Positions 1 to 64,000 of a DNA stretch of 64,000 nucleotides are shown here, in pieces. The translations under genes and the position numbers were made by a program. Each line of letters opens with the position of its first letter. The first letter of the stretch is position 1. The notes under the pieces were generated by a model. It was given only the letters and a program-made list of their open reading frames with translations, was not told the origin of the DNA and ran no database searches. The stretch is from Hylemonella sp. (GTDB lineage Bacteria > Pseudomonadota > Gammaproteobacteria > Burkholderiales > Burkholderiaceae_C): NCBI RefSeq assembly GCF_027532185.1, contig NZ_JAPZSV010000005.1, positions 62,001-126,000 of the forward strand, given 5' to 3'.

Positions 1-964
1 CCAGTCCACAGGCGCCGCAGCGCTGCTGGCCAGCATCGGCCAGCAGGCCTGGGCCCAGGCCCAGATCGACACGCTGAAGATCGTCACCGGCTTCGCCGCC
101 GGCGGCACCTCCGACAACACCTGCCGCCGCGTCGGCACAGGCCTGACTGGCTCCTACGCCAAGACCGTGGTGGTCGAAAACCGCACCGGCGCCGGCGGCC
201 AGATCGCCATCCAGTTCATCAAGGGTGCGCCGGCCGACGGCACGACGCTGCTGCAGTCGCCGACCTCGATGTTCACCATCTACCCGCACATCTACAAGAA
301 GCTGCCCTACGACCCGGTGGCCGACGTCACGCCCGTCACCCTGGCCTGCGTGTTCGACTTCGGCTTCGCCGTCGGCCCGCTGGTGCCGGCTAGCGTCAAG
401 ACCCTGGCGGATTTCGTCGCCTGGGCCAAGGCCACCCCCACCCAGGCCAACTTCGGCTCGCCCGCTGCGGGCTCCACGCCGCACTTCGTGGGCGCGCTGC
501 TGGGCAAGAGCGCGGGCCTGGACTTGAAACACGCGGCCTACCGCGGCACCCAACCCGCCATGCAGGACCTGCTGGGCGGCCAGATCGCGGCCGTGAGCGG
601 CCCCATCGGCGACATCACCCAGCACCTGGCCACGGGCAAGATCCGCATCCTCGCCACCTCGGGCAGCAAGCGCAACCGCTTCGCGCCTGATGTGCCGACC
701 TACGCCGAGCAGGGCTTCAAGGAGCTGACCCATAGCGAGTGGTTCGCCTTCTTCCTGCCGCCCAAAGCCGATGCAGCCCTGGTGAACCGCATGAACAGCG
801 CGCTCAAGACGGCGCTGGCGGCGAAGGACGTGGTGGACGGCCTGGCGGTCTTCGGCCTGGAAGCCATGTCCAACAACCCGGCCGAGCTGGTCGAGCTGCT
901 CAAGCAGGACACCGCCAAGTGGGCGCCCATCGTCAAGTCCATCGGATTCACGGCCGACGCCTGA
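1..964 (+). CDS. Bug-family tripartite tricarboxylate transporter substrate-binding protein (5' truncated)
   Basis: The reading frame is open from the window edge, so the ORF-track start at 167 is internal; about 320 residues are visible and the true start lies upstream. The first residues look like the end of an export signal (ALLASIGQQAWAQA). Then comes the Bug/TctC pattern: a beta strand with GFAAGGTSDN, VENRTGAGGQIA, and PYDPVADVTPVT. Bug proteins are periplasmic solute receptors, usually for carboxylates, and most are orphans without an adjacent TctAB permease, as here. The ligand cannot be read from sequence. A PanE-like reductase follows after 64 nt on the same strand and may be co-transcribed. 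Family assignment is secure; ligand unknown. Confidence 0.9.
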   Translation, partial: QSTGAAALLASIGQQAWAQAQIDTLKIVTGFAAGGTSDNTCRRVGTGLTGSYAKTVVVENRTGAGGQIAIQFIKGAPADGTTLLQSPTSMFTIYPHIYKKLPYDPVADVTPVTLACVFDFGFAVGPLVPASVKTLADFVAWAKATPTQANFGSPAAGSTPHFVGALLGKSAGLDLKHAAYRGTQPAMQDLLGGQIAAVSGPIGDITQHLATGKIRILATSGSKRNRFAPDVPTYAEQGFKELTHSEWFAFFLPPKADAALVNRMNSALKTALAAKDVVDGLAVFGLEAMSNNPAELVELLKQDTAKWAPIVKSIGFTADA

Positions 965-1028
965 CGATCAACGCGCAGACACCCGCGGGTCGGCACACAC
1001 CGATCCGCGGCCAGGGAGGACAGAACAC

Positions 1029-2012
1029 ATGAGTTTCAGCAAGGTCTGCATCTACGGCGCAGGGGCCATCGGCGCCTGGCTCGGCACGCGCCTGGGCCGG
1101 GCCGGCGGCACGGTCAGCGTCGTCGCGCGCGGCGCCACGCTGACGGCGCTGCAGCAGCACGGGCTGCGCTGCCAGTTCGACCGCGAGACGCTGGCCGTGC
1201 CCGTGCAGGCCAGCGCGGACCCGGCGGCCCTGGGCGTGCAAGACCTCGTCATCGTCGCCGTCAAGGCGCCGGCCCTGGCCGAGGTGGCCCGACACATCCG
1301 GCCACTGCTGGGCCCGCAGACCGTCGTGCTGACCGCAATGAACGGCGTGCCCTGGTGGTTTTTCCAGGGCTTTGGCGAGAAGTTCGCGGGCACGCAGCTC
1401 AAGGCTATAGACCCGCGCGGCGAGATCGCCGCGGGCATACCGGCGGCGCACATCGTCGGCGGCGTGGTGCACGCCAGCAGTGCGATCGTGGAGCCGGGGC
1501 TGGCGCGGCATCACTTCGGCAACCGCCTCATCATCGGCGAGCCCTCGGGCCAGAAGACCGAGCGCGTGCTGCAGCTTGCAGCCCTGCTCACGCAGGCCGG
1601 CTTCGAGATGGAGCTGTCGGCCCAGATCCAGAAGGACATCTGGTACAAGCTCTGGGGTAATATGACCGTGAACCCCGTGAGCGCGCTCACGGGCGCCACC
1701 ACCGACAAGATCCTCGACGACCCGCTGGTGCGTGGCTTCATCTCCAGCATCATGCTGGAGGCCAAGGAAATCGGTGCGCGTATCGGCATTCCCATCTTCC
1801 AGCAGCCGGAGAACCGGCACGAGGTCACGCGCAAGCTCGGCGCCTTCAAGACCTCCATGCTGCAGGACCTCGAAGCCGGACGCCCCGTGGAGCTCGACGC
1901 ACTGGTCACTGTGGTGCAGGAGCTGGGCACGCTCACCGGCGTGCCCACGCCGAACACGGATATCCTGCTGGGTCTGGCGCGCCTGCAGGCCCGCACGCGC
2001 AAGCTCTACTGA
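1029..2012 (+). CDS. 2-dehydropantoate 2-reductase family protein (PanE/ApbA-like)
   Basis: A 327-residue ketopantoate-reductase-family enzyme that would reduce a 2-oxo acid with NADPH. The N-terminus carries the Rossmann motif GAGAIGAWLG; MNGVPWW matches the Asn-containing active-site loop; KDIWYKLWGNMTVNPVSALTG-type sequence near residue 200 supplies the conserved Lys and Asn of the C-terminal helical domain. A good ribosome site (AGGGAGG, 1014-1020) precedes the ATG. Many Burkholderiales carry several PanE paralogues next to Bug receptors, and these need not make pantoate, so I leave the symbol empty. An EamA exporter begins 16 nt after the stop, so the genes probably form one operon. Confidence 0.85.
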   Translation: MSFSKVCIYGAGAIGAWLGTRLGRAGGTVSVVARGATLTALQQHGLRCQFDRETLAVPVQASADPAALGVQDLVIVAVKAPALAEVARHIRPLLGPQTVVLTAMNGVPWWFFQGFGEKFAGTQLKAIDPRGEIAAGIPAAHIVGGVVHASSAIVEPGLARHHFGNRLIIGEPSGQKTERVLQLAALLTQAGFEMELSAQIQKDIWYKLWGNMTVNPVSALTGATTDKILDDPLVRGFISSIMLEAKEIGARIGIPIFQQPENRHEVTRKLGAFKTSMLQDLEAGRPVELDALVTVVQELGTLTGVPTPNTDILLGLARLQARTRKLY

Positions 2013-2028
2013 CTTCTTTCATTTCTGA

Positions 2029-2934
2029 ATGTCCACGGCCTCCAGCGCGCCCAGCCGCGCTGCCTTCTTCACCCTGCTCTTCACGGCCTGTCTGTTCGGC
2101 GCCAACCACGTGGCGGCGCGCCTGGCCTTCAACCATGGGCTGGACGTAGCCAGCGCCGTCACGGTGCGCAGCCTGATCACGGCGCTGGTCGTCGGGCTCA
2201 TTGTCTGGCAGCAGCGCGTCTCGCTCACGGTGACGAAGCGCCAGCGCGGCTTTCTGCTGCTGATCAGCGGGCTGGTCGCGGTGCAGAGCCTGAGCCTCTA
2301 CGCCGCCGTGGCGCGCCTGCCCGTGGCCCTGGCCCTGTTGACCTTCAACACCTACCCGCTATGGACCGCGCTCTTCGCCTGGCTGTTCTATCGGCACAAG
2401 CCGGAGCGCGCGGTGCTGCTGGCCATGCCCGTGCTGCTCATCGGTCTGGCGCTGGCACTCGACGTCTTTGGCGCAGCCTCGGGCCTGGGCGCGGCCGGGC
2501 AGTGGAACCGCATCGGTGCCGGTGTGGCCTTTGCCATGCTGGCCGCGGCCGTGTTCGGCGCGGCCCTGGTCTGCACGCAGCATGAAGCAGCCAGCGTGGA
2601 CGGGCGCCTGCGCACCACGGTCACCATGGCCCTCGTGGGCTTGCTGGCCTTGTTGGTCTTGCCACTGCAGGGCGGCCTGCACCTGCCCCAGGCTGCGGCC
2701 GGCTGGTGGGGCCTGGCCGGCCTCACGCTGTGCTACGGCACGGCCTTCACCATCATGTTCACGCTGCTGCCCAAGCTGGGCGTGGTGGGCAGTTCGCCCA
2801 TCATGAACGTCGAGCCGGTGGCCGCGCTCGTGCTGGCCTGGGCCCTGCTGGGCCAGAGCATCGCGCCCGTACAGGTGACGGGGGCGCTCATCGTTGTCGG
2901 CGCCGTCATGGCCCTGGGTTTGCGCAAGCGCTGA
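2029..2934 (+). CDS. EamA/DMT-family transporter
   Basis: 301 residues, ten hydrophobic segments arranged as two five-helix EamA repeats, typical of the drug/metabolite transporter superfamily in the inner membrane. The second repeat has the usual signature (GLTLCYGTAFTIMFTLLPKLG followed by NVEPVAALVLAWALLGQ). These proteins usually export metabolites or amino acids; the substrate is not predictable. It starts 16 nt after the reductase gene and another EamA gene starts 15 nt after it, so the three are likely co-transcribed. The ribosome site is weak, suggesting reliance on coupling to the upstream gene. Confidence 0.88.
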   Translation: MSTASSAPSRAAFFTLLFTACLFGANHVAARLAFNHGLDVASAVTVRSLITALVVGLIVWQQRVSLTVTKRQRGFLLLISGLVAVQSLSLYAAVARLPVALALLTFNTYPLWTALFAWLFYRHKPERAVLLAMPVLLIGLALALDVFGAASGLGAAGQWNRIGAGVAFAMLAAAVFGAALVCTQHEAASVDGRLRTTVTMALVGLLALLVLPLQGGLHLPQAAAGWWGLAGLTLCYGTAFTIMFTLLPKLGVVGSSPIMNVEPVAALVLAWALLGQSIAPVQVTGALIVVGAVMALGLRKR

Positions 2935-2949
2935 AAGCCGGAGACCGCG

Positions 2950-3792
2950 ATGTCCACCGAGGTCCTGGCTGTCGTGCTGCTCGCAGCGCTGCTGCATGCG
3001 GGCTGGAACGCCGCGGTGCGGGCCAGCGGGGACAAGCTGCTGGCCTCGTGGCAGGTAGTGGGCGGAGCGACGCTGCTGTCGCTGCCGCTGCTGGTGTGGC
3101 TGCCCCTGCCGGCGCCGGCCAGCTGGCCCTGGCTGCTGGCCTCAGGCCTGATCCATGCGCTCTATTTCGCGCTGGTGGCACGGGCTTACCAGGGGGCGGA
3201 CCTGGGCCTGGCCTACCCGCTGATGCGCGGCACGGCGCCCGTGCTCACGGCGGCGGCAGCAGCACTCTGGCTGCACGAGACGCCCTCTCTGGCGGGCGCC
3301 CTGGGGATTACGCTGATCTGCGCGGGTGTACTGGCGCTGGCTGGACGCGCCTGGCGCCAGGGTCTGCAACACCCGGGGGCCACCTGGGCCGCGCTGGCCA
3401 ATGCCGCCGTGATCGCGCTCTACACCCTGGTCGATGGGCAGGGTGTGCGCCTGGCCGGCCATGCCCTGGGCTACACGGCCTGGCTGTTCACGCTGACGGC
3501 TGTTTTCATGCTGCCAGTCTTGCTTTGGTGGCGGGGCCCGGCAGCGCTGCGGCCCATGGCCGGCGCCTGGCGCGTGCTGCTGCTGGGCGGGGCTGGCACC
3601 CTGGGCGCCTACAGCCTGGTGCTTTGGGCCATGACGCGCGCGCCCATCGCCAGCGTGGCGGCCTTGCGTGAGACCTCCATCGTCTTCGCCACGCTGATCG
3701 GTGCGCTGCTGCTCCAGGAAGGCCTGGGCCGGCTACGCCTGGCCTCGGCGCTGCTGGTCTGCGCCGGTGCCATGGTGATCCGGCTGGGCTGA
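2950..3792 (+). CDS. EamA/DMT-family transporter
   Basis: 280 residues with about ten membrane helices. The N-terminal segment (LLAALLHAGWNAAVRASGDK) is typical of the EamA subgroup that includes RhaT-like and phosphonate-linked exporters; the first repeat has ARAYQGADLGLAYPLMRGTAPV and the second ends in LRETSIVFATLIGALLLQE. A GGAG ribosome site precedes the ATG. It directly follows another EamA gene but the two are not close copies, so this looks like a functional pair or coincidence rather than a recent duplication. It converges on the minus-strand HD-GYP-like gene with only 6 nt between stop codons. Confidence 0.87.
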   Translation: MSTEVLAVVLLAALLHAGWNAAVRASGDKLLASWQVVGGATLLSLPLLVWLPLPAPASWPWLLASGLIHALYFALVARAYQGADLGLAYPLMRGTAPVLTAAAAALWLHETPSLAGALGITLICAGVLALAGRAWRQGLQHPGATWAALANAAVIALYTLVDGQGVRLAGHALGYTAWLFTLTAVFMLPVLLWWRGPAALRPMAGAWRVLLLGGAGTLGAYSLVLWAMTRAPIASVAALRETSIVFATLIGALLLQEGLGRLRLASALLVCAGAMVIRLG

Positions 3793-3798
3793 CGCCGC

Positions 3799-5010
3799 TC
3801 AGCGCCGGATCTTGTCACGCGCGCGCCGCACGCGTTCGTGATTGATGGCCACCTTGCCGCCGCGAAACAGCATCGGCGAGGCGATGGCATGCGCCGGGTC
3901 GCTGGTGTCCAGGCAGTGGTAATTGAAGCTGGGCATGCCGTTGCGATCGATGATGGGAATCACCCAGGGCGTGTTGGCCCGCAGGCCACGATGCACGGCC
4001 ACGGCGGTCTCGCCGCTGGCCATGCGCACATAAGTGCCCGGCGGGTAGAAGCCGATGGCAGCGGTGAGCGCCGCGCCGACCGAGGCGGTGACATCCTTCT
4101 CGCTCTGCAGGTAGATGGACTTGGCCGACTCCAGCGGCGAGAGCGCCTCGCGCGTGCGCCGCGCCGCCATCTTGGCGACGAAGATGTCGGTCATGCTCAG
4201 CAGACGGCGCGCCAGCAGGTTGTGCGGCAAGCCCTCGGGACTGTCGGGCTGGTGATGCCAGCGCACCAGGTCCAGCTCCTCCACGTCCTCGATGCCCAGC
4301 CAGACCAGGATCTTGAGGCTGAGCTCTGGATGTTCCTGGATCAGCTGGCGCTGCTCGGGCGTGGGCGCATGGTTCTGGCGCGCCAGCACGTCCTGCTCGC
4401 GCGCCATGCCGATGTTCATGGTGAGCGCCGCACTCATGATGGACTGGCGTTGCTGGTCGTTCAGGCCCAGCTTCTGCGCCGCGAGCTCACAGATGCAAGC
4501 ACACAGCAGCGCATGCGTGGCGCAGTAGCCCAGGCTGCTGTCGGCCAGCGCCTGGAAGAGGCAGAAGAGGCTGTCGTCCGGGTCGTCCTTGAGCAGGGCG
4601 CGCGCCTTGTTCTCCAGCGCGGCCAGGCGAGGCAGCGGGTTGAGCGCCAGCCCCCCCTGGTAAAGGATGCCGCGCAGCACCTCCTGCAGGTCCAGCCAGC
4701 CACCGTTGAGCAGCTCGCCCGTGTGGTAGTCGCGCTCGCGGATCGCGCTGGGCATGGGCATGCGCGCGATCGTCTCCACCTCCACGCCCTCCATGAGCAT
4801 GGTGTGCACCATGCGCTCGTACGAGCGTTGCCAGGCCTGGGCCTCGCTTTCGGTGGTGGAAGCGTTGTGGGCGTAGAGCTTGTCGCGGTGCTGCTCGGAG
4901 ACGATGGGCTGGCCCTTGCGCAGCAGCAGCACGCCTTCGGCGTTCCAGACGTTGACGGGCAGCGGCTTGCCCACGGGCAGCATGGCGATGGGGATGGGCA
5001 CGTACTTCAT
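3799..5010 (-). CDS. Degenerate HD-GYP domain protein
   Basis: 403 residues; the ORF track joins it to the alanine racemase region, but the real start is the ATG at 5010 ([20 protein letters not shown]). The first 130 residues resemble the N-terminal region of Burkholderiales HD-GYP proteins, then comes an HD-GYP-like helical domain (about 150-330). The catalytic signature is missing: where HDIGK is expected the protein reads ALTMNIGM, and the GYP region reads [12 protein letters not shown]. Hydrolysis of c-di-GMP is therefore unlikely and a binding or scaffold role is an inference. Its start codon overlaps the stop of alr (ATGA, 5007-5010), so translation of the two genes is coupled. Confidence 0.8.
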
Positions 5011-6125
5011 GCCATCACCTCCACGGGCACACGCGGGCTCAGCGCACACATGAGCTCGTAGCCCACGCTGCCGCCGGCCTGGGCCACTTCGTCGATGGGC
5101 AGGATGGCGCCGCTGGAAGCTCGCCCCCAGAGCGTGACCTCCGAGCCCATGCCGGCCTGCGGCACGGGCGTGAGGTCCACGGTGATCAGGTCCATGCTGA
5201 CACGGCCCACGGTGCGCGTGCGCACGCCGTCGACCAGCACGGGCGTGCCCCGTTCGACGCTGCCGGCACTGACACGCAGATAGCCATCGGCATATCCGCA
5301 GGCCACCACACCGATGCGCATGGGCGCCGGCGCCGTGTAGGTGGAGCCATAGCCCACGCTCTCGCCGGCCTGCAGCTGCTGCACGCCGATGACGCGCGAC
5401 CGCAGGCTCATGGTGGGCTGCAGCCCCCAGTGGACCGCGTCGTGCTCGGGATAGTCGGGCGAGGCGCCATAGAGCAGGATGCCCGGGCGGATCCAGTCCG
5501 AGCGCACGCGCGCGGCCGCCTGCGGCCCCATGTGGCGCAGGATGGCCGCGCTGTTGCTCAGGCTGCGTTCGCCGGGCAGATCCTGCGTGGCGGGCTCGAA
5601 GGCGGCCAGCTGCGCGGCCACGCCGGTCGGGCCATCGGCATCGCTGAAGTGGGTCATGAGCGAGATCTCGTCCACCTGGGGCAAGGCGTTGAGCCGGGTC
5701 CAGGCCGCACGGTACTGCGCCGGCCGGAAGCCCAGGCGGTTCATGCCGCTGTTCATCTTGAGGAAGACGCGATGCGGCACGTGGGTCTTGTGCATGGCCA
5801 GCATGTCGATCTGCTCCTCGCAGTGCACCACATGCCACAGGCCCAGACGCGAGCACAATTCCAGGTCGCGCTGCTCGAACACGCCTTCGAGCAGCAGGAT
5901 GGGGCCGCGCCAGTCCAGCGCGCGCAGGCGCTCGGCCTCGGTCAGGTCCAGCAGGGCAAAGCCGTCGGCGCCACGCAGGCCCTCGAAGGCGCGTTCGATA
6001 CCGTGCCCGTAGGCATTGGCCTTGACCACGGCCCACACGCGCGCGTCGGGGCTGGACTGGCGCGCGCGCGCCAGATTGTGGCGCAGGGCGTCGGTATGGA
6101 TCAGGGCCTGGATCGGACGGGGCAT
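5007..6125 (-). CDS. alr: Alanine racemase
   Basis: 372 residues, the usual length for Alr. It interconverts L- and D-alanine with pyridoxal phosphate in the cytoplasm, supplying D-Ala for peptidoglycan. The PLP lysine motif is clear near residue 34 ([10 protein letters not shown]), and the catalytic tyrosine motif near residue 260 reads [20 protein letters not shown] and the C-terminal [11 protein letters not shown] element also fit. The start at 6125 gives the normal N-terminus ([18 protein letters not shown]). The gene is followed, with a 4-nt overlap, by the degenerate HD-GYP gene and is divergent from dedA. Confidence 0.96.
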
Positions 6126-6180
6126 AGCCGCAAGTTTGCCAGCAAAATATGCCCACGCCGGGGCTGGAAAACAAATGCTT

Positions 6181-6213
6181 TACACTGGCGCGCGGCCCGG
6201 ACTTCCGGGCCGC
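6181..6213 (+). promoter_or_regulatory. Putative dedA promoter -10 and 5' stem-loop
   Basis: TACACT at 6181-6186 is a plausible -10 box. The predicted transcription start then falls at about 6192, the first base of a perfect 9-bp hairpin (GCGGCCCGG, loop ACTT, CCGGGCCGC; 6192-6213). No T-run follows, so it is not a terminator. The mRNA would open with a stable stem-loop about 18 nt before the chosen ATG. The hairpin is seen directly; its role is inferred. Confidence 0.5.
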
Positions 6214-6231
6214 CTTTGCATCTGCCCCTCC

Positions 6232-6849
6232 ATGGAAGTCTTCGAGTTCCTCATGCCCATCTTCACCGAATACGGCTACCTGGCCGTGTTCGTGATGCTG
6301 CTGATCTGCGGTTTCGGCGTGCCCATCCCCGAAGACGTGACCCTGGTGACCGGCGGCGTGATCGCCGGCCTGGGCCATGCCAATGTGCACACCATGTTCG
6401 CCGTGGGCATGGCCGGCGTGCTGATCGGTGACGGCCTGATGTTCGTGCTGGGCCGGGTCTACGGCCAGCGCATCCAGCGTCTGCCGGGTTTTCGGCGCAT
6501 CCTCACGCCCGAGCGTTTCGCCAAGGCGCAGGAGGCTTTCCAGAAATACGGCAAGTGGGTGATGTTCGTGGCCCGCTTCCTGCCCGGCCTGCGCACGCCG
6601 GTGTTCTTCTCGGCGGGCATGAGCCACCGCGTGAGCTTCGCCACCTGGTTCTTCATGGACGGCTTTGCCGCTCTCATCAGCGTGCCCATCTGGGTCTACC
6701 TGGGCTACTTCGGTGCCCAGAACTGGGACTGGATGTTCGAAGTGCTGCGCCAGTTCCAGCACGGCATCTTTGCGCTGCTGGGCATCCTGGCCATCTGGCT
6801 CGGGGTCTACTGGTGGAAGCGCCGCCGCGCCAGCCGCAACAGCCAGTGA
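6232..6849 (+). CDS. DedA-family membrane protein
   Basis: 205 residues from the ATG at 6232 (MEVFEFLMPIFTEYG); the track start at 6016 would extend into the alr promoter region and is not supported. An alternative ATG at 6253 is possible. DedA (SNARE-associated/VTT) proteins are inner-membrane proteins linked to lipid flipping, for example of undecaprenyl phosphate or phosphatidylethanolamine, and to membrane homeostasis. Family marks: CGFGVPIPEDVTLVTGG near the N-terminus, GDGLMFVLGRVYG, and FVARFLPGLRTPVFFSAGMS with the conserved arginine. There are four to five membrane segments and a basic C-terminus. The next gene starts within its stop codon (GTGA), implying coupling to an EamA transporter. 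Confidence 0.88.
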   Translation: MEVFEFLMPIFTEYGYLAVFVMLLICGFGVPIPEDVTLVTGGVIAGLGHANVHTMFAVGMAGVLIGDGLMFVLGRVYGQRIQRLPGFRRILTPERFAKAQEAFQKYGKWVMFVARFLPGLRTPVFFSAGMSHRVSFATWFFMDGFAALISVPIWVYLGYFGAQNWDWMFEVLRQFQHGIFALLGILAIWLGVYWWKRRRASRNSQ

Positions 6850-7742
6850 GCGCAACAGCTGCACCACTGGCCGCCTGGGCCCTGGTGCTCAACGCCTTCG
6901 TCTGGGGCGTCTCCTGGTATCCCTTCCGTCTGCTCGAAGCTGCGGGCCTGCACCCGCTGTGGGCCACCTTCGGCATCTACGCCCTGGCCGGCGTCGCGCT
7001 GTTGGCCTGGCGGCCCGGTGTGTGGCGGCATTTCCTGCGGCACCCGCTGCTGTGGCTGCTGCTCGCCGCGGCCGGCCTGACCAATGTGGGTTTCAACTGG
7101 GCCGTCACCGTGGGCGACGTGGTGCGCGTGGTGCTGCTGTTCTACCTCATGCCCGCCTGGTCGGTGCTGCTGGCCTGGGGGCTGCTGGGTGAGCGCCCCA
7201 CGCTGCCCGCGATGGCACGCCTGCTGCTGGCCCTGGCGGGCGTGGCCATCGTGCTCAAGACACCGGACTCCCCCTGGCCCCTGCCCGCGAGCCTGCCCGA
7301 CTGGCTGGCGCTCACCGGTGGCCTGGCCTTTGCGCTGACCAATGTACTGCTGCGCCGCCTCAAGGACACGGCGGATGAGGCACGCATGGTGGCCATGTTC
7401 GCCGGCGGCGCGCTGCTGGCCGCCGCGGCCGCCATGCTGGGCCAGTCACTCGGCCTGGCCTATGGTCCACCGGCACCCGCCACGGGCTGGCTGCTGCTGG
7501 TCCTGGCCACGAGCGTGGCCTTTCTCTTTGCCAACCTCGGACTGCAGTACGGCGCAGCTCGTCTGCCCGCTGCGACGACCGCGCTTGTCATGCTCACCGA
7601 GGTGGTGTTCGCCAGCGTCTCGTCGGTGCTCATGGGCGCAGCCGAACCGCAGGCCGGCACACTGATCGGCGGCGCGCTGATTCTGCTCGCCGCGCTGTGG
7701 GCCGCCTGGCCCGGACGGGCGGACGCCGCGACCGCCCACTGA
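6846..7742 (+). CDS. EamA/DMT-family transporter
   Basis: 298 residues from a GTG at 6846 that overlaps the dedA stop codon; the ORF-track start at 6555 lies deep in dedA in another frame and is rejected. Ten hydrophobic helices form two EamA repeats: AWALVLNAFVWGVSWYPFRL at the start, then LLFYLMPAWSVLLAWGLLGE, and a second repeat with LVMLTEVVFASVSSVLMGAAE. It is an inner-membrane exporter of unknown substrate. The GTGA junction indicates translational coupling with dedA. It is the third EamA protein in 5 kb. Confidence 0.87.
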   Translation: MSATAAPLAAWALVLNAFVWGVSWYPFRLLEAAGLHPLWATFGIYALAGVALLAWRPGVWRHFLRHPLLWLLLAAAGLTNVGFNWAVTVGDVVRVVLLFYLMPAWSVLLAWGLLGERPTLPAMARLLLALAGVAIVLKTPDSPWPLPASLPDWLALTGGLAFALTNVLLRRLKDTADEARMVAMFAGGALLAAAAAMLGQSLGLAYGPPAPATGWLLLVLATSVAFLFANLGLQYGAARLPAATTALVMLTEVVFASVSSVLMGAAEPQAGTLIGGALILLAALWAAWPGRADAATAH

Positions 7743-7937
7743 GCACGTCGACGCGCGGCACGAAGGCCTGCGCGAGTTCATCACCTCACTCGCTTCATTT
7801 CCTCGCCGCTGCACGGCGCAGCAGATTTCTGCGGCGGCCGCCATTACGTAGAACTACGCCATGGAATGTCCGTACGGCATGCCCTTGAAGGCGTCCCTAT
7901 AGTTCCACGCACAACAATTCATACGTTGGAGACATCC
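7743..7937. other. Intergenic region with a short palindrome
   Basis: No gene is visible. It holds a 12-bp palindrome CGTAGAACTACG (7847-7858), a possible operator for the following binding-protein gene, and a GGAGA ribosome site just before 7938. I see no convincing -35/-10 pair and no terminator with a T-run after the EamA gene. Confidence 0.4.
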
Positions 7938-9065
7938 ATGGTTCACGCTTCGCGCCTGCTGTGCACGGCCGCATTGGCCCTGCTGCACATAATGGTCTGC
8001 GCCAACGAGCTGGTCATCAGCCAGGTCGCACCGCTCTCCGGCGTGCTCGCCAGCACCGGCAGGCAGATGGTGCTCGGTGGAGAGATCTACTTCAAGCACA
8101 TCAACGACATCGGCGGCATCCACGGCAAGAAGATCAAGGTGCTGGTCAGCGACGATGGCTACAAGGTGGATGAGACCGTGCGCCTGACGCGCGAGGCACT
8201 GGCCAAGCCCGAAGTGCTGGCGCTCTATGGCTTTGCCGGCACGGCCAATATCGGCAAGCTGCTCGGTGACAACATCCTGCGCGACGGTGGCGCGGCGCTG
8301 GTCTCACCCTACACCGGTGGCGAGCCCTTGCGCACGCCCTTCAACCCCTGGATCTTCCATGTGCGCGCCGGCTATGGTGACGAGACCGAGCACATGGTGC
8401 AACAGCTTGTGACCCTGGGGATGAACCGGGTGGCCGTCATGTACCAGGACGACGGTTTCGGTCAGGCGGGACTGCAGGGCGTCGAGAGAGCACTGGCCAG
8501 GCGACAGCTCAAGCTATCGGTGGCCGCGCCCTACGAGCGCAACACCGACAAGGTGGAGAACGCGGTGAAGATGATCCTGGCTTCGGATGCTCAGGCGGTG
8601 ATCATGATCTCGGTGAACAAGCCCACGGCGGCCTTCATCAAGCGCTACCGCGAAGCCGGCGGCGGCGCGCAGCTGTTCAACATCTCGGTGGTGGACCCGG
8701 CCGAGATCGTCAAGCTGGCCGGGCTGGAAAACGCCCACGGCCTGGGCATCAGCCAGGTGGCACCTTATCCTTACCTGCCCAAGATGCCGGTCGTGCGCGA
8801 GTACCAGAGCCTGCTGCAGAAGTACGCGCCCGGCGAGCAGATCAACTACACCAGCTTCGAACTCTTCCTCGGCGCCAAGGTACTGGTCGAGGGCCTGCGC
8901 CGCGCCGGCCCCAACCCGACCCGCGCCCAGCTCATCAAGGCCCTGGAGGGCATGAACAGCTTCGACCTCGGCGGCACGTCCGTACGCTACGCGCCGGACA
9001 ACCGCGTGGGCTCACGCTACGTCGAAGTGACCGTGATCGGCAGCTCGGGCAAGCTGCTCAAGTAG
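7938..9065 (+). CDS. ABC transporter substrate-binding protein, branched-chain amino acid type
   Basis: 375 residues from the ATG at 7938, which has a GGAGA ribosome site and yields a proper signal peptide (MVHASRLLCTAALALLHIM, cleaved near VCANE); the track start at 7866 would bury this signal. The mature part is a Peripla_BP_6 (LivJ-like) receptor: ISQVAPLSGVLASTGRQM, GGIHGKKIKVLVSDDGYK, then GTANIGKLL and the C-terminal lobe VKLAGLENAHGLGISQV. Such proteins bind amino acids, amides or aromatic acids in the periplasm. No Liv permease or ATPase is adjacent, so it is an orphan receptor or a sensor partner. Its last 8 bp overlap the end of glcF, which is convergent. Confidence 0.88.
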   Translation: MVHASRLLCTAALALLHIMVCANELVISQVAPLSGVLASTGRQMVLGGEIYFKHINDIGGIHGKKIKVLVSDDGYKVDETVRLTREALAKPEVLALYGFAGTANIGKLLGDNILRDGGAALVSPYTGGEPLRTPFNPWIFHVRAGYGDETEHMVQQLVTLGMNRVAVMYQDDGFGQAGLQGVERALARRQLKLSVAAPYERNTDKVENAVKMILASDAQAVIMISVNKPTAAFIKRYREAGGGAQLFNISVVDPAEIVKLAGLENAHGLGISQVAPYPYLPKMPVVREYQSLLQKYAPGEQINYTSFELFLGAKVLVEGLRRAGPNPTRAQLIKALEGMNSFDLGGTSVRYAPDNRVGSRYVEVTVIGSSGKLLK

Positions 9066-10284
9066 GCGTCAGCGCCTCGTCCAGCAGCTCCACCCAGTGT
9101 CGCACCGGCATCTCGGTGCCGCTCTGCAGGTGCGTGATGCAGCCGATGTTGGCGGACGCGATCTGCTGGGGCTGCATCTCGCCCAGGTTGGCGAGCTTGC
9201 GATCGCGCAGCTCGTAGGCGAGCTTGGGGTTGAGCACGGAGTAGGTGCCGGCCGAACCGCAGCATAGGTGCGGCTCGACGCGGCAGGTCTTGATGCTGAA
9301 GCCCAGCGCCGCCATGTGCTGCTCCACGCCACCGCGCAGCTTCTGGCCGTGCTGCAGCGTGCAGGGTGGATGGAAGGCAATCTGACCGGCCCGAGCCTGC
9401 ACCTTCTCGCGCAGCGCGGGCACGAGCTCGGGCAGCAGCTCGCTCAGGTCTTTGGTAAGTTCGCTGATGCGCTGCGCCTTGGCCGCGTAGGCCGGTTCGT
9501 CGTGCAGCAGGTGGCCGTAGTCCTTGACCGTCACGCCACATCCGGAGGCGTTCATGACGATGGCTTCAACACCGGCCTCGACCTGCGGCCACCAGGCATC
9601 GATGTTGGCGCGCATCTGCGCCTTGCCACCGGCCTGGTCATTGAGGTGGAACTTCACGGCGCCGCAGCAGCCGGCTTCGGCCGCCACCACGGTCTGGATG
9701 CCTGCGGCATCCAGCACGCGCGCCGTGGCGCTGTTGATATTGGGCATCATGGCTGGCTGCACGCAGCCCGCCAGCATCAGCACCTTGCGGGCATGGGTGC
9801 GCGTAGGCCAGGCGCCGGCGTGCTGCGGCGCAGGCACCTTGGCCTTGAGCGTGGCGGGCAGCAGGCCGCGCACAAGCTGGCCCATCTTCATGGCCGGGCC
9901 GAACAGCGGCGAGGTCAGGCCCTCTTTCAAGGCCCAGCGCACGAAGCGCTCGCCCGTGGGGCGCGGCACCTTGTCGTCGACGATCTTGCGGCCGATGTCG
10001 ACGAGCGCACCGTATTGCACACCACTGGGACAGGTGCTCTCGCAGTTGCGGCAGGTCAGGCAGCGGTCCAGGTGCGCTTGTGTCTTGCGTGTGGGCGTCT
10101 CGCCTTCCAGCACCTGCTTGATCAGGTAGATGCGACCGCGCGGGCCGTCGAGCTCGTCACCGAGCAGCTGGTAGGTCGGGCAGGTGGCGGTGCAGAAGCC
10201 GCAGTGCACGCATTTGCGCAGAATGGCCTCGGCGGCCTGGCCGTCGGGCGTGTTCTTGAACTCGGGCGCGAGGGTGGTTTGCAT
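9058..10284 (-). CDS. glcF: Glycolate oxidase iron-sulfur subunit
   Basis: 408 residues, matching E. coli GlcF (about 407). It is the electron-transfer subunit of membrane-associated glycolate oxidase, which turns glycolate into glyoxylate. Two 4Fe-4S motifs lie in the first 100 residues (CVHCGFCTATCP and CLTCRNCESTCP), followed by two cysteine-rich CCG domains (EAGCCGAVKFH and PHLCCGSAGTY). The start is 6 nt after the glcE stop, so glcE and glcF are one operon. The catalytic FAD subunit gene glcD is not adjacent and must lie elsewhere or be replaced. The 3' end overlaps the convergent binding-protein gene by 8 bp. Confidence 0.94.
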   Translation of the reverse strand: MQTTLAPEFKNTPDGQAAEAILRKCVHCGFCTATCPTYQLLGDELDGPRGRIYLIKQVLEGETPTRKTQAHLDRCLTCRNCESTCPSGVQYGALVDIGRKIVDDKVPRPTGERFVRWALKEGLTSPLFGPAMKMGQLVRGLLPATLKAKVPAPQHAGAWPTRTHARKVLMLAGCVQPAMMPNINSATARVLDAAGIQTVVAAEAGCCGAVKFHLNDQAGGKAQMRANIDAWWPQVEAGVEAIVMNASGCGVTVKDYGHLLHDEPAYAAKAQRISELTKDLSELLPELVPALREKVQARAGQIAFHPPCTLQHGQKLRGGVEQHMAALGFSIKTCRVEPHLCCGSAGTYSVLNPKLAYELRDRKLANLGEMQPQQIASANIGCITHLQSGTEMPVRHWVELLDEALTPT

Positions 10285-10290
10285 GACGGC

Positions 10291-11364
10291 TCAGAAATCC
10301 GGGTAGAGACGGCCGCGGTTGAAGATGCCGGCCGGGTCGAACTGCTTCTTGAGTTCGCGTGTGATGCGGTCCAGCGGCGCGGGGAGCGGCGTGAAGACGC
10401 CAGCGCTCTTGTCGCCACCGCGGAACAATGTGGCGTGCCCCGGCAACCCCTCGGGCAGGGAGGGCTGGGCAGTCGCCCTCAGCGGCAGCTTGAGCCAGCG
10501 CTGGGCGCCGCCCCATTCGATCAGCGTCGGGCCCAGGTTCAACGGCGGAGCGGTGTCGGGCACGCTCAGGCGCATCAGGGCCTCGCCCTCGGCGAGCTGG
10601 AAGAAGGGCGCGGTCTGCTCGCGCAGGGCATGCCAGAGTTGTTGCGCCTGGGTATCGTCGAGCCTCTGGCCGCCCATGGTCTTTTTTGCCGCGGCAATCG
10701 CCGCCTGGGCGCCGCGCAGACGCACCATGAGTGCGCCTTCATGCCAGCAGCTGGCATTGACCGGCAGGGGCAGGGCACCCCAGTGGTTGAGCTGTTGCAG
10801 GGCTCGGGCTTCGTCGAGCTCGAAGACCAGCGTGACCTCGGCCACAGCACGGGGCAACACCTTGAGCGAGACCTCGACAATCAGTCCCAGCGTGCCCATG
10901 GAGCCGGCCAGCAGGCGCGACACGTCGTAACCCGCCACATTTTTCATGACCTGGCCGCCGAAGGTCAGCAGCTCGGCCTTGCCATTGAGCAGCTGTGCGC
11001 CCAGCACATAGTCGCGCACGGCGCCCACGCTGGCACGCGCGGGGCCGTTCAGGCCAGCGGCCACCATGCCCCCGACCGTGGCACGCGCGCCGTGTTGGGC
11101 GAAATGTGGCGGCTCGAAAGGCAGATACTGGCCTTGATCGGCCAGCACGGCTTCCAGCTCGGCCAACGGGGTGCCGGCACGCACGGTGACCACGAGTTCG
11201 CTGGGTTCGTAGCTGACGATGCCGCTGAGGCCGCCGGTATCGAGCCGTTCGCCCTGCAGGTTCTGGCCATAGAAATCCTTGCTGCCGCCACCGCAGATGC
11301 GCAGCGGGGTGCCGGAGGACGCGGCGGCACGCACGCGTTCGGTGAGGTCTTGCAGTGTCTGCAT
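10291..11364 (-). CDS. glcE: Glycolate oxidase FAD-binding subunit GlcE
   Basis: 357 residues; E. coli GlcE is about 350. An FAD_binding_4 (PCMH-type) fold covers the first 180 residues: LRICGGGSKDFYG, a VTVRAGTPLAELEAVL turn, PFEPPHFAQHGARATVGGMV, and VMKNVAGYDVSRLLAGSMGTLG, which matches the flavin-binding loop of the family. It works with GlcD and GlcF in glycolate oxidation. The ATG at 11364 has only a weak ribosome site (CAGGGT), but TAACAT lies 6 nt upstream as a possible -10 box, so the mRNA may be leaderless. Directly upstream are two terminators closing the amtB operon. Confidence 0.93.
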   Translation of the reverse strand: MQTLQDLTERVRAAASSGTPLRICGGGSKDFYGQNLQGERLDTGGLSGIVSYEPSELVVTVRAGTPLAELEAVLADQGQYLPFEPPHFAQHGARATVGGMVAAGLNGPARASVGAVRDYVLGAQLLNGKAELLTFGGQVMKNVAGYDVSRLLAGSMGTLGLIVEVSLKVLPRAVAEVTLVFELDEARALQQLNHWGALPLPVNASCWHEGALMVRLRGAQAAIAAAKKTMGGQRLDDTQAQQLWHALREQTAPFFQLAEGEALMRLSVPDTAPPLNLGPTLIEWGGAQRWLKLPLRATAQPSLPEGLPGHATLFRGGDKSAGVFTPLPAPLDRITRELKKQFDPAGIFNRGRLYPDF

Positions 11365-11370
11365 ACCCTG

Positions 11371-11376
11371 ATGTTA
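11371..11376 (-). promoter_or_regulatory. Putative glcE -10 box close to the start codon
   Basis: Read on the minus strand this is TAACAT, ending 6 nt before the glcE ATG. It lies just downstream of the tandem amtB terminators, so glcEF needs its own promoter and this is the only nearby candidate. No clear -35 was found. A leaderless transcript is inferred. Confidence 0.35.
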
Positions 11377-11392
11377 ACGGCTGCGGCCCGCG

Positions 11393-11436
11393 CCAAAAGC
11401 AAAAGCCGGGTCAAGGCTGTTTTGCCCTGACCCGGC
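11393..11436 (-). terminator. Second intrinsic terminator of the torF-glnK-amtB operon
   Basis: On the minus strand, an 11-bp stem with one A-C mismatch (CCGGGTCAGGG ... CCTTGACCCGG) with an 8-nt loop is followed by CTTTTGCTTTTGG. It lies about 35 nt after the first terminator and 30-70 nt before the glcE start, so it should prevent readthrough into glcEF. Confidence 0.75.
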
Positions 11437-11444
11437 CTGTCTGG

Positions 11445-11480
11445 AAAAAGGGCCCGCTCGAGCCGGAGCTCTTGCGGGCC
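11445..11480 (-). terminator. First intrinsic terminator after amtB
   Basis: On the minus strand, a 7-bp stem GGCCCGC ... GCGGGCC (11474-11480 with 11451-11457) is followed by CTTTTTCC. It is 73 nt past the amtB stop codon. Together with the next hairpin it forms a tandem terminator. Confidence 0.75.
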
Positions 11481-11552
11481 TGAACCAGAGGAGACTCTCG
11501 CTTGCTAGAACCGACAGCTGCCTGCTAGGGCAAGCTGCCGGCCATTGCTCAA

Positions 11553-13055
11553 TCAACGGTTGTAAGCCGTTTCGCCGTGGGAGGAAATGTCCAGACCCTG
11601 GCGCTCGTCTTCTTCGCTGACGCGCAGACCGATGGTCAGATCCACGAACTTGTAGGCGATGAAGGACACGACACCCGACCAGACGATGGTGATGAGCACG
11701 CCCTTGAGCTGCGTCCAGACCTGACCGGCGATGGAGTAGTCGGCAGCGGACACCATGCTCACGGTAACCCAGTCGCCCACCAGGCTCGGGCCGCCCAGGG
11801 CCGGGCTGTTGAACACACCGGTCAGCAGCGCACCGACGATGCCGCCGATGCCATGCACGCCGAACACGTCGAGCGAGTCGTCGGCACCGAGCATCTTCTT
11901 CAGACCGGTCACACCCCACAGGCAGGCGAAACCACCCACCAGGCCGATGATCAGCGCACCGCCGATGCCGACGTTGCCGGCGGCGGGGGTGATGGCCACC
12001 AGACCGGCCACAGCACCCGAAGCGGCACCCAGCATGGAGGCCTTGCCCTTGAGCAGCGCCTCACCCACGCACCAGGCCAGCACGGCGGCGGCCGTGGCCA
12101 GCAGGGTGTTGGCGAAGGCCAGGGCGGCAAAGCCGTTGGCTTCCAGGGCGGAGCCGGCGTTGAAGCCGAACCAGCCCACCCACAGCATGGAGGCACCAAC
12201 CATGGTCAGCGTCAGGCTGTGCGGAGCCATGGCTTCCTTGCCGTAGCCGATGCGCTTGCCCACCATGTAAGCACCCACCAGACCGGCGACAGCGGCGTTG
12301 ATGTGCACCACGGTGCCGCCAGCGAAGTCCAGCGCGCCATGCTGCCAGATGTAGCCGGCCTTGCCGTTCATGGCATCGACGACTTCCTTGGTGGCGTACG
12401 CATCGGGGCCCATCCAGAACCAGACCATGTGGGCGATCGGAGCGTAGCTGAAGGTGAACCAGATCACCATGAACAGCAGCACGGCCGAGAATTTCATGCG
12501 CTCGGCGAAGGCGCCGACGATCAGGGCGCAGGTGATGCCGGCGAAGGTGGCCTGGAAGGCGGCGAACACGATCTCGGGGATGTAGACGCCCTTGCTGAAG
12601 GTGGCGCCGTTAGCGAAGGTGCCCGCAGCGTTGTCCCAGATACCCTTGAGGAAGAGGCGATCGAAACCACCGATGAAGGCATTGCCCTCGGTGAACGCGA
12701 TGCTGTAGCCATAGATGAACCACAGCACCGTGATCAGCGAGAAGGTAACCATGACCTGCATCAGCACGGACAGCATGTTCTTGCTGCGGACCAGACCGCC
12801 GTAGAACAGCGCGAGACCGGGGATCACCATCATGATGACCAGCAGGGTGGACACCATCATCCAGGCGGTGTCACCCTTGTTGGGCACGGGTGCCGGTGCC
12901 GCTTCGGCCGGAGCGGCTGCGGGAGCCTCGGCCGGCGCTGCCGCCGCGGGTGCGGCAGCAGCCGGAGCCTCGGCAGCAGGAGCCTGGGCCCATGATGTCA
13001 CAGAGCCGGCCAGCAGGCCCAGCCCCAGAGCAAAGGAGATGAGTAGTTTTTTCAT
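11553..13055 (-). CDS. amtB: Ammonium transporter
   Basis: 500 residues from the ATG at 13055 (MKKLLISFALGLGLLAGS), with an AAGAGAG ribosome site; the track start 93 nt upstream adds a non-signal extension. After the signal peptide there is an Ala/Pro-rich stretch of about 45 residues, then eleven membrane helices of the Amt/MEP/Rh family. YGGLVRSKNMLSVLMQ, GGTVVHINAAVAGLVG and FGVHGIGGIVGALLTG contain the conserved pore histidines. It conducts ammonium into the cytoplasm and is blocked by PII. The PII gene is 28 nt upstream and TorF precedes that; all probably share the sigma54-type promoter at 14245. The Ala/Pro linker is longer than in E. coli AmtB. Confidence 0.95.
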   Translation of the reverse strand: MKKLLISFALGLGLLAGSVTSWAQAPAAEAPAAAAPAAAAPAEAPAAAPAEAAPAPVPNKGDTAWMMVSTLLVIMMVIPGLALFYGGLVRSKNMLSVLMQVMVTFSLITVLWFIYGYSIAFTEGNAFIGGFDRLFLKGIWDNAAGTFANGATFSKGVYIPEIVFAAFQATFAGITCALIVGAFAERMKFSAVLLFMVIWFTFSYAPIAHMVWFWMGPDAYATKEVVDAMNGKAGYIWQHGALDFAGGTVVHINAAVAGLVGAYMVGKRIGYGKEAMAPHSLTLTMVGASMLWVGWFGFNAGSALEANGFAALAFANTLLATAAAVLAWCVGEALLKGKASMLGAASGAVAGLVAITPAAGNVGIGGALIIGLVGGFACLWGVTGLKKMLGADDSLDVFGVHGIGGIVGALLTGVFNSPALGGPSLVGDWVTVSMVSAADYSIAGQVWTQLKGVLITIVWSGVVSFIAYKFVDLTIGLRVSEEDERQGLDISSHGETAYNR

Positions 13056-13083
13056 GTCGGTATCTCTCTTGATGGTGGGAGCC

Positions 13084-14206
<1,123 letters not shown>

Positions 14207-14244
14207 GTCGTACTCCATCAAGGGTTAAAGGGACGAACCTGTAA

Positions 14245-14260
14245 AGCAGGGACCGTGCCA
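14245..14260 (-). promoter_or_regulatory. Sigma54 (RpoN) -24/-12 promoter of torF-glnK-amtB
   Basis: On the minus strand the sequence TGGCACGGTCCCTGCT matches the consensus TGGCACG-N4-TTGC at all core positions except one T, with the required GG-to-GC spacing. It lies about 40 nt upstream of the torF ATG. A 17-bp NtrC-like dyad sits about 100 bp further upstream, the usual arrangement for NtrC-activated promoters. Confidence 0.85.
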
Positions 14261-14343
14261 GCGATCGGCCTCGCATTTCCCGCACAAGCCTGTAGACGTA
14301 TACGCCTTCATGACGTTATGATGACTGTACGAACATCCAGTTA

Positions 14344-14360
14344 CGCACCATCAGTGTGCG
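14344..14360. promoter_or_regulatory. NtrC-like enhancer site
   Basis: CGCACCATCAGTGTGCG is a 17-bp dyad matching the NtrC consensus TGCAC-N7-GTGCA in both inner half-sites and spacing. Its centre is about 119 bp upstream of the predicted sigma54 start of torF. A further half-site (TGCACC) occurs near 14388. The site also lies about 60 bp before the comM start. Confidence 0.65.
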
Positions 14361-14413
14361 CCAGTTGGGGCAAGCAGGCAAGAGATCTGCACCGTTTTGT
14401 GGAGGAAACGCTC

Positions 14414-15934
14414 ATGAGCCTGTCCCTGGTGCATAGCCGGGCCCTGCTGGGCCTGGAAGCGGCGGCGGTCAACGTCGAAGTCCATCTGGCCCCGGGCCTG
14501 CCCAGCTTCACGCTGGTCGGACTGGCCGAGACCGAGGTCAAGGAGGCCCGCGAACGCGTGCGTTCGGCCATCCTCAACTCGGGGCTGGAGTTCCCGCACA
14601 ACAAACGCATCACCGTCAACCTGGCGCCCGCCGACCTGCCCAAGGATTCCGGGCGCTTTGACCTGCCGATCGCCCTGGGCATCCTCGCCGCCAGCGGGCA
14701 GATCGATGGCGCAGCCCTGGCCCGCCACGAGTTCGCCGGCGAGTTGTCGCTCTCGGGCGAGCTGCGGCCGGTGCGTGGCGCGCTGGCCATGGCCCTGGCC
14801 CTGCGCGGGGTCGGCACCGCGCTCGTGCTGCCCCCAGGCAGTGCCGAAGAAGCATCGCTGGTGCCCGACAGCACGATCTATCGGGCGATGCATCTGCTCG
14901 ACGTGGTGCAGCTCTACCTGGCAGGCCGGGACCCGGCCGCAGCGGCGCCGGCTGGCTGGTCACGCCAGCAGAGTCGGCCGCCCGAGCTTGCGACGGACGG
15001 CCCCGATCTGGCGGACGTCAAAGGACAGGCCGGGCCCCGGCGTGCCCTCGAAATCGCCGCCGCGGGCGGCCACAGCCTCCTGTTCACCGGCCCGCCGGGC
15101 GCGGGCAAGTCCATGCTGGCCGAGCGTCTGGCCGGCCTGCTGCCGCCGATGAGCACGGACGAAGCCCTCGAAAGTGCGGCCCTGGCCAGCCTGGCGGGCC
15201 GCTTCGCACTGCAACACTGGGGCCGGCGCCCCACCTGCAGCCCTCACCACACCGCGAGCGCCGTGGCCCTGGTGGGCGGCGGGTCACCGCCGCGACCCGG
15301 CGAGGTGTCCCTCGCGCATCACGGGGTGCTCTACCTAGATGAACTGCCGGAGTTTCCCCGCGTCGCCCTCGAAGCCTTGCGTGAGCCGCTGGAGACCGGC
15401 CGCATCACCATCGCCCGGGCGGCGCGGCGGGCCGAGTTCCCCGCGCGCTTTCAACTGGTGGCGGCGATGAACCCTTGCCCTTGCGGCTACCTGGGATCGG
15501 CGCAGCGCGCCTGCCGCTGCACACCGGATCAGGTGGCCCGCTACCAAGGGCGGCTGTCGGGCCCGCTGCTGGACCGCATCGACCTGCATGTGCCCGTCGG
15601 CGCGCTGCCGGCCGGCGAGCTGCTGCAACCCACGGCCGCAGAAAGCACCGCTGTGGTTCGGGCACGCTGCATCGCCGCGCGCGAACGCGCCCTGGCCCGC
15701 CAGGGCCAGCCCAACCATGCACTGAGCGGACAGGACATAGACCGCCATACTCGGCCGGACGATGCGGCGCTGCGCTTTCTTGATACGGCAGCCGCACGTC
15801 TGGGCTGGTCGGCGCGCGGCCTGCACCGCACGCTGCGGGTGGCCCGCACCATCGCGGACCTGGCAGATGCGTCACACATCAGCGTAGAGCACATGGCCGA
15901 GGCGCTGCAATACCGGCAGACGGCACGCGGCTGA
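14414..15934 (+). CDS. comM: ComM/YifB-family Mg-chelatase-like ATPase
   Basis: 506 residues from the ATG at 14414 with a strong GGAGGAAA ribosome site; the 870-aa track ORF runs upstream through torF and is wrong. It has the N-terminal ChlI domain (MSLSLVHSRALLGLEAAAV, NKRITVNLAPADLPKDSGRFDLP), then an AAA+ core with Walker A GPPGAGKSM (about residue 235), Walker B VLYLDELPEF, the ComM-specific region FQLVAAMNPCPCGYLGS, and a Mg_chelatase_C domain. In Vibrio, ComM is a hexameric helicase that speeds branch migration of transforming DNA. No other competence gene is adjacent. The gene is divergent from torF. Confidence 0.93.
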   Translation: MSLSLVHSRALLGLEAAAVNVEVHLAPGLPSFTLVGLAETEVKEARERVRSAILNSGLEFPHNKRITVNLAPADLPKDSGRFDLPIALGILAASGQIDGAALARHEFAGELSLSGELRPVRGALAMALALRGVGTALVLPPGSAEEASLVPDSTIYRAMHLLDVVQLYLAGRDPAAAAPAGWSRQQSRPPELATDGPDLADVKGQAGPRRALEIAAAGGHSLLFTGPPGAGKSMLAERLAGLLPPMSTDEALESAALASLAGRFALQHWGRRPTCSPHHTASAVALVGGGSPPRPGEVSLAHHGVLYLDELPEFPRVALEALREPLETGRITIARAARRAEFPARFQLVAAMNPCPCGYLGSAQRACRCTPDQVARYQGRLSGPLLDRIDLHVPVGALPAGELLQPTAAESTAVVRARCIAARERALARQGQPNHALSGQDIDRHTRPDDAALRFLDTAAARLGWSARGLHRTLRVARTIADLADASHISVEHMAEALQYRQTARG

Positions 15935-15941
15935 AGCTGAG

Positions 15942-16298
15942 TCAGCGGCCGCGGGCGCCCCCGGGGCCCATCCCACCGCCGCCGGGGCCCATGCCCCCGC
16001 CCGGCCCCATGCCGCGGCCGGCACCTTGCGGTGGCTCATCCGGCATCTGGATGCCCCGCTCACGCGCGCGCTCGACCATGCGCTGGTGGTGTTCCTGACG
16101 GAGAGCCTCGCGTTCCTGCTCGGTCCGCTTGCTGCGCATCTGTTGGCGGTACTCATTGCGTTCCTGCTCGGTCATGAGCTGGCTGCCGTAGATGCGTTCC
16201 GGCTCGCGCTGCGGGCTTCGATCCTGTGCCATGGCCGGCAATGCGACAGCCATGATCAAGGCCAGCAAGAACCGGGATGTGCTGCGTGAAGTTGACAT
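15942..16298 (-). CDS. Small periplasmic protein with Glu/Arg-rich helix and Gly-rich tail
   Basis: 118 residues from the ATG at 16298, preceded by AAGGAG; the longer track ORF lacks a ribosome site. The signal peptide is SRFLLALIMAVALPAMA. It is followed by IYGSQLMTEQERNEYRQQM, an LTxxER-like element seen in Spy/CpxP-type periplasmic proteins, a charged helix (EREALRQEHHQRMVERAR), and a tail of MGPGG repeats. A chaperone or metal-related role would be a guess. Its stop lies 8 nt from the convergent comM stop. Confidence 0.8.
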   Translation of the reverse strand: MSTSRSTSRFLLALIMAVALPAMAQDRSPQREPERIYGSQLMTEQERNEYRQQMRSKRTEQEREALRQEHHQRMVERARERGIQMPDEPPQGAGRGMGPGGGMGPGGGGMGPGGARGR

Positions 16299-16425
16299 GG
16301 GGGCTCCTTTCGCTCCGTGAAAGACATGGCGTGCCCGGCAACGGGCGCGTCGTCTCAGTATGGTTCGCGATCCCGGCTTTTCGTTGATGTGCATCAAGCA
16401 CAACCGACAAAGCCGGAGGCAGCCC

Positions 16426-17658
16426 TCATGCAGGGCGAGTGAACTCGTGCCGGCGGCGCAAGGCCAGAGAGAAGTAGAGACCCACAGCCACCAGCACCGC
16501 GCTGCCCAGCGCGATCACGGCCGTGGAGCCGAGCACTCCCACGAGCGCCGCCGCAAGCAGCACGCCGATGGACTGCCCCATGAAGAGGAAGGAGGCAAAC
16601 AGGGACACCGCGGTGCCGCGCGCGGCGGGTGCCATCTGGGTGGCATTGGTCTGCATGGTGTTGTGGAACATGAAGAAGCCGAAACCCGCCAGCAAGCTGG
16701 CGGGCAGGCTGGGCCACCACACGGGTGTGAAGGCAATCACCAGCGAGCTCAGGCCCAGCAGCGTCACGCCGGTGCGTGCGAGGCCGTGCTCACCCAAACG
16801 CGGGATCAGCCAGCGCGCCACGGCCATATAGGCCATGCCGCCCAGGCCGAACAGTGCCACCACCGCACCGGCCGCAGAGAGTGAGAGCCCGAGCTCATGG
16901 TGCAGGTGCGAGGCCCAGATGGCCAGCACGCCGAAACCCGAGGCGCCTTCAATCAGCGCCACGATGAGCACGATGCGCGACCAGCGCCCGGTGAGGATCT
17001 GCAGCGCCTGCCGGCCGTAGGGCGGCCGCGCGCCCGCTTCGCCCGACTGCGCGGGCAGCGGGGCCAGGGCCTGCTCGGCGCGCTGGCGCCGGCCATCGCG
17101 CCACAGCAGCAGGCCGACCAAGCCGAAGAGCACGGTCATGAAGGCGAAGGCCCAGCGCCAACCCAGGGTGTCGGTGAACAGGCCGCCGATCAGCTGCCCG
17201 CCCGTGATGCCCAGCGTGGTGCCCAGGCCCACGCGCGCCAGGGTCTCTTGCCGCAGCTCGTAGGCCACCGCATCACCGATCCAGGCCAGCGAGAGCGGGA
17301 TGATGGCGGCCGCGCCCAGGGCCACGAACATGCGCGCCAGCACCAGCATGTCCAGGCTGGCCGCGAAGATCGCCAGCACATTGCCCAAGCTACAACCCAG
17401 CGTGGCCCAGACGACGATGCGGAACTTGCCCAGACGATCGCCCAGCGGGCCATAGAAGAGCTGGCACAGGCCGTACACCACCGCGAAAACCGAGATCACC
17501 TGCGCGGCCTGGGCCAGCCCGACCGAGAACTCGCGCGCGAGCTCGGGCAGCATGGCATCGCACAGGCGCTGTGCCGCCATGCTGGCAAACGTGGCGAAGG
17601 ACAGCAGCAGGACGGAGCGGCGCGTGGAAGCGGAAAGCGTGGCAGAACCGGCGGTCAT
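16426..17658 (-). CDS. MFS transporter
   Basis: 410 residues with twelve predicted membrane helices in two halves. The loop between helices 2 and 3 has the MFS motif GPLGDRLGKFR, and a second copy region reads YMAVARWLIPRLGEHGLAR. ATLGITGGQLIGGLFTDTLGWRWAF matches the DHA1-type antiporter motif C region. It is an inner-membrane efflux or uptake carrier of the Bcr/AraJ-like kind, substrate unknown. It stands alone on the minus strand between the Spy-like gene and the glycine-zipper gene, and no regulator is adjacent. Confidence 0.88.
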   Translation of the reverse strand: MTAGSATLSASTRRSVLLLSFATFASMAAQRLCDAMLPELAREFSVGLAQAAQVISVFAVVYGLCQLFYGPLGDRLGKFRIVVWATLGCSLGNVLAIFAASLDMLVLARMFVALGAAAIIPLSLAWIGDAVAYELRQETLARVGLGTTLGITGGQLIGGLFTDTLGWRWAFAFMTVLFGLVGLLLWRDGRRQRAEQALAPLPAQSGEAGARPPYGRQALQILTGRWSRIVLIVALIEGASGFGVLAIWASHLHHELGLSLSAAGAVVALFGLGGMAYMAVARWLIPRLGEHGLARTGVTLLGLSSLVIAFTPVWWPSLPASLLAGFGFFMFHNTMQTNATQMAPAARGTAVSLFASFLFMGQSIGVLLAAALVGVLGSTAVIALGSAVLVAVGLYFSLALRRRHEFTRPA

Positions 17659-17761
17659 GAATCAGGAGAGATGGTGCCTGCGGCAGCACGCTGCCGCGTC
17701 GCACCGGGTGCACTGAATCATAAACGTCAGCGGGCCCGCGCTCACCCGCTGCAGCATCACC

Positions 17762-18436
17762 TCAGCCTGGATGCGCCGGCAGAGGCTGCACCGCGGCGCC
17801 GTCGTAGCGCACACGCTCACCCACGGTCAGGGGCCGGTCGAGCTCGAAACTGCGACGACTGCCGTCGTCCATGCGCAAATCCACCTGCCAGGCCAGCACC
17901 TTTTTCATCTTCTTTTCGATCTGGTTGCCGGCGATACCGCCGCCTATCGCACCGATGACGGTGGCCACGTCACGGCCCGAACCGCGTCCGATCTGATTGC
18001 CGACAATGGCTCCCAGCACACCGCCCGCCACAGCCCCCGTGCCGCCCGTGGGTACCTCACGCTCGACCGGTGTGACGGCGGTCACGGTCGCGCAATCCAG
18101 GCAGACCGGTGCCGGCGCCACGATCGCTGGAGCAGACGCCGGGGCCGGCGTGACGACCGCTGTCGGGACGGGATCCGCAGCCGCTTTCTTGACGACCGCC
18201 GGCCGGGGCTTGGCGACCGGCGCCGCCGCCACCGGCTTAGCTTCAACGACGGGTGTCGCTGCGGGCTCGGCCGGAACCGCAACAGGTGGCGCGATGCTGA
18301 CCTCGGGCGCAGGCGTGCGCTGTGTGTAGACGAGCGCACCGCCCAGCCCCAGCACGGCCGCCCCGAGCACGCCCACGGCCACCCACAAACCCTTGGTTCC
18401 GGCGACCACGGCGCCGCTGCTCGTCAATTCACTCAT
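17762..18436 (-). CDS. Glycine-zipper 2TM domain envelope protein
   Basis: 224 residues. One N-terminal membrane anchor (GLWVAVGVLGAAVLGLGGALV), then about 90 residues of Ala/Pro/Val-rich linker, a short CLDC motif, and a glycine-zipper domain (GAVAGGVLGAIVGNQIGRG, GAIGGGIAGNQIEKK) as in Rickettsia 17-kDa antigen-like proteins. The C-terminal 45 residues (WQVDLRMDDGSRRSFEL) form a small beta domain common in this family. It is probably an inner-membrane-anchored periplasmic protein affecting envelope structure; exact role unknown. Start ATG at 18436. Confidence 0.85.
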   Translation of the reverse strand: MSELTSSGAVVAGTKGLWVAVGVLGAAVLGLGGALVYTQRTPAPEVSIAPPVAVPAEPAATPVVEAKPVAAAPVAKPRPAVVKKAAADPVPTAVVTPAPASAPAIVAPAPVCLDCATVTAVTPVEREVPTGGTGAVAGGVLGAIVGNQIGRGSGRDVATVIGAIGGGIAGNQIEKKMKKVLAWQVDLRMDDGSRRSFELDRPLTVGERVRYDGAAVQPLPAHPG

Positions 18437-18579
18437 CTAGGTACCTCACGCTTTGCCAGGGAAGACCGGTGGCGGCGCCACCGTCCTGTCTTCAACGCAC
18501 GCTTGCGACGAATCGTAGACAGCGTCCTGGGGCGCGCAGGCATCCCGGGTGTAAAGCTGCGTAAAGCGCTGCGACCGCT

Positions 18580-21300
<2,721 letters not shown>

Positions 21301-21393
21301 GGGGCTCACCTGAAGAGAACAAAAGCAGGTGAGCGTCGTTGGGTCATCCAAGCCTGACAGCACCGGGGTGCCGCTGCAACGCTCCTTGGAAGA
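21301..21393 (-). ncRNA. S-adenosylhomocysteine (SAH) riboswitch controlling metH
   Basis: On the minus strand the leader contains the SAH aptamer core: CCAAGGAGCGTTGCAGC, a GCACC/GGTGC hairpin, CAGGCTTGG and CCAACGACGCTCACC. P1 pairs GAGCGT with ACGCTC and P2 pairs CCAAG with CTTGG; the bases differ from the well-known GAGCGC/GCGCUC but keep pairing. After the aptamer, GCTCACCTG (21326-21334) is a perfect complement of CAGGTGAGC (21304-21312), which holds the ribosome site 3 nt before ATG. Binding of SAH should hold GCTC in P1 and free the ribosome site. A -10-like TAAAAT (21400-21405) places the transcript start at the aptamer edge. Confidence 0.88.
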
Positions 21394-21399
21394 GCCGTG

Positions 21400-21405
21400 A
21401 TTTTA
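21400..21405 (-). promoter_or_regulatory. metH -10 box
   Basis: TAAAAT on the minus strand, about 7 nt before the 5' end of the SAH aptamer. The hexamer at the ideal -35 spacing (CTGTCG) is weak. Confidence 0.5.
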
Positions 21406-21484
21406 CGCGCTGTGTGACAACTCGACAGCTGGGGTACTGAATGAGGCCAGGCACAGGAGCCAGCCTCCGGATCGGGCCTGAGTC

Positions 21485-22096
21485 TCAGTAATAGAACAAT
21501 AGCCCCAAGGCAAAGTGATTGCCATCCTTCTTATCGCCTTGCTGATCCCGCAGTTGGTAGCTTTCGCGGATGTAGCGCAGGTACATCCCAAACAGGGGCT
21601 CACGGCCGGTCCGGGAAGGCTCACTGAAAAAGTATTGTGTTTCCAGCACTGCACCGCCCGATTGCGTGTAGGCGAAATGGTCGCCCTCTGCGTCGCCATG
21701 ACCCTGTATGTTGGTACTTTGTACTTTGCGGACCCCGCCCCCCAGGCGGAAGCGTTCCGTCACAGAGTAAAAACCCAGCAGCTCCACAGGGACCCGGGAA
21801 AACTTGTAGCCTCCGTTAACACCTTCGACGCTGTCGGTCTCATACCCCATGCTGCCCTGGAGAGAGAGTCTTTCCGTGATCCTGACATCGGCCCCCAGCG
21901 CCAAGACTACGCCCTTGCCGGTCTTGATATCCCAGGTGCCTGTCTGTTGATTGCTGGAGTTGACCCAGATTCCGTCAATCAAGGGCTGGCCGCCGAACCC
22001 ATAGCCGACGTTGGCATACATGCGCACCCGCGGCGCTTCCGCACTGGCGCCCAAGGCTGCGCAGGCGAGCCCCAGCCCGATCAAACTCTTTTTCAT
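21485..22096 (-). CDS. Outer-membrane beta-barrel protein, small
   Basis: 203 residues with a clear signal peptide (MKKSLIGLGLACAALGASA) and a very strong ribosome site (AGGGAGGAAA). The mature part alternates polar and hydrophobic residues in about eight strands (VRMYANVGYGFGG, LSLQGSMGYETD, RLGGGVRKVQ, GMYLRYIRESY) and ends in LGLLFYY, a barrel-type aromatic C-terminus. Size suits an eight-strand OmpW/OmpX/PagL-like barrel, but I see no PagL catalytic pattern and do not assign an enzyme. Base composition is visibly less GC-rich and less codon-biased than its neighbours, which hints at weak expression or later acquisition. Confidence 0.75.
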   Translation of the reverse strand: MKKSLIGLGLACAALGASAEAPRVRMYANVGYGFGGQPLIDGIWVNSSNQQTGTWDIKTGKGVVLALGADVRITERLSLQGSMGYETDSVEGVNGGYKFSRVPVELLGFYSVTERFRLGGGVRKVQSTNIQGHGDAEGDHFAYTQSGGAVLETQYFFSEPSRTGREPLFGMYLRYIRESYQLRDQQGDKKDGNHFALGLLFYY

Positions 22097-22236
22097 GGAT
22101 TTCCTCCCTAGCTCACATTATTCGAAAAGCCAGCGAGATTCTTCCATGCGTTGCGCTCCGGCTTCATACCTAAGCGGGTGTTTCGGCGAGAAGTGTTGTG
22201 CTTGCACCACCGCAAAGGGGGTGTATCAGCGAGGAC
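22097..22236. other. Intergenic leader of the beta-barrel gene
   Basis: No gene. It is comparatively AT-rich. It holds the strong AGGGAGGAAA ribosome site for the beta-barrel gene, and nothing that I recognise as an operator or terminator. Confidence 0.4.
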
Positions 22237-23274
22237 TTATTTCGCGTGGAGCGGAATCACGCGCCGTGGGTTCACGGCACGCGCGCGCAACTGACCGCAG
22301 CCGCCGTCCACATCCTGCCCTGCGGACTGGCGCAGTTTGGTGAGAATGCCGCGACGATGCAACTCGCGCGCCATCTCGGCAGCGGCCTCCTGCGTCGGTC
22401 GCTGGTAAGGCAAGCCATCGACCGCGTTGTAGGGGATCAGGTTGAGGATGGCGTACTTGCCGTGCAGGAGGCGCACCAGCGCTTCGATTTCCTCGGCGCT
22501 GTCATTGACCCCGGCCAGCAGGGCCCACTGGTACTGGATCGGGTAGCCGCTGAGCCGCGCGTATTGCTCTCCAGCCTCCGCCAGTTCCTCCGGCGTCAGC
22601 CGCGGTGCCCGCGGCAGCAGCTGCGCGCGCAGATCGGCACGCGTGGTATGCAGGGACAGCGCGAGCGCCGGCTTCACGCCCCCTTGCGGCAAGGCCTCAA
22701 ACACGCGCGGATCACCCACGGTGGAGAACACCAGATTCTTGTGTCCGATATTCCCGGCCGTGCCCAGCAGGTCGATGGCTTCGAGTACGTTGTCCAGGTT
22801 ATGCGCCGGCTCGCCCATGCCCATGAAGACCACGCGCCGCACCGGCTGGTATCGACGCGCCAAGGCCACCTGAGCCACGATCTCCGCGCTACCCAGCTGG
22901 CGCAGCAGCCCAGTGGTGCCGGTCATGCAGAAGGTACAGCCCACGGCACAGCCGACCTGTGTGGACACGCACAGTGCTGGCGTACGCCCTGGCGGCATGT
23001 GCACACTTTCCACGAGCTGGCCATCAGCCAGCGCGACAACCCGGCGCAGCGAGCCGTCCTCACCCGGATGCTCAGAATGGGTGCTGGCCAGCGCTGTCAG
23101 CTCACGTTCGATGTCGGGCAGTGCTGCGCGCAGCGTCGCCGGCAGGAAGTTCTCGATCGGCCGGCTGCCGTGGTCCTGCGGCAGCGCCTGTGACCACAGG
23201 CGCAGCACGCGGTGCTCGTGGCGGGGGTTGGCGCCCAGCGCCCGCAGGCGCCGGCGCAGGGTGTCGATCTGCAT
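22237..23274 (-). CDS. RlmN/Cfr-family radical SAM RNA methyltransferase
   Basis: 345 residues, slightly shorter than E. coli RlmN (384). The radical SAM cluster motif is CAVGCTFC; the glycine-rich SAM loop is FMGMGEPAHNLDNV; near the C-terminus DVDGGCGQLRA keeps the cysteine that in RlmN forms the covalent methyl-transfer intermediate, and the Met-side cysteine motif region KNLVFSTVGD is also recognisable. It should methylate C2 of an adenosine in RNA. Many Burkholderiales have both a canonical RlmN and a shorter paralogue like this, so target identity is uncertain. It follows terC with a 36-nt gap on the same strand. Confidence 0.85.
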   Translation of the reverse strand: MQIDTLRRRLRALGANPRHEHRVLRLWSQALPQDHGSRPIENFLPATLRAALPDIERELTALASTHSEHPGEDGSLRRVVALADGQLVESVHMPPGRTPALCVSTQVGCAVGCTFCMTGTTGLLRQLGSAEIVAQVALARRYQPVRRVVFMGMGEPAHNLDNVLEAIDLLGTAGNIGHKNLVFSTVGDPRVFEALPQGGVKPALALSLHTTRADLRAQLLPRAPRLTPEELAEAGEQYARLSGYPIQYQWALLAGVNDSAEEIEALVRLLHGKYAILNLIPYNAVDGLPYQRPTQEAAAEMARELHRRGILTKLRQSAGQDVDGGCGQLRARAVNPRRVIPLHAK

Positions 23275-23286
23275 GGCGGGTTCAAG

Positions 23287-23304
23287 GGGCCCGACGGTGG
23301 GCCC
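23287..23304 (-). terminator. GC hairpin between terC and the RlmN-like gene
   Basis: GGGCCC-ACCGTC-GGGCCC (minus strand) with partly complementary flanks lies in the 36-nt gap after the terC stop. There is no T-run, so it is at best a weak attenuator or a Rho-assisted stop. Confidence 0.35.
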
Positions 23305-23310
23305 GAACCC

Positions 23311-24282
23311 TTAGCTTACCCGCTTGTTTGCTGGCTGTTTGGACGAGGTCCGCACGCTCAGAACCATGGTCACGGCCAGAATGCCCACCACGACCGCGAG
23401 AGAGACCGCCACCGGGATCTTGTAGACATCAATCAGCATCATCTTGGTGCCGATGAAGACCAGGATCACGGCCAGGCCGTAGTTGAGCAGGTGGAAGCGG
23501 CTGGCCACGGCCTGCAGCAGGAAGAACATGGCGCGCAGGCCCAGGATGGCGAACACATTGCTCGTGAGCACGATGAAGGGATCCTGCGTGATCGCGAAGA
23601 TGGCCGGGATGGAGTCGACCGCGAAGATCACGTCCGTCAGACCGACCAGGGCCACGACCATAAGCAGCGGGGTGGCGATGCGCTTGCCGTTTTCGATGGT
23701 CCAGAACTTCTCGCCGTCGAAGCTGCGGCTGACCGGCATCACGCGGCGCAGCAGCTTGAGTGCGGGGTTGTCGTCCAGGCTGCCTTCCTTGCCTGCGGCC
23801 CACCACATCTTGAGGCCGGTCAGCACGAGGAAACCGCCGAAGACATAGAGAATCCAGTGGAACTGCGTCAGCAGCCAGCTGCCAACCAGAATCATCACCG
23901 TGCGCAGCACGATGGCGCCGATGATGCCGATCATCAACACCCGCTTCTGGTAGGCCGGCGGCACCGCGAAGTAGGTGAAGATCATCAGGAAGACAAAGAT
24001 GTTGTCGACCGCCAGGCTCTTTTCGATCAGGTAACCGGTGAGGAATTCGAGCGACTTCTCATGGGCAAGTTCGCGCGAGCCCGAGGTCTCATAGACCGCC
24101 CACCAGAGCAGTCCGTTGAAGAGGAAGCTCAGTCCGACCCAGATCATGGACCAGTTGAAAGCTTCCTTGACCCCGACTTCATGGGCACCCTGCTTGCGCA
24201 GGACGACGAAGTCGACGAAGAGCGCCGCCAGAACGAAGGCGACAAAAACGATCCACAGCCACATTGGCGCAATGCTTTGCAT
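23311..24282 (-). CDS. TerC/Alx-family membrane protein, probable Mn2+ exporter
   Basis: 323 residues with about nine membrane helices. Signature acidic motifs of the TerC family are present: WIVFVAFVLAALFVDFVVL at the start, EKSLAVDNIFVFLMIF, and GLTDVIFAVDSIPAIFAIT. The length and the insertion RSFDGEKFWTIENGKRIATPL match the Alx/TerC subgroup. E. coli Alx has been linked to manganese export, and here the gene sits behind a yybP-ykoY element, the manganese-sensing riboswitch, which supports the same role. Start ATG at 24282; its ribosome site AGG lies inside the predicted regulatory stem. Confidence 0.9.
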   Translation of the reverse strand: MQSIAPMWLWIVFVAFVLAALFVDFVVLRKQGAHEVGVKEAFNWSMIWVGLSFLFNGLLWWAVYETSGSRELAHEKSLEFLTGYLIEKSLAVDNIFVFLMIFTYFAVPPAYQKRVLMIGIIGAIVLRTVMILVGSWLLTQFHWILYVFGGFLVLTGLKMWWAAGKEGSLDDNPALKLLRRVMPVSRSFDGEKFWTIENGKRIATPLLMVVALVGLTDVIFAVDSIPAIFAITQDPFIVLTSNVFAILGLRAMFFLLQAVASRFHLLNYGLAVILVFIGTKMMLIDVYKIPVAVSLAVVVGILAVTMVLSVRTSSKQPANKRVS

Positions 24283-24447
24283 GAGAGACCTCGCTTGCAG
24301 TGTTGAACAACACCCGCAAGGTCTTGCCAGATCCGGGCGCGGCGCCTGGACCGGAATTCCGACCGCGGTGAGGCGGCGTATTGACGGAACCCCGTCGATC
24401 CGTGAACAGCGTGCGCTGCCTGGATCGCTTGACTACTCCCCTTGATG
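24283..24447 (-). ncRNA. yybP-ykoY (manganese) riboswitch upstream of terC/alx
   Basis: The minus-strand leader has both hallmark strands of the family: AAGGGGAGTAG (24433-24443) at the 5' end and GGCAAGACCTTGC (around 24315-24328) at the 3' end, with GTCAATACGCCG in between. Past the aptamer, AGACCT (24319-24324) is complementary to AGGTCT (24286-24291), which contains the ribosome site 6 nt before ATG; CTTGC/GCAAG and GTGTT/AACAC extend this hairpin. Mn2+ binding should keep AGACCT in the aptamer and expose the ribosome site, giving translational activation. A CACAAT -10-like box lies just upstream (24457-24462). Confidence 0.88.
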
Positions 24448-24494
24448 GGAAGCCTCATTGTGGGGCCGGCCGCTATTCCCTCGCTGACGTGGGG

Positions 24495-25544
24495 TCAGGC
24501 GGCGGCCCGGTAGAACGGCCCGGCGCTGCCCAGCGCGCGCGTCGGCAGGGGCGCCACCGCCTGATGGATGGCGCCGATGTGCTCTGGGGTGGTCCCGCAG
24601 CAACCTCCAACGATGTTGACCAGGCCCTCGGCCGCGAACTCGCGCAGCAGGCGGCTGGTGACCTCAGGCGTTTCGTCGAAGCCGGTCTCGCTCATGGGAT
24701 TGGGCAGGCCGGCGTTGGGATAACAGCTGATGTAGGTGTCGGGCGCCACGCGCGCCAGCTCCTGGATATAGGGGCGCAAGAGCGCCGCACCCAGCGCACA
24801 GTTCAGGCCGACGGCCAGCGGGCGCGCGTGGCGCACGCTGTGCCAAAAGGCGGTGACCGTCTGGCCACTGAGGATGCGGCCTGAGGCGTCGGTCACGGTG
24901 CCGCTGATGATCAGGGGCAGGCGTTCGCCGGATGCCTCGAAGAATTCGTCGATGGCGAACAGCGCGGCCTTGGCATTGAGCGTGTCGAAGATGGTCTCGA
25001 CCAGCAGCACATCGGCCCCGCCCTCCACCAGGGCCTCGACTTGTTCGTAGTAGGCCGCACGCAATTCTTCAAAAGAAGTGTTGCGCGCGCCGGGGTCGTT
25101 CACGTCGGGGCTGATGCTGGCCGTCTTGGGCGTGGGGCCCAGGGCGCCGGCCACAAAACGCGGGTGCTCCGGCGTGCTGTACTTGTCGCAGGCCGCTCGC
25201 GCCAGCCGGGCCGAGGCCAGGTTCATCTCGCGTGCCAGATGCGCCATCTCGTAATCGGCCTGGGCCACGGTGGTGGCACCGAAGGTATTGGTTTCGATCA
25301 GGTCGGCGCCCGCGGCCAGATAGCCCTCATGGATGTCACGGATCACATCGGGGCGCGTCAGGGAGAGCAGTTCGTTGTTGCCCTTGACGTCCTTCTGGAA
25401 GTCCTTGAAGCGCTCGCCGCGGTATTGCGCCTCGCCCAACTTGAAGCGCTGGATCATGGTGCCCATGGCTCCATCGAGGATGGCGATGCGGCGGGCCAGG
25501 ATGCCAGGCAGGGCCTGGGCGCGGGTGTAGTGCAGCGGCTTCAT
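24495..25544 (-). CDS. metH: Methionine synthase, homocysteine-binding half
   Basis: 349 residues forming only the homocysteine S-methyltransferase barrel of MetH. The start ([21 protein letters not shown]) matches the N-terminus of MetH. The zinc ligands are in GLNCALGA and [12 protein letters not shown], and [16 protein letters not shown]-type sequence lines the substrate pocket. The cobalamin, folate and reactivation modules are on the other metH gene 3.2 kb downstream, so the two products must act as a complex or in trans. The ATG lies 7 nt after a TACAAT -10 box, so the mRNA is probably leaderless, unlike the riboswitch-controlled partner gene. Confidence 0.93.
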
Positions 25545-25612
25545 ACCCGCTATTGTAGAAAGCCGGCCCGATGGCAGGGGATCGCCACCAAAACCCGGGA
25601 CAATAGCGGGCT
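25545..25612. promoter_or_regulatory. Symmetric divergent promoter between metH (N half) and rhodanese gene
   Basis: An 11-bp perfect inverted repeat, CCCGCTATTGT (25546-25556) and ACAATAGCGGG (25600-25610), brings each arm to within 2 nt of a start codon. Each arm supplies a -10 box: TACAAT for metH on the minus strand and GACAAT for the rhodanese gene on the plus strand, 7-8 nt before the ATG. Neither gene has a Shine-Dalgarno, so both transcripts look leaderless. Confidence 0.65.
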
Positions 25613-26008
25613 ATGAAACACCTGCTGCCCCGGGACACCTGGGAATTCCTGCAACAGAACCCGGACGCGCTCTTCATCGACGTGCGCATGGAGATCGAAT
25701 CGCTTTACGTCGGGCGTCCGCCGGGCGTGATCAACATTCCCTGGTACGAATACCCGGACCTCACACCGGACCCGGCCGGCTTCGTCGCTGCGGTGGACCG
25801 CGAGAGCGCCGGCCAGAAGGACCGGCCGGTCGTGCTGCTGTGCCGCAGCGGCAAGCGTACGCTGGACGCCGGCAAGGCGCTCGAAGCCGCGGGCTACACC
25901 CAGCTCATCAACGTGCTGCATGGCTTCGAAGGCGATCTGGACGACCAGTTCCGCCGCTCCACGCTCAACGGTTGGCGCTACGACGGACTGCCCTGGGAGC
26001 AGATGTGA
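25613..26008 (+). CDS. Rhodanese-like sulfurtransferase domain protein
   Basis: 131 residues, a single rhodanese domain. The active-site loop is VLLCRSGKRTLDAGKAL with the catalytic cysteine near residue 77, and the fold begins with WEFLQQNPDALFIDVRMEIE followed by PPGVINIPWYEYPDL, as in GlpE-type proteins. It would carry persulfide sulfur; the acceptor is unknown. It is divergent from the homocysteine-binding metH half and 36 nt before the recQ start, so it may be co-transcribed with recQ. The link with sulfur amino-acid metabolism is suggestive only. Confidence 0.9.
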   Translation: MKHLLPRDTWEFLQQNPDALFIDVRMEIESLYVGRPPGVINIPWYEYPDLTPDPAGFVAAVDRESAGQKDRPVVLLCRSGKRTLDAGKALEAAGYTQLINVLHGFEGDLDDQFRRSTLNGWRYDGLPWEQM

Positions 26009-26044
26009 GTACGCCTCGCCTTGCTTGACCGGAGCCGAGGACCC

Positions 26045-27904
26045 GTGCCACCCCAGGACATCCTGCGCCGTATCTTCGGCTACGACGCCTTCCGTGGGCC
26101 GCAGCAAGCCATCATCGACCATGTCTTCGGCGGTGGTGACGCGCTGGTGCTCATGCCCACGGGTGGGGGCAAGTCCCTGTGCTACCAGATTCCCGCCATC
26201 GCGCGCCAGCAGGCCGGCCACGGCACGACCATCGTCGTCTCGCCCCTGATCGCCCTCATGCACGACCAGGTCGGCGCTCTGCACGAGGCCGGCGTCGAGG
26301 CGGCGTTCCTCAACTCCAGCCTCACGGGGGAGGACGCCGCCGCAGTGGAAAAGCGCCTGCTGCGCGGCGAACTGACCCTGCTCTACGCCGCGCCCGAGCG
26401 CGTGACCACCCCGCGCTTCCTGGCCCAGCTCGACGCCCTGGCCGAACGCGGCCAGCTCGCGCTCTTCGCCATCGACGAGGCGCACTGCGTGAGCCAGTGG
26501 GGCCACGATTTCCGCCCCGAGTACCGCGCGCTCACGGTGCTGCACGAGCGTTACCCGGGCGTACCGCGCATCGCACTAACAGCCACGGCCGATGCGCTGA
26601 CACGTGCCGACATCGTCGAACGCCTGCAGCTGGAGCAAGCCCGGCAGTTCGTCAGCAGCTTCGACCGCCCCAACATCCGCTACACCATCGTCGAGAAAAA
26701 GGAGCCGCTGGCGCAGCTGCTGCGCTTCATCGAGCGCGAGCATCCGGACGACGCGGGGGTGGTGTATTGCCAGTCACGCAAGCGCGTCGAGGAAACATCC
26801 GCCGCGCTGGTGGACGCGGGCCTGAAGTCGTTGCCCTACCACGCCGGCCTGCCACCTGAGGTGCGCCAGGAGAACCAGAACCGCTTCCTGCGCGAGGAAG
26901 GCATCGTCATGGTGGCCACCATCGCCTTCGGTATGGGCATCGACAAACCCGATGTGCGCTTCGTCGCGCACCTGGACATGCCCAAGAACATCGAGGGCTA
27001 CTACCAGGAAACCGGCCGCGCGGGCCGTGACGGCGCGGCCGCCGACGCCTGGATGGCCTATGGCCTACAGGATGTGGTGAACCAGCGCCGCATGATCGAC
27101 GAAAGCCCCGCCGGCGAGGAGTTCAAGCAGGTCATGCGCGGCAAGCTCGATGCCCTGCTGGCCCTCGCCGAAGCCACCGACTGCCGACGCGTGCGCCTGC
27201 TCGGCTATTTCGGCGAGCCGTCCGAACCCTGCGGCAATTGCGACAACTGCCTGACCCCCCCCGTCGTATGGGATGGCACAGATGCCGCACGCAAGCTGCT
27301 CTCGACCATCTACCGCGTGCACGCCGCCAGCGGCCTGACTTTCGGCACCGGACACGTGATGGACATCGTGCGCGGCAAGGACACCGAAAAGGTGAAGCAG
27401 TTCGGACACGACAAGCTCTCCACCTTCGGCCTCGGCAAGGACTACAGCGAAGCACAGCTGCGCGGCGTGCTGCGCCAGTTGCTGGCCACAGGCGCGGTGG
27501 GCCTGCACAAGGTGGCGCTGGAGAACGGCCACAGCTTCGACACCCTGTGCCTCGCCGAAGGTTCGCGTGCCGTGCTCAAGGGCGACGTGCCCGTGCTGCT
27601 GCGCGAATCGACCGCTGCGGCGCCGACGAAACGCGCACGCCGCGGCACGGTGGCTGCACCCGCGGCCCAGACACTGGGCGTAGACGAGCAGGTGCACTAC
27701 ATCAACCTGAAGACTTGGCGCGCGGAGGTGGCGCGCGAGCACAATCTGCCGGCCTATGTGATCTTTCACGACGCCACGCTGGCCGAGATTGCACGTCGGC
27801 GCCCGCAGTCCCTCGCGGATCTGCAGGGCATCAGCGGCATCGGCGCCAAGAAGCTGGAAGCTTATGGCGCGGATGTGCTGCGGGTGGTGTCGGAGGGAAA
27901 TTAA
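26045..27904 (+). CDS. recQ: ATP-dependent DNA helicase RecQ
   Basis: 619 residues from a GTG at 26045 with GAGG eight nt upstream; the track start at 26021 is a TTG without a good ribosome site. E. coli RecQ is 609. Helicase motifs: I ([15 protein letters not shown]), II ([16 protein letters not shown]), VI ([13 protein letters not shown]). The RecQ-C zinc module has [12 protein letters not shown] and CGNCDNC, followed by a winged helix and a C-terminal HRDC domain (about 535-610, [14 protein letters not shown]). It is a 3'-5' helicase in recombination and fork repair. Confidence 0.96.
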
Positions 27905-27905
27905 T

Positions 27906-27926
27906 ACGGCGCCCGTCAGGCGCCGT
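27906..27926. terminator. Hairpin after recQ
   Basis: Perfect 8-bp stem ACGGCGCC-CGTCA-GGCGCCGT, 2 nt after the recQ stop. On the minus strand it is followed by ATTAATTT, so it may also end the convergent small gene. A further 14-bp palindrome GAGCCGGCCGGCTC lies at 27936-27949. Confidence 0.5.
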
Positions 27927-27958
27927 GGAGAAGCCGAGCCGGCCGGCTCAGAACCGTT

Positions 27959-28261
27959 TCAATGCCGGCGGAAGCTGCTCTCGTACGACACGGCGGCGGC
28001 CGACATGGTGCTCTGCAGGCGCTCGATGGCGCGGCTGTGGCGCTGGACCTTGGAGCTGTCACGCAGCTGCTGGCGGTGGTGCTGCATGAGCTTGTCGAAC
28101 TTGGCGCGGCAGGGCTCCAGCACACCGGCCAGGTGCAGGGCGATGTAGGCCACATGGTCGGCCTGGGTGTCGCGGAACTCGTCGGTCCACTGTTTGAAGA
28201 GCTGCCACTTGTAGGTGCCTTTTTCCGGCACCTTGATGATGTCCTTGCGTACGGTCGTCAT
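27959..28261 (-). CDS. Conserved small protein, unknown function
   Basis: 100 residues, start ATG at 28261 with ribosome site AAGAGGA. Not recognised. It is soluble, mainly helical and basic (MTTVRKDIIKVPEKG, FKQWTDEFRDTQADHVAYI, KLMQHHRQQLRDSSKVQRH), with no signal peptide or membrane segment. Codon use and GC content match the neighbours, and a sigma70-like promoter precedes it, so it is likely a real gene. It converges on recQ. Confidence 0.65.
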   Translation of the reverse strand: MTTVRKDIIKVPEKGTYKWQLFKQWTDEFRDTQADHVAYIALHLAGVLEPCRAKFDKLMQHHRQQLRDSSKVQRHSRAIERLQSTMSAAAVSYESSFRRH

Positions 28262-28377
28262 AGCTGTCCTCTTGGGCGGTCCAGGGTTGCGGGTGCGTTC
28301 CGCGACCCGGCCGGGTCATCCGGCATGTGCCATGCGCTTATGACGCGTCAGCCAGCCCTGCGGTTGACAGAGCGGAC

Positions 28378-28406
28378 ATAAAAAATGTACAGGCACCCCC
28401 TGCCAA
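28378..28406 (-). promoter_or_regulatory. Sigma70-type promoter for the 27959-28261 gene
   Basis: On the minus strand, TTGGCA (28401-28406), a 17-nt spacer and TTTTAT (28378-28383). It lies about 117 nt upstream of the ATG in a locally AT-rich stretch after the AAA+ ATPase stop codon. Confidence 0.5.
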
Positions 28407-28435
28407 CAGACGGTAAGGTCTTGAATTCAAAGGGT

Positions 28436-30766
28436 TTATTGCAGAAAACCCAGGCCCCGCTGCTCGCGTACCTCGGGCTTGATGCGGTGTTCCGCCTCCA
28501 GCTGTTCGAGGAACTCCTCGGGCCCGAAACCTTCACCCAGGATGGCAGCCTGCCGCTGCACTGCAGCAAAATCTCCGAGGCAGAGCTGTTCGAGCGGGTC
28601 CAGCCGCTTGATGAAGGCCGGCAGGAGTCGATGCGCCTGGCCCGCCAGCGCCTCGGCCACGAACATGGCGCGCCGCTGCTCCGGGTTCAGTGGCTTGAAG
28701 CGGATCTTGAATGTGAAACGCCGCAAGGCCGCCTGGTCGATCCGGTCCATGAGGTTGGTGGTACAGATGAACACACCCTGATGCCGCTCCATGCCCTGCA
28801 GCATTTCGTTGACTTCGGTGACCTCGTAGGTCCGCTGGGCCCCGCGCCGGTCCTGCAGAAAGCTGTCGGCCTCGTCGAGCAGCAGCACGGCGTTTTCGGC
28901 CTCGGCTTCGGCGAACATGGCCGCCATGTTTTCCTCGGTTTCGCCGATGAACTTGCTGACCAGATCGCTGGCCTGGCGGATCATCAGAGGCCGACCCATC
29001 TGGGCCGCCAGGTACTCGGCCAGGGCCGTCTTGCCGCTGCCCGGCGGGCCATGAAAGCACAGGCTGCCACGCCCGCGGGCCTGCAGGGCCTGGACGACAC
29101 GGCCCAGTCCGAAGCGGCATTCGACGTTGAGCAGACCGAGGTCGTACTGCGTGTCCGGCGTGCGCGGATGCGTCGGGGCCCTACGCCCGCCTAGCGCCTG
29201 ATCGGCGTTGCGCAGCTGACGCTCGATCAAGGCTTCGGTCTCCTGCTGCGGATGCGCTGCGGTGCCGCCAGCACTCACCATGCCGGCGAAACGCACGGCC
29301 GTGTGGATCTGGGCCGGCGTCAGGTTCTTGCGCGCGACCAGCCGCTCCACAAAGGGCGGGGAAACCTGTACCCCTTGCAGGGCGCGTCGCACCAGTTCCT
29401 CGCGCGCGCCCGGGGGCGGGGATTTGAGTTCGAGGTGGTAAGCGAAGCGGCGCCGGAAGGCCGGGTCGATCTGCTCGATGCGGTTGGTGATCCAGACCGT
29501 GGGCACGGCGTTCGATTCCAGGATCTGGTTGACCCAGGCCTTGCCGCTGACACTGCTGCTGGCTTGCGGTCCGGCCTTTTCCGCGCGCACCAGCAACTGG
29601 GCCGCCTCGCTCGAGATCGGCGGAAAGACATCCTCGACCTCGTCGAACAGCAATACGGACTGGGCGCTGCCCCTGAGAAACACCTGGGCAATCTGCAGGG
29701 AACGATAGCGCTCGCGGCCACTGAGTGAATTGCCATCGCGGTCCGCGTACTCCACCTCAAACAGTTCCAGCCCCGCAGCCTGCGCCGCCACCTTGGCCAA
29801 TTCGGTCTTGCCCGTACCCGGCGGCCCGTAGAGCAGCACATTGACACCCACCTCGCGCCGGGCCACGGCATGGCGCAGCAACGTGCTGAGCAGCTGCGCC
29901 TCCTCCGCCACGAAGGCGAAGTCCTCCAGCGCCAGCTTGCTCTTGCTGGCCGGGCGGGTGAAGACCGCCATGAGCTCGGCCTGGTCGCGGTACTCGCGCA
30001 TAAGCACCGGCGGCAGCTTTTCGCTGACCTTCATCAGATCGGCCAGATCGGTGATGTTGTGCTCGGAGATCAGGTTGTCGACCAAGCCGATGCGCTCCAG
30101 GCGCGACCCCGTACGCAAGGCTTCACCGACGTCCTCGGCCCGCACGCCCGCCACTTCGGCGATGAGCGCATAAGCTTCGGAAGCATTGCTGACCTTGAAT
30201 TCCACCAGCAAGCTGCGCAGCTCGCGCTGGTAGCGCGTCAGCGTGCCGTAGAGCAATAGGGCGCGCTCCGCCTGGTTGAGCTGCAGCAGGTGGGCCAGCG
30301 CATCGATGTTCTTCTCGACCAGGGTCGACTGCTTCTTCAGCCCCTGTCGCAACCAGTCGCCGGTGGCCCCGAGCACCAGCTGCAGGTCGCGCCGCTGGTG
30401 CTTGGCGTAGTCGTCCAGGTAATAAAAGAGGGTGCCCTCCTCGTAAGGACCGCGCCAATCGCCGTAACGCGCGAGGAACGTCTCCACGTCCAGCCCTTCG
30501 TGACCGAGCCAGGCCTCGTGGCCGCTGCAACGGCGCGCCAGGTAGCCCCGCAGACGCTCCAGCACGGGCAGGGGCCAGACCAGATGACGGCCCACCAGCT
30601 CGATCACGCCGTGCAGGTCCCTGCGCGCACTGAACACGCCGCCCATACGGCTGACCAGCGTGAGCACAAAGTGCGAGCACATGAGGTCGAGCACCGGCGC
30701 CTCCCGCAAACCGGGAGATACCAGCAGCGGACTGCCCGCCCGACCTGTTGACTGTCGCTTGACCAT
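28436..30766 (-). CDS. Tandem AAA+ ATPase, unknown function
   Basis: 776 residues from the ATG at 30766 (MVKRQSTGRAGSPLL), which has GGGGG about 7 nt upstream; the longer ORF would run into the promoter of the next gene. About 300 N-terminal residues are helical and unassigned. AAA domain 1: Walker A GPPGTGKTE near residue 313, Walker B LLFDEVED, arginine finger IDPAFRRRF. AAA domain 2: Walker A GPPGSGKTA near residue 575, FIGETEENMAAMF, Walker B LLLDEADS, IDQAALRRF. Both sites look competent. The second resembles classical AAA proteins; the first is divergent. No protease, zinc or membrane motif is visible, so a remodelling or chaperone-like role is inference. Confidence 0.85.
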   Translation of the reverse strand: MVKRQSTGRAGSPLLVSPGLREAPVLDLMCSHFVLTLVSRMGGVFSARRDLHGVIELVGRHLVWPLPVLERLRGYLARRCSGHEAWLGHEGLDVETFLARYGDWRGPYEEGTLFYYLDDYAKHQRRDLQLVLGATGDWLRQGLKKQSTLVEKNIDALAHLLQLNQAERALLLYGTLTRYQRELRSLLVEFKVSNASEAYALIAEVAGVRAEDVGEALRTGSRLERIGLVDNLISEHNITDLADLMKVSEKLPPVLMREYRDQAELMAVFTRPASKSKLALEDFAFVAEEAQLLSTLLRHAVARREVGVNVLLYGPPGTGKTELAKVAAQAAGLELFEVEYADRDGNSLSGRERYRSLQIAQVFLRGSAQSVLLFDEVEDVFPPISSEAAQLLVRAEKAGPQASSSVSGKAWVNQILESNAVPTVWITNRIEQIDPAFRRRFAYHLELKSPPPGAREELVRRALQGVQVSPPFVERLVARKNLTPAQIHTAVRFAGMVSAGGTAAHPQQETEALIERQLRNADQALGGRRAPTHPRTPDTQYDLGLLNVECRFGLGRVVQALQARGRGSLCFHGPPGSGKTALAEYLAAQMGRPLMIRQASDLVSKFIGETEENMAAMFAEAEAENAVLLLDEADSFLQDRRGAQRTYEVTEVNEMLQGMERHQGVFICTTNLMDRIDQAALRRFTFKIRFKPLNPEQRRAMFVAEALAGQAHRLLPAFIKRLDPLEQLCLGDFAAVQRQAAILGEGFGPEEFLEQLEAEHRIKPEVREQRGLGFLQ

Positions 30767-30908
30767 GCAACGTCCCCCATCGAGGTCCCGTGACGCGTTC
30801 ACGATAGCGCAGAGCCACCCTTGCTGGGAAGCCCCGTCAGTGTGTACGGGCAGGGCTTGACGCCACAGGCGTCGGACGGCACCCTGCGCGGCTGCCCGCT
30901 CCGCCATG

Positions 30909-30914
30909 TAAAAT
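30909..30914 (+). promoter_or_regulatory. -10 box of the 42-aa membrane protein gene
   Basis: TAAAAT, 33 nt before the ATG at 30948; no good -35 at the usual spacing. The gene also has an AGGAA ribosome site. Confidence 0.4.
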
Positions 30915-30947
30915 CGGGCCAGTCACCCTGATCTGATAGGAATCCCC

Positions 30948-31076
30948 ATGTCTCACGAGCCCCAGCAGTCGTCCGACCCCATCGAGAACATCGTGCACAC
31001 GGCACCGGTGGTCATCCCCGTCCTCGGCGGTCTGATGATCTTTCTGCTCGCCTTCATCGCCGTCTTCATGGCCTGA
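30948..31076 (+). CDS. Small single-pass membrane protein (42 aa)
   Basis: Too short for the ORF track. It encodes 42 residues: a polar N-terminus (MSHEPQQSSDPIENIVHTA) and one C-terminal membrane helix (IPVLGGLMIFLLAFIAVFMA). Support for reality: AGGAA ribosome site 6 nt before the ATG, a TAAAAT -10 box, a stop codon directly after the helix, and a hairpin downstream. Function unknown. It is divergent from the AAA+ ATPase gene, but no functional link can be shown. Confidence 0.65.
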   Translation: MSHEPQQSSDPIENIVHTAPVVIPVLGGLMIFLLAFIAVFMA

Positions 31077-31380
31077 TCGCCCCGCAGCGCCGGCGTCTAC
31101 ACGCTGACGCTGCGCTGCCTCTCGAATCCCTGTTCTGGGGATTCTCCTTCCCCCACGCTGTGCTCGAAGAGGCCGCCGGGCTGGCTTATGCCGGTCTGGA
31201 GCGCCTGTCTGCGCCTGTCTCCACAATGCCGACGGGCTATCGGCCGGGCCGCATGAGTCTATGCATGTTTTGCATAGAGTTTGCCTGTAACCCGGCTGTA
31301 ACCCGGGAGCGAATCCCTACAATGGCCCGCAACGGCGGCAGGCCCGGCCGCCCCAGAGTCATGAATGACAGGAGCCCTCG
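31077..31380. promoter_or_regulatory. Intergenic control region of pckG
   Basis: 304 bp without a gene. It holds a hairpin GAATCCC-TGTTCTG-GGGATTC (31124-31144) that may end the 42-aa gene; a tandem 10-bp repeat GCGCCTGTCT (31201-31220); a perfect dyad TCTATGCA-TGTTT-TGCATAGA (31258-31278); an 11-bp direct repeat CTGTAACCCGG twice (31285-31306); and a -10 box TACAAT (31318-31323). The AGGAG ribosome site of pckG follows. The dyad and repeats sit just upstream of and over the -35 region, where regulators of gluconeogenesis would bind. Confidence 0.6.
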
Positions 31381-33258
31381 ATGAACTCTCCCGTGATGCA
31401 AGGCATCCATCTCAACGCCCCCAGCCATGTCAAACACGCCCGCCTGCTGGCCTGGGTGGCTGACATGGCCGCCCTTTGCAAGCCCGACGCGATCTACTGG
31501 TGTGATGGCAGCGACGAGGAGTACCAGCGTCTGTGCGATCTGTTGGTGTCCGCCGGCACCTTCATCCGCCTCAGCGACACGAAGCGACCCAACAGCTTCC
31601 TGTGCCGCTCCGACGCCAGCGACGTGGCCCGTGTGGAAGACCGCACCTTCATCTGCTCGGCTCGCAAGGACGATGCTGGCCCGACCAACAACTGGATCGA
31701 CCCGACCGAGATGCGCGCGCTCATGCAATACGGCCAGGCCGACGGCACGCCCGCGCTCTTCAACGGTTGCATGAAGGGCCGCACCATGTATGTCGTGCCC
31801 TTCTCCATGGGCCCGCTGGGCAGCGACATCGCCCACATTGGCGTCGAGCTGTCGGACAGCCCCTACGTCGCCGTGAACATGAAGCTCATGACCCGCATGG
31901 GCAAGGCCGTCTACGACGTGCTGGGCACCGACGGTGACTTCGTCCCCGCCATGCACACCGTGGGCGCACCCCTGCAGCCCGGCCAGAAGGACAGCAGCTG
32001 GCCCTGCAACCAGACCAAGTACATCGTGCATTACCCCGAGACCCGAGAGATCTGGTCCTACGGTTCGGGCTATGGGGGCAACGCCCTGCTGGGCAAGAAG
32101 TGCTTCGCGCTGCGCATCGCCTCCAACATGGGCCGCGACCAGGGCTGGCTGGCCGAACACATGCTGATCCTCGGCGTGACCAATCCCCAGGGCAAGAAGT
32201 ACCACGTGGCCGCCGCCTTCCCCAGCGCCTGCGGCAAGACCAACTTCGCCATGCTGGTGCCGCCCACGGGCTTCGAGGGCTGGAAGGTCACGACCATCGG
32301 CGACGACATCGCCTGGGTCAAGCCGGGCAAGGATGGCCGCATGTACGCGATCAACCCGGAAGCCGGCTATTTCGGCGTGGCCCCGGGTACCAACTACAAG
32401 ACCAACCCGAACTGCATGGAGTCGCTCAAGAGCGACGTGATCTACACCAACGTGGCTCTGACCGACGACGGCGACGTCTGGTGGGAAGGCATGGACGGCG
32501 AGCCGCCGGCCCACGCCATCGACTGGCAGGGCAAGGACTGGACGCCGCAGATCGCCAAGGAAACCGGCGCCAAGGCTGCGCACCCGAACTCGCGCTTCAC
32601 CGTGGCCGCCACCAACAACCCGGCGCTCGACCCCGAGTGGGACAACCCCAAGGGCGTGCCCATCGATGCCTTCATCTTCGGTGGCCGCCGCTCCAACACC
32701 GTGCCGCTGGTGACCGAGGCCCGCAACTGGGTCGAGGGCGTCTACATGGCCGCCACCATGGGCTCCGAGACCACCGCCGCCATCATCGGCCAGCAGGGTG
32801 TGGTGCGTCGCGATCCCTTTGCCATGCTGCCCTTCACGGGCTACCACATGGGCGACTATTTCGCGCACTGGCTCAAGCTGGGCGAGAAGGTCGCGTCCCA
32901 GGGCGGACGTCTGCCCGCCATCTTCACGACCAACTGGTTCCGCAAGGACGAGAGCGGCAAGTTCATCTGGCCGGGCTATGGCGAGAACATGCGCGTGCTC
33001 AAGTGGATGATCGACCGCATCGAGGACGACGCCAAGGGCCAGGAGCACTTCTACGGTCTGTCACCGAACTACGAAGAGTTCAACTGGAAGGGCCTGGACT
33101 TCACGCCCGAACAGTTCAAGGCCGTGACCAGCATCGAGAAGCAGCAGTGGCTCGACGAGCTCAAGCTGCACGACAAACTGTTCGAGCAGATCGACGCGCG
33201 CCTTCCCAAGCAGCTGCGCGACACGCGTCAGCGCATCGAGAAGCTGCTGACCGCCTGA
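31381..33258 (+). CDS. pckG: Phosphoenolpyruvate carboxykinase (GTP)
   Basis: 625 residues, normal for the GTP-dependent enzyme. It converts oxaloacetate and GTP to phosphoenolpyruvate, CO2 and GDP, the entry to gluconeogenesis. The P-loop [13 protein letters not shown] (kinase-1a), the metal site [13 protein letters not shown] (kinase-2), [17 protein letters not shown] and the N-terminal [16 protein letters not shown] are all diagnostic of the GTP class. A clear AGGAG site precedes the ATG. It is monocistronic, ended by a strong bidirectional terminator, and preceded by a rich operator region. Confidence 0.97.
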
Positions 33259-33276
33259 GCGACGTTCGCAGAAAAG

Positions 33277-33308
33277 CACAAGGGGGACCTCGGTCCCCCT
33301 TGTTGTTG
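33277..33308. terminator. Bidirectional terminator between pckG and the next gene
   Basis: 9-bp stem CAAGGGGGA-CCTCGG-TCCCCCTTG (33279-33302), followed on the plus strand by TTGTTGAT and on the minus strand by TGCTTTTC. It serves pckG and the convergent gene ending at 33328. Confidence 0.82.
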
Positions 33309-33327
33309 ATGCGCTGCGACGGACGCC

Positions 33328-33966
33328 TTACTGCTGGCCGGTTTGCGGGGGTGCCGGTACTCCTGCAGCCCCGGTCAGCACCATGCCCCGGCTGGCCCGC
33401 AGACCTGCCGGCTCCTGCAGGTGCAGCACCACCGCCTGGGGCTGCAGGCCCGGCGGCAGCTGGATCCGGCCGCTGGTCTTCACATAGCTGGCCACCCGCA
33501 TCCGGAAGCTGCCACCGGTGGGCTGCCCTTCGGGCGGAAACGCCCACTGCTGCGGACGCCCGTCCTGCAGGCCGAAGAACAGGAACTCGTAACGCCCTTC
33601 GAAGACGCGCCCGCCGTTGGCCAGCTCAAATTCATAGAGCAGCTGCCCGGCACTGCTGCCGTCACGCATGACCCGCAGCGACTGCACCCGCAGGCCTTCG
33701 ACCGAGCGGGCCGCCAGCAGGTCTTCGGTCGGACCGGCACCAGCGGCCGGCGCAGCCGCAGCCTCCTGCGGCTGCGCGGGCGCGGGCGCGGGCTCCGCAG
33801 GCGAAAGGGTCGCGGTCTGCGTACCCGCAGGCTGCAGCTGTTGGTAGCGCATGCCGGCATAGAAACTGGCGACGCAGAACAGCGACAGCAGCAGCGCTTT
33901 GAGCAGAAACTGCGCCCAGACCCTCCAGCGCGGGACGGGCTCGGTGATCACGATGCTCGGTGGCAT
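33328..33966 (-). CDS. Membrane-anchored protein of unknown function
   Basis: 212 residues from the ATG at 33966 (MPPSIVITEPVPRWRVW), chosen because the membrane helix then falls at residues 15-37 (FLLKALLLSLFCVASFYAGM). Upstream in-frame starts up to 34068 cannot be excluded, and no strong ribosome site is seen. After the anchor comes an Ala/Pro-rich linker of about 45 residues and a beta-rich periplasmic domain (VQSLRVMRDGSSAGQLLYEFELANGGRVFEG). The domain resembles hypothetical proteins in other Burkholderiales; I do not know its role. Confidence 0.65.
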   Translation of the reverse strand: MPPSIVITEPVPRWRVWAQFLLKALLLSLFCVASFYAGMRYQQLQPAGTQTATLSPAEPAPAPAQPQEAAAAPAAGAGPTEDLLAARSVEGLRVQSLRVMRDGSSAGQLLYEFELANGGRVFEGRYEFLFFGLQDGRPQQWAFPPEGQPTGGSFRMRVASYVKTSGRIQLPPGLQPQAVVLHLQEPAGLRASRGMVLTGAAGVPAPPQTGQQ

Positions 33967-34123
33967 CTGTGTGAACAGGGTTCGATTGAAGGGTGAAGGC
34001 ACTCTGTGATGACTCTGTATCGCGTGCGGCGGCGACCGTTCTGGACAGACGCTGTGGCGCCGCACCACTGCACATAGGCCTATTGTCCTGCAGACTGGCC
34101 GGTTCGGGAAAGTCTGCGCAAAG

Positions 34124-34150
34124 AAAAAGCCACCGCAGGCGGTGGCTTTT
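34124..34150. terminator. Strong bidirectional terminator
   Basis: Perfect 11-bp stem AAAAGCCACCG-CAGG-CGGTGGCTTTT (34125-34150) with A- and T-runs on either side. It lies 24 nt after the stop of the two-helix membrane protein gene on the minus strand. Confidence 0.87.
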
Positions 34151-34173
34151 AGGCATGAACGCAGCAGTGGCGC

Positions 34174-34713
34174 TTATTCGTTCCAGATGCGGCGGCTCAG
34201 TCGCTTCAGGCGAGCCGCGATCTCGGGGCGCAGCACGCGGGTCACGGGTTCGTTGACGCCGCCACCGTTACCACCGGTCGGTTCGTCGTCGCTGTCCTCG
34301 GCACGGCTGGCAGCGGCCTGGATATCAGCCATCACACGCGAGTCCTTGCGCGCCAGATCCCACAGACGCTCGTCGGCACGACGGCGCGCCACATTCTGGG
34401 ACCAGCCGTCGAGACCGGTCATCACACGGGCCGCCAGGCCACGGGCCGTCGGAGCCAGCAGGGCCATGGCGCTGAAGCCGATCACCCACATCAGCAACCA
34501 GGCGGCCATCAGATGGCCGTCGGCCCAGGTCTCCATCAGCTGGTCGGCCAGCACCACCAGAGTGGCCACCATGGCAGCCAGCAGCACGCCTGCGAGACCG
34601 CGGGTCGCCGTCCAGCCCTTGCGCAGGCTGTCAGCGGCGGTGACCACACGCTCGAAACGCTCCACGCCGGGATGGCTGGTCGAATACTCAAGGTGGACGA
34701 AACTGTTGTTCAT
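34174..34713 (-). CDS. Two-helix inner-membrane protein, unknown function
   Basis: 179 residues; start ATG at 34713 with a strong GGAGG ribosome site. Two hydrophobic helices (GLAGVLLAAMVATLVVLADQ and MAAWLLMWVIGFSAMALLAP) separate a short N-terminal segment from a charged cytoplasmic tail (VARRRADERLWDLARKDSRVMADIQ) and a C-terminal basic end (RLKRLSRRIWNE). It is not a family I can name. It is monocistronic, closed by a strong terminator and divergent from a LysR gene that may control it. Confidence 0.75.
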   Translation of the reverse strand: MNNSFVHLEYSTSHPGVERFERVVTAADSLRKGWTATRGLAGVLLAAMVATLVVLADQLMETWADGHLMAAWLLMWVIGFSAMALLAPTARGLAARVMTGLDGWSQNVARRRADERLWDLARKDSRVMADIQAAASRAEDSDDEPTGGNGGGVNEPVTRVLRPEIAARLKRLSRRIWNE

Positions 34714-34765
34714 GGGAACCTCCAGAAGAAATGATTTGCTGCGATGGGATGGATGTTAGGGTTTT

Positions 34766-34823
34766 CACTAGTGTGATTCAACTTTATATTCTTGATATGT
34801 GATATTCACCATGGTGATATATT
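34766..34823. promoter_or_regulatory. Divergent operator region before the LysR gene
   Basis: AT-rich region with two palindromes: CACTAGTG (34766-34773) and CACCATGGTG (34807-34816), the latter within ATATTCACCATGGTGATAT, a near-perfect dyad with T-N11-A character as used by LysR proteins. TATATT at 34818-34823 is a -10 box only 7 nt before the LysR ATG. Confidence 0.5.
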
Positions 34824-34830
34824 GGGTGCC

Positions 34831-35784
34831 ATGACAGCACTGAACTTTCGCACCCTGGACCTGAACCTCCTGCGCGTCTTCAATGAAGTCATGACCGAGC
34901 GCAGCCTGACGAAGGCGGCACGCAAGCTGGCGCTTACACAGCCAGCGGTCAGCAATGCCTTGCGCCGCCTGCGCGAGGCATTGGACGATGAGCTCCTGCG
35001 CCGCAGCGGTCAGGGTCTGGAGCCGACGCCACGCGCTCTGGCCCTGTGGCCCACCGTTCAACTGGCCTTGCGCCAGCTGCAGGAAACCCTGGCGCCCGGC
35101 AGCTTCGTGCCCGCCGAGGCCAACACCACGTTTGTGCTGGCCATGGCCGATGCCACGGCCGCCGAACTCATCCCGGGCCTGGTCCAGGCCCTGGACCGCG
35201 AGGCGCCGGGCGTGACCATCCGCGTGGTGCCGCTGACCACGCGCGACCCACGCCGTCTTCTGGACGAGGAGGCCGCCGATCTGGCCATCGGCTATTTCCC
35301 GGCCGTGATGGCCGGCCTGACCGCCCAGGCGCAGGCTGGCGAGACCGTGCCCTTCGAGCACCAGCGCCTGTACCTGACCCGCTACGTCTGCGTGATGCGA
35401 CGCGACCACCCGCTCGCTGGTGAAGAGCTCACGCTGGACCGCTACTGCGCCGCGCGCCATCTGCTCGTGAGCTTCTCGGGTCGGCCCTATGGCTTCATCG
35501 ACGAGGCGCTGGCCGGCCTGGGCCGACAGCGGCAGATCGTGCTGACCGTCAACCAGTTCTTCACCGCCGGGCGCGTGGTGGCGGGCTCGGATCTGCTCAC
35601 TGTGCTGCCACGCCACTTCGTCAGCGTCACCGGCATCGCCGACCAGCTGGTGCTGCGGGAGCTGCCCTTCGCTGTGCCGGCGGTGCACGTCGACGCCCTC
35701 TGGCATCGCCGCCTCCAGCACAGCGGCGCGCATGCATGGCTGCGTGAAGTGCTGTCGCGTCAGCCGCAACAGCGGGATAAGTAA
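34831..35784 (+). CDS. LysR-family transcriptional regulator
   Basis: 317 residues from the ATG at 34831 (MTALNFRTLDLNLLRVFNEVM); the longer track start overlaps the operator. The winged helix is RSLTKAARKLALTQPAVSNALRRLRE, followed by an effector-binding domain. The N-terminal RTLDLNLLRVF pattern places it in the NahR/NodD/LinR-like subgroup. It is divergent from the two-helix membrane protein gene, and a dyad covers its own promoter, so autoregulation is likely. Inducer and targets are unknown. Confidence 0.9.
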   Translation: MTALNFRTLDLNLLRVFNEVMTERSLTKAARKLALTQPAVSNALRRLREALDDELLRRSGQGLEPTPRALALWPTVQLALRQLQETLAPGSFVPAEANTTFVLAMADATAAELIPGLVQALDREAPGVTIRVVPLTTRDPRRLLDEEAADLAIGYFPAVMAGLTAQAQAGETVPFEHQRLYLTRYVCVMRRDHPLAGEELTLDRYCAARHLLVSFSGRPYGFIDEALAGLGRQRQIVLTVNQFFTAGRVVAGSDLLTVLPRHFVSVTGIADQLVLRELPFAVPAVHVDALWHRRLQHSGAHAWLREVLSRQPQQRDK

Positions 35785-35796
35785 TACCCCTTCTTT

Positions 35797-35837
35797 TTGA
35801 CCTCGGTCAATCGCTCCTACGATCGCGCCGATACACT
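35797..35837 (+). promoter_or_regulatory. FNR/Anr-type class II promoter of the universal stress gene
   Basis: TTGACCTCGGTCAA (35797-35810) is a perfect dyad close to the FNR box TTGAT-N4-ATCAA. Its centre is 28.5 nt before a -10 box TACACT (35832-35837), near the spacing of class II FNR promoters (about -41.5). Oxygen-limitation control of a universal stress gene would agree with known Anr/FNR regulons. Confidence 0.6.
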
Positions 35838-35869
35838 CCGGTGTCACAGAGACAAGAAAGGACCTCTCC

Positions 35870-36292
35870 ATGAAGATTCTTCTGGCCGTCGACGGCAGCG
35901 AATACACCAAGAAGATGCTGGCCTACCTGGCCACCCACGAAGGCCTGTTCGGCGCCGGCAACAGCTACACCATCCTGACAGTGCAGCCCGCCCTGCCCCC
36001 GCGGGCACGTGCCGCCGTGGGCAAGGAAGTCGTCGACAAGTACTACTCTGAAGAATCCGAAAAGGTGCTGGGCCCGGTGTCCAAGTTCCTGGCTCGCCAC
36101 GGCATCGAAGCCAAGAGCAGCTGGAAAGTCGGCCATGCCGGCGAGACCATCGCCAAGTTTGCCGATTCGGGCAAGTACGACCTGCTGGTCATGGGCTCGC
36201 ACGGCCACGGCGCCCTGGGCAACCTCGTGATGGGTTCGGTGGCCACGCAGGTCATCGCCCATTGCGGCGTGCCCGTGCTGCTGGTGCGCTGA
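35870..36292 (+). CDS. Universal stress protein UspA family
   Basis: 140 residues with an AAAGGA ribosome site. It has the UspA fold: MKILLAVDGSEYTKKML at the N-terminus and the nucleotide loop MGSHGHGALGNLVMGSVATQV (G-x2-G-x9-G-S), so it likely binds ATP. Universal stress proteins act in the cytoplasm in stress and low-oxygen survival without one defined reaction. An FNR-like site precedes it. It is monocistronic and converges on the EAL gene. Confidence 0.93.
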   Translation: MKILLAVDGSEYTKKMLAYLATHEGLFGAGNSYTILTVQPALPPRARAAVGKEVVDKYYSEESEKVLGPVSKFLARHGIEAKSSWKVGHAGETIAKFADSGKYDLLVMGSHGHGALGNLVMGSVATQVIAHCGVPVLLVR

Positions 36293-36308
36293 TCAGCGCA
36301 CCTTGCCT

Positions 36309-37082
36309 TCAGCGGTCGTAGACGGCCGCTGCAGGCAGCCCGGCCAGAGCCCGAAAGGCGGGCCGGGCAAAGTAATACCCCTGGAACAATTCAACACCAA
36401 GGTCGCGTAGCGCGAGGTATTCCTCGCGCGTCTCCACGCCCTCGGCGATCACCCGCGTGCCCAGTTCGCGGCACAGTTTCATCATCGCGCCGACGATGGC
36501 GCGACGACGCGGATCCCGGTCCACGCCACGGATCAAGGCCATGTCCAGCTTCACCAGATCGGTGTCGATCTCCGCCAGCAGGTTCAGTCCGGCGTAACCC
36601 GCGCCGAAATCATCAAGCGCGGTGAGGAAACCCCGTTCCTTATAGTGCCGCACGATCTCGCGCACGTGGTCGAGATGGGTGATGTACTCGTTCTCCGTGA
36701 ACTCGAAGATGATCTGGCGGATCGGGAAGCGGTAGGTTTCCGCCGCCTCGATCGTGGTGCGGATGCACAGCTCGGGGCGGTACACCGCGTTGGGCATGAA
36801 GTTGATGCTGATGAAGGAATCGACACCCAGGTCCGCGGCCTGCTGGATGGCCTTGACACGGCAGGCCTGGTCAAAGGCGTAGCGGTTGTCTTCGTTGACA
36901 TGGCGGAACACCTCGCCAGCCGGCTCGCCCTGGGGACCGCGTGCAAGCGCCTCCTGGGCGTAGACCTTGCGCGTGGTGGCATCGATGATGGGCTGGAAGG
37001 CCATGGCGAAATCGAAGCCCAGACCGGCACCAGCCAGGCACTCGGCGCAGCCGATCTTGCGAAAACTCCTCTGCTCCAGCAT
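36309..37082 (-). CDS. EAL-domain c-di-GMP phosphodiesterase
   Basis: 257 residues, essentially one EAL domain, predicted to linearise c-di-GMP to pGpG in the cytoplasm. The residues needed for metal and catalysis look complete: YAQEALARG (EAL), SINF (Asn), FEFTENE, TALDDFGAGYAGL, LVKLD, VIAEGVE, QGYYFARP. The N-terminus has a short GCAECLAG motif (two cysteines) of unknown use, possibly metal or redox sensing. AAGGAGA precedes the ATG. The M14 peptidase gene ends 23 nt upstream, so the two may be one operon. Confidence 0.9.
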   Translation of the reverse strand: MLEQRSFRKIGCAECLAGAGLGFDFAMAFQPIIDATTRKVYAQEALARGPQGEPAGEVFRHVNEDNRYAFDQACRVKAIQQAADLGVDSFISINFMPNAVYRPELCIRTTIEAAETYRFPIRQIIFEFTENEYITHLDHVREIVRHYKERGFLTALDDFGAGYAGLNLLAEIDTDLVKLDMALIRGVDRDPRRRAIVGAMMKLCRELGTRVIAEGVETREEYLALRDLGVELFQGYYFARPAFRALAGLPAAAVYDR

Positions 37083-37105
37083 CCTGTGCTCTCCTTTTCT
37101 TCATT

Positions 37106-37954
37106 TCAGCGGCGCATGGCCGGCCCCTGGCCACCATCGTCCGCACCGGCGAGCGTCATGCCCATCCAGTCCCGCAGATCCGTCCACATGCGCTGGATCT
37201 CCACATTGCGCGGCGTCAAGCGCGCACTCGGCAGTTCAATTGTTACCACAGGCATGCCCTTGTGCACACCCCCGTAATTACCCAGGGAACCTGGAAAGAC
37301 ACCGAGCTGGTCCAGGTAGAGGCGCCCCAGACGACGCGGTGGCGTCGTGGGGCCGTCGAAGTCGAGGATGCCATAGGGCGCGTGGATGCTGACGATGAGA
37401 TTGGGACGAAAGCGCATCATCTCGTCGTGCAGGAAGCGCGTCTCAGGCTCGCTCAGCGGCTGGCGCCCCGGAAAGCGCCGCGGGTCCTTGCGCGTGCGCA
37501 CCTCCCAGTAGTAGGTGGCATCGCGCTCCCAGTTGGGGGTGGGGAAATTGCGGTTGAGGTCCACGCCATTGGCATTGACGCGACGTGCGGGCTGGTCGAA
37601 CAGGCCATCCGGGTTGAGCGCGGGGATGAAGCGCCAGTGCACCTGCTCGGGCTCGGTCTGCGCCAGGCGGATCCAGTGCAGCGCCACCGCGGCGGAGGAC
37701 AGCTCGTCACCGTGCATGCCGCCAATCACCAGCACGCGCAGACGCGGCATCACGGGCCGAACGTCGCGCACGTAGATCGTGCGCCCGCGTACGCTGCGGC
37801 CCTCGCTCGCCTGCAGCTGGGCCGTCTGGCACAAAGCCCAGCTCACATTGGGCAGACGTGAAAAAAACTCACCACAGGTACGGTCGTTGGCGGCCCCATC
37901 CAGCGTGAACGTCAACGCCGCGACGCCGGCCACCAGGCTTTTCCAGAAACGCAT
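37106..37954 (-). CDS. Secreted M14-family zinc carboxypeptidase / murein amidase-like
   Basis: 282 residues with a signal peptide (MRFWKSLVAGVAALTFTLDG). The M14 zinc site is visible: GGMHGDELSSAAVAL (HxxE), a second histidine in LIVSIHAPYGILDFDG, and the catalytic glutamate in PVVTIELPSARL. NPDGLFDQPARRVNANGVDLNRNFP is the classic substrate-binding stretch. The protein is similar in size and layout to MpaA-type enzymes that cut gamma-D-Glu-DAP bonds in murein peptides. Export suggests action on cell-wall fragments in the periplasm. Confidence 0.85.
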   Translation of the reverse strand: MRFWKSLVAGVAALTFTLDGAANDRTCGEFFSRLPNVSWALCQTAQLQASEGRSVRGRTIYVRDVRPVMPRLRVLVIGGMHGDELSSAAVALHWIRLAQTEPEQVHWRFIPALNPDGLFDQPARRVNANGVDLNRNFPTPNWERDATYYWEVRTRKDPRRFPGRQPLSEPETRFLHDEMMRFRPNLIVSIHAPYGILDFDGPTTPPRRLGRLYLDQLGVFPGSLGNYGGVHKGMPVVTIELPSARLTPRNVEIQRMWTDLRDWMGMTLAGADDGGQGPAMRR

Positions 37955-38032
37955 CGGTCCATTCTATTGCGCAGCACGGCCGCCACGCGCCCCGATACCG
38001 TCATGGCCATACGTTTCATGTACATTGCCGGC

Positions 38033-38551
38033 ATGTCCGTTTCCTCCCCGGAGCGCCGCGCCCAGGCGCCCAGCTTCACCCCCACCGAGTTCCGCGCCGC
38101 CCTGGGCATGTTTGCCACCGGGGTCACCATCGTCACCGCGCGCGCCGCCAACGGCAAGCTCGTGGGCCTGACGGCCAACTCCTTCAACTCCGTCTCGCTG
38201 TCGCCGCCGCTGGTGCTCTGGAGCCTGGCACGCGCCGCCGGCTCCATGGCCGTGTTCAGCGCCGGCTCGCACTACGCCATCAATGTGCTGGCGGCCGACC
38301 AACAGGAACTCGCGCAACGCTTCGCCGCCAAGGGCGTGGACCGCTGGGCCGGCGTGGCCCACAGCGCCGGTGTGGCCGGGGCCCCGCTGCTGGCCGGCGC
38401 TGCGGCCACCTTCGAGTGCTACAACCGCAGCCGCTACGACGAGGGCGACCACGTGATCTTCGTGGGTGAGGTCGAACGGTGCACGCACCGGCCCGAGGCC
38501 TCGCCCCTGCTCTTTCACGGCGGCAAGTTCTACACCGAACATCCGCTCTGA
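38033..38551 (+). CDS. Flavin reductase domain protein
   Basis: 172 residues from the ATG at 38033 (MSVSSPERRAQAPSFTPTEF). A TACATT box ends 6 nt before it, fitting a leaderless message; upstream ATGs at 38003 and 38018 lack ribosome sites too. The fold is the FMN-binding split barrel of the flavin_Reduct/HpaC group: RAALGMFATGVTIVTARA, LVGLTANSFNSVSLSPPLVL, and a C-terminal GKFYTEHPL. Such proteins deliver FMNH2 or reduce flavins for two-component monooxygenases. No partner monooxygenase is adjacent. Confidence 0.88.
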   Translation: MSVSSPERRAQAPSFTPTEFRAALGMFATGVTIVTARAANGKLVGLTANSFNSVSLSPPLVLWSLARAAGSMAVFSAGSHYAINVLAADQQELAQRFAAKGVDRWAGVAHSAGVAGAPLLAGAAATFECYNRSRYDEGDHVIFVGEVERCTHRPEASPLLFHGGKFYTEHPL

Positions 38552-38771
38552 TGTTGCGCACCCCTGGGCTCCGCTCCTTTCGTTCGCTGCGCCAGACGTG
38601 CCAACGCCAGAGGCGCGGGCTCTTCAGTCTGTCCGGGCCTGCGCAGGCAGGCACGGAGCCGCAGCCCTCAGCCCCTTGCAGGGAGCAACACCCGGGGCCC
38701 GGCGAAGCCGGATCCACGGTGTTCTCCGATCAAGCCCCTCCACTCACAACTTCTTTCAGCCGTTGGCGGCG
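38552..38771. other. Intergenic region with repeat-like segments
   Basis: 220 bp without a gene. Segments such as CTCCTTTCGTTCGCTGCGCC and GGGGCCCGGCGAAGCCGGATC have the look of dispersed intergenic repeats in this bacterial group, and there are several small GC-rich hairpins. No promoter or terminator with a T-run was seen. A genome self-search is needed to call it a repeat. Confidence 0.3.
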
Positions 38772-39674
38772 ATGAACCCCGCGATACGCAAAGACCAACT
38801 GGATGGCGTCGCCGCCAGCCTCCTGCTGGCCTGCTGCATGTTCTGGGGCTTCCAGCAGGTGCTGGTCAAGGCCACGCTGCCTGAGTTGCCGCCGATCTAC
38901 CAGGCCGCGCTGCGCTTCGTGGGCGCCACGGTGCTGCTGATGCTCTGGTGCCGCTGGCGTGGTGTCGCGCTGTTCGCGCGCGATGGCACGCTGGCGCCGG
39001 GCCTGCTCGCCGGTGCGCTGTTCGCTGGGGAGTTCGCCTGCCTCTACATCGGCCTGCAGTACACGACCGCCTCCCGCCTCACGGTGTTTCTCTACACCTC
39101 ACCGTTCTGGGTCGCGCTCATCCTGCCCCTGCTCGTGCGCGCTGAGCGGCTACGTGCCCTGCAATGGCTGGGCCTGGGGCTGGCCTTCATCGCCCTGGTG
39201 TTCGCCGTCCGTGAGAGCTTCGTCGCGCCGAACAGCGAAGGCCAGCTGCTGGGCGATCTGCTGGCCCTGTCGGCCGGCCTGGCGTGGGGCCTGACCACGG
39301 TGACCATCCGCGCCAGCCGCTTGAGCCGCTGCTCGGCCGAGAAGCTGCTGTTCTACCAGGTAGCGGTCAGCGCCCTGGTGCTACCCGGGCTTTCGCTGGC
39401 GCTGGGCGAGCGCTGGACGCTGCAGCTCAGTGCCTTTGGCCTCACGTCACTGCTGCTGCAGACCGTGGTGGGGGCCTTTGCCAGCTACCTGGTCTGGATG
39501 TGGATGCTGGGGCGCTACCCGGCCACGAAGATCTCGGCCTTTGCCTTCCTCACGCCGCTATTCGCCCTGCTCTTCGGTGCGCTCTGGCTGGGCGAACCGG
39601 TCACGCCCAGCCTGCTGGCCGCCCTGGCCCTGGTAGCGCTGGGCATCGTGCTGGTGAACCGCAAGCCGGGCTGA
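38772..39674 (+). CDS. EamA/DMT-family transporter
   Basis: 300 residues from the ATG at 38772 (MNPAIRKDQLDGVAASLLLA); the track ORF reads through the intergenic region. Two EamA repeats with ten helices: LACCMFWGFQQVLVKATLPELPP-type start, EFACLYIGLQYTTASRLTVFL, then VGAFASYLVWMWMLGRYPATK and FAFLTPLFALLFGALWLGEP. Inner-membrane exporter of unknown substrate. Its stop lies about 24 nt from the convergent Bug gene. Confidence 0.87.
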   Translation: MNPAIRKDQLDGVAASLLLACCMFWGFQQVLVKATLPELPPIYQAALRFVGATVLLMLWCRWRGVALFARDGTLAPGLLAGALFAGEFACLYIGLQYTTASRLTVFLYTSPFWVALILPLLVRAERLRALQWLGLGLAFIALVFAVRESFVAPNSEGQLLGDLLALSAGLAWGLTTVTIRASRLSRCSAEKLLFYQVAVSALVLPGLSLALGERWTLQLSAFGLTSLLLQTVVGAFASYLVWMWMLGRYPATKISAFAFLTPLFALLFGALWLGEPVTPSLLAALALVALGIVLVNRKPG

Positions 39675-39698
39675 GCCGGCCTGCGCTGCACACACGGG

Positions 39699-40688
39699 TC
39701 AGATCTTGCCCGCCGCCTTGAGCCGGTCGATCGTGGCCTTCTCGGCCGCGTAGGTGCGCTCGGCGTAGGCCGTGTACTCGGCCGTGCTCATGTAGATGCT
39801 GGGCATGTAGAACTTGTCCAGCGTGTCCTGCACGCGCTGGTCTTCCAGCGTCTGGCGGAAGGCGTCGTGGATGACCTTGACCAGGGCCGGGTCCATGTTC
39901 TTCGGGCCGCCAATGCCGAAGGGCGATTCGGTCACCGTGTCCCAGCCGCTTTCCTTGACCGTGGGCACATCGGGGAAGGCCTTGTTGCGTTTGCTGCCCA
40001 GGGTGGCCAGCAGGTTCAAGGTACCGGCGCGCACATGCGGCGCGAATTCGGTGGTGCCGCTCATGAGCGGAATGTGCCCGCCGAGGATGGCCTGCAGGAT
40101 CTCGGCCGAGCCCTTGTAGGGAATGTCCTGCAGCACGATGCCGGCCTTGGCCGCGAACTCCTCGATGGCCAGGTGCGGCGTCGTGCCCGTGCCCGTGTGG
40201 CCGTAGTTCACCTTGCCTGGATTGGCCTTCGCGTAGGCGACCATCTCCTTGAGCGTCTTGTAGGGCGCGTCGGGCCGGGCCGCCAGGCCGAAGGTGTAGC
40301 CCGTGAGGCAGACGATGTGGGTGATGTCCTTGACCGGATCGAAGGACGTCTTCTGCATGTGCGGGATGCGGTAGATGCCCAGGGGCAGCTGGGTCAGCGT
40401 GTAGCCGTCGGGCTTGGCCTGCACCATGGCGGCCGCGCCCAGCGTGCCGCCGGCGCCCGGCTTGTTCTCGACGATCACCGTCCCGCCGAGGGCACGGCCC
40501 GCGGCCTCGCCGAAGGCGCGCATCACGGCGTCGCTGCTGCCGCCCGTGGGCCAGGGCGCGATCAGGGTGATGGGGCGGTTGGGGTATTTGTCCTGGGCCA
40601 GGGCCCAGGGGCTGACCAGGGCGGGCGCGGCCGCGAGTGCGGCGCTGCGCGTGATGAGCTGGCGGCGGTTGAGGCGTGAGGTTCCCAT
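39699..40688 (-). CDS. Bug-family tripartite tricarboxylate transporter substrate-binding protein
   Basis: 329 residues from the ATG at 40688 with an AAGGAGA ribosome site. The signal has a twin-arginine look (NRRQLITRSAALAAAPALVS, cleavage near WALAQ). The mature protein has the Bug pattern: ITLIAPWPTGGSSDAVMRAF, VIVENKPGAGGTLGAA, and SFDPVKDITHIVCLT, then YGHTGTGTTPHLAIEEF. It binds an unknown, probably carboxylic, ligand in the periplasm. No TctAB permease is adjacent. It is divergent from the TfoX-N gene, with a 10-bp palindrome CACCTAGGTG between them. Confidence 0.93.
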   Translation of the reverse strand: MGTSRLNRRQLITRSAALAAAPALVSPWALAQDKYPNRPITLIAPWPTGGSSDAVMRAFGEAAGRALGGTVIVENKPGAGGTLGAAAMVQAKPDGYTLTQLPLGIYRIPHMQKTSFDPVKDITHIVCLTGYTFGLAARPDAPYKTLKEMVAYAKANPGKVNYGHTGTGTTPHLAIEEFAAKAGIVLQDIPYKGSAEILQAILGGHIPLMSGTTEFAPHVRAGTLNLLATLGSKRNKAFPDVPTVKESGWDTVTESPFGIGGPKNMDPALVKVIHDAFRQTLEDQRVQDTLDKFYMPSIYMSTAEYTAYAERTYAAEKATIDRLKAAGKI

Positions 40689-40743
40689 GCTTGTCTCCTT
40701 GTAATGCAGTCTCATTGTGGGGCGCAGCGCAAGCCGGTGCTGT

Positions 40744-40753
40744 CACCTAGGTG
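40744..40753. promoter_or_regulatory. Palindrome CACCTAGGTG
   Basis: A perfect 10-bp palindrome between the Bug receptor and TfoX-N genes, placed as an operator would be. No regulator is adjacent. Confidence 0.3.
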
Positions 40754-40821
40754 GCGCGACGCGCTGTCGTTATAGTTCGTCCAGAGCCTCAGCCCCGAGT
40801 AGCCCCAGAGAGCCACAGGTC

Positions 40822-41175
40822 ATGCCGCAGCGCAGCGAATTTCTGGATTTCGTCATCGGCCAGATGGCGGGGCTGGGGGTGATCACGGCGCGCGCCATGT
40901 TCGGCGGCCATGGCCTGTACTGCAACGGCCTCTTCATCGCCATCATCGCCGACGAACAGCTCTACTTCAAGGCCGATGCGCAGAGCCAGCCGCGCTTTGA
41001 AGCTGCCGGTCTGCAACGCTTCCAGTACCAGGCCCGCGGCAAGACCGTGCAGCTCATGTACTACGAAGCGCCGACCGAGGTCTACGACGACACCCGGGCC
41101 ATGAGCGACTGGGGCCAGCTCGCGCTGGCCGCCGCCGTGCGGGCCCGGCGTCCGGCACGCAAGAAGAGCCACTGA
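40822..41175 (+). CDS. TfoX N-terminal domain protein
   Basis: 117 residues from the ATG at 40822. The TfoX_N signature is clear: ITARAMFGGHGLYCNGLFIAIIADEQLYFKAD, then FQYQARGKTVQLMYYEAP. It lacks the C-terminal helix-hairpin-helix half of full TfoX/Sxy, the competence regulator; stand-alone TfoX_N proteins are common and of uncertain function. The C-terminus is basic (RARRPARKKSH), which would allow nucleic-acid contact. It is not adjacent to other competence genes, although comM is in this window 25 kb away. Confidence 0.87.
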   Translation: MPQRSEFLDFVIGQMAGLGVITARAMFGGHGLYCNGLFIAIIADEQLYFKADAQSQPRFEAAGLQRFQYQARGKTVQLMYYEAPTEVYDDTRAMSDWGQLALAAAVRARRPARKKSH

Positions 41176-41187
41176 AACTATGCGACG

Positions 41188-42438
41188 CTAGACGATGCCC
41201 GCGCTGCGCAGAGCGGCAATGCGCGCCGCGTCCAGCCCGAGCTCGGCCAGCACCTCGTCCGTGTGCTCGCCCAGCGTGGGTGCCGCACGGCGCAGCACCG
41301 GCGGCGTGGCACTCAGGCGCAGCGGGCTGGCCACGCTGCGGATCGCGGGCACGCCCTCGGCCGCCACGGCCGGCTCGGAACGCGGCTGCTCGATGGCCAG
41401 GGCACGCGAGCGCACCTGGGCATCGGCAAAGGCCTGGGCGATGTCGTTGATCGGCCCGCAGGGCACCGCCTTGTGCTCGAGCGCGTTGATCCACTCAGCT
41501 GTGGTGCGCGTGCGCGTGATGGCCATGAGCTGCGGCACCAGCTCTTCGCGGTGCGCCACGCGCTGCGGATTGGTGGCGTAACGCGCATCCTGCGCCAGCG
41601 CAGGATGCCCCGCCACCTCGCAGAAGCGCGCAAACTGCCCGTCGTTCCCGATGGCCAGCAGCATAGCGCCGTCTTTCGTGGGCATGTCCTGGTAGGGCAC
41701 GAGGCTGGGGTGGCTGTTGCCCTGGCGCTGCGGCACCTGACCGGTGTTGAGAAAGCCGCCAGCCTGGTTGGCCAGGATGGCCATGCCCACGTCCAACAGG
41801 GACATGTCGATGTGCTGCCCCTCACCTGTGCGATGGCGCACTTCCAGTGCCGCGAGGATGGCCGTGGCCGCGTAGACACCGGTGAAAAGATCGGTCAGCG
41901 CTACGCCCACACGCTGCGGACCGCCGCCGGGCACCTCGTCCGGGCGGCCGGTGATACTCATCATGCCGCTCATGGCCTGCACCATAAGGTCATACCCCGC
42001 GCGCTCGGCGTAGGGGCCGTCCTGACCAAAACCGGTGACCGAGCAGTAGATGAGTTTCGGGTTGACCTGCTTCAGGCTTGCATAGTCCAGGCCGTAGTGC
42101 GCCAGCCCCCCGACCTTGAAGTTCTCCACCAGCACATCGCTCTGCTCCGCGAGCTGCCGGATCAGGGCCTGCCCCTCGGGCTTGGCGATATCCACCGTGA
42201 TGGAGCGCTTGTTGCGGTTGGCGCAGGTGTAGTAGGCCGCGTGTTCCGTGTCATGTCCCTCGGCATCCTTGAGGAAGGGTGGCCCCCAGTGGCGCGTGTC
42301 GTCGCCGCTGCCCGGACGCTCGATCTTCACCACGTCAGCGCCCAGATCGGCCAGGATCTGTGTGCACCAGGGGCCCGCGAGCACGCGGGACAGGTCCAGC
42401 ACCTTGATATGCGGGAGGGCGGCGGGTTTATTGCTCAT
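41188..42438 (-). CDS. CaiB/BaiF (class III) CoA-transferase
   Basis: 416 residues from the ATG at 42438 (MSNKPAALPHIKVLDLSRVL); a start 33 nt upstream is possible. Family III CoA-transferase marks: VLDLSRVLAGPWCTQILADLGADVVKIERP at the N-terminus, GYDLMVQAMSGMMSITG around the catalytic aspartate, and GPINDIAQAFADAQV. Location just downstream of gcdH suggests a glutarate CoA-transferase (SUGCT-like) that activates glutarate before oxidation by GcdH; this is inference from context. A large stem-loop lies in the 154 nt between the two genes. Confidence 0.88.
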   Translation of the reverse strand: MSNKPAALPHIKVLDLSRVLAGPWCTQILADLGADVVKIERPGSGDDTRHWGPPFLKDAEGHDTEHAAYYTCANRNKRSITVDIAKPEGQALIRQLAEQSDVLVENFKVGGLAHYGLDYASLKQVNPKLIYCSVTGFGQDGPYAERAGYDLMVQAMSGMMSITGRPDEVPGGGPQRVGVALTDLFTGVYAATAILAALEVRHRTGEGQHIDMSLLDVGMAILANQAGGFLNTGQVPQRQGNSHPSLVPYQDMPTKDGAMLLAIGNDGQFARFCEVAGHPALAQDARYATNPQRVAHREELVPQLMAITRTRTTAEWINALEHKAVPCGPINDIAQAFADAQVRSRALAIEQPRSEPAVAAEGVPAIRSVASPLRLSATPPVLRRAAPTLGEHTDEVLAELGLDAARIAALRSAGIV

Positions 42439-42478
42439 ACTGTCTTTTCGTTCATTCGTTGCGCTTGTCATCCTTGCC

Positions 42479-42556
42479 GCTGAGTTGGGGTTGGGGCGGC
42501 GGCCGATTTGGCAAAGCGCAGCGCCTATGAGGCCGCCGTCCCAAGCCCAACTCAGC
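42479..42556. repeat. 26-bp inverted repeat between gcdH and the CoA-transferase gene
   Basis: Left arm 42479-42504 and right arm 42531-42556 match at 24 of 26 positions; the arms begin GCTGAGTTGGG and end CGGCGGCC, with a 26-nt spacer. Transcribed, it would form a very stable hairpin in the gcdH-to-CoA-transferase interval, with no T-run on either strand. It could be an mRNA-stability or processing element, or a mobile-repeat remnant. Confidence 0.7.
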
Positions 42557-42592
42557 CGCCCACCAAGTCTCGCAAACAGTGCGAACGGAAAC

Positions 42593-43789
42593 TCAGTTCG
42601 CGAACGCCGAAATCCCCGTCTGGGCGCGACCGAGGATCAGCGCGTGGATGTCGTGCGTGCCCTCGTAGGTGTTCACGACTTCCAGGTTCACGAGGTGACG
42701 CGCCACGCCGAACTCGTCGCTGATGCCGTTGCCGCCCATCATGTCGCGCGCCAGGCGTGCAATGTCCAGGGCCTTGCCGCAGGAGTTGCGCTTGAGGATG
42801 GAGGTGATCTCCACCGCGGCCGTGCCCTCGTCCTTCATGCGACCGAGGCGCAGGCAGCCCTGCAGGCCCAGCGCGATCTCGGTCTGCATGTCGGCCAGCT
42901 TCTTCTGGATCAGCTGGTTGGCGGCCAGCGGGCGGCCGAACTGCTTGCGGTCCAGCACGTACTGACGCGCGCGGAACCAGCAGTCTTCGGCCGCGCCTAA
43001 AGCGCCCCAGGCGATGCCATAGCGCGCCGAGTTCAAACAGGTGAAGGGGCCCTTGAGCCCTTGGATCTCGGGGAAGGCGTTTTCCTCGGGGCAGAACACG
43101 TTGTCCATCACGATCTCACCGGTGATGGAAGCACGCAGGCCCACCTTGCCATGCACGGCTGGGGCGCTCAGGCCCTTCATGCCCTTTTCGAGGACAAAGC
43201 CGCGGATCGGGCCCACGGCGCCGCTCTCACTGACCTCCTTGGCCCAGACCACGAAGACGTCGGCGATCGGGCTGTTGGAGATCCACATCTTGTTGCCGGT
43301 CAGCTTGTAGCCACCGGCCGTCTTCTGCGCGCGCGTGATCATGGAATTGGGATCGGAACCATGGTCGGGCTCGGTCAGGCCGAAGCAGCCGATCCATTCG
43401 CCGGTGGCGAGCTTGGGCAAGAACTTCTGCTTCTGCGCCTCGCTGCCGAATTCGTAGATCGGCACCATGACCAGCGAGGACTGCACACTCATCATGGAAC
43501 GGTAGCCCGAGTCGATGCGCTCGACCTCGCGGGCAATCAGGCCGTAGGCGACATAGTTCAGACCCGGGCCGCCGTATTGCTCCGGGATGGTCGGGCCCAG
43601 CAGGCCCAGGGCGCCCATCTCGCGGAAGATGGTCGGGTCGGTCTTCTCGTGACGGAAGGCTTCGAGCACGCGCGCGCCCAGGCGGTCCTGGCAGTAGGCG
43701 GCCGCAGCGTCACGCACCATGCGCTCGTCGTCGCTGAGCTGCTGGTCCAGCAGAAAGGGGTCATTCCATTGAAAAGCGGCCTTGGCCAT
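42593..43789 (-). CDS. gcdH: Glutaryl-CoA dehydrogenase
   Basis: 398 residues from the ATG at 43789 with AGGAGC before it. It oxidises and decarboxylates glutaryl-CoA to crotonyl-CoA, with FAD and an electron-transfer flavoprotein. Acyl-CoA dehydrogenase marks: [35 protein letters not shown], and the catalytic base in [22 protein letters not shown]. The Arg/Ser region [16 protein letters not shown] is typical of GcdH rather than other acyl-CoA dehydrogenases. A divergent LysR gene and the downstream CaiB/BaiF gene complete a lysine/glutarate degradation unit. Confidence 0.94.
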
Positions 43790-43873
43790 GGTGGTGCTCC
43801 TGAAAACTTTGCGCATCGTACGCCCCGACCCCAAGACCCGCAAACGAGAATTTCGCACCAAGATATGATGAAT

Positions 43874-43888
43874 CCTCATTTATTGAGG
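43874..43888. promoter_or_regulatory. LysR-type box between gcdH and its regulator
   Basis: CCTCA-TTTAT-TGAGG is a perfect dyad within a T-N11-A frame, in the 159-bp divergent region. It is the best candidate binding site for the neighbouring LysR protein. Confidence 0.55.
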
Positions 43889-43948
43889 GCTGGCCTGTCC
43901 GCGAAGATAGTGGCCCGACCTCGTTTATTTGTGTAGCTTACGCACATC

Positions 43949-44845
43949 ATGCGCCGCAAGATTCCCTCGCTCCAGGCCCTGGCCTGCTTCGATGCCGCCG
44001 CCCGGCACGAGAGCTACACACGCGCCGCGCAGGAGCTGGCGCTGACGCAAAGCGCGGTCTCGCGCCAGATCGGCGCGCTGGAGGACTACCTGGGCCTGGC
44101 CCTGTTCCGCCGCACACGTCATGGCGTGGCGCTCACGCCCGAAGGGGCCGACTACGCGCGCCAGATCGCGCCGCGCCTGCAGGCGCTGGAACGCGACACG
44201 CTGGACGCCATGTCGCGCCAGGGCACGGTCGGCAGCATTTCGCTGGCTGCTGTGCCCACCTTCGCCACGCGCTGGCTCGTGCCGCGCCTGCCTGCACTGG
44301 CCGCCGAGCACCCGGAGCTGCTGGTGCACATCGAGACGCGCACCCGCCCCTTTCTCTTCGCCGACACCAGCTTCGACGCCGCGCTTTACTCGGGCACGGC
44401 CGAGCAGGTGGCCAACTGGGCCGGCACACGCGCCGTGCGGCTGATCGAGGAAGAAGTGGTGCCCGTTTGCGCGCCGGCGCTGCTGGGCCCGCGCAAGCGT
44501 CTGCAACCGCGCGATCTGCCCGGCCTGCCCCTGCTGCAGCAGAGCACCCGCCCCGAGGCCTGGCGCCAATGGTTCGAGGCGATGGGGGTCGACGCGCCGT
44601 CTGCGCTGTCGGGCCCGCGCTACGAGCTCTACTCCATGACCGCTGCCGCGGCCGCGCAAGGTCTGGGGCTGGCCCTGGTGCCGCGCCTGCTGATCGAGCC
44701 CGAGCTGGCACGCGGCGAGCTCGTGGTGGCCTGCGCCAGGCCGCTCAAGAGCGGGCGCAGCTACTGGCTGGTGCTGCCTGAGCGCGGTGAGCCCCGGCCC
44801 GCGCTGGCCCGCTTTGCGGCCTGGCTGCAGCGCGCCGCAGCCTGA
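43949..44845 (+). CDS. LysR-family regulator (GcvA-like), probable regulator of gcdH
   Basis: 298 residues. The DNA-binding helix is ESYTRAAQELALTQSAVSRQIGALEDYLGL and the start (MRRKIPSLQALACFDAAARH) is typical of GcvA/AmpR-like LysR proteins. The effector domain includes LAAVPTFATRWLVPRLPAL. It is divergent from gcdH with a LysR-type dyad between, the usual design for GcdR-like control of glutaryl-CoA dehydrogenase. The functional link is inferred from position. Confidence 0.9.
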   Translation: MRRKIPSLQALACFDAAARHESYTRAAQELALTQSAVSRQIGALEDYLGLALFRRTRHGVALTPEGADYARQIAPRLQALERDTLDAMSRQGTVGSISLAAVPTFATRWLVPRLPALAAEHPELLVHIETRTRPFLFADTSFDAALYSGTAEQVANWAGTRAVRLIEEEVVPVCAPALLGPRKRLQPRDLPGLPLLQQSTRPEAWRQWFEAMGVDAPSALSGPRYELYSMTAAAAAQGLGLALVPRLLIEPELARGELVVACARPLKSGRSYWLVLPERGEPRPALARFAAWLQRAAA

Positions 44846-44848
44846 GTC

Positions 44849-46006
44849 TCAGGCTTCCTCGATGCGGTTGCGTCCGTTCTGCTTGGCCTGATAGAGCGCG
44901 CCGTCGGCGGCCGCGATGACTTCCTCGCGCGTGGCTTCGTCGGCAGGCACCCTCGTGTGCAGGCCGATGCTGACGGTCAGCGGCATCTGCTTGCCCGCCA
45001 GCGAGACCGCCTGCAGCTGCTCCACGGCGCGGCGCAGCTGTTCGGCCAGCTTGCGTGCACCGCCGATGCCTGTGTCCGGCAGCAGGGCGATGAATTCCTC
45101 ACCGCCCCAGCGGCCCACGACGTCCTGGCCGCGCAGGCGCTCGATCAGGCAAGCCCCGATTTCGCGCAAGGCGACATCGCCCGACAGATGGCCGTGCGTG
45201 TCGTTGATGCGCTTGAAGTGATCGACGTCGATGAGCAGCAGCGTGAGCGCCGCCTGACGGCGCCCGTGCAGGGCCAACTGCTGGTCCAGCAGCCGCTGTA
45301 CCGCGCGCCGGTTCGCCAGACCCGTGAGCTCGTCCTGCAGTGCCAAGGTGCGGTTGAGCGCATCCGTGCGCTCCTTCGTCATCATCACCAGGCCCAGGCC
45401 GACCAGCAGCAAGGTCAGCACGCCGGCCAACAGCACCGCGGTGTGCTCGGGCCGGGATTCCATCAGGTTGCCCAGCTGCGTGGTGCCGCTCGCCAGTGCG
45501 AGCAGACGTGCCAGCAAGGCCAGCAGGATGAGCAGCAGGCCCGCGAGCACGAAGTACTGGCCCCGACCCGACGTCTGACGCCGCCGGCTGAGCATCAGTT
45601 GCATGAGGAGCAGGACTTCGAGCGTGACGGCGCCGGTGGCCATGGCAGGCCGCAGGGGCTCTGGCGCCGGAACGAGCTGCATCAGACCCAGGGCCAGACC
45701 CATCAGGGCCACGGGGCTCCAGAGCAACAGGCGGCGCGGAGCACGCTGCTGGAACACGCACAGCCCCTCCCCGAACCAGGCAAAGCAAGCGACCAGCAGG
45801 GTGTTGCCCAGCACCACGGACCACCAGTTGTCGATCTGCCCACGCAGACCGAACAAGGCCATCGTCAGGACAATCATGCCCATGCCGGCGGCCCAGTGAC
45901 GCATGGGGTCGCGCCGATCGCCCCGGACCATGAGCGCCATGCTCACGCCCAGGGCCGCCGCCATCAGCAGCATGACGACCAACAGCGTCGGGGTGTGCAA
46001 GGCCAT
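44849..46006 (-). CDS. Membrane diguanylate cyclase (GGDEF), copy A
   Basis: 385 residues from the ATG at 46006 (MALHTPTLLVVMLLMAAA); the 486-aa track ORF extends into the neighbouring copy. About six or seven membrane helices cover residues 1-220, then a GGDEF domain with LIDVDHFKRINDTHGHLSGD, the active loop RWGGEEFIALL, and an RxxD inhibitory site (RGQD) five residues before it. It should make c-di-GMP from GTP under product feedback. It lies 41 nt after a second, related gene, a tandem duplication. Confidence 0.9.
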   Translation of the reverse strand: MALHTPTLLVVMLLMAAALGVSMALMVRGDRRDPMRHWAAGMGMIVLTMALFGLRGQIDNWWSVVLGNTLLVACFAWFGEGLCVFQQRAPRRLLLWSPVALMGLALGLMQLVPAPEPLRPAMATGAVTLEVLLLMQLMLSRRRQTSGRGQYFVLAGLLLILLALLARLLALASGTTQLGNLMESRPEHTAVLLAGVLTLLLVGLGLVMMTKERTDALNRTLALQDELTGLANRRAVQRLLDQQLALHGRRQAALTLLLIDVDHFKRINDTHGHLSGDVALREIGACLIERLRGQDVVGRWGGEEFIALLPDTGIGGARKLAEQLRRAVEQLQAVSLAGKQMPLTVSIGLHTRVPADEATREEVIAAADGALYQAKQNGRNRIEEA

Positions 46007-46047
46007 GGATCCATTATTCCCATCGCATCTCGCGATGCCAAGCCGCG

Positions 46048-47193
46048 TCAGACCCGCTCGACGCGGTTGCGTCCCAGGCGCTTGGCCTGGTACATGGCCT
46101 GGTCGGCCGCGGCCAGCAGTTCGTCGCGCTGCGCGCCAGTGGGTCTCGGCTGCGCATGCAGGCCGATGCTCACCGTCAGCGGCAGGGGCTGGCCCTGCGG
46201 GTCCAGACAGCGGTGCTGCATCACGGCCAGACGCAGGTCCTCGGCCAGCACGGTGGCGCCGGCCGCATCGGTGTCGGGCAAAAGCACGATGAATTCCTCG
46301 CCACCCCAACGCCCGGCGATGTCCTGCGCGCGCAGGCGGCCGCGGATGCAGGTGGCCAGCTCGCGCAGCACCTGGTCACCGACCAGATGGCCATGGGTGT
46401 CGTTGACGCGCTTGAAGTGGTCCACGTCGACGATCAGCAGCGCCATGGGCCAGCCATGCCGCTCGGCCAGTGCGAGCTGCTGACCCAGCACCTCGAAGAT
46501 GAAACGCCGGTTGTGCAAACCGGTCAGGTCGTCCTGCAGCGCCAGACGGCGGTTGCGTGCGTCGGCCTGCTCCTTGGTCATGAGCACCAGGCCCAGGCTG
46601 ATGAGCATGAGGCACAGCGTGGCCAGCACGAAGGTGATGGCCTGGATCAGATTGGAGTCGGTGATGGAGCCCAGCCGCAGCCCCCCGGTGAAGGTCAGCA
46701 ACACACGCCCGAGCATCATCACGATCAGCACGCCATAGGCCGCCACCACGAAGTACTGCCCGCGGCCCGGGGTCTCCCGCCGACGCTGCATGAGCACGTG
46801 CACGGTATAGGCCGCCTGCAGCGTGAACAGCAGCCCCACCACCACCACGCGCGCCTGGATCTGCTCCAGCAACATGGCCAGCAAGAGCGGCAGCAGCAGC
46901 ACCGGCCCCCAGATCAGAAGGCGGCTGGGGACGCGCTGCTGGAACTGGAAGAGCCCCTCCAGGATCAGCGCGAAGTAGGCTGCGAGCAAGGTGTTGGCCA
47001 ACAGCACCGAGGCCCAGTCCGGCACTTGACCGCGCAGGCCGTAGAGCGTGTAAGCCAGGGTGTGGATGGCCAGCGCCGCCGCCCACCAGAACAGGCCGTC
47101 GCGCCGTTCACGCGAGGACACCACCCCGAGGCTCAAGGCAAGCGTGGCCGTGACCAGCACGTTGATGAGCAGCAGGGTCGGGGTGTGGACCAT
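46048..47193 (-). CDS. Membrane diguanylate cyclase (GGDEF), copy B
   Basis: 381 residues, start ATG at 47193 (MVHTPTLLLINVLVTATLAL). It has the same plan as copy A: six or seven helices, then GGDEF with LIVDVDHFKRVNDTHGHLVGD, RWGGEEFIVLL, and the inhibitory site RAQD. Shared phrases in both copies (FGLRGQ/YGLRGQ, LGNTLLVA/LANTLLAA, RRRxTxGRGQYFV) show common ancestry, while the sequences have diverged, so the duplication is not recent. The membrane part has no sensory domain I can name. The acetoacetyl-CoA synthetase gene lies upstream with a 36-nt gap. Confidence 0.9.
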   Translation of the reverse strand: MVHTPTLLLINVLVTATLALSLGVVSSRERRDGLFWWAAALAIHTLAYTLYGLRGQVPDWASVLLANTLLAAYFALILEGLFQFQQRVPSRLLIWGPVLLLPLLLAMLLEQIQARVVVVGLLFTLQAAYTVHVLMQRRRETPGRGQYFVVAAYGVLIVMMLGRVLLTFTGGLRLGSITDSNLIQAITFVLATLCLMLISLGLVLMTKEQADARNRRLALQDDLTGLHNRRFIFEVLGQQLALAERHGWPMALLIVDVDHFKRVNDTHGHLVGDQVLRELATCIRGRLRAQDIAGRWGGEEFIVLLPDTDAAGATVLAEDLRLAVMQHRCLDPQGQPLPLTVSIGLHAQPRPTGAQRDELLAAADQAMYQAKRLGRNRVERV

Positions 47194-47229
47194 GGTGCGC
47201 CGATTATCCGGCGGTCCTGCCGCGCTGTG

Positions 47230-49365
47230 TCAGTGCTGTGGGCCCCGCGTGGCGTATTGCCGTGCAAATTCCACGTACCAGCCCAGGCAGGCGGGGTTGG
47301 CCATGGCGTCGCGGTTGACCACCTTCTCCAGCGGCTGGCCCAGCAACAGCTTCTTGATCGGCAACTCCTGCTTCTTGCCGCTGAGGGTGCGCGGGATCTC
47401 AGCCACCCCCAGAATCTCGTTGGGCACGAAGCGCGGCGACAGCGCGGTCTTGATCGCGTCGCTGATCCGCGCCTTCATGGCCGCATCGAGCACGTGGCCC
47501 GGGCGCAGCACGACGAAGAGCGGCATATAGCTCTCGCGCCCAAGGTACTCCAGGTCCACCACCAGGGAATCCAGCACCTCGGGCAAGGCCTCCACCGCGC
47601 TGTAGAGCTCGCTGGTGCCCATGCGCAGGCCGTGGCGGTTGATGGTGGCGTCGCTGCGGCCGTAGATGATGCAGCCGCCCTGCGGCGTGATGCGCAGCCA
47701 GTCGCCATGGCGCCAGACCGGGCCGGCCTCGGGCCCCGTGTCGCCCCCTCCGGGCCGTCGCCCGTGGCCGGCCGGGTACATGTCGAAGTAGCTCGCGAGG
47801 TAGCGTTGGTGACCCTCGTCGTTCCAGAGGTAGAGCGGCATGCTGGGGATGGGCTGGGTGCAGACCAGCTCGCCCACCGCATCCGTCACGGGTTCGCCCT
47901 GCTCGTTCCAGGCCTCGACCGCGCAACCCAGCACGCGGCATTGCATCTCGCCCGGTACCTGCGGTAGCTCGCGGCAGCCGGCGATGAAGGCGCCCGCGAA
48001 ATCGGTGCCACCGGAGATGTTGGACCACCAGATGTCCCCCGGCTGCTTCAGTGTGCCGCCGGCGTGCGGATTGACACGCCGCATCTGCGCGTTCGTCCAG
48101 CGCTGCACCTCCTCGCTCAGCGGCGAACCGGTGGAGCCCAGCGCCCGCACACGGCGCAGGTCGCCACACGGCTTCAGATCGACACCGGCCTTCATGCCGC
48201 TCGCAAAAAAAGCCGCCCCTGCGCCGAAGTAGGTGCTGCGCGTATCGGCCACAAAGCGCCAGAGCGTGGTCCAGTCCGGTGCCAGCTTGTTGCCCGCCGC
48301 GTCCACCGTGGCACCACCTGGGCTGCCGTCGTAGATGCAGACCGTGGTGCCCGTGAGCAGGCCGCCGAGCTGGCAGTTCCACATCACCCAGCCCGTGGAG
48401 CTGTACCAGTGGAAGCGCTCGCCCCAGCTGTTGGGCGCGTAGCTGCAACCGATGTCGGTGTTCAGCGTGAAGGCCAGGGCCACCAGCAGGATCCCGCCGT
48501 GCCCGTGCACGATGGGCTTGGGCAGGCCCGTGGTGCCACTCGAATAGACCACCCAGAGCGGGTGGTCGAAGGGCACGCTCAGGGGCTTGAACGCCGCGGT
48601 GCGCGCATCGTCGCGCGCCACCGCCTCGGCCCAGGCGGCCACGCTCACGCCCGCGCGCACGGACGTAGCCGGCCGTTGCAGCAAGGGCAGCAGCACCAGG
48701 TGCTGCACCGAGGACAGGGCCGCGCAGAGTTCGGCCACGGCCTCGCGCCGGTCGGTGTCACGCCCGCCGTAGCGCACGCCATTGCAGGCGATCAGGGCCT
48801 TGGGCTCGATCTGACGGAAGCGGTCCAGCACCGCGGCCGTGCCCATGTCGGGCGCGCAGATGCTCCAGATGGCGCCGAGGCTGGCCACGGCCAGGAAGGC
48901 CACCATGGCCTCGGGCACATTGGGCAGATAGGCCACGACACGGTCACCCTTGCCCACCCCTTGGGCCTGCAGGTGCAGGGCCAGTGCGGCCACCTGGCGC
49001 TGCAGCTCGGGCCAGGCCAGTTCACGCGCCGGCGCGCCGGCGGCGAGGCTGCGTTCGTCATGGCTCACGATGGCCGGAAAGCCGGCCGCGTGTGCGGGCT
49101 GCGCATGCCGCAGCACCTGCTGCGCATAGTTGAGCTGGGCGCCCGGAAACCAGCGTGCGCCCGGCATGCGGTTGTCGGCCAGCACGGCGCTGTGCGGCGT
49201 GGGCGAATAGACGCCATAGCAATCCCAGATGCTCTGCCAGTAGGCGTCGAGATCGGTGACCGACCAGCGCCAGAGCGCGTCGTAGTCCGGAAAGTCCAGG
49301 CCGCGCTGTGTGCGCAGCCAGTCGCGGTAGAGGCGAACCTGCGGAATGTAGGGGGGATGGCTCAT
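47230..49365 (-). CDS. Acetoacetyl-CoA synthetase
   Basis: 711 residues, AGGAGA ribosome site, start ATG at 49365. It belongs to the ANL adenylate-forming superfamily: N-terminal ACAS_N region, WVVYSSGTTGLPKPIVHGHGG (P-loop-like A3), FHWYSSTGWVMWNCQ, YGRSDATINRHGLRMGTSELY (A8), and the catalytic-lysine region RTLSGKKQELPIKKLL. The long ACS-like N-terminus and SGGTDFAGAF identify acetoacetate-CoA ligase rather than acetyl-CoA synthetase. It converts acetoacetate, ATP and CoA to acetoacetyl-CoA, for ketone body or polyhydroxybutyrate use. It is divergent from a TetR gene whose operator may also affect it. Confidence 0.92.
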   Translation of the reverse strand: MSHPPYIPQVRLYRDWLRTQRGLDFPDYDALWRWSVTDLDAYWQSIWDCYGVYSPTPHSAVLADNRMPGARWFPGAQLNYAQQVLRHAQPAHAAGFPAIVSHDERSLAAGAPARELAWPELQRQVAALALHLQAQGVGKGDRVVAYLPNVPEAMVAFLAVASLGAIWSICAPDMGTAAVLDRFRQIEPKALIACNGVRYGGRDTDRREAVAELCAALSSVQHLVLLPLLQRPATSVRAGVSVAAWAEAVARDDARTAAFKPLSVPFDHPLWVVYSSGTTGLPKPIVHGHGGILLVALAFTLNTDIGCSYAPNSWGERFHWYSSTGWVMWNCQLGGLLTGTTVCIYDGSPGGATVDAAGNKLAPDWTTLWRFVADTRSTYFGAGAAFFASGMKAGVDLKPCGDLRRVRALGSTGSPLSEEVQRWTNAQMRRVNPHAGGTLKQPGDIWWSNISGGTDFAGAFIAGCRELPQVPGEMQCRVLGCAVEAWNEQGEPVTDAVGELVCTQPIPSMPLYLWNDEGHQRYLASYFDMYPAGHGRRPGGGDTGPEAGPVWRHGDWLRITPQGGCIIYGRSDATINRHGLRMGTSELYSAVEALPEVLDSLVVDLEYLGRESYMPLFVVLRPGHVLDAAMKARISDAIKTALSPRFVPNEILGVAEIPRTLSGKKQELPIKKLLLGQPLEKVVNRDAMANPACLGWYVEFARQYATRGPQH

Positions 49366-49441
49366 GTCTCCTGCCTTGCCTTGCTTTCTTTCATTTCACT
49401 CTAGCACCGCCCCCTGTCCGTAGGACTCCGTACCGACGGAC

Positions 49442-49469
49442 TTGACATTTCGCACAATCGTGCTAAATT
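49442..49469 (+). promoter_or_regulatory. tetR promoter with overlapping TetR operator
   Basis: TTGACA (49442-49447), a 16-nt spacer and TAAATT (49464-49469), 7 nt before the ATG. The spacer is filled by the dyad TTCGCACAATCGTGCTAA (49449-49466), nearly the same as the palindrome at 50129. Repressor binding here would block RNA polymerase, so autorepression is expected. Confidence 0.75.
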
Positions 49470-49476
49470 TGCAGCC

Positions 49477-50085
49477 ATGACGCCCGACACCAAGACCACC
49501 AAGAGCGAACTGACCCGTGCCGCCATCATCGGCGCAGGCATGGACCTGGTCGCGGCCGAAGGGCTGGAGGCGCTGACGCTGCAGGCCGTGGCCGACCGCG
49601 TGGGCCTGTCCAAGAGCGGCGTTTTCTCGCGCGTGGGTTCGCGCGAGACCCTGCAGAAAGTGGTGATCGAGGAGTTCGGGCGCCGCTTCCTGGCCGAAGT
49701 CTTCGTGCCCGCCATGCAGCAGCCCAAGGGCCTGCCGCGGCTGGACGCCATCGTCGAGCGCTGGCTTGCCAGGCTGGCGCGGACCGAGCCGCACAACAGC
49801 TGCATCTACAGCGCCGGCGCCTTCGAGCTCGACGACCGCGAAGGCGAGCTGCGGGATTTCCTGCTGCAGGAGGTCACCCGCTGGCGCGCGGCCCTGCGCC
49901 GCACGGTGCTGCAATCGATCGAGGCCGGCCATCTGCGTGCCGACACGGTGCCGGAACAGCTGGTCGGCGAGATCTACGGTCTGGCCATCGGCCTGCTGCA
50001 CGACACGCGCTTTCTGCGCGATCCTTCCGCCCCCGCGCGCACGGCTGCCAGCTGGCAGCGCCTGCGGGCGAGCTACCTGGCCTGA
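49477..50085 (+). CDS. TetR-family transcriptional regulator
   Basis: 202 residues. The helix-turn-helix occupies residues 10-55: TRAAIIGAGMDLVAAEGLEALTLQ followed by VADRVGLSKSGVFSRVGSRE. The C-terminal ligand domain (TetR_C) carries PHNSCIYSAGAFELDD and resembles regulators that sense acyl or hydrophobic ligands. The operator in its own promoter recurs before the downstream microprotein and hydrolase genes, so these are its likely targets; the divergent acetoacetyl-CoA synthetase gene may be another. Confidence 0.92.
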   Translation: MTPDTKTTKSELTRAAIIGAGMDLVAAEGLEALTLQAVADRVGLSKSGVFSRVGSRETLQKVVIEEFGRRFLAEVFVPAMQQPKGLPRLDAIVERWLARLARTEPHNSCIYSAGAFELDDREGELRDFLLQEVTRWRAALRRTVLQSIEAGHLRADTVPEQLVGEIYGLAIGLLHDTRFLRDPSAPARTAASWQRLRASYLA

Positions 50086-50128
50086 ACCTGCACCATGCCT
50101 GCCACCTTGCGTTTTTCTTCCCCCAAAT

Positions 50129-50146
50129 TTCGCACAGTTGTGCGAA
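50129..50146. promoter_or_regulatory. TetR operator before the microprotein-hydrolase operon
   Basis: TTCGCACAGTTGTGCGAA is a perfect 8+2+8 palindrome, 14 nt before the microprotein ATG. The left half is identical to the tetR operator dyad at 49449, which strongly suggests a shared repressor. Confidence 0.75.
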
Positions 50147-50159
50147 GAAAGGAGCCATC

Positions 50160-50273
50160 ATGTGGATGATCTTGACCGGCCTGGCCGTCTACCTGCTGCT
50201 GCGCGGCGTGCTCGCCGCCTTCGAGTCGCTGCGCAACATCCCGCGCAGCAACCGTGACTGGATCTTTTTCTGA
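50160..50273 (+). CDS. 37-aa membrane microprotein
   Basis: Too short for the ORF track. It encodes 37 residues: a hydrophobic helix (MWMILTGLAVYLLLRGVLAA) followed by a conserved-looking basic/aromatic tail (SLRNIPRSNRDWIFF). Evidence that it is real: AAAGGAG ribosome site, a perfect regulator palindrome directly upstream, and a hydrolase gene starting 11 nt after the stop. It is probably an inner-membrane partner of that hydrolase; function unknown. Confidence 0.72.
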   Translation: MWMILTGLAVYLLLRGVLAAFESLRNIPRSNRDWIFF

Positions 50274-50284
50274 AGGGGCGCACC

Positions 50285-51184
50285 ATGTCCTCCAGCCCCC
50301 CGACACCGGCCGCGAACTACTACGGCCAGGGCCCCGTCATGCGTCTGGCCCGCCTGAGTCTGGGCCTGACCCAGCAGCTCTGGCCTGGTCTGGCCGTGCG
50401 CGCGGCCCTGCGCCTCTTCGGCACCCCGCTGCCGCCACGCTGGCTGCGCCGCGCCCGGCCCTGGCCCGCGCACTGGACGCATGAGCGCTGGCCCTTCGAG
50501 CGCGCCGGCCTCACGCTCTACCGCGACAGCCACGCCGACACACGCGCGCCAGCCGTGCTGCTGGTGCATGGCTGGGGCGGCCACGCAGGGCAGATGCTGC
50601 CCCTGGCCCAAGCCCTGGCTGATGCCGGCCTGCAGGTGCTGCTGCTGGAGATGCCAGCACACGGGCGCAGCGCAGGCCGCACCAGCAACCTGCCGCAGTT
50701 CGCCCGCGCGCTGGAGTACACCGCCGCGCGTCTGCACGCGCAGGGCCTGAGCCTGCAGGCTGTGGTTGCGCATTCGCTGGGTGCCAACGCCGCCGCCTAT
50801 GCCGCCAGCCGCGGGCTGGCGCTGCAGCGTCTCGTGCTGCTGGCGCCGCCGGCCTCGCCCTACGAGTACACGCGCCTGTTCGCACGTCTGTTCGGCCTGA
50901 ACGAGCGCACGCGCGGCGCCATGCAGCAGCGCATCGAAGCACGCGAGGCCATCCTCATGCCGCAGTTCGAGCCGCCGGCTGTGGGGCCGCGCATCGGCGT
51001 GCCCACGCTGGTGCTGCACGACCGCGGGGACCGCATCAACGCCCACGCCGACGGCCAGGCCTACGCCCACGCCATCGCCGGGGCGCGGCTCGTCAGCACC
51101 GAAGGCCTGGGCCACATGAAACTGCTGCAGGATGCGGCCGTGCTGGCCGAGGTCACGCGCTTCGTGGCACGGCCGCTGCGCTGA
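50285..51184 (+). CDS. Alpha/beta hydrolase
   Basis: 299 residues with an AAGGGG ribosome site. The fold begins near residue 90 (PAVLLVHGWGGHAGQM, oxyanion region). The nucleophile elbow is VVAHSLGANAAA (Ser near residue 163), the acid is in LHDRGDRIN, and the histidine in GLGHMKLL. The first 80 residues are basic and amphipathic (LRLFGTPLPPRWLRRARPWP), suggesting membrane association. Substrate unknown; esterase or thioesterase activity fits a TetR regulator near acyl-CoA genes. Its last 32 bp overlap the convergent GGDEF-EAL gene. Confidence 0.88.
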   Translation: MSSSPPTPAANYYGQGPVMRLARLSLGLTQQLWPGLAVRAALRLFGTPLPPRWLRRARPWPAHWTHERWPFERAGLTLYRDSHADTRAPAVLLVHGWGGHAGQMLPLAQALADAGLQVLLLEMPAHGRSAGRTSNLPQFARALEYTAARLHAQGLSLQAVVAHSLGANAAAYAASRGLALQRLVLLAPPASPYEYTRLFARLFGLNERTRGAMQQRIEAREAILMPQFEPPAVGPRIGVPTLVLHDRGDRINAHADGQAYAHAIAGARLVSTEGLGHMKLLQDAAVLAEVTRFVARPLR

Positions 51185-53909
51185 GGTTGTCGGCCAAATA
51201 GCGCCCGAAGTCCTCGGCGCTCATGGGCTTGCCAAAGTGGTAGCCCTGCAGCAGGGTCACGCCCTGGCTGGTGAGCACCTGCGCGATGTCCTCCGCCTCC
51301 ACGCCCTCGGCCACGGTCTGCAGGCCGAAGGCGGAAGATATCTTGACCACCGCCTGGATCAGCTGGCTGCCCTGCTCGGTCTGCGCGCGGCGCACGAAGG
51401 ACACGTCGATCTTGATCTTGCTCGCCGGCATGTCGTGCAGCTGCGAGAGCGAGGAGTAGCCGGTGCCGAAGTCGTCGATGGCGATGCCGAAGCCGGCTTC
51501 CGACAGCTCGGCCAGGCGCCGCTCGGTGTGCTCGGCATCCTCCATGGCCACGCTCTCGGTGATCTCCAGGTCCACGACCGAGACGGGAATCGCGAGGCGG
51601 TCCAGGTCCTCCAGCAGGTCGGCCGTGAAGGTCGGCGTGAAGAGCTGGCGGCGCGAGACGTTGACCGAGATGCGCATATCCAGCCCGCGCTCACGCCAGC
51701 GGTGCAGGTTCTCGATGGCCTGCTTCCATACCTGCTGGCCCATCTCGCGGATCAGACCCAGGTTCTCGGCCATGGGCACGAAGGTGGCGGGCGAGACCCA
51801 GCCATAGGTCTCGTCCTGCCAGCGCGCCAGCGCCTCGCAGCTGACGACGCGGCGTGTCTTCGCGTCCACGATGGGCTGGAACCAGGTGCGGATACGGCCC
51901 TCGCGGATGGCGGTGGCCAGACGGTTCTGGATGTAGAGCGCCTTGCGGTCCTCCTCACGCTGGGCAATCTCGGCGAAGAAGCGCACGGTGTTGCGGCCCT
52001 GCTGCTTGGCCGCGAACATGGCGCGGTCGGCCTGGGACAGCAGGGTCTCGACATTCTTGGCGTCGGCCGGGTAGAGCGCCACGCCCATGCTGAAGGTGGC
52101 GTTGAATTCAGTCTCGCCGAGCCGGATGGGTGACTGGCAGACCGCGGCCAGCTTGGCAATGGCATCCTCGGCGTCGGCCTGGCTGCTCAGGTCGGGTAGC
52201 AGCACCACAAACTCGTCACCGCCCCAGCGCGCCAGCGTGTCGCCGGCGCGCAGGCAGTGGCGCATGGCCGTGGCCAGCGCCACCAGCAGCTCGTCGCCGG
52301 TCTTGTGGCCGAACTGGTCGTTGACATGCTTGAAGTGGTCCAGGTCCAGAAAGCCCAAGGCCACGGTCAGACCGTTGCGCTCGGCGCTGCGCAGCGCCAT
52401 CTTGCAGCGGTCTTCGAGCAGCACGCGGTTGGGCAGGCCCGTGAGCGCGTCGTGCAGGGCCATGTGGGTCACGTGCTTTTCGAGCTGGTAGCTCTGCGTA
52501 ATGTCGCGCAGCACGCCGCGCACGCTGCCGCCGCGGCGCGTGCCGCTGATGAAGCGGTACTCGATCCACAGCTCCTTGGCATCGAGGCGGCGCAGGCGCA
52601 GGCGCCCGCTCAGGCTGTTCTTCTCACCCTCGGCCAGCTGCAGAAACTGGTGCCGCAGGTTCTCCACGTCCTCCAGGTGGATGTGGTCGAAGATCAGCGC
52701 GTCGGACTGCAGCTCGAAGCCCGCCAGCCGGGCCCAGCCCGGGCTCGCGCGCAGGTAGCGTCCATCGGGCGCGAGCTCCACCACGCCCTCTTCCAGCATG
52801 TCCAGGGTCTGCAGGTGGGCAAAGTGTTCCTCGTTGTACTGCAGCACACTCTGCATCAGGGTACGGCTGGCCACGGCCACCTCGCCGATCTCGTCCGGCT
52901 CGGTCTGGGCCAGGGCCAGGGCCTGCTCCACGGCGGGGCTCAGCACGTGCTGGTGCGCGAACTGCGCGTTGGCGCTGCGCAGCCGGGCCACGCGCTGGGC
53001 CAGGCGGCTGGCCCAGCGTCCCAGCACCAGCCAGAGCACCGCCGCCAGCACCGCCATCAGCGTGAAGCTGCCCGCCAGCACCAGCAGGGGTGACAGCACC
53101 CGCACCACCCTCTGCTGCAGCACGAAGACCGGCCCCCCGTCTTCGAACAGCGGTACCACGCGCTGCTCGTAACGCTGCCCGCGCTCGTCGTCGATGGGGC
53201 CGTTGTACTCGACCTCGAGCCGGCGCTCGTAGTCCGGCACCCCACCCGAGCCCGCGAGCACGCGCCCTTCATGGACCAGGTAGAGGTGGGTGTCCTGGTT
53301 GCCGAGCTGGCGCAACACGCCGTTGTCCACGGGCTGCAGCAGCACCAGCCGGCCATTGCCCGGGCGACCCAGCCACAGCGGCACGGCGACAAGGCTGTAG
53401 AGGCTGCGCCGCTCCTCGCTGTAGAACCATCGCGGCACCGCAGCGTCCTCGACCAGCCGACGCTGCAAGGCCTCGCTCTCGGACCCGTAGCCGAACACGG
53501 GGCGTCCCTGCGGGTCGAGCACGACGCCGGAGGGAAACTGGTCCAGCTTGCCTTCGAGCGCGGCGAAATAGGCACGCAGACGCGGCCAGTTGCCTTGCGG
53601 GTCCTGCGGCACGAAAACCCGCATGAAGTCGATCTGCGCCTTGACCTCGTCCGCGTTGCGCAGCCAGTAATCCTGCAAGGCCTCGTAACGTCGCGTCAGG
53701 TATTGCGCCGCCTCGTCGGCACTGCGCCGCTGGGCCTGCTGCGCCAGGGTCTGGTAGCCCAGCAGGGCCAGCAGACTGCCGCTGCAGGTGACCAGCAGGA
53801 AGACCAGGGCGAAACGCACGACCAGCTGACGCTGCAGGCTGTAGCGGGTCAGGCCGTGCCAGGAGGAGCTGCGACCCGACGTGGGCTCGAATGAACTCGG
53901 CGGCGACAT
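51153..53909 (-). CDS. Membrane GGDEF-EAL protein with periplasmic sensor and PAS domain
   Basis: 918 residues. One helix near residues 30-52 and another near 275-300 bracket a periplasmic domain of about 220 residues of CHASE4-like character. Next come a HAMP-like linker, a PAS domain (LDMLEEGVVELAPDGRYLRAS), a GGDEF domain with LARWGGDEFVVLLPD and inhibitory RAGD, and an EAL domain with SCEALARW, LEITES, AIDDFGTGYSSL, KIKID and AEGVEAED. Both catalytic centres look intact, so it may make or break c-di-GMP depending on signal. The binding-protein gene ends 15 nt upstream; the pair probably form a sensing unit. Confidence 0.9.
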   Translation of the reverse strand: MSPPSSFEPTSGRSSSWHGLTRYSLQRQLVVRFALVFLLVTCSGSLLALLGYQTLAQQAQRRSADEAAQYLTRRYEALQDYWLRNADEVKAQIDFMRVFVPQDPQGNWPRLRAYFAALEGKLDQFPSGVVLDPQGRPVFGYGSESEALQRRLVEDAAVPRWFYSEERRSLYSLVAVPLWLGRPGNGRLVLLQPVDNGVLRQLGNQDTHLYLVHEGRVLAGSGGVPDYERRLEVEYNGPIDDERGQRYEQRVVPLFEDGGPVFVLQQRVVRVLSPLLVLAGSFTLMAVLAAVLWLVLGRWASRLAQRVARLRSANAQFAHQHVLSPAVEQALALAQTEPDEIGEVAVASRTLMQSVLQYNEEHFAHLQTLDMLEEGVVELAPDGRYLRASPGWARLAGFELQSDALIFDHIHLEDVENLRHQFLQLAEGEKNSLSGRLRLRRLDAKELWIEYRFISGTRRGGSVRGVLRDITQSYQLEKHVTHMALHDALTGLPNRVLLEDRCKMALRSAERNGLTVALGFLDLDHFKHVNDQFGHKTGDELLVALATAMRHCLRAGDTLARWGGDEFVVLLPDLSSQADAEDAIAKLAAVCQSPIRLGETEFNATFSMGVALYPADAKNVETLLSQADRAMFAAKQQGRNTVRFFAEIAQREEDRKALYIQNRLATAIREGRIRTWFQPIVDAKTRRVVSCEALARWQDETYGWVSPATFVPMAENLGLIREMGQQVWKQAIENLHRWRERGLDMRISVNVSRRQLFTPTFTADLLEDLDRLAIPVSVVDLEITESVAMEDAEHTERRLAELSEAGFGIAIDDFGTGYSSLSQLHDMPASKIKIDVSFVRRAQTEQGSQLIQAVVKISSAFGLQTVAEGVEAEDIAQVLTSQGVTLLQGYHFGKPMSAEDFGRYLADNLSAAAVPRSA

Positions 53910-53924
53910 CGTCGGTGCGTGCCC

Positions 53925-54950
53925 TCAGGAAGCGCGACCGGCCCAGCGCGCGTCGATGACGCTGTCGAGCCGAAATCCCTGGGTCTTCATCGCCGGCTCG
54001 GTAACGTACAGGAAGCGCTGGACTGCCGCGAGCTGATCGTCGGCGAAACGGCCATCGGGGGTGTAGATGTTCTTGCGCCGACGCAACACCTCGAGCAGGG
54101 CCTGCCGCTCCTCGCCGGCACGCGGCGCCAGTGCGTCCACCATCTGCTCGGCGCTGTGCCCCGCGATCCAGGCCAGGCTGCGCTGGACGGTGCGCACCAC
54201 CCGCCCGACGAGCTGGGGCCGTTCGTTGAGCACATCCTCACGCGTGCCCAGCACCGCGTTGAGGAACAAGCCGCCCAGCAGACGGCGTGTGGCCTCCGGG
54301 TCGTGGTAGTCGGCCAGCACGAAAGCCACCTTCTCCCGGGCCAGCCGAGTGGCAAAGGGCTCGTCCGCCACCACGGCATCGACCGCGCGCGAGGCCAGGG
54401 CGGCGTGCTGGCTGTCGTAGGACTGGCCGGCGGATACATAGTTGACCTGGTCCGGGGCCACGCCCGCGAGGCCCAGCAGGTACTCGGCGAAGAGCTGGGA
54501 GGTGGAGCGTCCGCCGGGCACATGTCCCTTGACACCCACGACCCGCCCGCGCAGATCGGCAATCTGGCGCACCTGGCTGCGCAGGTCGCTGCGCACGAGC
54601 AGGGTGTAGGCAGGCACCCGCGTCATGCCGACGATGCATTGAACAGGCTTGCCACTGTGCTTTTGCAGCGCCAGCGCAGACAGTCCGGAGCAGGCGAAGT
54701 CGCAATTGCGCTCCAGCATGGAGCGGATGGCTTGCGGGCCACCGCCCACGTAGAGGATATCGAAGGACAGCCCCTCGGCGCGGTCGGCCCCGATGCGCGA
54801 GGCCAGGGGCAGCGGCAAGGTCAGCAGATTGCCGGGCCCGGGCACGGCCAGGGTGACGCGCTGCACGGCATCGGCCGCGGCAGGCAGCGAACAGGACCAG
54901 GCGGCGGCCCAGCCCCCGGCCTGCACGAGAAACCGCCTGCGTCCGTCCAT
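53925..54950 (-). CDS. SsuA/NMT1-type periplasmic binding protein
   Basis: 341 residues with an arginine-rich, possibly Tat, signal (MDGRRRFLVQAGGWAAAWS, cleavage near PAAADA). The mature protein is a type 2 periplasmic binding fold of the NMT1/SsuA/THI5-like group: VTLAVPGPGNLLTLPLPLASRIG, FDILYVGGGPQAIRSML, GVKGHVPGGRSTSQLFAEYLL and DAVVADEPFATRLAREK. These receptors bind sulfonates, nitrate, pyrimidine or thiamine precursors. There is no ABC permease or ATPase here; instead a GGDEF-EAL sensor starts 15 nt downstream. A role as the ligand-binding component of that sensor is inferred. Confidence 0.87.
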   Translation of the reverse strand: MDGRRRFLVQAGGWAAAWSCSLPAAADAVQRVTLAVPGPGNLLTLPLPLASRIGADRAEGLSFDILYVGGGPQAIRSMLERNCDFACSGLSALALQKHSGKPVQCIVGMTRVPAYTLLVRSDLRSQVRQIADLRGRVVGVKGHVPGGRSTSQLFAEYLLGLAGVAPDQVNYVSAGQSYDSQHAALASRAVDAVVADEPFATRLAREKVAFVLADYHDPEATRRLLGGLFLNAVLGTREDVLNERPQLVGRVVRTVQRSLAWIAGHSAEQMVDALAPRAGEERQALLEVLRRRKNIYTPDGRFADDQLAAVQRFLYVTEPAMKTQGFRLDSVIDARWAGRAS

Positions 54951-55055
54951 GTCCGCACCCCCGTCGATGACTTGGCGTCCAGATTAACCGAATTCCACGC
55001 TGTACGTGTCCTGATCGCGGTCGGCGCCGCAGGGATCGCGTGAAAACCTGCAGGC

Positions 55056-55544
<489 letters not shown>

Positions 55545-55564
55545 GGCCGGGCGTCGGAGCGCCG

Positions 55565-56218
55565 TTACTGCGTGCCGAAGATGCGGTCACCCGCATCGCC
55601 CAGGCCTGGGAGGATGTAGCCGTGGTCGTTGAGCTCGCGGTCGATGGCGGCGGTGTAGATGGGCACGTCCGGGTGCTCCTTGTACATGGTCATCACGCCT
55701 TCGGGGCAGGTCAGCAGGCACAGGAACTTGATGGACTTGGGATTGCACTGCTTCAGACGCGCCACGGCAGCGGCGGCCGAGTTGCCCGTGGCCAGCATGG
55801 GGTCGACCACGATCACATCGCGCTCCTCCATGGTCTTGGGCATCTTGAAGTAGTACTCCACGGCCTGCAGCGTCTTGGGGTCGCGGTACAGCCCGATGTG
55901 GCCCACGCGCGCACCGGGCACCACGGAGAGCATGCCGTCGAGGATGCCGTTGCCCGCACGCAGGATGCTGGCGAAGACCAGCTTCTTGCCGTCGATGACC
56001 TTGCTCGTCATCGTTTCCAGCGGCGTGTCGATCTGCACTTCCTGCATGGGCAGGTCGCGGCAGACCTCGTAGACCATGAGGCTGGCGAGTTCGTTGAGCA
56101 GGCGGCGGAAGCTGCTGGTGCTGGCCTCCTTCTTGCGCATCAGGGTCAGCTTGTGCTGCACCAGGGGATGGTCGATCAGGTGCACGTGGGCGCGGGCCGC
56201 CGGGTCGAGGGTGATCAT
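55565..56218 (-). CDS. upp: Uracil phosphoribosyltransferase
   Basis: 217 residues. It joins uracil and PRPP to give UMP in pyrimidine salvage. Type I PRTase features: [16 protein letters not shown] (PRPP loop), [26 protein letters not shown], and the uracil-binding C-terminal [22 protein letters not shown]. The start at 56218 has an AGGA site. It is divergent from uraA, uniting uptake and salvage of uracil. Confidence 0.96.
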
Positions 56219-56350
56219 GTTCGGGAATCCTGCCAGAGGTTGAAAAACAACGCGAATCTTGCCGTATTTTGCGCCCGCCCCCGTCCGCGCTGGACGGCGT
56301 GTCCGCGCCCACTTAGCATCGCGGCACCCCCGTTTTCAAGGAGCCCCCGA

Positions 56351-57637
56351 ATGAGTCTGTTTCAATGGACCGAGAAGAACGCCAGCGTACTGCAGCAAGG
56401 CGGCGTGATCGCCCCCGATGAACGCCTGCCCTGGCCGCAGACCGCCGTCATGGGCGTGCAGCACGTGATCGCCATGTTCGGCGCCACCGTGCTGGCCCCC
56501 ATCCTCATGGGATTCGATCCCAACATCGCCATCCTGATGAGCGGCATCGGCACGCTGATCTTCTTCTTCATCACCGGCGGCAAGGTGCCCAGCTACCTGG
56601 GTTCGAGCTTTGCCTTCATCGGTGTGGTCATCGCGGCCACGGCCTATGCCGGCAAGGGCGCCAATGCCAACATCGGTGTGGCCCTGGGCGGCATCATCGC
56701 CTGCGGCGTGGTCTACACGATCATCGGCGTGATCGTGCAGGCCATCGGCACGGGCTGGATCGAGCGCTTCATGCCGCCGGTGGTCACCGGCGCCGTGGTG
56801 GCCGTGATCGGCCTGAACCTCGCGGGCATCCCGGTCAAGAACATGGCGGCCAGCAACTTCGATTCCTGGATGCAGCTCGTGACCTTCGTCAGCGTGGGCC
56901 TGGTGGCCGTGCTGACCCGGGGCATGGTGCAGCGCCTGCTGATTCTCGTGGGCCTGATCGTCGCCTCCATCCTCTACGCCATCCTCACCAACGGCTTCGG
57001 CCTGGGCAAGCCCATGGACCTGAGCGGCATCATGAACGCCGCCTGGTTTGGCCTGCCCAACTTCGCCGCGCCTGTGTTCGAGGCCAACGCCATGCTGCTG
57101 ATCGCCCCCGTGGCCATCATCCTGGTGGCCGAGAACCTGGGCCACATCAAGGCCGTCACGGCCATGACCGGCAAGAACCTGGACCAGTACATGGGCAAGG
57201 CCTTCATCGGTGACGGCGTGGCCACCATGGTCAGCGGCTCGGCCGGCGGCACGGGTGTGACCACCTACGCCGAGAACATTGGCGTCATGGCCGCGACCAA
57301 GATCTACTCCACCGCCATCTTCGTGGTGGCCGCGGTCATCGCCGTGCTGCTGGGCTTTTCCCCCAAGTTCGGCGCCGTGATCCAGGCCATCCCCCTGCCC
57401 GTCATGGGCGGTGTCTCCATCGTGGTCTTCGGCCTGATCGCCATTGCCGGCGCCAAGATCTGGGTCGACAATAAGGTGGACTTCAGCGAGAACAAGAACC
57501 TCATCGTCGCCGCCATCACCCTGGTGCTGGGCACGGGTGACTTCACGCTCAAGTTCGGCCAGTTCGCTCTCGGCGGCATCGGGACCGCCACCTTCGGCGC
57601 CATCCTGCTCTACGCCCTGCTCAACCGCAAGCGCTGA
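56351..57637 (+). CDS. uraA: Uracil permease (NCS2 family)
   Basis: 428 residues from the ATG at 56351 with AAGGAG; the 671-aa track ORF reads back through upp and is wrong. About 14 hydrophobic segments. N-terminal PWPQTAVMGVQHVIAMFGATVLAP is the UraA/NAT signature with the conserved QH; the substrate motif region reads SAGGTGVTTYAENIGVMAATK and PVMGGVSIVVFGLIAIAGAKI. It imports uracil by proton symport. Upp is divergent with 132 bp between. Confidence 0.95.
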   Translation: MSLFQWTEKNASVLQQGGVIAPDERLPWPQTAVMGVQHVIAMFGATVLAPILMGFDPNIAILMSGIGTLIFFFITGGKVPSYLGSSFAFIGVVIAATAYAGKGANANIGVALGGIIACGVVYTIIGVIVQAIGTGWIERFMPPVVTGAVVAVIGLNLAGIPVKNMAASNFDSWMQLVTFVSVGLVAVLTRGMVQRLLILVGLIVASILYAILTNGFGLGKPMDLSGIMNAAWFGLPNFAAPVFEANAMLLIAPVAIILVAENLGHIKAVTAMTGKNLDQYMGKAFIGDGVATMVSGSAGGTGVTTYAENIGVMAATKIYSTAIFVVAAVIAVLLGFSPKFGAVIQAIPLPVMGGVSIVVFGLIAIAGAKIWVDNKVDFSENKNLIVAAITLVLGTGDFTLKFGQFALGGIGTATFGAILLYALLNRKR

Positions 57638-57659
57638 GCGACGCTCGCCCCCGGATCAC

Positions 57660-57684
57660 AGCCCGCCCGACGGCGGGCTTTTTC
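57660..57684 (+). terminator. Terminator of uraA
   Basis: 8-bp stem AGCCCGCC-CGAC-GGCGGGCT followed by TTTT, 22 nt past the uraA stop. It abuts the stop codon of the convergent small secreted protein gene. Confidence 0.88.
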
Positions 57685-58033
57685 ATTCCCGCTCGCAGCG
57701 TCCTTGCGCCTGGGCCAGCCCCCGGAAATCGCTCTGCCATCCCAGCGCGGCCGTGTCGAATGCGATGCGCTCGTTGTCCAGCGCGGTGCGGATCACGGTG
57801 CCGTCGACCGCGAAGCTGTGCACCGGCACGCCGTCGATGCGCACGGCCTGCACCCGACGCAGGTCATGCGCGATCTCCACGCTGCGCACCCAGGTGCTGC
57901 GCGCTGGCATGTAGACCGCCTCGCAGCGGTAACGGGCCGTGGCCGCCAGCGCGGGCGCGGCGGTCAGCAGCAGCGCGAGCACCAGCCCCGGGCGCTCAGC
58001 CCCGCTGCATCCGCTCGCTCTTCCAGTAGACAT
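57683..58033 (-). CDS. Small exported protein, unknown function
   Basis: About 116 residues from the ATG at 58033 (a GTG at 58039 is in frame too). A signal peptide is clear (RPGLVLALLLTAAPALA), then a short beta-rich domain (ARYRCEAVYMPARSTWVRSVEI, VPVHSFAVDGTVIRTALD) with two cysteines that could form a disulfide. No family recognised. It overlaps the end of the adenosyltransferase gene by 38 nt in another frame, so it is likely the second gene of that operon, but the start is uncertain. Confidence 0.65.
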   Translation of the reverse strand: MSTGRASGCSGAERPGLVLALLLTAAPALAATARYRCEAVYMPARSTWVRSVEIAHDLRRVQAVRIDGVPVHSFAVDGTVIRTALDNERIAFDTAALGWQSDFRGLAQAQGRCERE

Positions 58034-58553
58034 CGTCACCGCCGTTCATGCGGTTGAGCACGCGCGCCAGCACGAACATCAGGTCCGAGAGGCGGTTGAG
58101 GTATTGGCGCGGCGCGTCCTTGATGGCCTCCTCGTTGCCCAGAGCCACGAGGGCGCGTTCAGCGCGGCGCGCCACCGTGCGGCAGACATGGGCCTGGGAC
58201 GCGGCGCGCGAACCCGCGGGCAGGATGAATTCCTGCAGGCGCGGCAGCTGCTCGTTGTGGGTGGCCAGCGCCTGGTCCAGCGCCAGCACGGCCTCGGGCT
58301 TGAGCAGCTCGTAGCCGGGGATGGACAGCTCGCCGCCCAGATTGAAGAGCTGGTGCTGGATCTCCACCAGCAGCGTACGCACGTCGGCGGGCAGTTCTTC
58401 GCAGAGCAGCAGGCCGATGTGGGAGTTGAGCTCGTCCACTTCGCCCATGGCGTGCACGCGCAGGCTGTTCTTGGAGACGCGCTGGTTGTCACCCAGGCCC
58501 GTCGTGCCCTGGTCCCCGGTACGGGTGGCGATCTGTGTCAGGCGATTTCCCAT
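57996..58553 (-). CDS. Cob(I)alamin adenosyltransferase, PduO type
   Basis: 185 residues from the ATG at 58553 (MGNRLTQIATRTGDQGTTGL) with an AAGG site; the longer track ORF reads through the divergent promoter. PduO/MMAB motifs: TRTGDQGTTGLGDNQRVSK (ATP), VCRTVARRAERALVAL, and YLNRLSDLMFVLARVLNR. It makes adenosylcobalamin from cob(I)alamin and ATP. It connects to the B12-dependent methionine synthase in the window by shared cofactor only. It is divergent from the D-lactate-dehydrogenase-like gene. Confidence 0.94.
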   Translation of the reverse strand: MGNRLTQIATRTGDQGTTGLGDNQRVSKNSLRVHAMGEVDELNSHIGLLLCEELPADVRTLLVEIQHQLFNLGGELSIPGYELLKPEAVLALDQALATHNEQLPRLQEFILPAGSRAASQAHVCRTVARRAERALVALGNEEAIKDAPRQYLNRLSDLMFVLARVLNRMNGGDDVYWKSERMQRG

Positions 58554-58585
58554 CTTGGCAACCTTGGAAGAGAATGAGGGCTCAG

Positions 58586-58608
58586 GCGCCCGGGCCACTC
58601 CCGGGCGC
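58586..58608. promoter_or_regulatory. Perfect inverted repeat in the divergent promoter region
   Basis: GCGCCCGGG-CCACT-CCCGGGCGC, a 9-bp perfect stem between the adenosyltransferase gene and the flavoenzyme gene, without a T-run. It may be an operator or a leader hairpin for either gene. Confidence 0.4.
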
Positions 58609-58668
58609 ACAATCAGGCCATTATTCCCCACCCTGTCGTGCGCATGGTTGCACGACCCGGAGACGACC

Positions 58669-60096
58669 ATGAACGCACCCTCGTCCACCGCCCAGCTGCA
58701 GCCCGAGGCCCACCAGCGCGCCGTGCCCGCCGCCCTGATCGAAGCCCTGAAGGCCCGCTTCGGCGAACGCTGCTCCACGGCTCTGGCCGTGCGCGAGCAG
58801 CACGGCCGCGACGAATCGGCCTACACCACCGTGCCCCCGCCGGCCGCCGTGGTGTTTGCCGAGGGCACGGCCGAGGTGGCCGAGGCCGTGAGGCTGGCCA
58901 GCCAGCACGCCGTGCCCGTGATTCCCTATGGCGTGGGCTCCTCGCTCGAAGGCCATCTGCTGGCCATCGAGGGCGGCATCAGCGTGGACGTGAGCCGCAT
59001 GAACAAGATCCTGTCCGTCAATGCCGAAGACCTGACCGTCACCGTGCAGCCCGGCGTGACGCGCAAGCAGCTCAACGACGAGATCAAGAGCACGGGCCTC
59101 TTTTTCCCCATCGACCCGGGTGCCGACGCCAGCCTGGGCGGCATGTGCGCCACGCGTGCTTCCGGCACCAACGCCGTGCGCTACGGCACCATGCGCGAGA
59201 ACGTGCTGGCGCTCGAGGTGGTCACGGCCAGCGGCGAGGTGATCCGCACCGGCACCCGCGCCAAGAAAAGCAGCGCGGGCTACGACCTCACCCGCCTCTT
59301 CGTGGGGAGCGAGGGCACGCTGGGCGTGATGACCGAGATCACGCTCAAGCTCTACCCCCTGCCCGAGGCGATCTCGGCTGCGGTCTGCTCGTTTCCCTCG
59401 ATCGAGGCCGCAGTGCGCACCACCATCCAGATCATCCAGATGGGCGTCCCGATCGCGCGCGTGGAGCTGATCGACGCCAACACCGTGCGTGCCGTCAACG
59501 CCCATTCCAAGCTCAGCCTGCGCGAGGAAGCCATGCTGCTCATGGAGTTCCACGGCTCGCCCGCCGGCGTACAGGAGCAGGCCGAAACCGTGCAGGAGAT
59601 CGCCGCCGAGTTCGGCGGCCAGGCCTTCGAATGGGCCAGCACGCCCGAGGAGCGCACCCGCCTGTGGAACGCGCGCCACATGGCCTACTTCGCGGGCCTG
59701 CAGTCGCGCCCGGGCTGCCGAGCCATCACCACCGACGCCTGCGTGCCCATCTCGCAGCTCGCCACCGCCGTGGTCGAGAGCGTGGCGGAGGTCGAGGCCA
59801 GCGGCATCCCCTACTTCATGGTCGGCCACGTGGGCGACGGCAACTTCCACATGGGCTACCTGATCGACCCCGACAGCGCCAGCGAACGCGCCCAGGCCGA
59901 GCAACTCAACCACCAGCTGGTGCAGCGCGCGCTGCGACTGGGCGGCACCTGCACCGGCGAGCACGGCGTGGGCCTGCACAAGATGGGTTTTCTGGTCGAC
60001 GAGGCCGGCGTAGGCGCCGTGGAGATGATGCGCACCATCAAGCGCGCGCTCGATCCGCAGAACATCATGAACCCGGGCAAGATCTTTTCGCTATAA
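58669..60096 (+). CDS. FAD-linked D-lactate dehydrogenase-type oxidoreductase
   Basis: 475 residues from the ATG at 58669 with a GGAGA site. It has an N-terminal FAD_binding_4 domain (VIPYGVGSSLEGHLLAIEGGISVD, DPGADASLGGMCATRASGTNAVRYG) and a C-terminal FAD-oxidase domain (GHVGDGNFHMGYLID, GTCTGEHGVGLHKMGFL). GGMCATRASGTNAVRYGTM is characteristic of the D-lactate dehydrogenase (cytochrome)/LDHD group rather than GlcD. It would oxidise D-lactate or a related 2-hydroxy acid to the keto acid. Whether it could substitute as the catalytic partner of GlcEF is open. A GGDEF-EAL gene starts 10 nt after its stop. Confidence 0.88.
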   Translation: MNAPSSTAQLQPEAHQRAVPAALIEALKARFGERCSTALAVREQHGRDESAYTTVPPPAAVVFAEGTAEVAEAVRLASQHAVPVIPYGVGSSLEGHLLAIEGGISVDVSRMNKILSVNAEDLTVTVQPGVTRKQLNDEIKSTGLFFPIDPGADASLGGMCATRASGTNAVRYGTMRENVLALEVVTASGEVIRTGTRAKKSSAGYDLTRLFVGSEGTLGVMTEITLKLYPLPEAISAAVCSFPSIEAAVRTTIQIIQMGVPIARVELIDANTVRAVNAHSKLSLREEAMLLMEFHGSPAGVQEQAETVQEIAAEFGGQAFEWASTPEERTRLWNARHMAYFAGLQSRPGCRAITTDACVPISQLATAVVESVAEVEASGIPYFMVGHVGDGNFHMGYLIDPDSASERAQAEQLNHQLVQRALRLGGTCTGEHGVGLHKMGFLVDEAGVGAVEMMRTIKRALDPQNIMNPGKIFSL

Positions 60097-60106
60097 ACAG
60101 GCCTGC

Positions 60107-63100
60107 ATGAACCAAGCCCCGGCCTCTGCCCGTCTCGCCGCCCGCGGCCCGCGCCAGGCCGTGACCGTGGTACTGGTCTACGCCTGCTTTGCCGCGCTCT
60201 GGATCCTGCTGTCGGACCGGGTGGTGGACTGGCTGTTCAAGGAACCGGCACTGATCCTGCTGGTCAGCACCGTCAAGGGCTGGGTCTTCGTGGCGGTCAC
60301 CTCGGCGCTGCTGTTCTTCATGCTGCGCGGGCAGCCCGGGGGGGTGGAGCCCGTGGGCGATCCGCTGGCACCGCGGCGCCGGCCGCTGGCGGTCTTCGCG
60401 CTGCTGGCCGCGGCCATCACCGTGCTCGTGGCCCTGGCCGTGTGGAACAGCCTGCGTGAAGAGAAGGAGAAGGCCTATGCCCAGCTGCTGGCCATCTCCG
60501 AATCCAAGTCGCGCGAGATCTGGACCTGGCACCAGGAACGGCTGAGCGATGCCGCCTGGGCGCAGCGCTCCGTCTACCTGCGCCAGCAGTGGCTGCTCTG
60601 GCGTGAGCGTGGCGACACGGCCGCCGGTCTGCGCGTGCAGCAGTTCCTGGCCGCCTTCGTCAAGGACTCGCGCGCAGTCTTTCCGCACGTCGAGATCGTC
60701 GACGCCCAGGGTCGCCGCAGCTTTGACAGCAACGAACCCGACCGCCTGCTGAGCCGCCCTGACGACACCCCTTACACCGAGCCCACCCTGCATCTGGAGG
60801 TGCTGCGTGCGCTGACCCTGGTCGAACCGCGCCGCGCCGGCCCCTGGCGCGATGGCCAGGGCCGCCTACGGCTGGCTTTTGTCGCCCCGCTGGCCAGCGA
60901 CAGCGCACATCCGGCGGCGCTGGTGCTGCACGTGGACCCGCCCGACTACCTGCACCCGGCCTTGACCGACTGGCCGTTGCCGCAGAAAAGCGCCGAGGCC
61001 TTCCTCTTCCGCCAGGACAACGACCGCGTCCTCTTCCTCAGCGACCTGCGCCACGAACGCGAGGCCGCCGTGCGCAAGAGCCTGCCCATGGACGCGCCGC
61101 AGCTCGCCGCGCGCGCGCTGCGCAACGAGGTGCCGGCGGGCCAGCTGATCGAGGGCGTGGACTACCGCGGCGTTCCTTCGTACGCCGTGGTACAGCGCAT
61201 CGGCGACACCGAGTGGTGGCTCATCAGCAAACAGGACCGCGCCGAGCTGCTGGGCAACGCGCTGGTGCGCAGCACCTGGATGGTGCTGGCCGGCGCCCTG
61301 GCCCTGATGGCCCTGGGCGGCGCGCTCTACCTGCACGACGAACGCCAGCGCCGCCTGCGCTCGCTGCGCGACCTGGAAGAGCTGCGCCGCGTCGAGAAGA
61401 CGCTGAGCGAGAGCGAGGCCCAGTACCGCCTGCTGGCCGAGAACAGCAGCGACGTGGTCTGGCTCTACGACTTCGAGCGCGACCGTTTCGTCTACGCCAG
61501 CCCCTCGGTGGAGAAGCTCTTCGGCTACACGCCGGCCGAGGTCACGCAGCTTGGCTTCAACGACCTGATCCCGCCCGAGGCGCACGCGGCTGCGGCGGAA
61601 CGCCTGCGCCTGCGGCGCGAGGGCATGGACCGCGGCGACGAGAGCCAGCGCACCGTCACGCGCGAGAGCGTCAACGTGCACAAGGACGGGCGCCGCATCC
61701 CGGTCGAGGCGGTCAGCACCCTGCTGATCGACGAGACCACGGGCCGCGCCAACCGCCTGCTCGGCGTCACGCGCGACATCAGCCAGCGCAAGAAGGACCA
61801 GGCCCAGCTCACGCGGCTGTCGCAGGCCATCGAGCAGAGCCCGGCCAGCGTCATCATCACCGACCTCGACTCGCGCATCGAGTACGTCAACCATGCCTTC
61901 GAGCTCAGCAGCGGCTACACGCGCGCCGAGGTGCTGGGCCAGAACCCGCGCCTGTTGCGTTCTGAGCGCACGCCGCCCGAGGTCTATGCCTCGATGTGGT
62001 TCACGCTGAGCGCGGGCCAGCCCTGGCATGGCGAGATGATCAACCGCGCCAAGAACGGCCGCGAGTACGTGCAGAGCATGAACGTGGCGCCCGTGCGCGA
62101 CGAGCAGGGCCAGATCACCCACTACCTGGCCGTGCAGCTGGACGTGACGGCGCAGAAGGACGCCGAGGACAAGGCCCACCAGCTGGCCTGGTTCAACCCG
62201 CTCACCGGCCTGCCCAACCGGCACCGCCTGCTGGTCGATGTGCAGGACGCGCTGCAGGCCCACGGCCGCACGGGCGAGACCTGCGTGCTGCTGCTGCTCA
62301 ACCTCGACCGCTTCCAGACCGTGAACGACGCGCTGGGCCACGCCGCCGGCGACCAGCTGCTCAAGCTGGTCGGCGAGCGCCTGGCCAGCCTGCTGCACGC
62401 CGACGACCGGCTGGCCCACCTGAGTGCGGACGAGTTCGCCATCCTGCTGCACGCCGGCCAGACCGACCACGCTGGCGCCAGTGCCCAGGGCCTGCGCCTG
62501 GCCCAGGCCCTGCACGAGCGGCTTGACGCCCCCTTCCAGCTGGAGCGCAGCGACGCGCTCAAGGTAAGCTGCTGCATCGGCATCACCCTGCTGCCCCTCA
62601 GCGAGGACGACGCGCCCGGCGAGGTGCTGCGCCGCGCCGACACCGCCCTGCACCGCGCCAAGGACGGCGGCGCGCGCCAGACGGCCTTCTTCGACGCCTC
62701 GATGGAGCAGCTCATCAGCCGCCGCTTCATGATCGAGCGCGACCTGCGCCGTGGCCTCGCGGCCGAGGAGCTGCGCGTCTACCTGCAACCCCAGGTCAAC
62801 GCCCAGGGCCATGTCGTGGGCGCCGAAGCCCTGGTACGCTGGCAACACCCCGAGCACGGCCTCATGGCGCCCGGCACCTTCATCCCGATTGCCGAGGAAA
62901 GCGAGCTCATCACCGAAGTGGGCCGCTGGGTGCTCAAGGCGGTGTGCGGCCATCTGGGGCAGTTGCGCCAGCAGGGCTTGCGCCTGCCGATTGCCGTCAA
63001 CATCAGTCCGCGCCAGTTCCACCAGCCCGGCTTCGTGCACATGGTGCAGGACATCGTGCAGGCCCAGGGCGCCTCGGCCGATGACCTGGTGATCGAGATC

Positions 63101-63493
63101 ACCGAAGGCACGGTGATGGACCAGGTGGAGAACGTGGTGCAGACGATGTCGCACCTGACCAGCCTGGGCGTGAAGTTCTCGCTCGACGACTTCGGCACGG
63201 GCTACTCCTCGCTGGCCTACCTCAAGCGCCTGCCCATCCACGAGCTCAAGATCGACCGCAGCTTCGTGCAGGATGCGCCCAGCGACCCGAGCGACGCCGC
63301 GCTCGTGGAAGCCATCCTGTCCGTAGCGCGCCACCTGCGCCTCAAGGTCGTGGCCGAGGGCGTGGAGACCACCGAACAGGCCGAGTTCCTCAACGCACGC
63401 GGCCAGGTCATCCAGCAGGGTTATCTGCACGGCAGGCCGGCCCCGGCGCAGGAGGTGCTGGACCGCTGGTGCAAGCAGCAGGGCAACTGCTGA
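60107..63493 (+). CDS. PAS-PAS-GGDEF(degenerate)-EAL membrane protein
   Basis: 1128 residues. Helices near residues 18-35, 55-72 and 95-112, then a long extracytoplasmic segment (about 115-385) and another helix (LVRSTWMVLAGALALMALGG). Two PAS domains follow (AENSSDVVWLYDFERDRFVYAS and IEQSPASVIITDLDSRIEYVN). The GGDEF site is degenerate: RLAHLSADEFAIL replaces GGDEF. The EAL domain is complete (GAEALVRW, VNISPRQF, EITEG, SLDDFGTGYSSLAY, LKIDRSF, VAEGVETTEQ, QGYLHGRP). It is predicted to be a phosphodiesterase with a regulatory, non-cyclase GGDEF. Confidence 0.9.
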   Translation: MNQAPASARLAARGPRQAVTVVLVYACFAALWILLSDRVVDWLFKEPALILLVSTVKGWVFVAVTSALLFFMLRGQPGGVEPVGDPLAPRRRPLAVFALLAAAITVLVALAVWNSLREEKEKAYAQLLAISESKSREIWTWHQERLSDAAWAQRSVYLRQQWLLWRERGDTAAGLRVQQFLAAFVKDSRAVFPHVEIVDAQGRRSFDSNEPDRLLSRPDDTPYTEPTLHLEVLRALTLVEPRRAGPWRDGQGRLRLAFVAPLASDSAHPAALVLHVDPPDYLHPALTDWPLPQKSAEAFLFRQDNDRVLFLSDLRHEREAAVRKSLPMDAPQLAARALRNEVPAGQLIEGVDYRGVPSYAVVQRIGDTEWWLISKQDRAELLGNALVRSTWMVLAGALALMALGGALYLHDERQRRLRSLRDLEELRRVEKTLSESEAQYRLLAENSSDVVWLYDFERDRFVYASPSVEKLFGYTPAEVTQLGFNDLIPPEAHAAAAERLRLRREGMDRGDESQRTVTRESVNVHKDGRRIPVEAVSTLLIDETTGRANRLLGVTRDISQRKKDQAQLTRLSQAIEQSPASVIITDLDSRIEYVNHAFELSSGYTRAEVLGQNPRLLRSERTPPEVYASMWFTLSAGQPWHGEMINRAKNGREYVQSMNVAPVRDEQGQITHYLAVQLDVTAQKDAEDKAHQLAWFNPLTGLPNRHRLLVDVQDALQAHGRTGETCVLLLLNLDRFQTVNDALGHAAGDQLLKLVGERLASLLHADDRLAHLSADEFAILLHAGQTDHAGASAQGLRLAQALHERLDAPFQLERSDALKVSCCIGITLLPLSEDDAPGEVLRRADTALHRAKDGGARQTAFFDASMEQLISRRFMIERDLRRGLAAEELRVYLQPQVNAQGHVVGAEALVRWQHPEHGLMAPGTFIPIAEESELITEVGRWVLKAVCGHLGQLRQQGLRLPIAVNISPRQFHQPGFVHMVQDIVQAQGASADDLVIEITEGTVMDQVENVVQTMSHLTSLGVKFSLDDFGTGYSSLAYLKRLPIHELKIDRSFVQDAPSDPSDAALVEAILSVARHLRLKVVAEGVETTEQAEFLNARGQVIQQGYLHGRPAPAQEVLDRWCKQQGNC

Positions 63494-63499
63494 GCCCAT

Positions 63500-63524
63500 G
63501 AAAAACGGGGCCTGAAGGCCCCGT
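63500..63524 (-). terminator. Terminator of the OmpA-family gene
   Basis: On the minus strand, 8-bp stem ACGGGGCC-TTCA-GGCCCCGT followed by TTTTC, 20 nt past the stop of the OmpA-type gene. It lies 7 nt after the convergent GGDEF-EAL stop and may help both. Confidence 0.82.
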
Positions 63525-63543
63525 CGCGTCGACGCAGTCGCGT

Positions 63544-64000
63544 CTATTGCTGGACGCGTACGCGCGTCTCTTCCTTCAGCACGTAGCGGATCTCCACGCG
63601 CCGGTTCTGCGCCCGGCCCGCGGCCGTGCCGTTGTCGGCCACGGGGTCGGCCGCGCCCTTGCCATCCGTGGTGATGCGACTGGCCGCCACGCCACGCTCC
63701 ACCAGATAGGCCTTGACCGCGTCGGCGCGCGCCTGCGACAGACGCACATTGGACTGCGCGTTGCCCGTGCTGTCGGTGTAGCCCGTGACCGTCATGGTCA
63801 GGTCTGGCACCTCGCGGGCCGCGCTCACCACCTCGTCGAGCTTGGCGCCGGCCCCGGGCAAGAGGCGGCTGGAGCCGGTGGCGAAGTTCGCGCCCTCCAG
63901 TCGGATGGCTTTCTCGGTGACGGTGGTGCGGAAAACAGGCTGGGGCGCAGGTGCCGGCACGGGGGCCGCGGCCGGGGCGGGTGCGGCAACCGGGGCAGGC
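63544..64000 (-). CDS. OmpA-family peptidoglycan-binding protein (5' truncated)
   Basis: The frame stays open to the window edge, so the start is outside; about 151 residues are visible. The upstream residues are a Pro/Ala-rich linker (PAPVAAPAPAAAPVPAPAPQ), followed by the OmpA C-terminal domain: FATGSSRLLPGAGAKLDEVV, VTGYTDSTGNAQSNVRLSQARADAV and GRAQNRRVEIRYV. This domain anchors outer-membrane or periplasmic proteins to peptidoglycan. The Pro/Ala hinge suggests an OmpA-type barrel or another N-terminal module upstream. Confidence 0.9.
   Translation of the reverse strand, partial: PAPVAAPAPAAAPVPAPAPQPVFRTTVTEKAIRLEGANFATGSSRLLPGAGAKLDEVVSAAREVPDLTMTVTGYTDSTGNAQSNVRLSQARADAVKAYLVERGVAASRITTDGKGAADPVADNGTAAGRAQNRRVEIRYVLKEETRVRVQQ

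Follow-up and report, generated by a model that had tools for sequence, protein, structure and literature searches.

Organization of the metH locus

The window, by which the whole 64-kb stretch of analysed DNA is meant, encodes the methionine synthase MetH in two separate minus-strand genes (Table 1), and a search of the whole genome has found these two pieces only. As no match to a MetE model reaches the cut-off in the genome (best 42.8 bits versus 929.95), MetH is probably its sole methionine synthase. An SAH riboswitch precedes the larger gene only, which begins with the ATG at 21300..21298; before the N-terminal gene no SAH aptamer has been found, and the window holds no second Rfam match. 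A sequence-only reading of this DNA had named metH as the gene downstream of the riboswitch, and the MetH family models NF007024 and TIGR02082 confirm this identity. The two halves are separated by genes on the same strand (21485-25544, minus), coding for a TerC/Alx-family protein, an RlmN-like radical SAM methyltransferase and a 203-aa protein without an NCBIfam family. A promoter scan of 21200-21600 has returned no sigma-70-like promoter on either strand.

Table 1. Features of the metH leader and the two metH genes, in window coordinates
Feature	Position	Strand	Basis or remark
SAH riboswitch aptamer, RF01057	21324..21393	-	cmscan, full-length match
Nested stem, 5' strand TCCAAG	21385..21390	-	Rfam alignment; covariation in relatives
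Nested stem, 3' strand CTTGGA	21347..21352	-	Rfam alignment; covariation in relatives
Pseudoknot helix, 5' strand GAGCGT ("P1" of the sequence-only reading)	21379..21384	-	complement of 21331-21336
Pseudoknot helix, 3' strand ACGCTC, its GCTC common to the anti-RBS arm	21331..21336	-	Rfam alignment
Anti-RBS arm GCTCACCTG	21326..21334	-	9/9 complementary to 21304-21312
CAGGTGAGC with Shine-Dalgarno AGGTGA	21304..21312	-	3 nt 5' of ATG; kept in relatives
metH, larger part (folate-binding, cobalamin-binding and reactivation regions), 906 aa	18580..21300	-	NCBIfam NF007024, 1523.7 bits, profile 343-1229
metH, N-terminal homocysteine methyltransferase part, 349 aa	24495..25544	-	NF007024, 523.6 bits, profile 8-339

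The SAH aptamer

The SAH riboswitch family RF01057 (Wang et al., 2008; Edwards et al., 2010; both as cited in PMC7057144) has been matched by cmscan with Rfam 15 over its full length (model positions 1-78), 23 nt 5' of the metH ATG, with a score of 58.8 bits (gathering threshold 37) and an E-value of 2.8e-8 (3.5e-10 for the whole genome). No other Rfam family reaches its cut-off in the 64-kb window, the SAM/SAH riboswitch RF01727 included. The Infernal search that the sequence-only reading had named as a check on the SAH-aptamer core has thus returned the expected family, and the core letters are intact. Membership in RF01057 is further indicated by a pseudoknot helix in which GAGCG pairs with a CGCUC strand 3' of the nested stem, and by a methionine-cycle gene downstream.

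The helix introduced earlier as "P1" pairs at all six positions (RNA GAGCGU/ACGCUC), but it is the pseudoknot helix and not a closing stem, because its strands follow the 5' and the 3' strand of the nested stem, respectively. The compensatory changes that had been presumed for both helices are found among relatives, in which the last pair of the pseudoknot helix is T-A, T-G or C-G, giving a change from T-A to C-G, and the nested stem covaries between A-T and G-C as well as between C-G and T-A. It is very unlikely that the RNA responds to both SAM and SAH, or that it is a degenerate aptamer devoid of regulatory effect; ligand binding is a prediction from sequence here, but the match is complete and high-scoring, the intact core is kept across the genus, and the class is reported to prefer SAH about 1000-fold over SAM (PMC7057144).

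A hairpin over the metH ribosome-binding site

Between aptamer and start codon, the arms GCTCACCTG (21334..21326) and CAGGTGAGC (21312..21304) pair at 9/9 positions around a loop of 13 nt, so that in RNA letters an exact 9-bp hairpin GCUCACCUG/CAGGUGAGC covers the Shine-Dalgarno (SD) sequence. Both the perfect anti-RBS pairing and the overlap of its left half with "P1" had been read from the sequence and hold true, the latter in the form of a GCTC (21334..21331) that is common to the pseudoknot helix and the anti-RBS arm. The predicted energies amount to -13.4 kcal/mol for the intact hairpin, -3.6 kcal/mol for what remains without GCUC and -8.4 kcal/mol for the SD:anti-SD duplex, as nearest-neighbour values that take no account of the pseudoknot or of cotranscriptional folding. 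When the entire leader is folded without constraints, the SD stays inside the hairpin with an unpaired probability of about 0, a result that is uninformative on the bound state because the model cannot represent a pseudoknot. With the pseudoknot strands blocked, most SD letters still pair, their partners then being downstream sequence. The energies agree with a switch that exposes the RBS when the pseudoknot forms, subject to two reservations: pseudoknots are outside the energy model, and the SD finds downstream partners in the blocked fold. A role of the hairpin as transcription terminator has been considered and rejected as unlikely because no T-run follows 3' of it.

Conservation of the hairpin in metH leaders

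Among 101 genomes searched (own genome, genus, family and order), 94 contain an SAH aptamer over the cut-off, with two copies in most members of the genus and family and one in most members of the order belonging to other families. All 92 aptamer loci that could be oriented lie upstream of metH (44) or ahcY (48). In 36 of the 43 scored metH leaders, GCTC anchors a stem that runs for 7-10 bp without interruption, and with one mismatch allowed a stem of at least 8 bp is present in every scored leader (43/43). When each leader was shuffled downstream of GCTC and the stem again anchored there, an equally long mismatch-free stem was reached by chance with p < 0.01 in 30/43.

Covariation has been assessed in 48 distinct metH leaders, with GGTGR as the sole anchor of the alignment. 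Stem position 8 is T-A in 32, C-G in 5 and G-C in 3 leaders; it is paired in 41, compared with a shuffled mean of 30.8, and 0/5000 shuffles reach 41, although these shuffles ignore the relatedness of the leaders and covariation may therefore be overstated. Position 9 covaries more weakly (154/5000 shuffles), and at position 10 pairing does not exceed chance in the same 48 leaders. Positions 1-7 are nearly invariant, as is to be expected because one strand also serves the pseudoknot and the other serves the ribosome. The hairpin beside the start codon is preserved in the metH leaders of genus and family, and so is the GAGC/GAGU 3' of the SD, even though the SD requires no such letters. That the RBS complementarity arose by chance next to a genuine aptamer, with no switch at all, is a reading favoured by the commonness of anti-SD-like CACCT strings. 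Its probability appears negligible, given that every scored metH leader has such an anchored stem when one mismatch is allowed, that 30 of them reach p < 0.01 without a mismatch, and that one stem position covaries.

Three metH leaders (L093, Caenimonas; L099, a Comamonadaceae MAG; L102, Ramlibacter) keep the aptamer and have no good anti-RBS stem at the start codon, the region of which reads GCTCACCTTC or GCTCACCTCC; their expression platform may differ. In other relatives (L040, L064, L082-L084, L116, L119 and L124) a considerable distance separates the hairpin from the nearest candidate start downstream of it. Both groups count against the translational reading proposed below.

The ahcY locus and its expression platform

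The own genome has its second SAH aptamer (50.4 bits) in front of ahcY, with metF ∼2.7 kb further along the same strand. This ahcY leader (L002, G000:C11:969212-969315, minus strand) contains the same anti-pseudoknot hairpin, GCTCACC/GGTGAGC, which leaves the ahcY RBS uncovered because the ahcY start is situated ∼56 nt further downstream. Anchored-stem scoring is weaker in ahcY leaders (8/46). Of 34 ahcY leaders of the family, 20 show a second, distal stem of 7 bp or more (100 shuffled runs gave a mean of 8.6 and a maximum of 15), and a strict search for such a stem of at least 7 bp has found none in the own-genome ahcY leader. ahcY and metH seem to have different expression platforms, and we tentatively consider, as a possibility that falls short of an even chance, that one genome couples the same SAH aptamer to two platforms, namely RBS masking at metH and a different, possibly undescribed one at ahcY, in which the equivalent hairpin stands upstream of the RBS and many relatives add the second distal stem. 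Tandem SAH aptamers before ahcY have been noticed in two genomes of the order (L041, G070:C93:83462-83683; L088, G099:C45:59324-59587).

The ahcY leaders also bear on the idea that the aptamer acts on transcription at metH, through early and possibly Rho-dependent termination, with the start-codon hairpin being secondary. Their equivalent hairpin, well upstream of an uncovered RBS, indicates that the same aptamer can use another platform; the metH hairpin, by contrast, encloses an SD 3 nt before the ATG without a T-run after it, and action on transcription is improbable here.

A putative SAH-ON switch of metH translation

From the aptamer match, the overlap of hairpin and pseudoknot, the conserved stem and its covarying position, a translational SAH-ON switch is the best-supported reading, in which ligand binding, switching and direction are inferred. 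It is very likely that this RF01057 riboswitch acts as a translational ON switch of metH, and on family, target gene and architecture the sequence-only reading is confirmed by the Rfam model, the MetH family models and the conservation in relatives. Without SAH, GCUC and the next five bases would pair with CAGGUGAGC, placing the Shine-Dalgarno sequence inside the 9-bp hairpin. With SAH, the aptamer would fold and its pseudoknot helix would take GCUC away from the anti-RBS hairpin; the 5 bp left over would not be strong enough to keep the arms together, and the ribosome could bind. This predicted logic fits the GCUC overlap and the calculated energies.

In the RF01057 class, SAH induces ahcY expression (PMC7057144). 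Together with the ahcY-metF locus and its own SAH riboswitch, a build-up of SAH would be expected, judging from the loci and this published class behaviour (PMC7057144), to raise both SAH hydrolysis and homocysteine remethylation, and SAH-to-methionine recycling would come under one signal.

Relation to known systems and taxonomic spread

The metH element shares with the RF01057 SAH riboswitch the aptamer core, the pseudoknot, the target pathway and the placement in a 5' leader; unlike in the usual cases its target is metH, ahcY being commoner, and the aptamer itself is no different. The SAM/SAH riboswitch RF01727 is likewise a pseudoknot aptamer of the methionine cycle with translational control, but it constitutes a different family without a match here. 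It has been reported before metK in Rhodobacterales.

In the 2014 description of the SAH riboswitch regulon (PMC4239095), ahcY and metF form the core and the methionine synthase MetH is a taxon-specific member in Comamonadaceae. The novelty implied earlier for metH as a target is not supported in view of this publication, and the metH SAH riboswitch is a real and ordinary case, its family being known and its setting published. The anti-RBS hairpin is not described in the passages of that paper considered here, and its conservation and partial covariation are added by the present analysis. For specialists the metH switch holds no surprise; it offers a clean instance of a putative translational SAH-ON switch on the seemingly sole methionine synthase of a genome, which makes it good for teaching and an easy test case.

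In a survey of 80 MetH loci from named genomes, with taxonomy taken from record titles, the aptamer pattern has been found upstream in 31. At the loci of Burkholderia, Paraburkholderia, Cupriavidus and Oxalobacteraceae within these 80 it has appeared at none, absences being approximate in a pattern search and uninformative for loci with short upstream sequence (e.g., L106, L111, L125, L129), which it misses. The pattern-positive Comamonadaceae comprise Ramlibacter, Caenimonas, Variovorax, Acidovorax, Rhodoferax, Polaromonas, Pseudacidovorax and others, joined by the Roseateles/Mitsuaria/Aquincola/Albitalea group and a few unclassified Burkholderiales, a spread that agrees with the regulon as given in PMC4239095.
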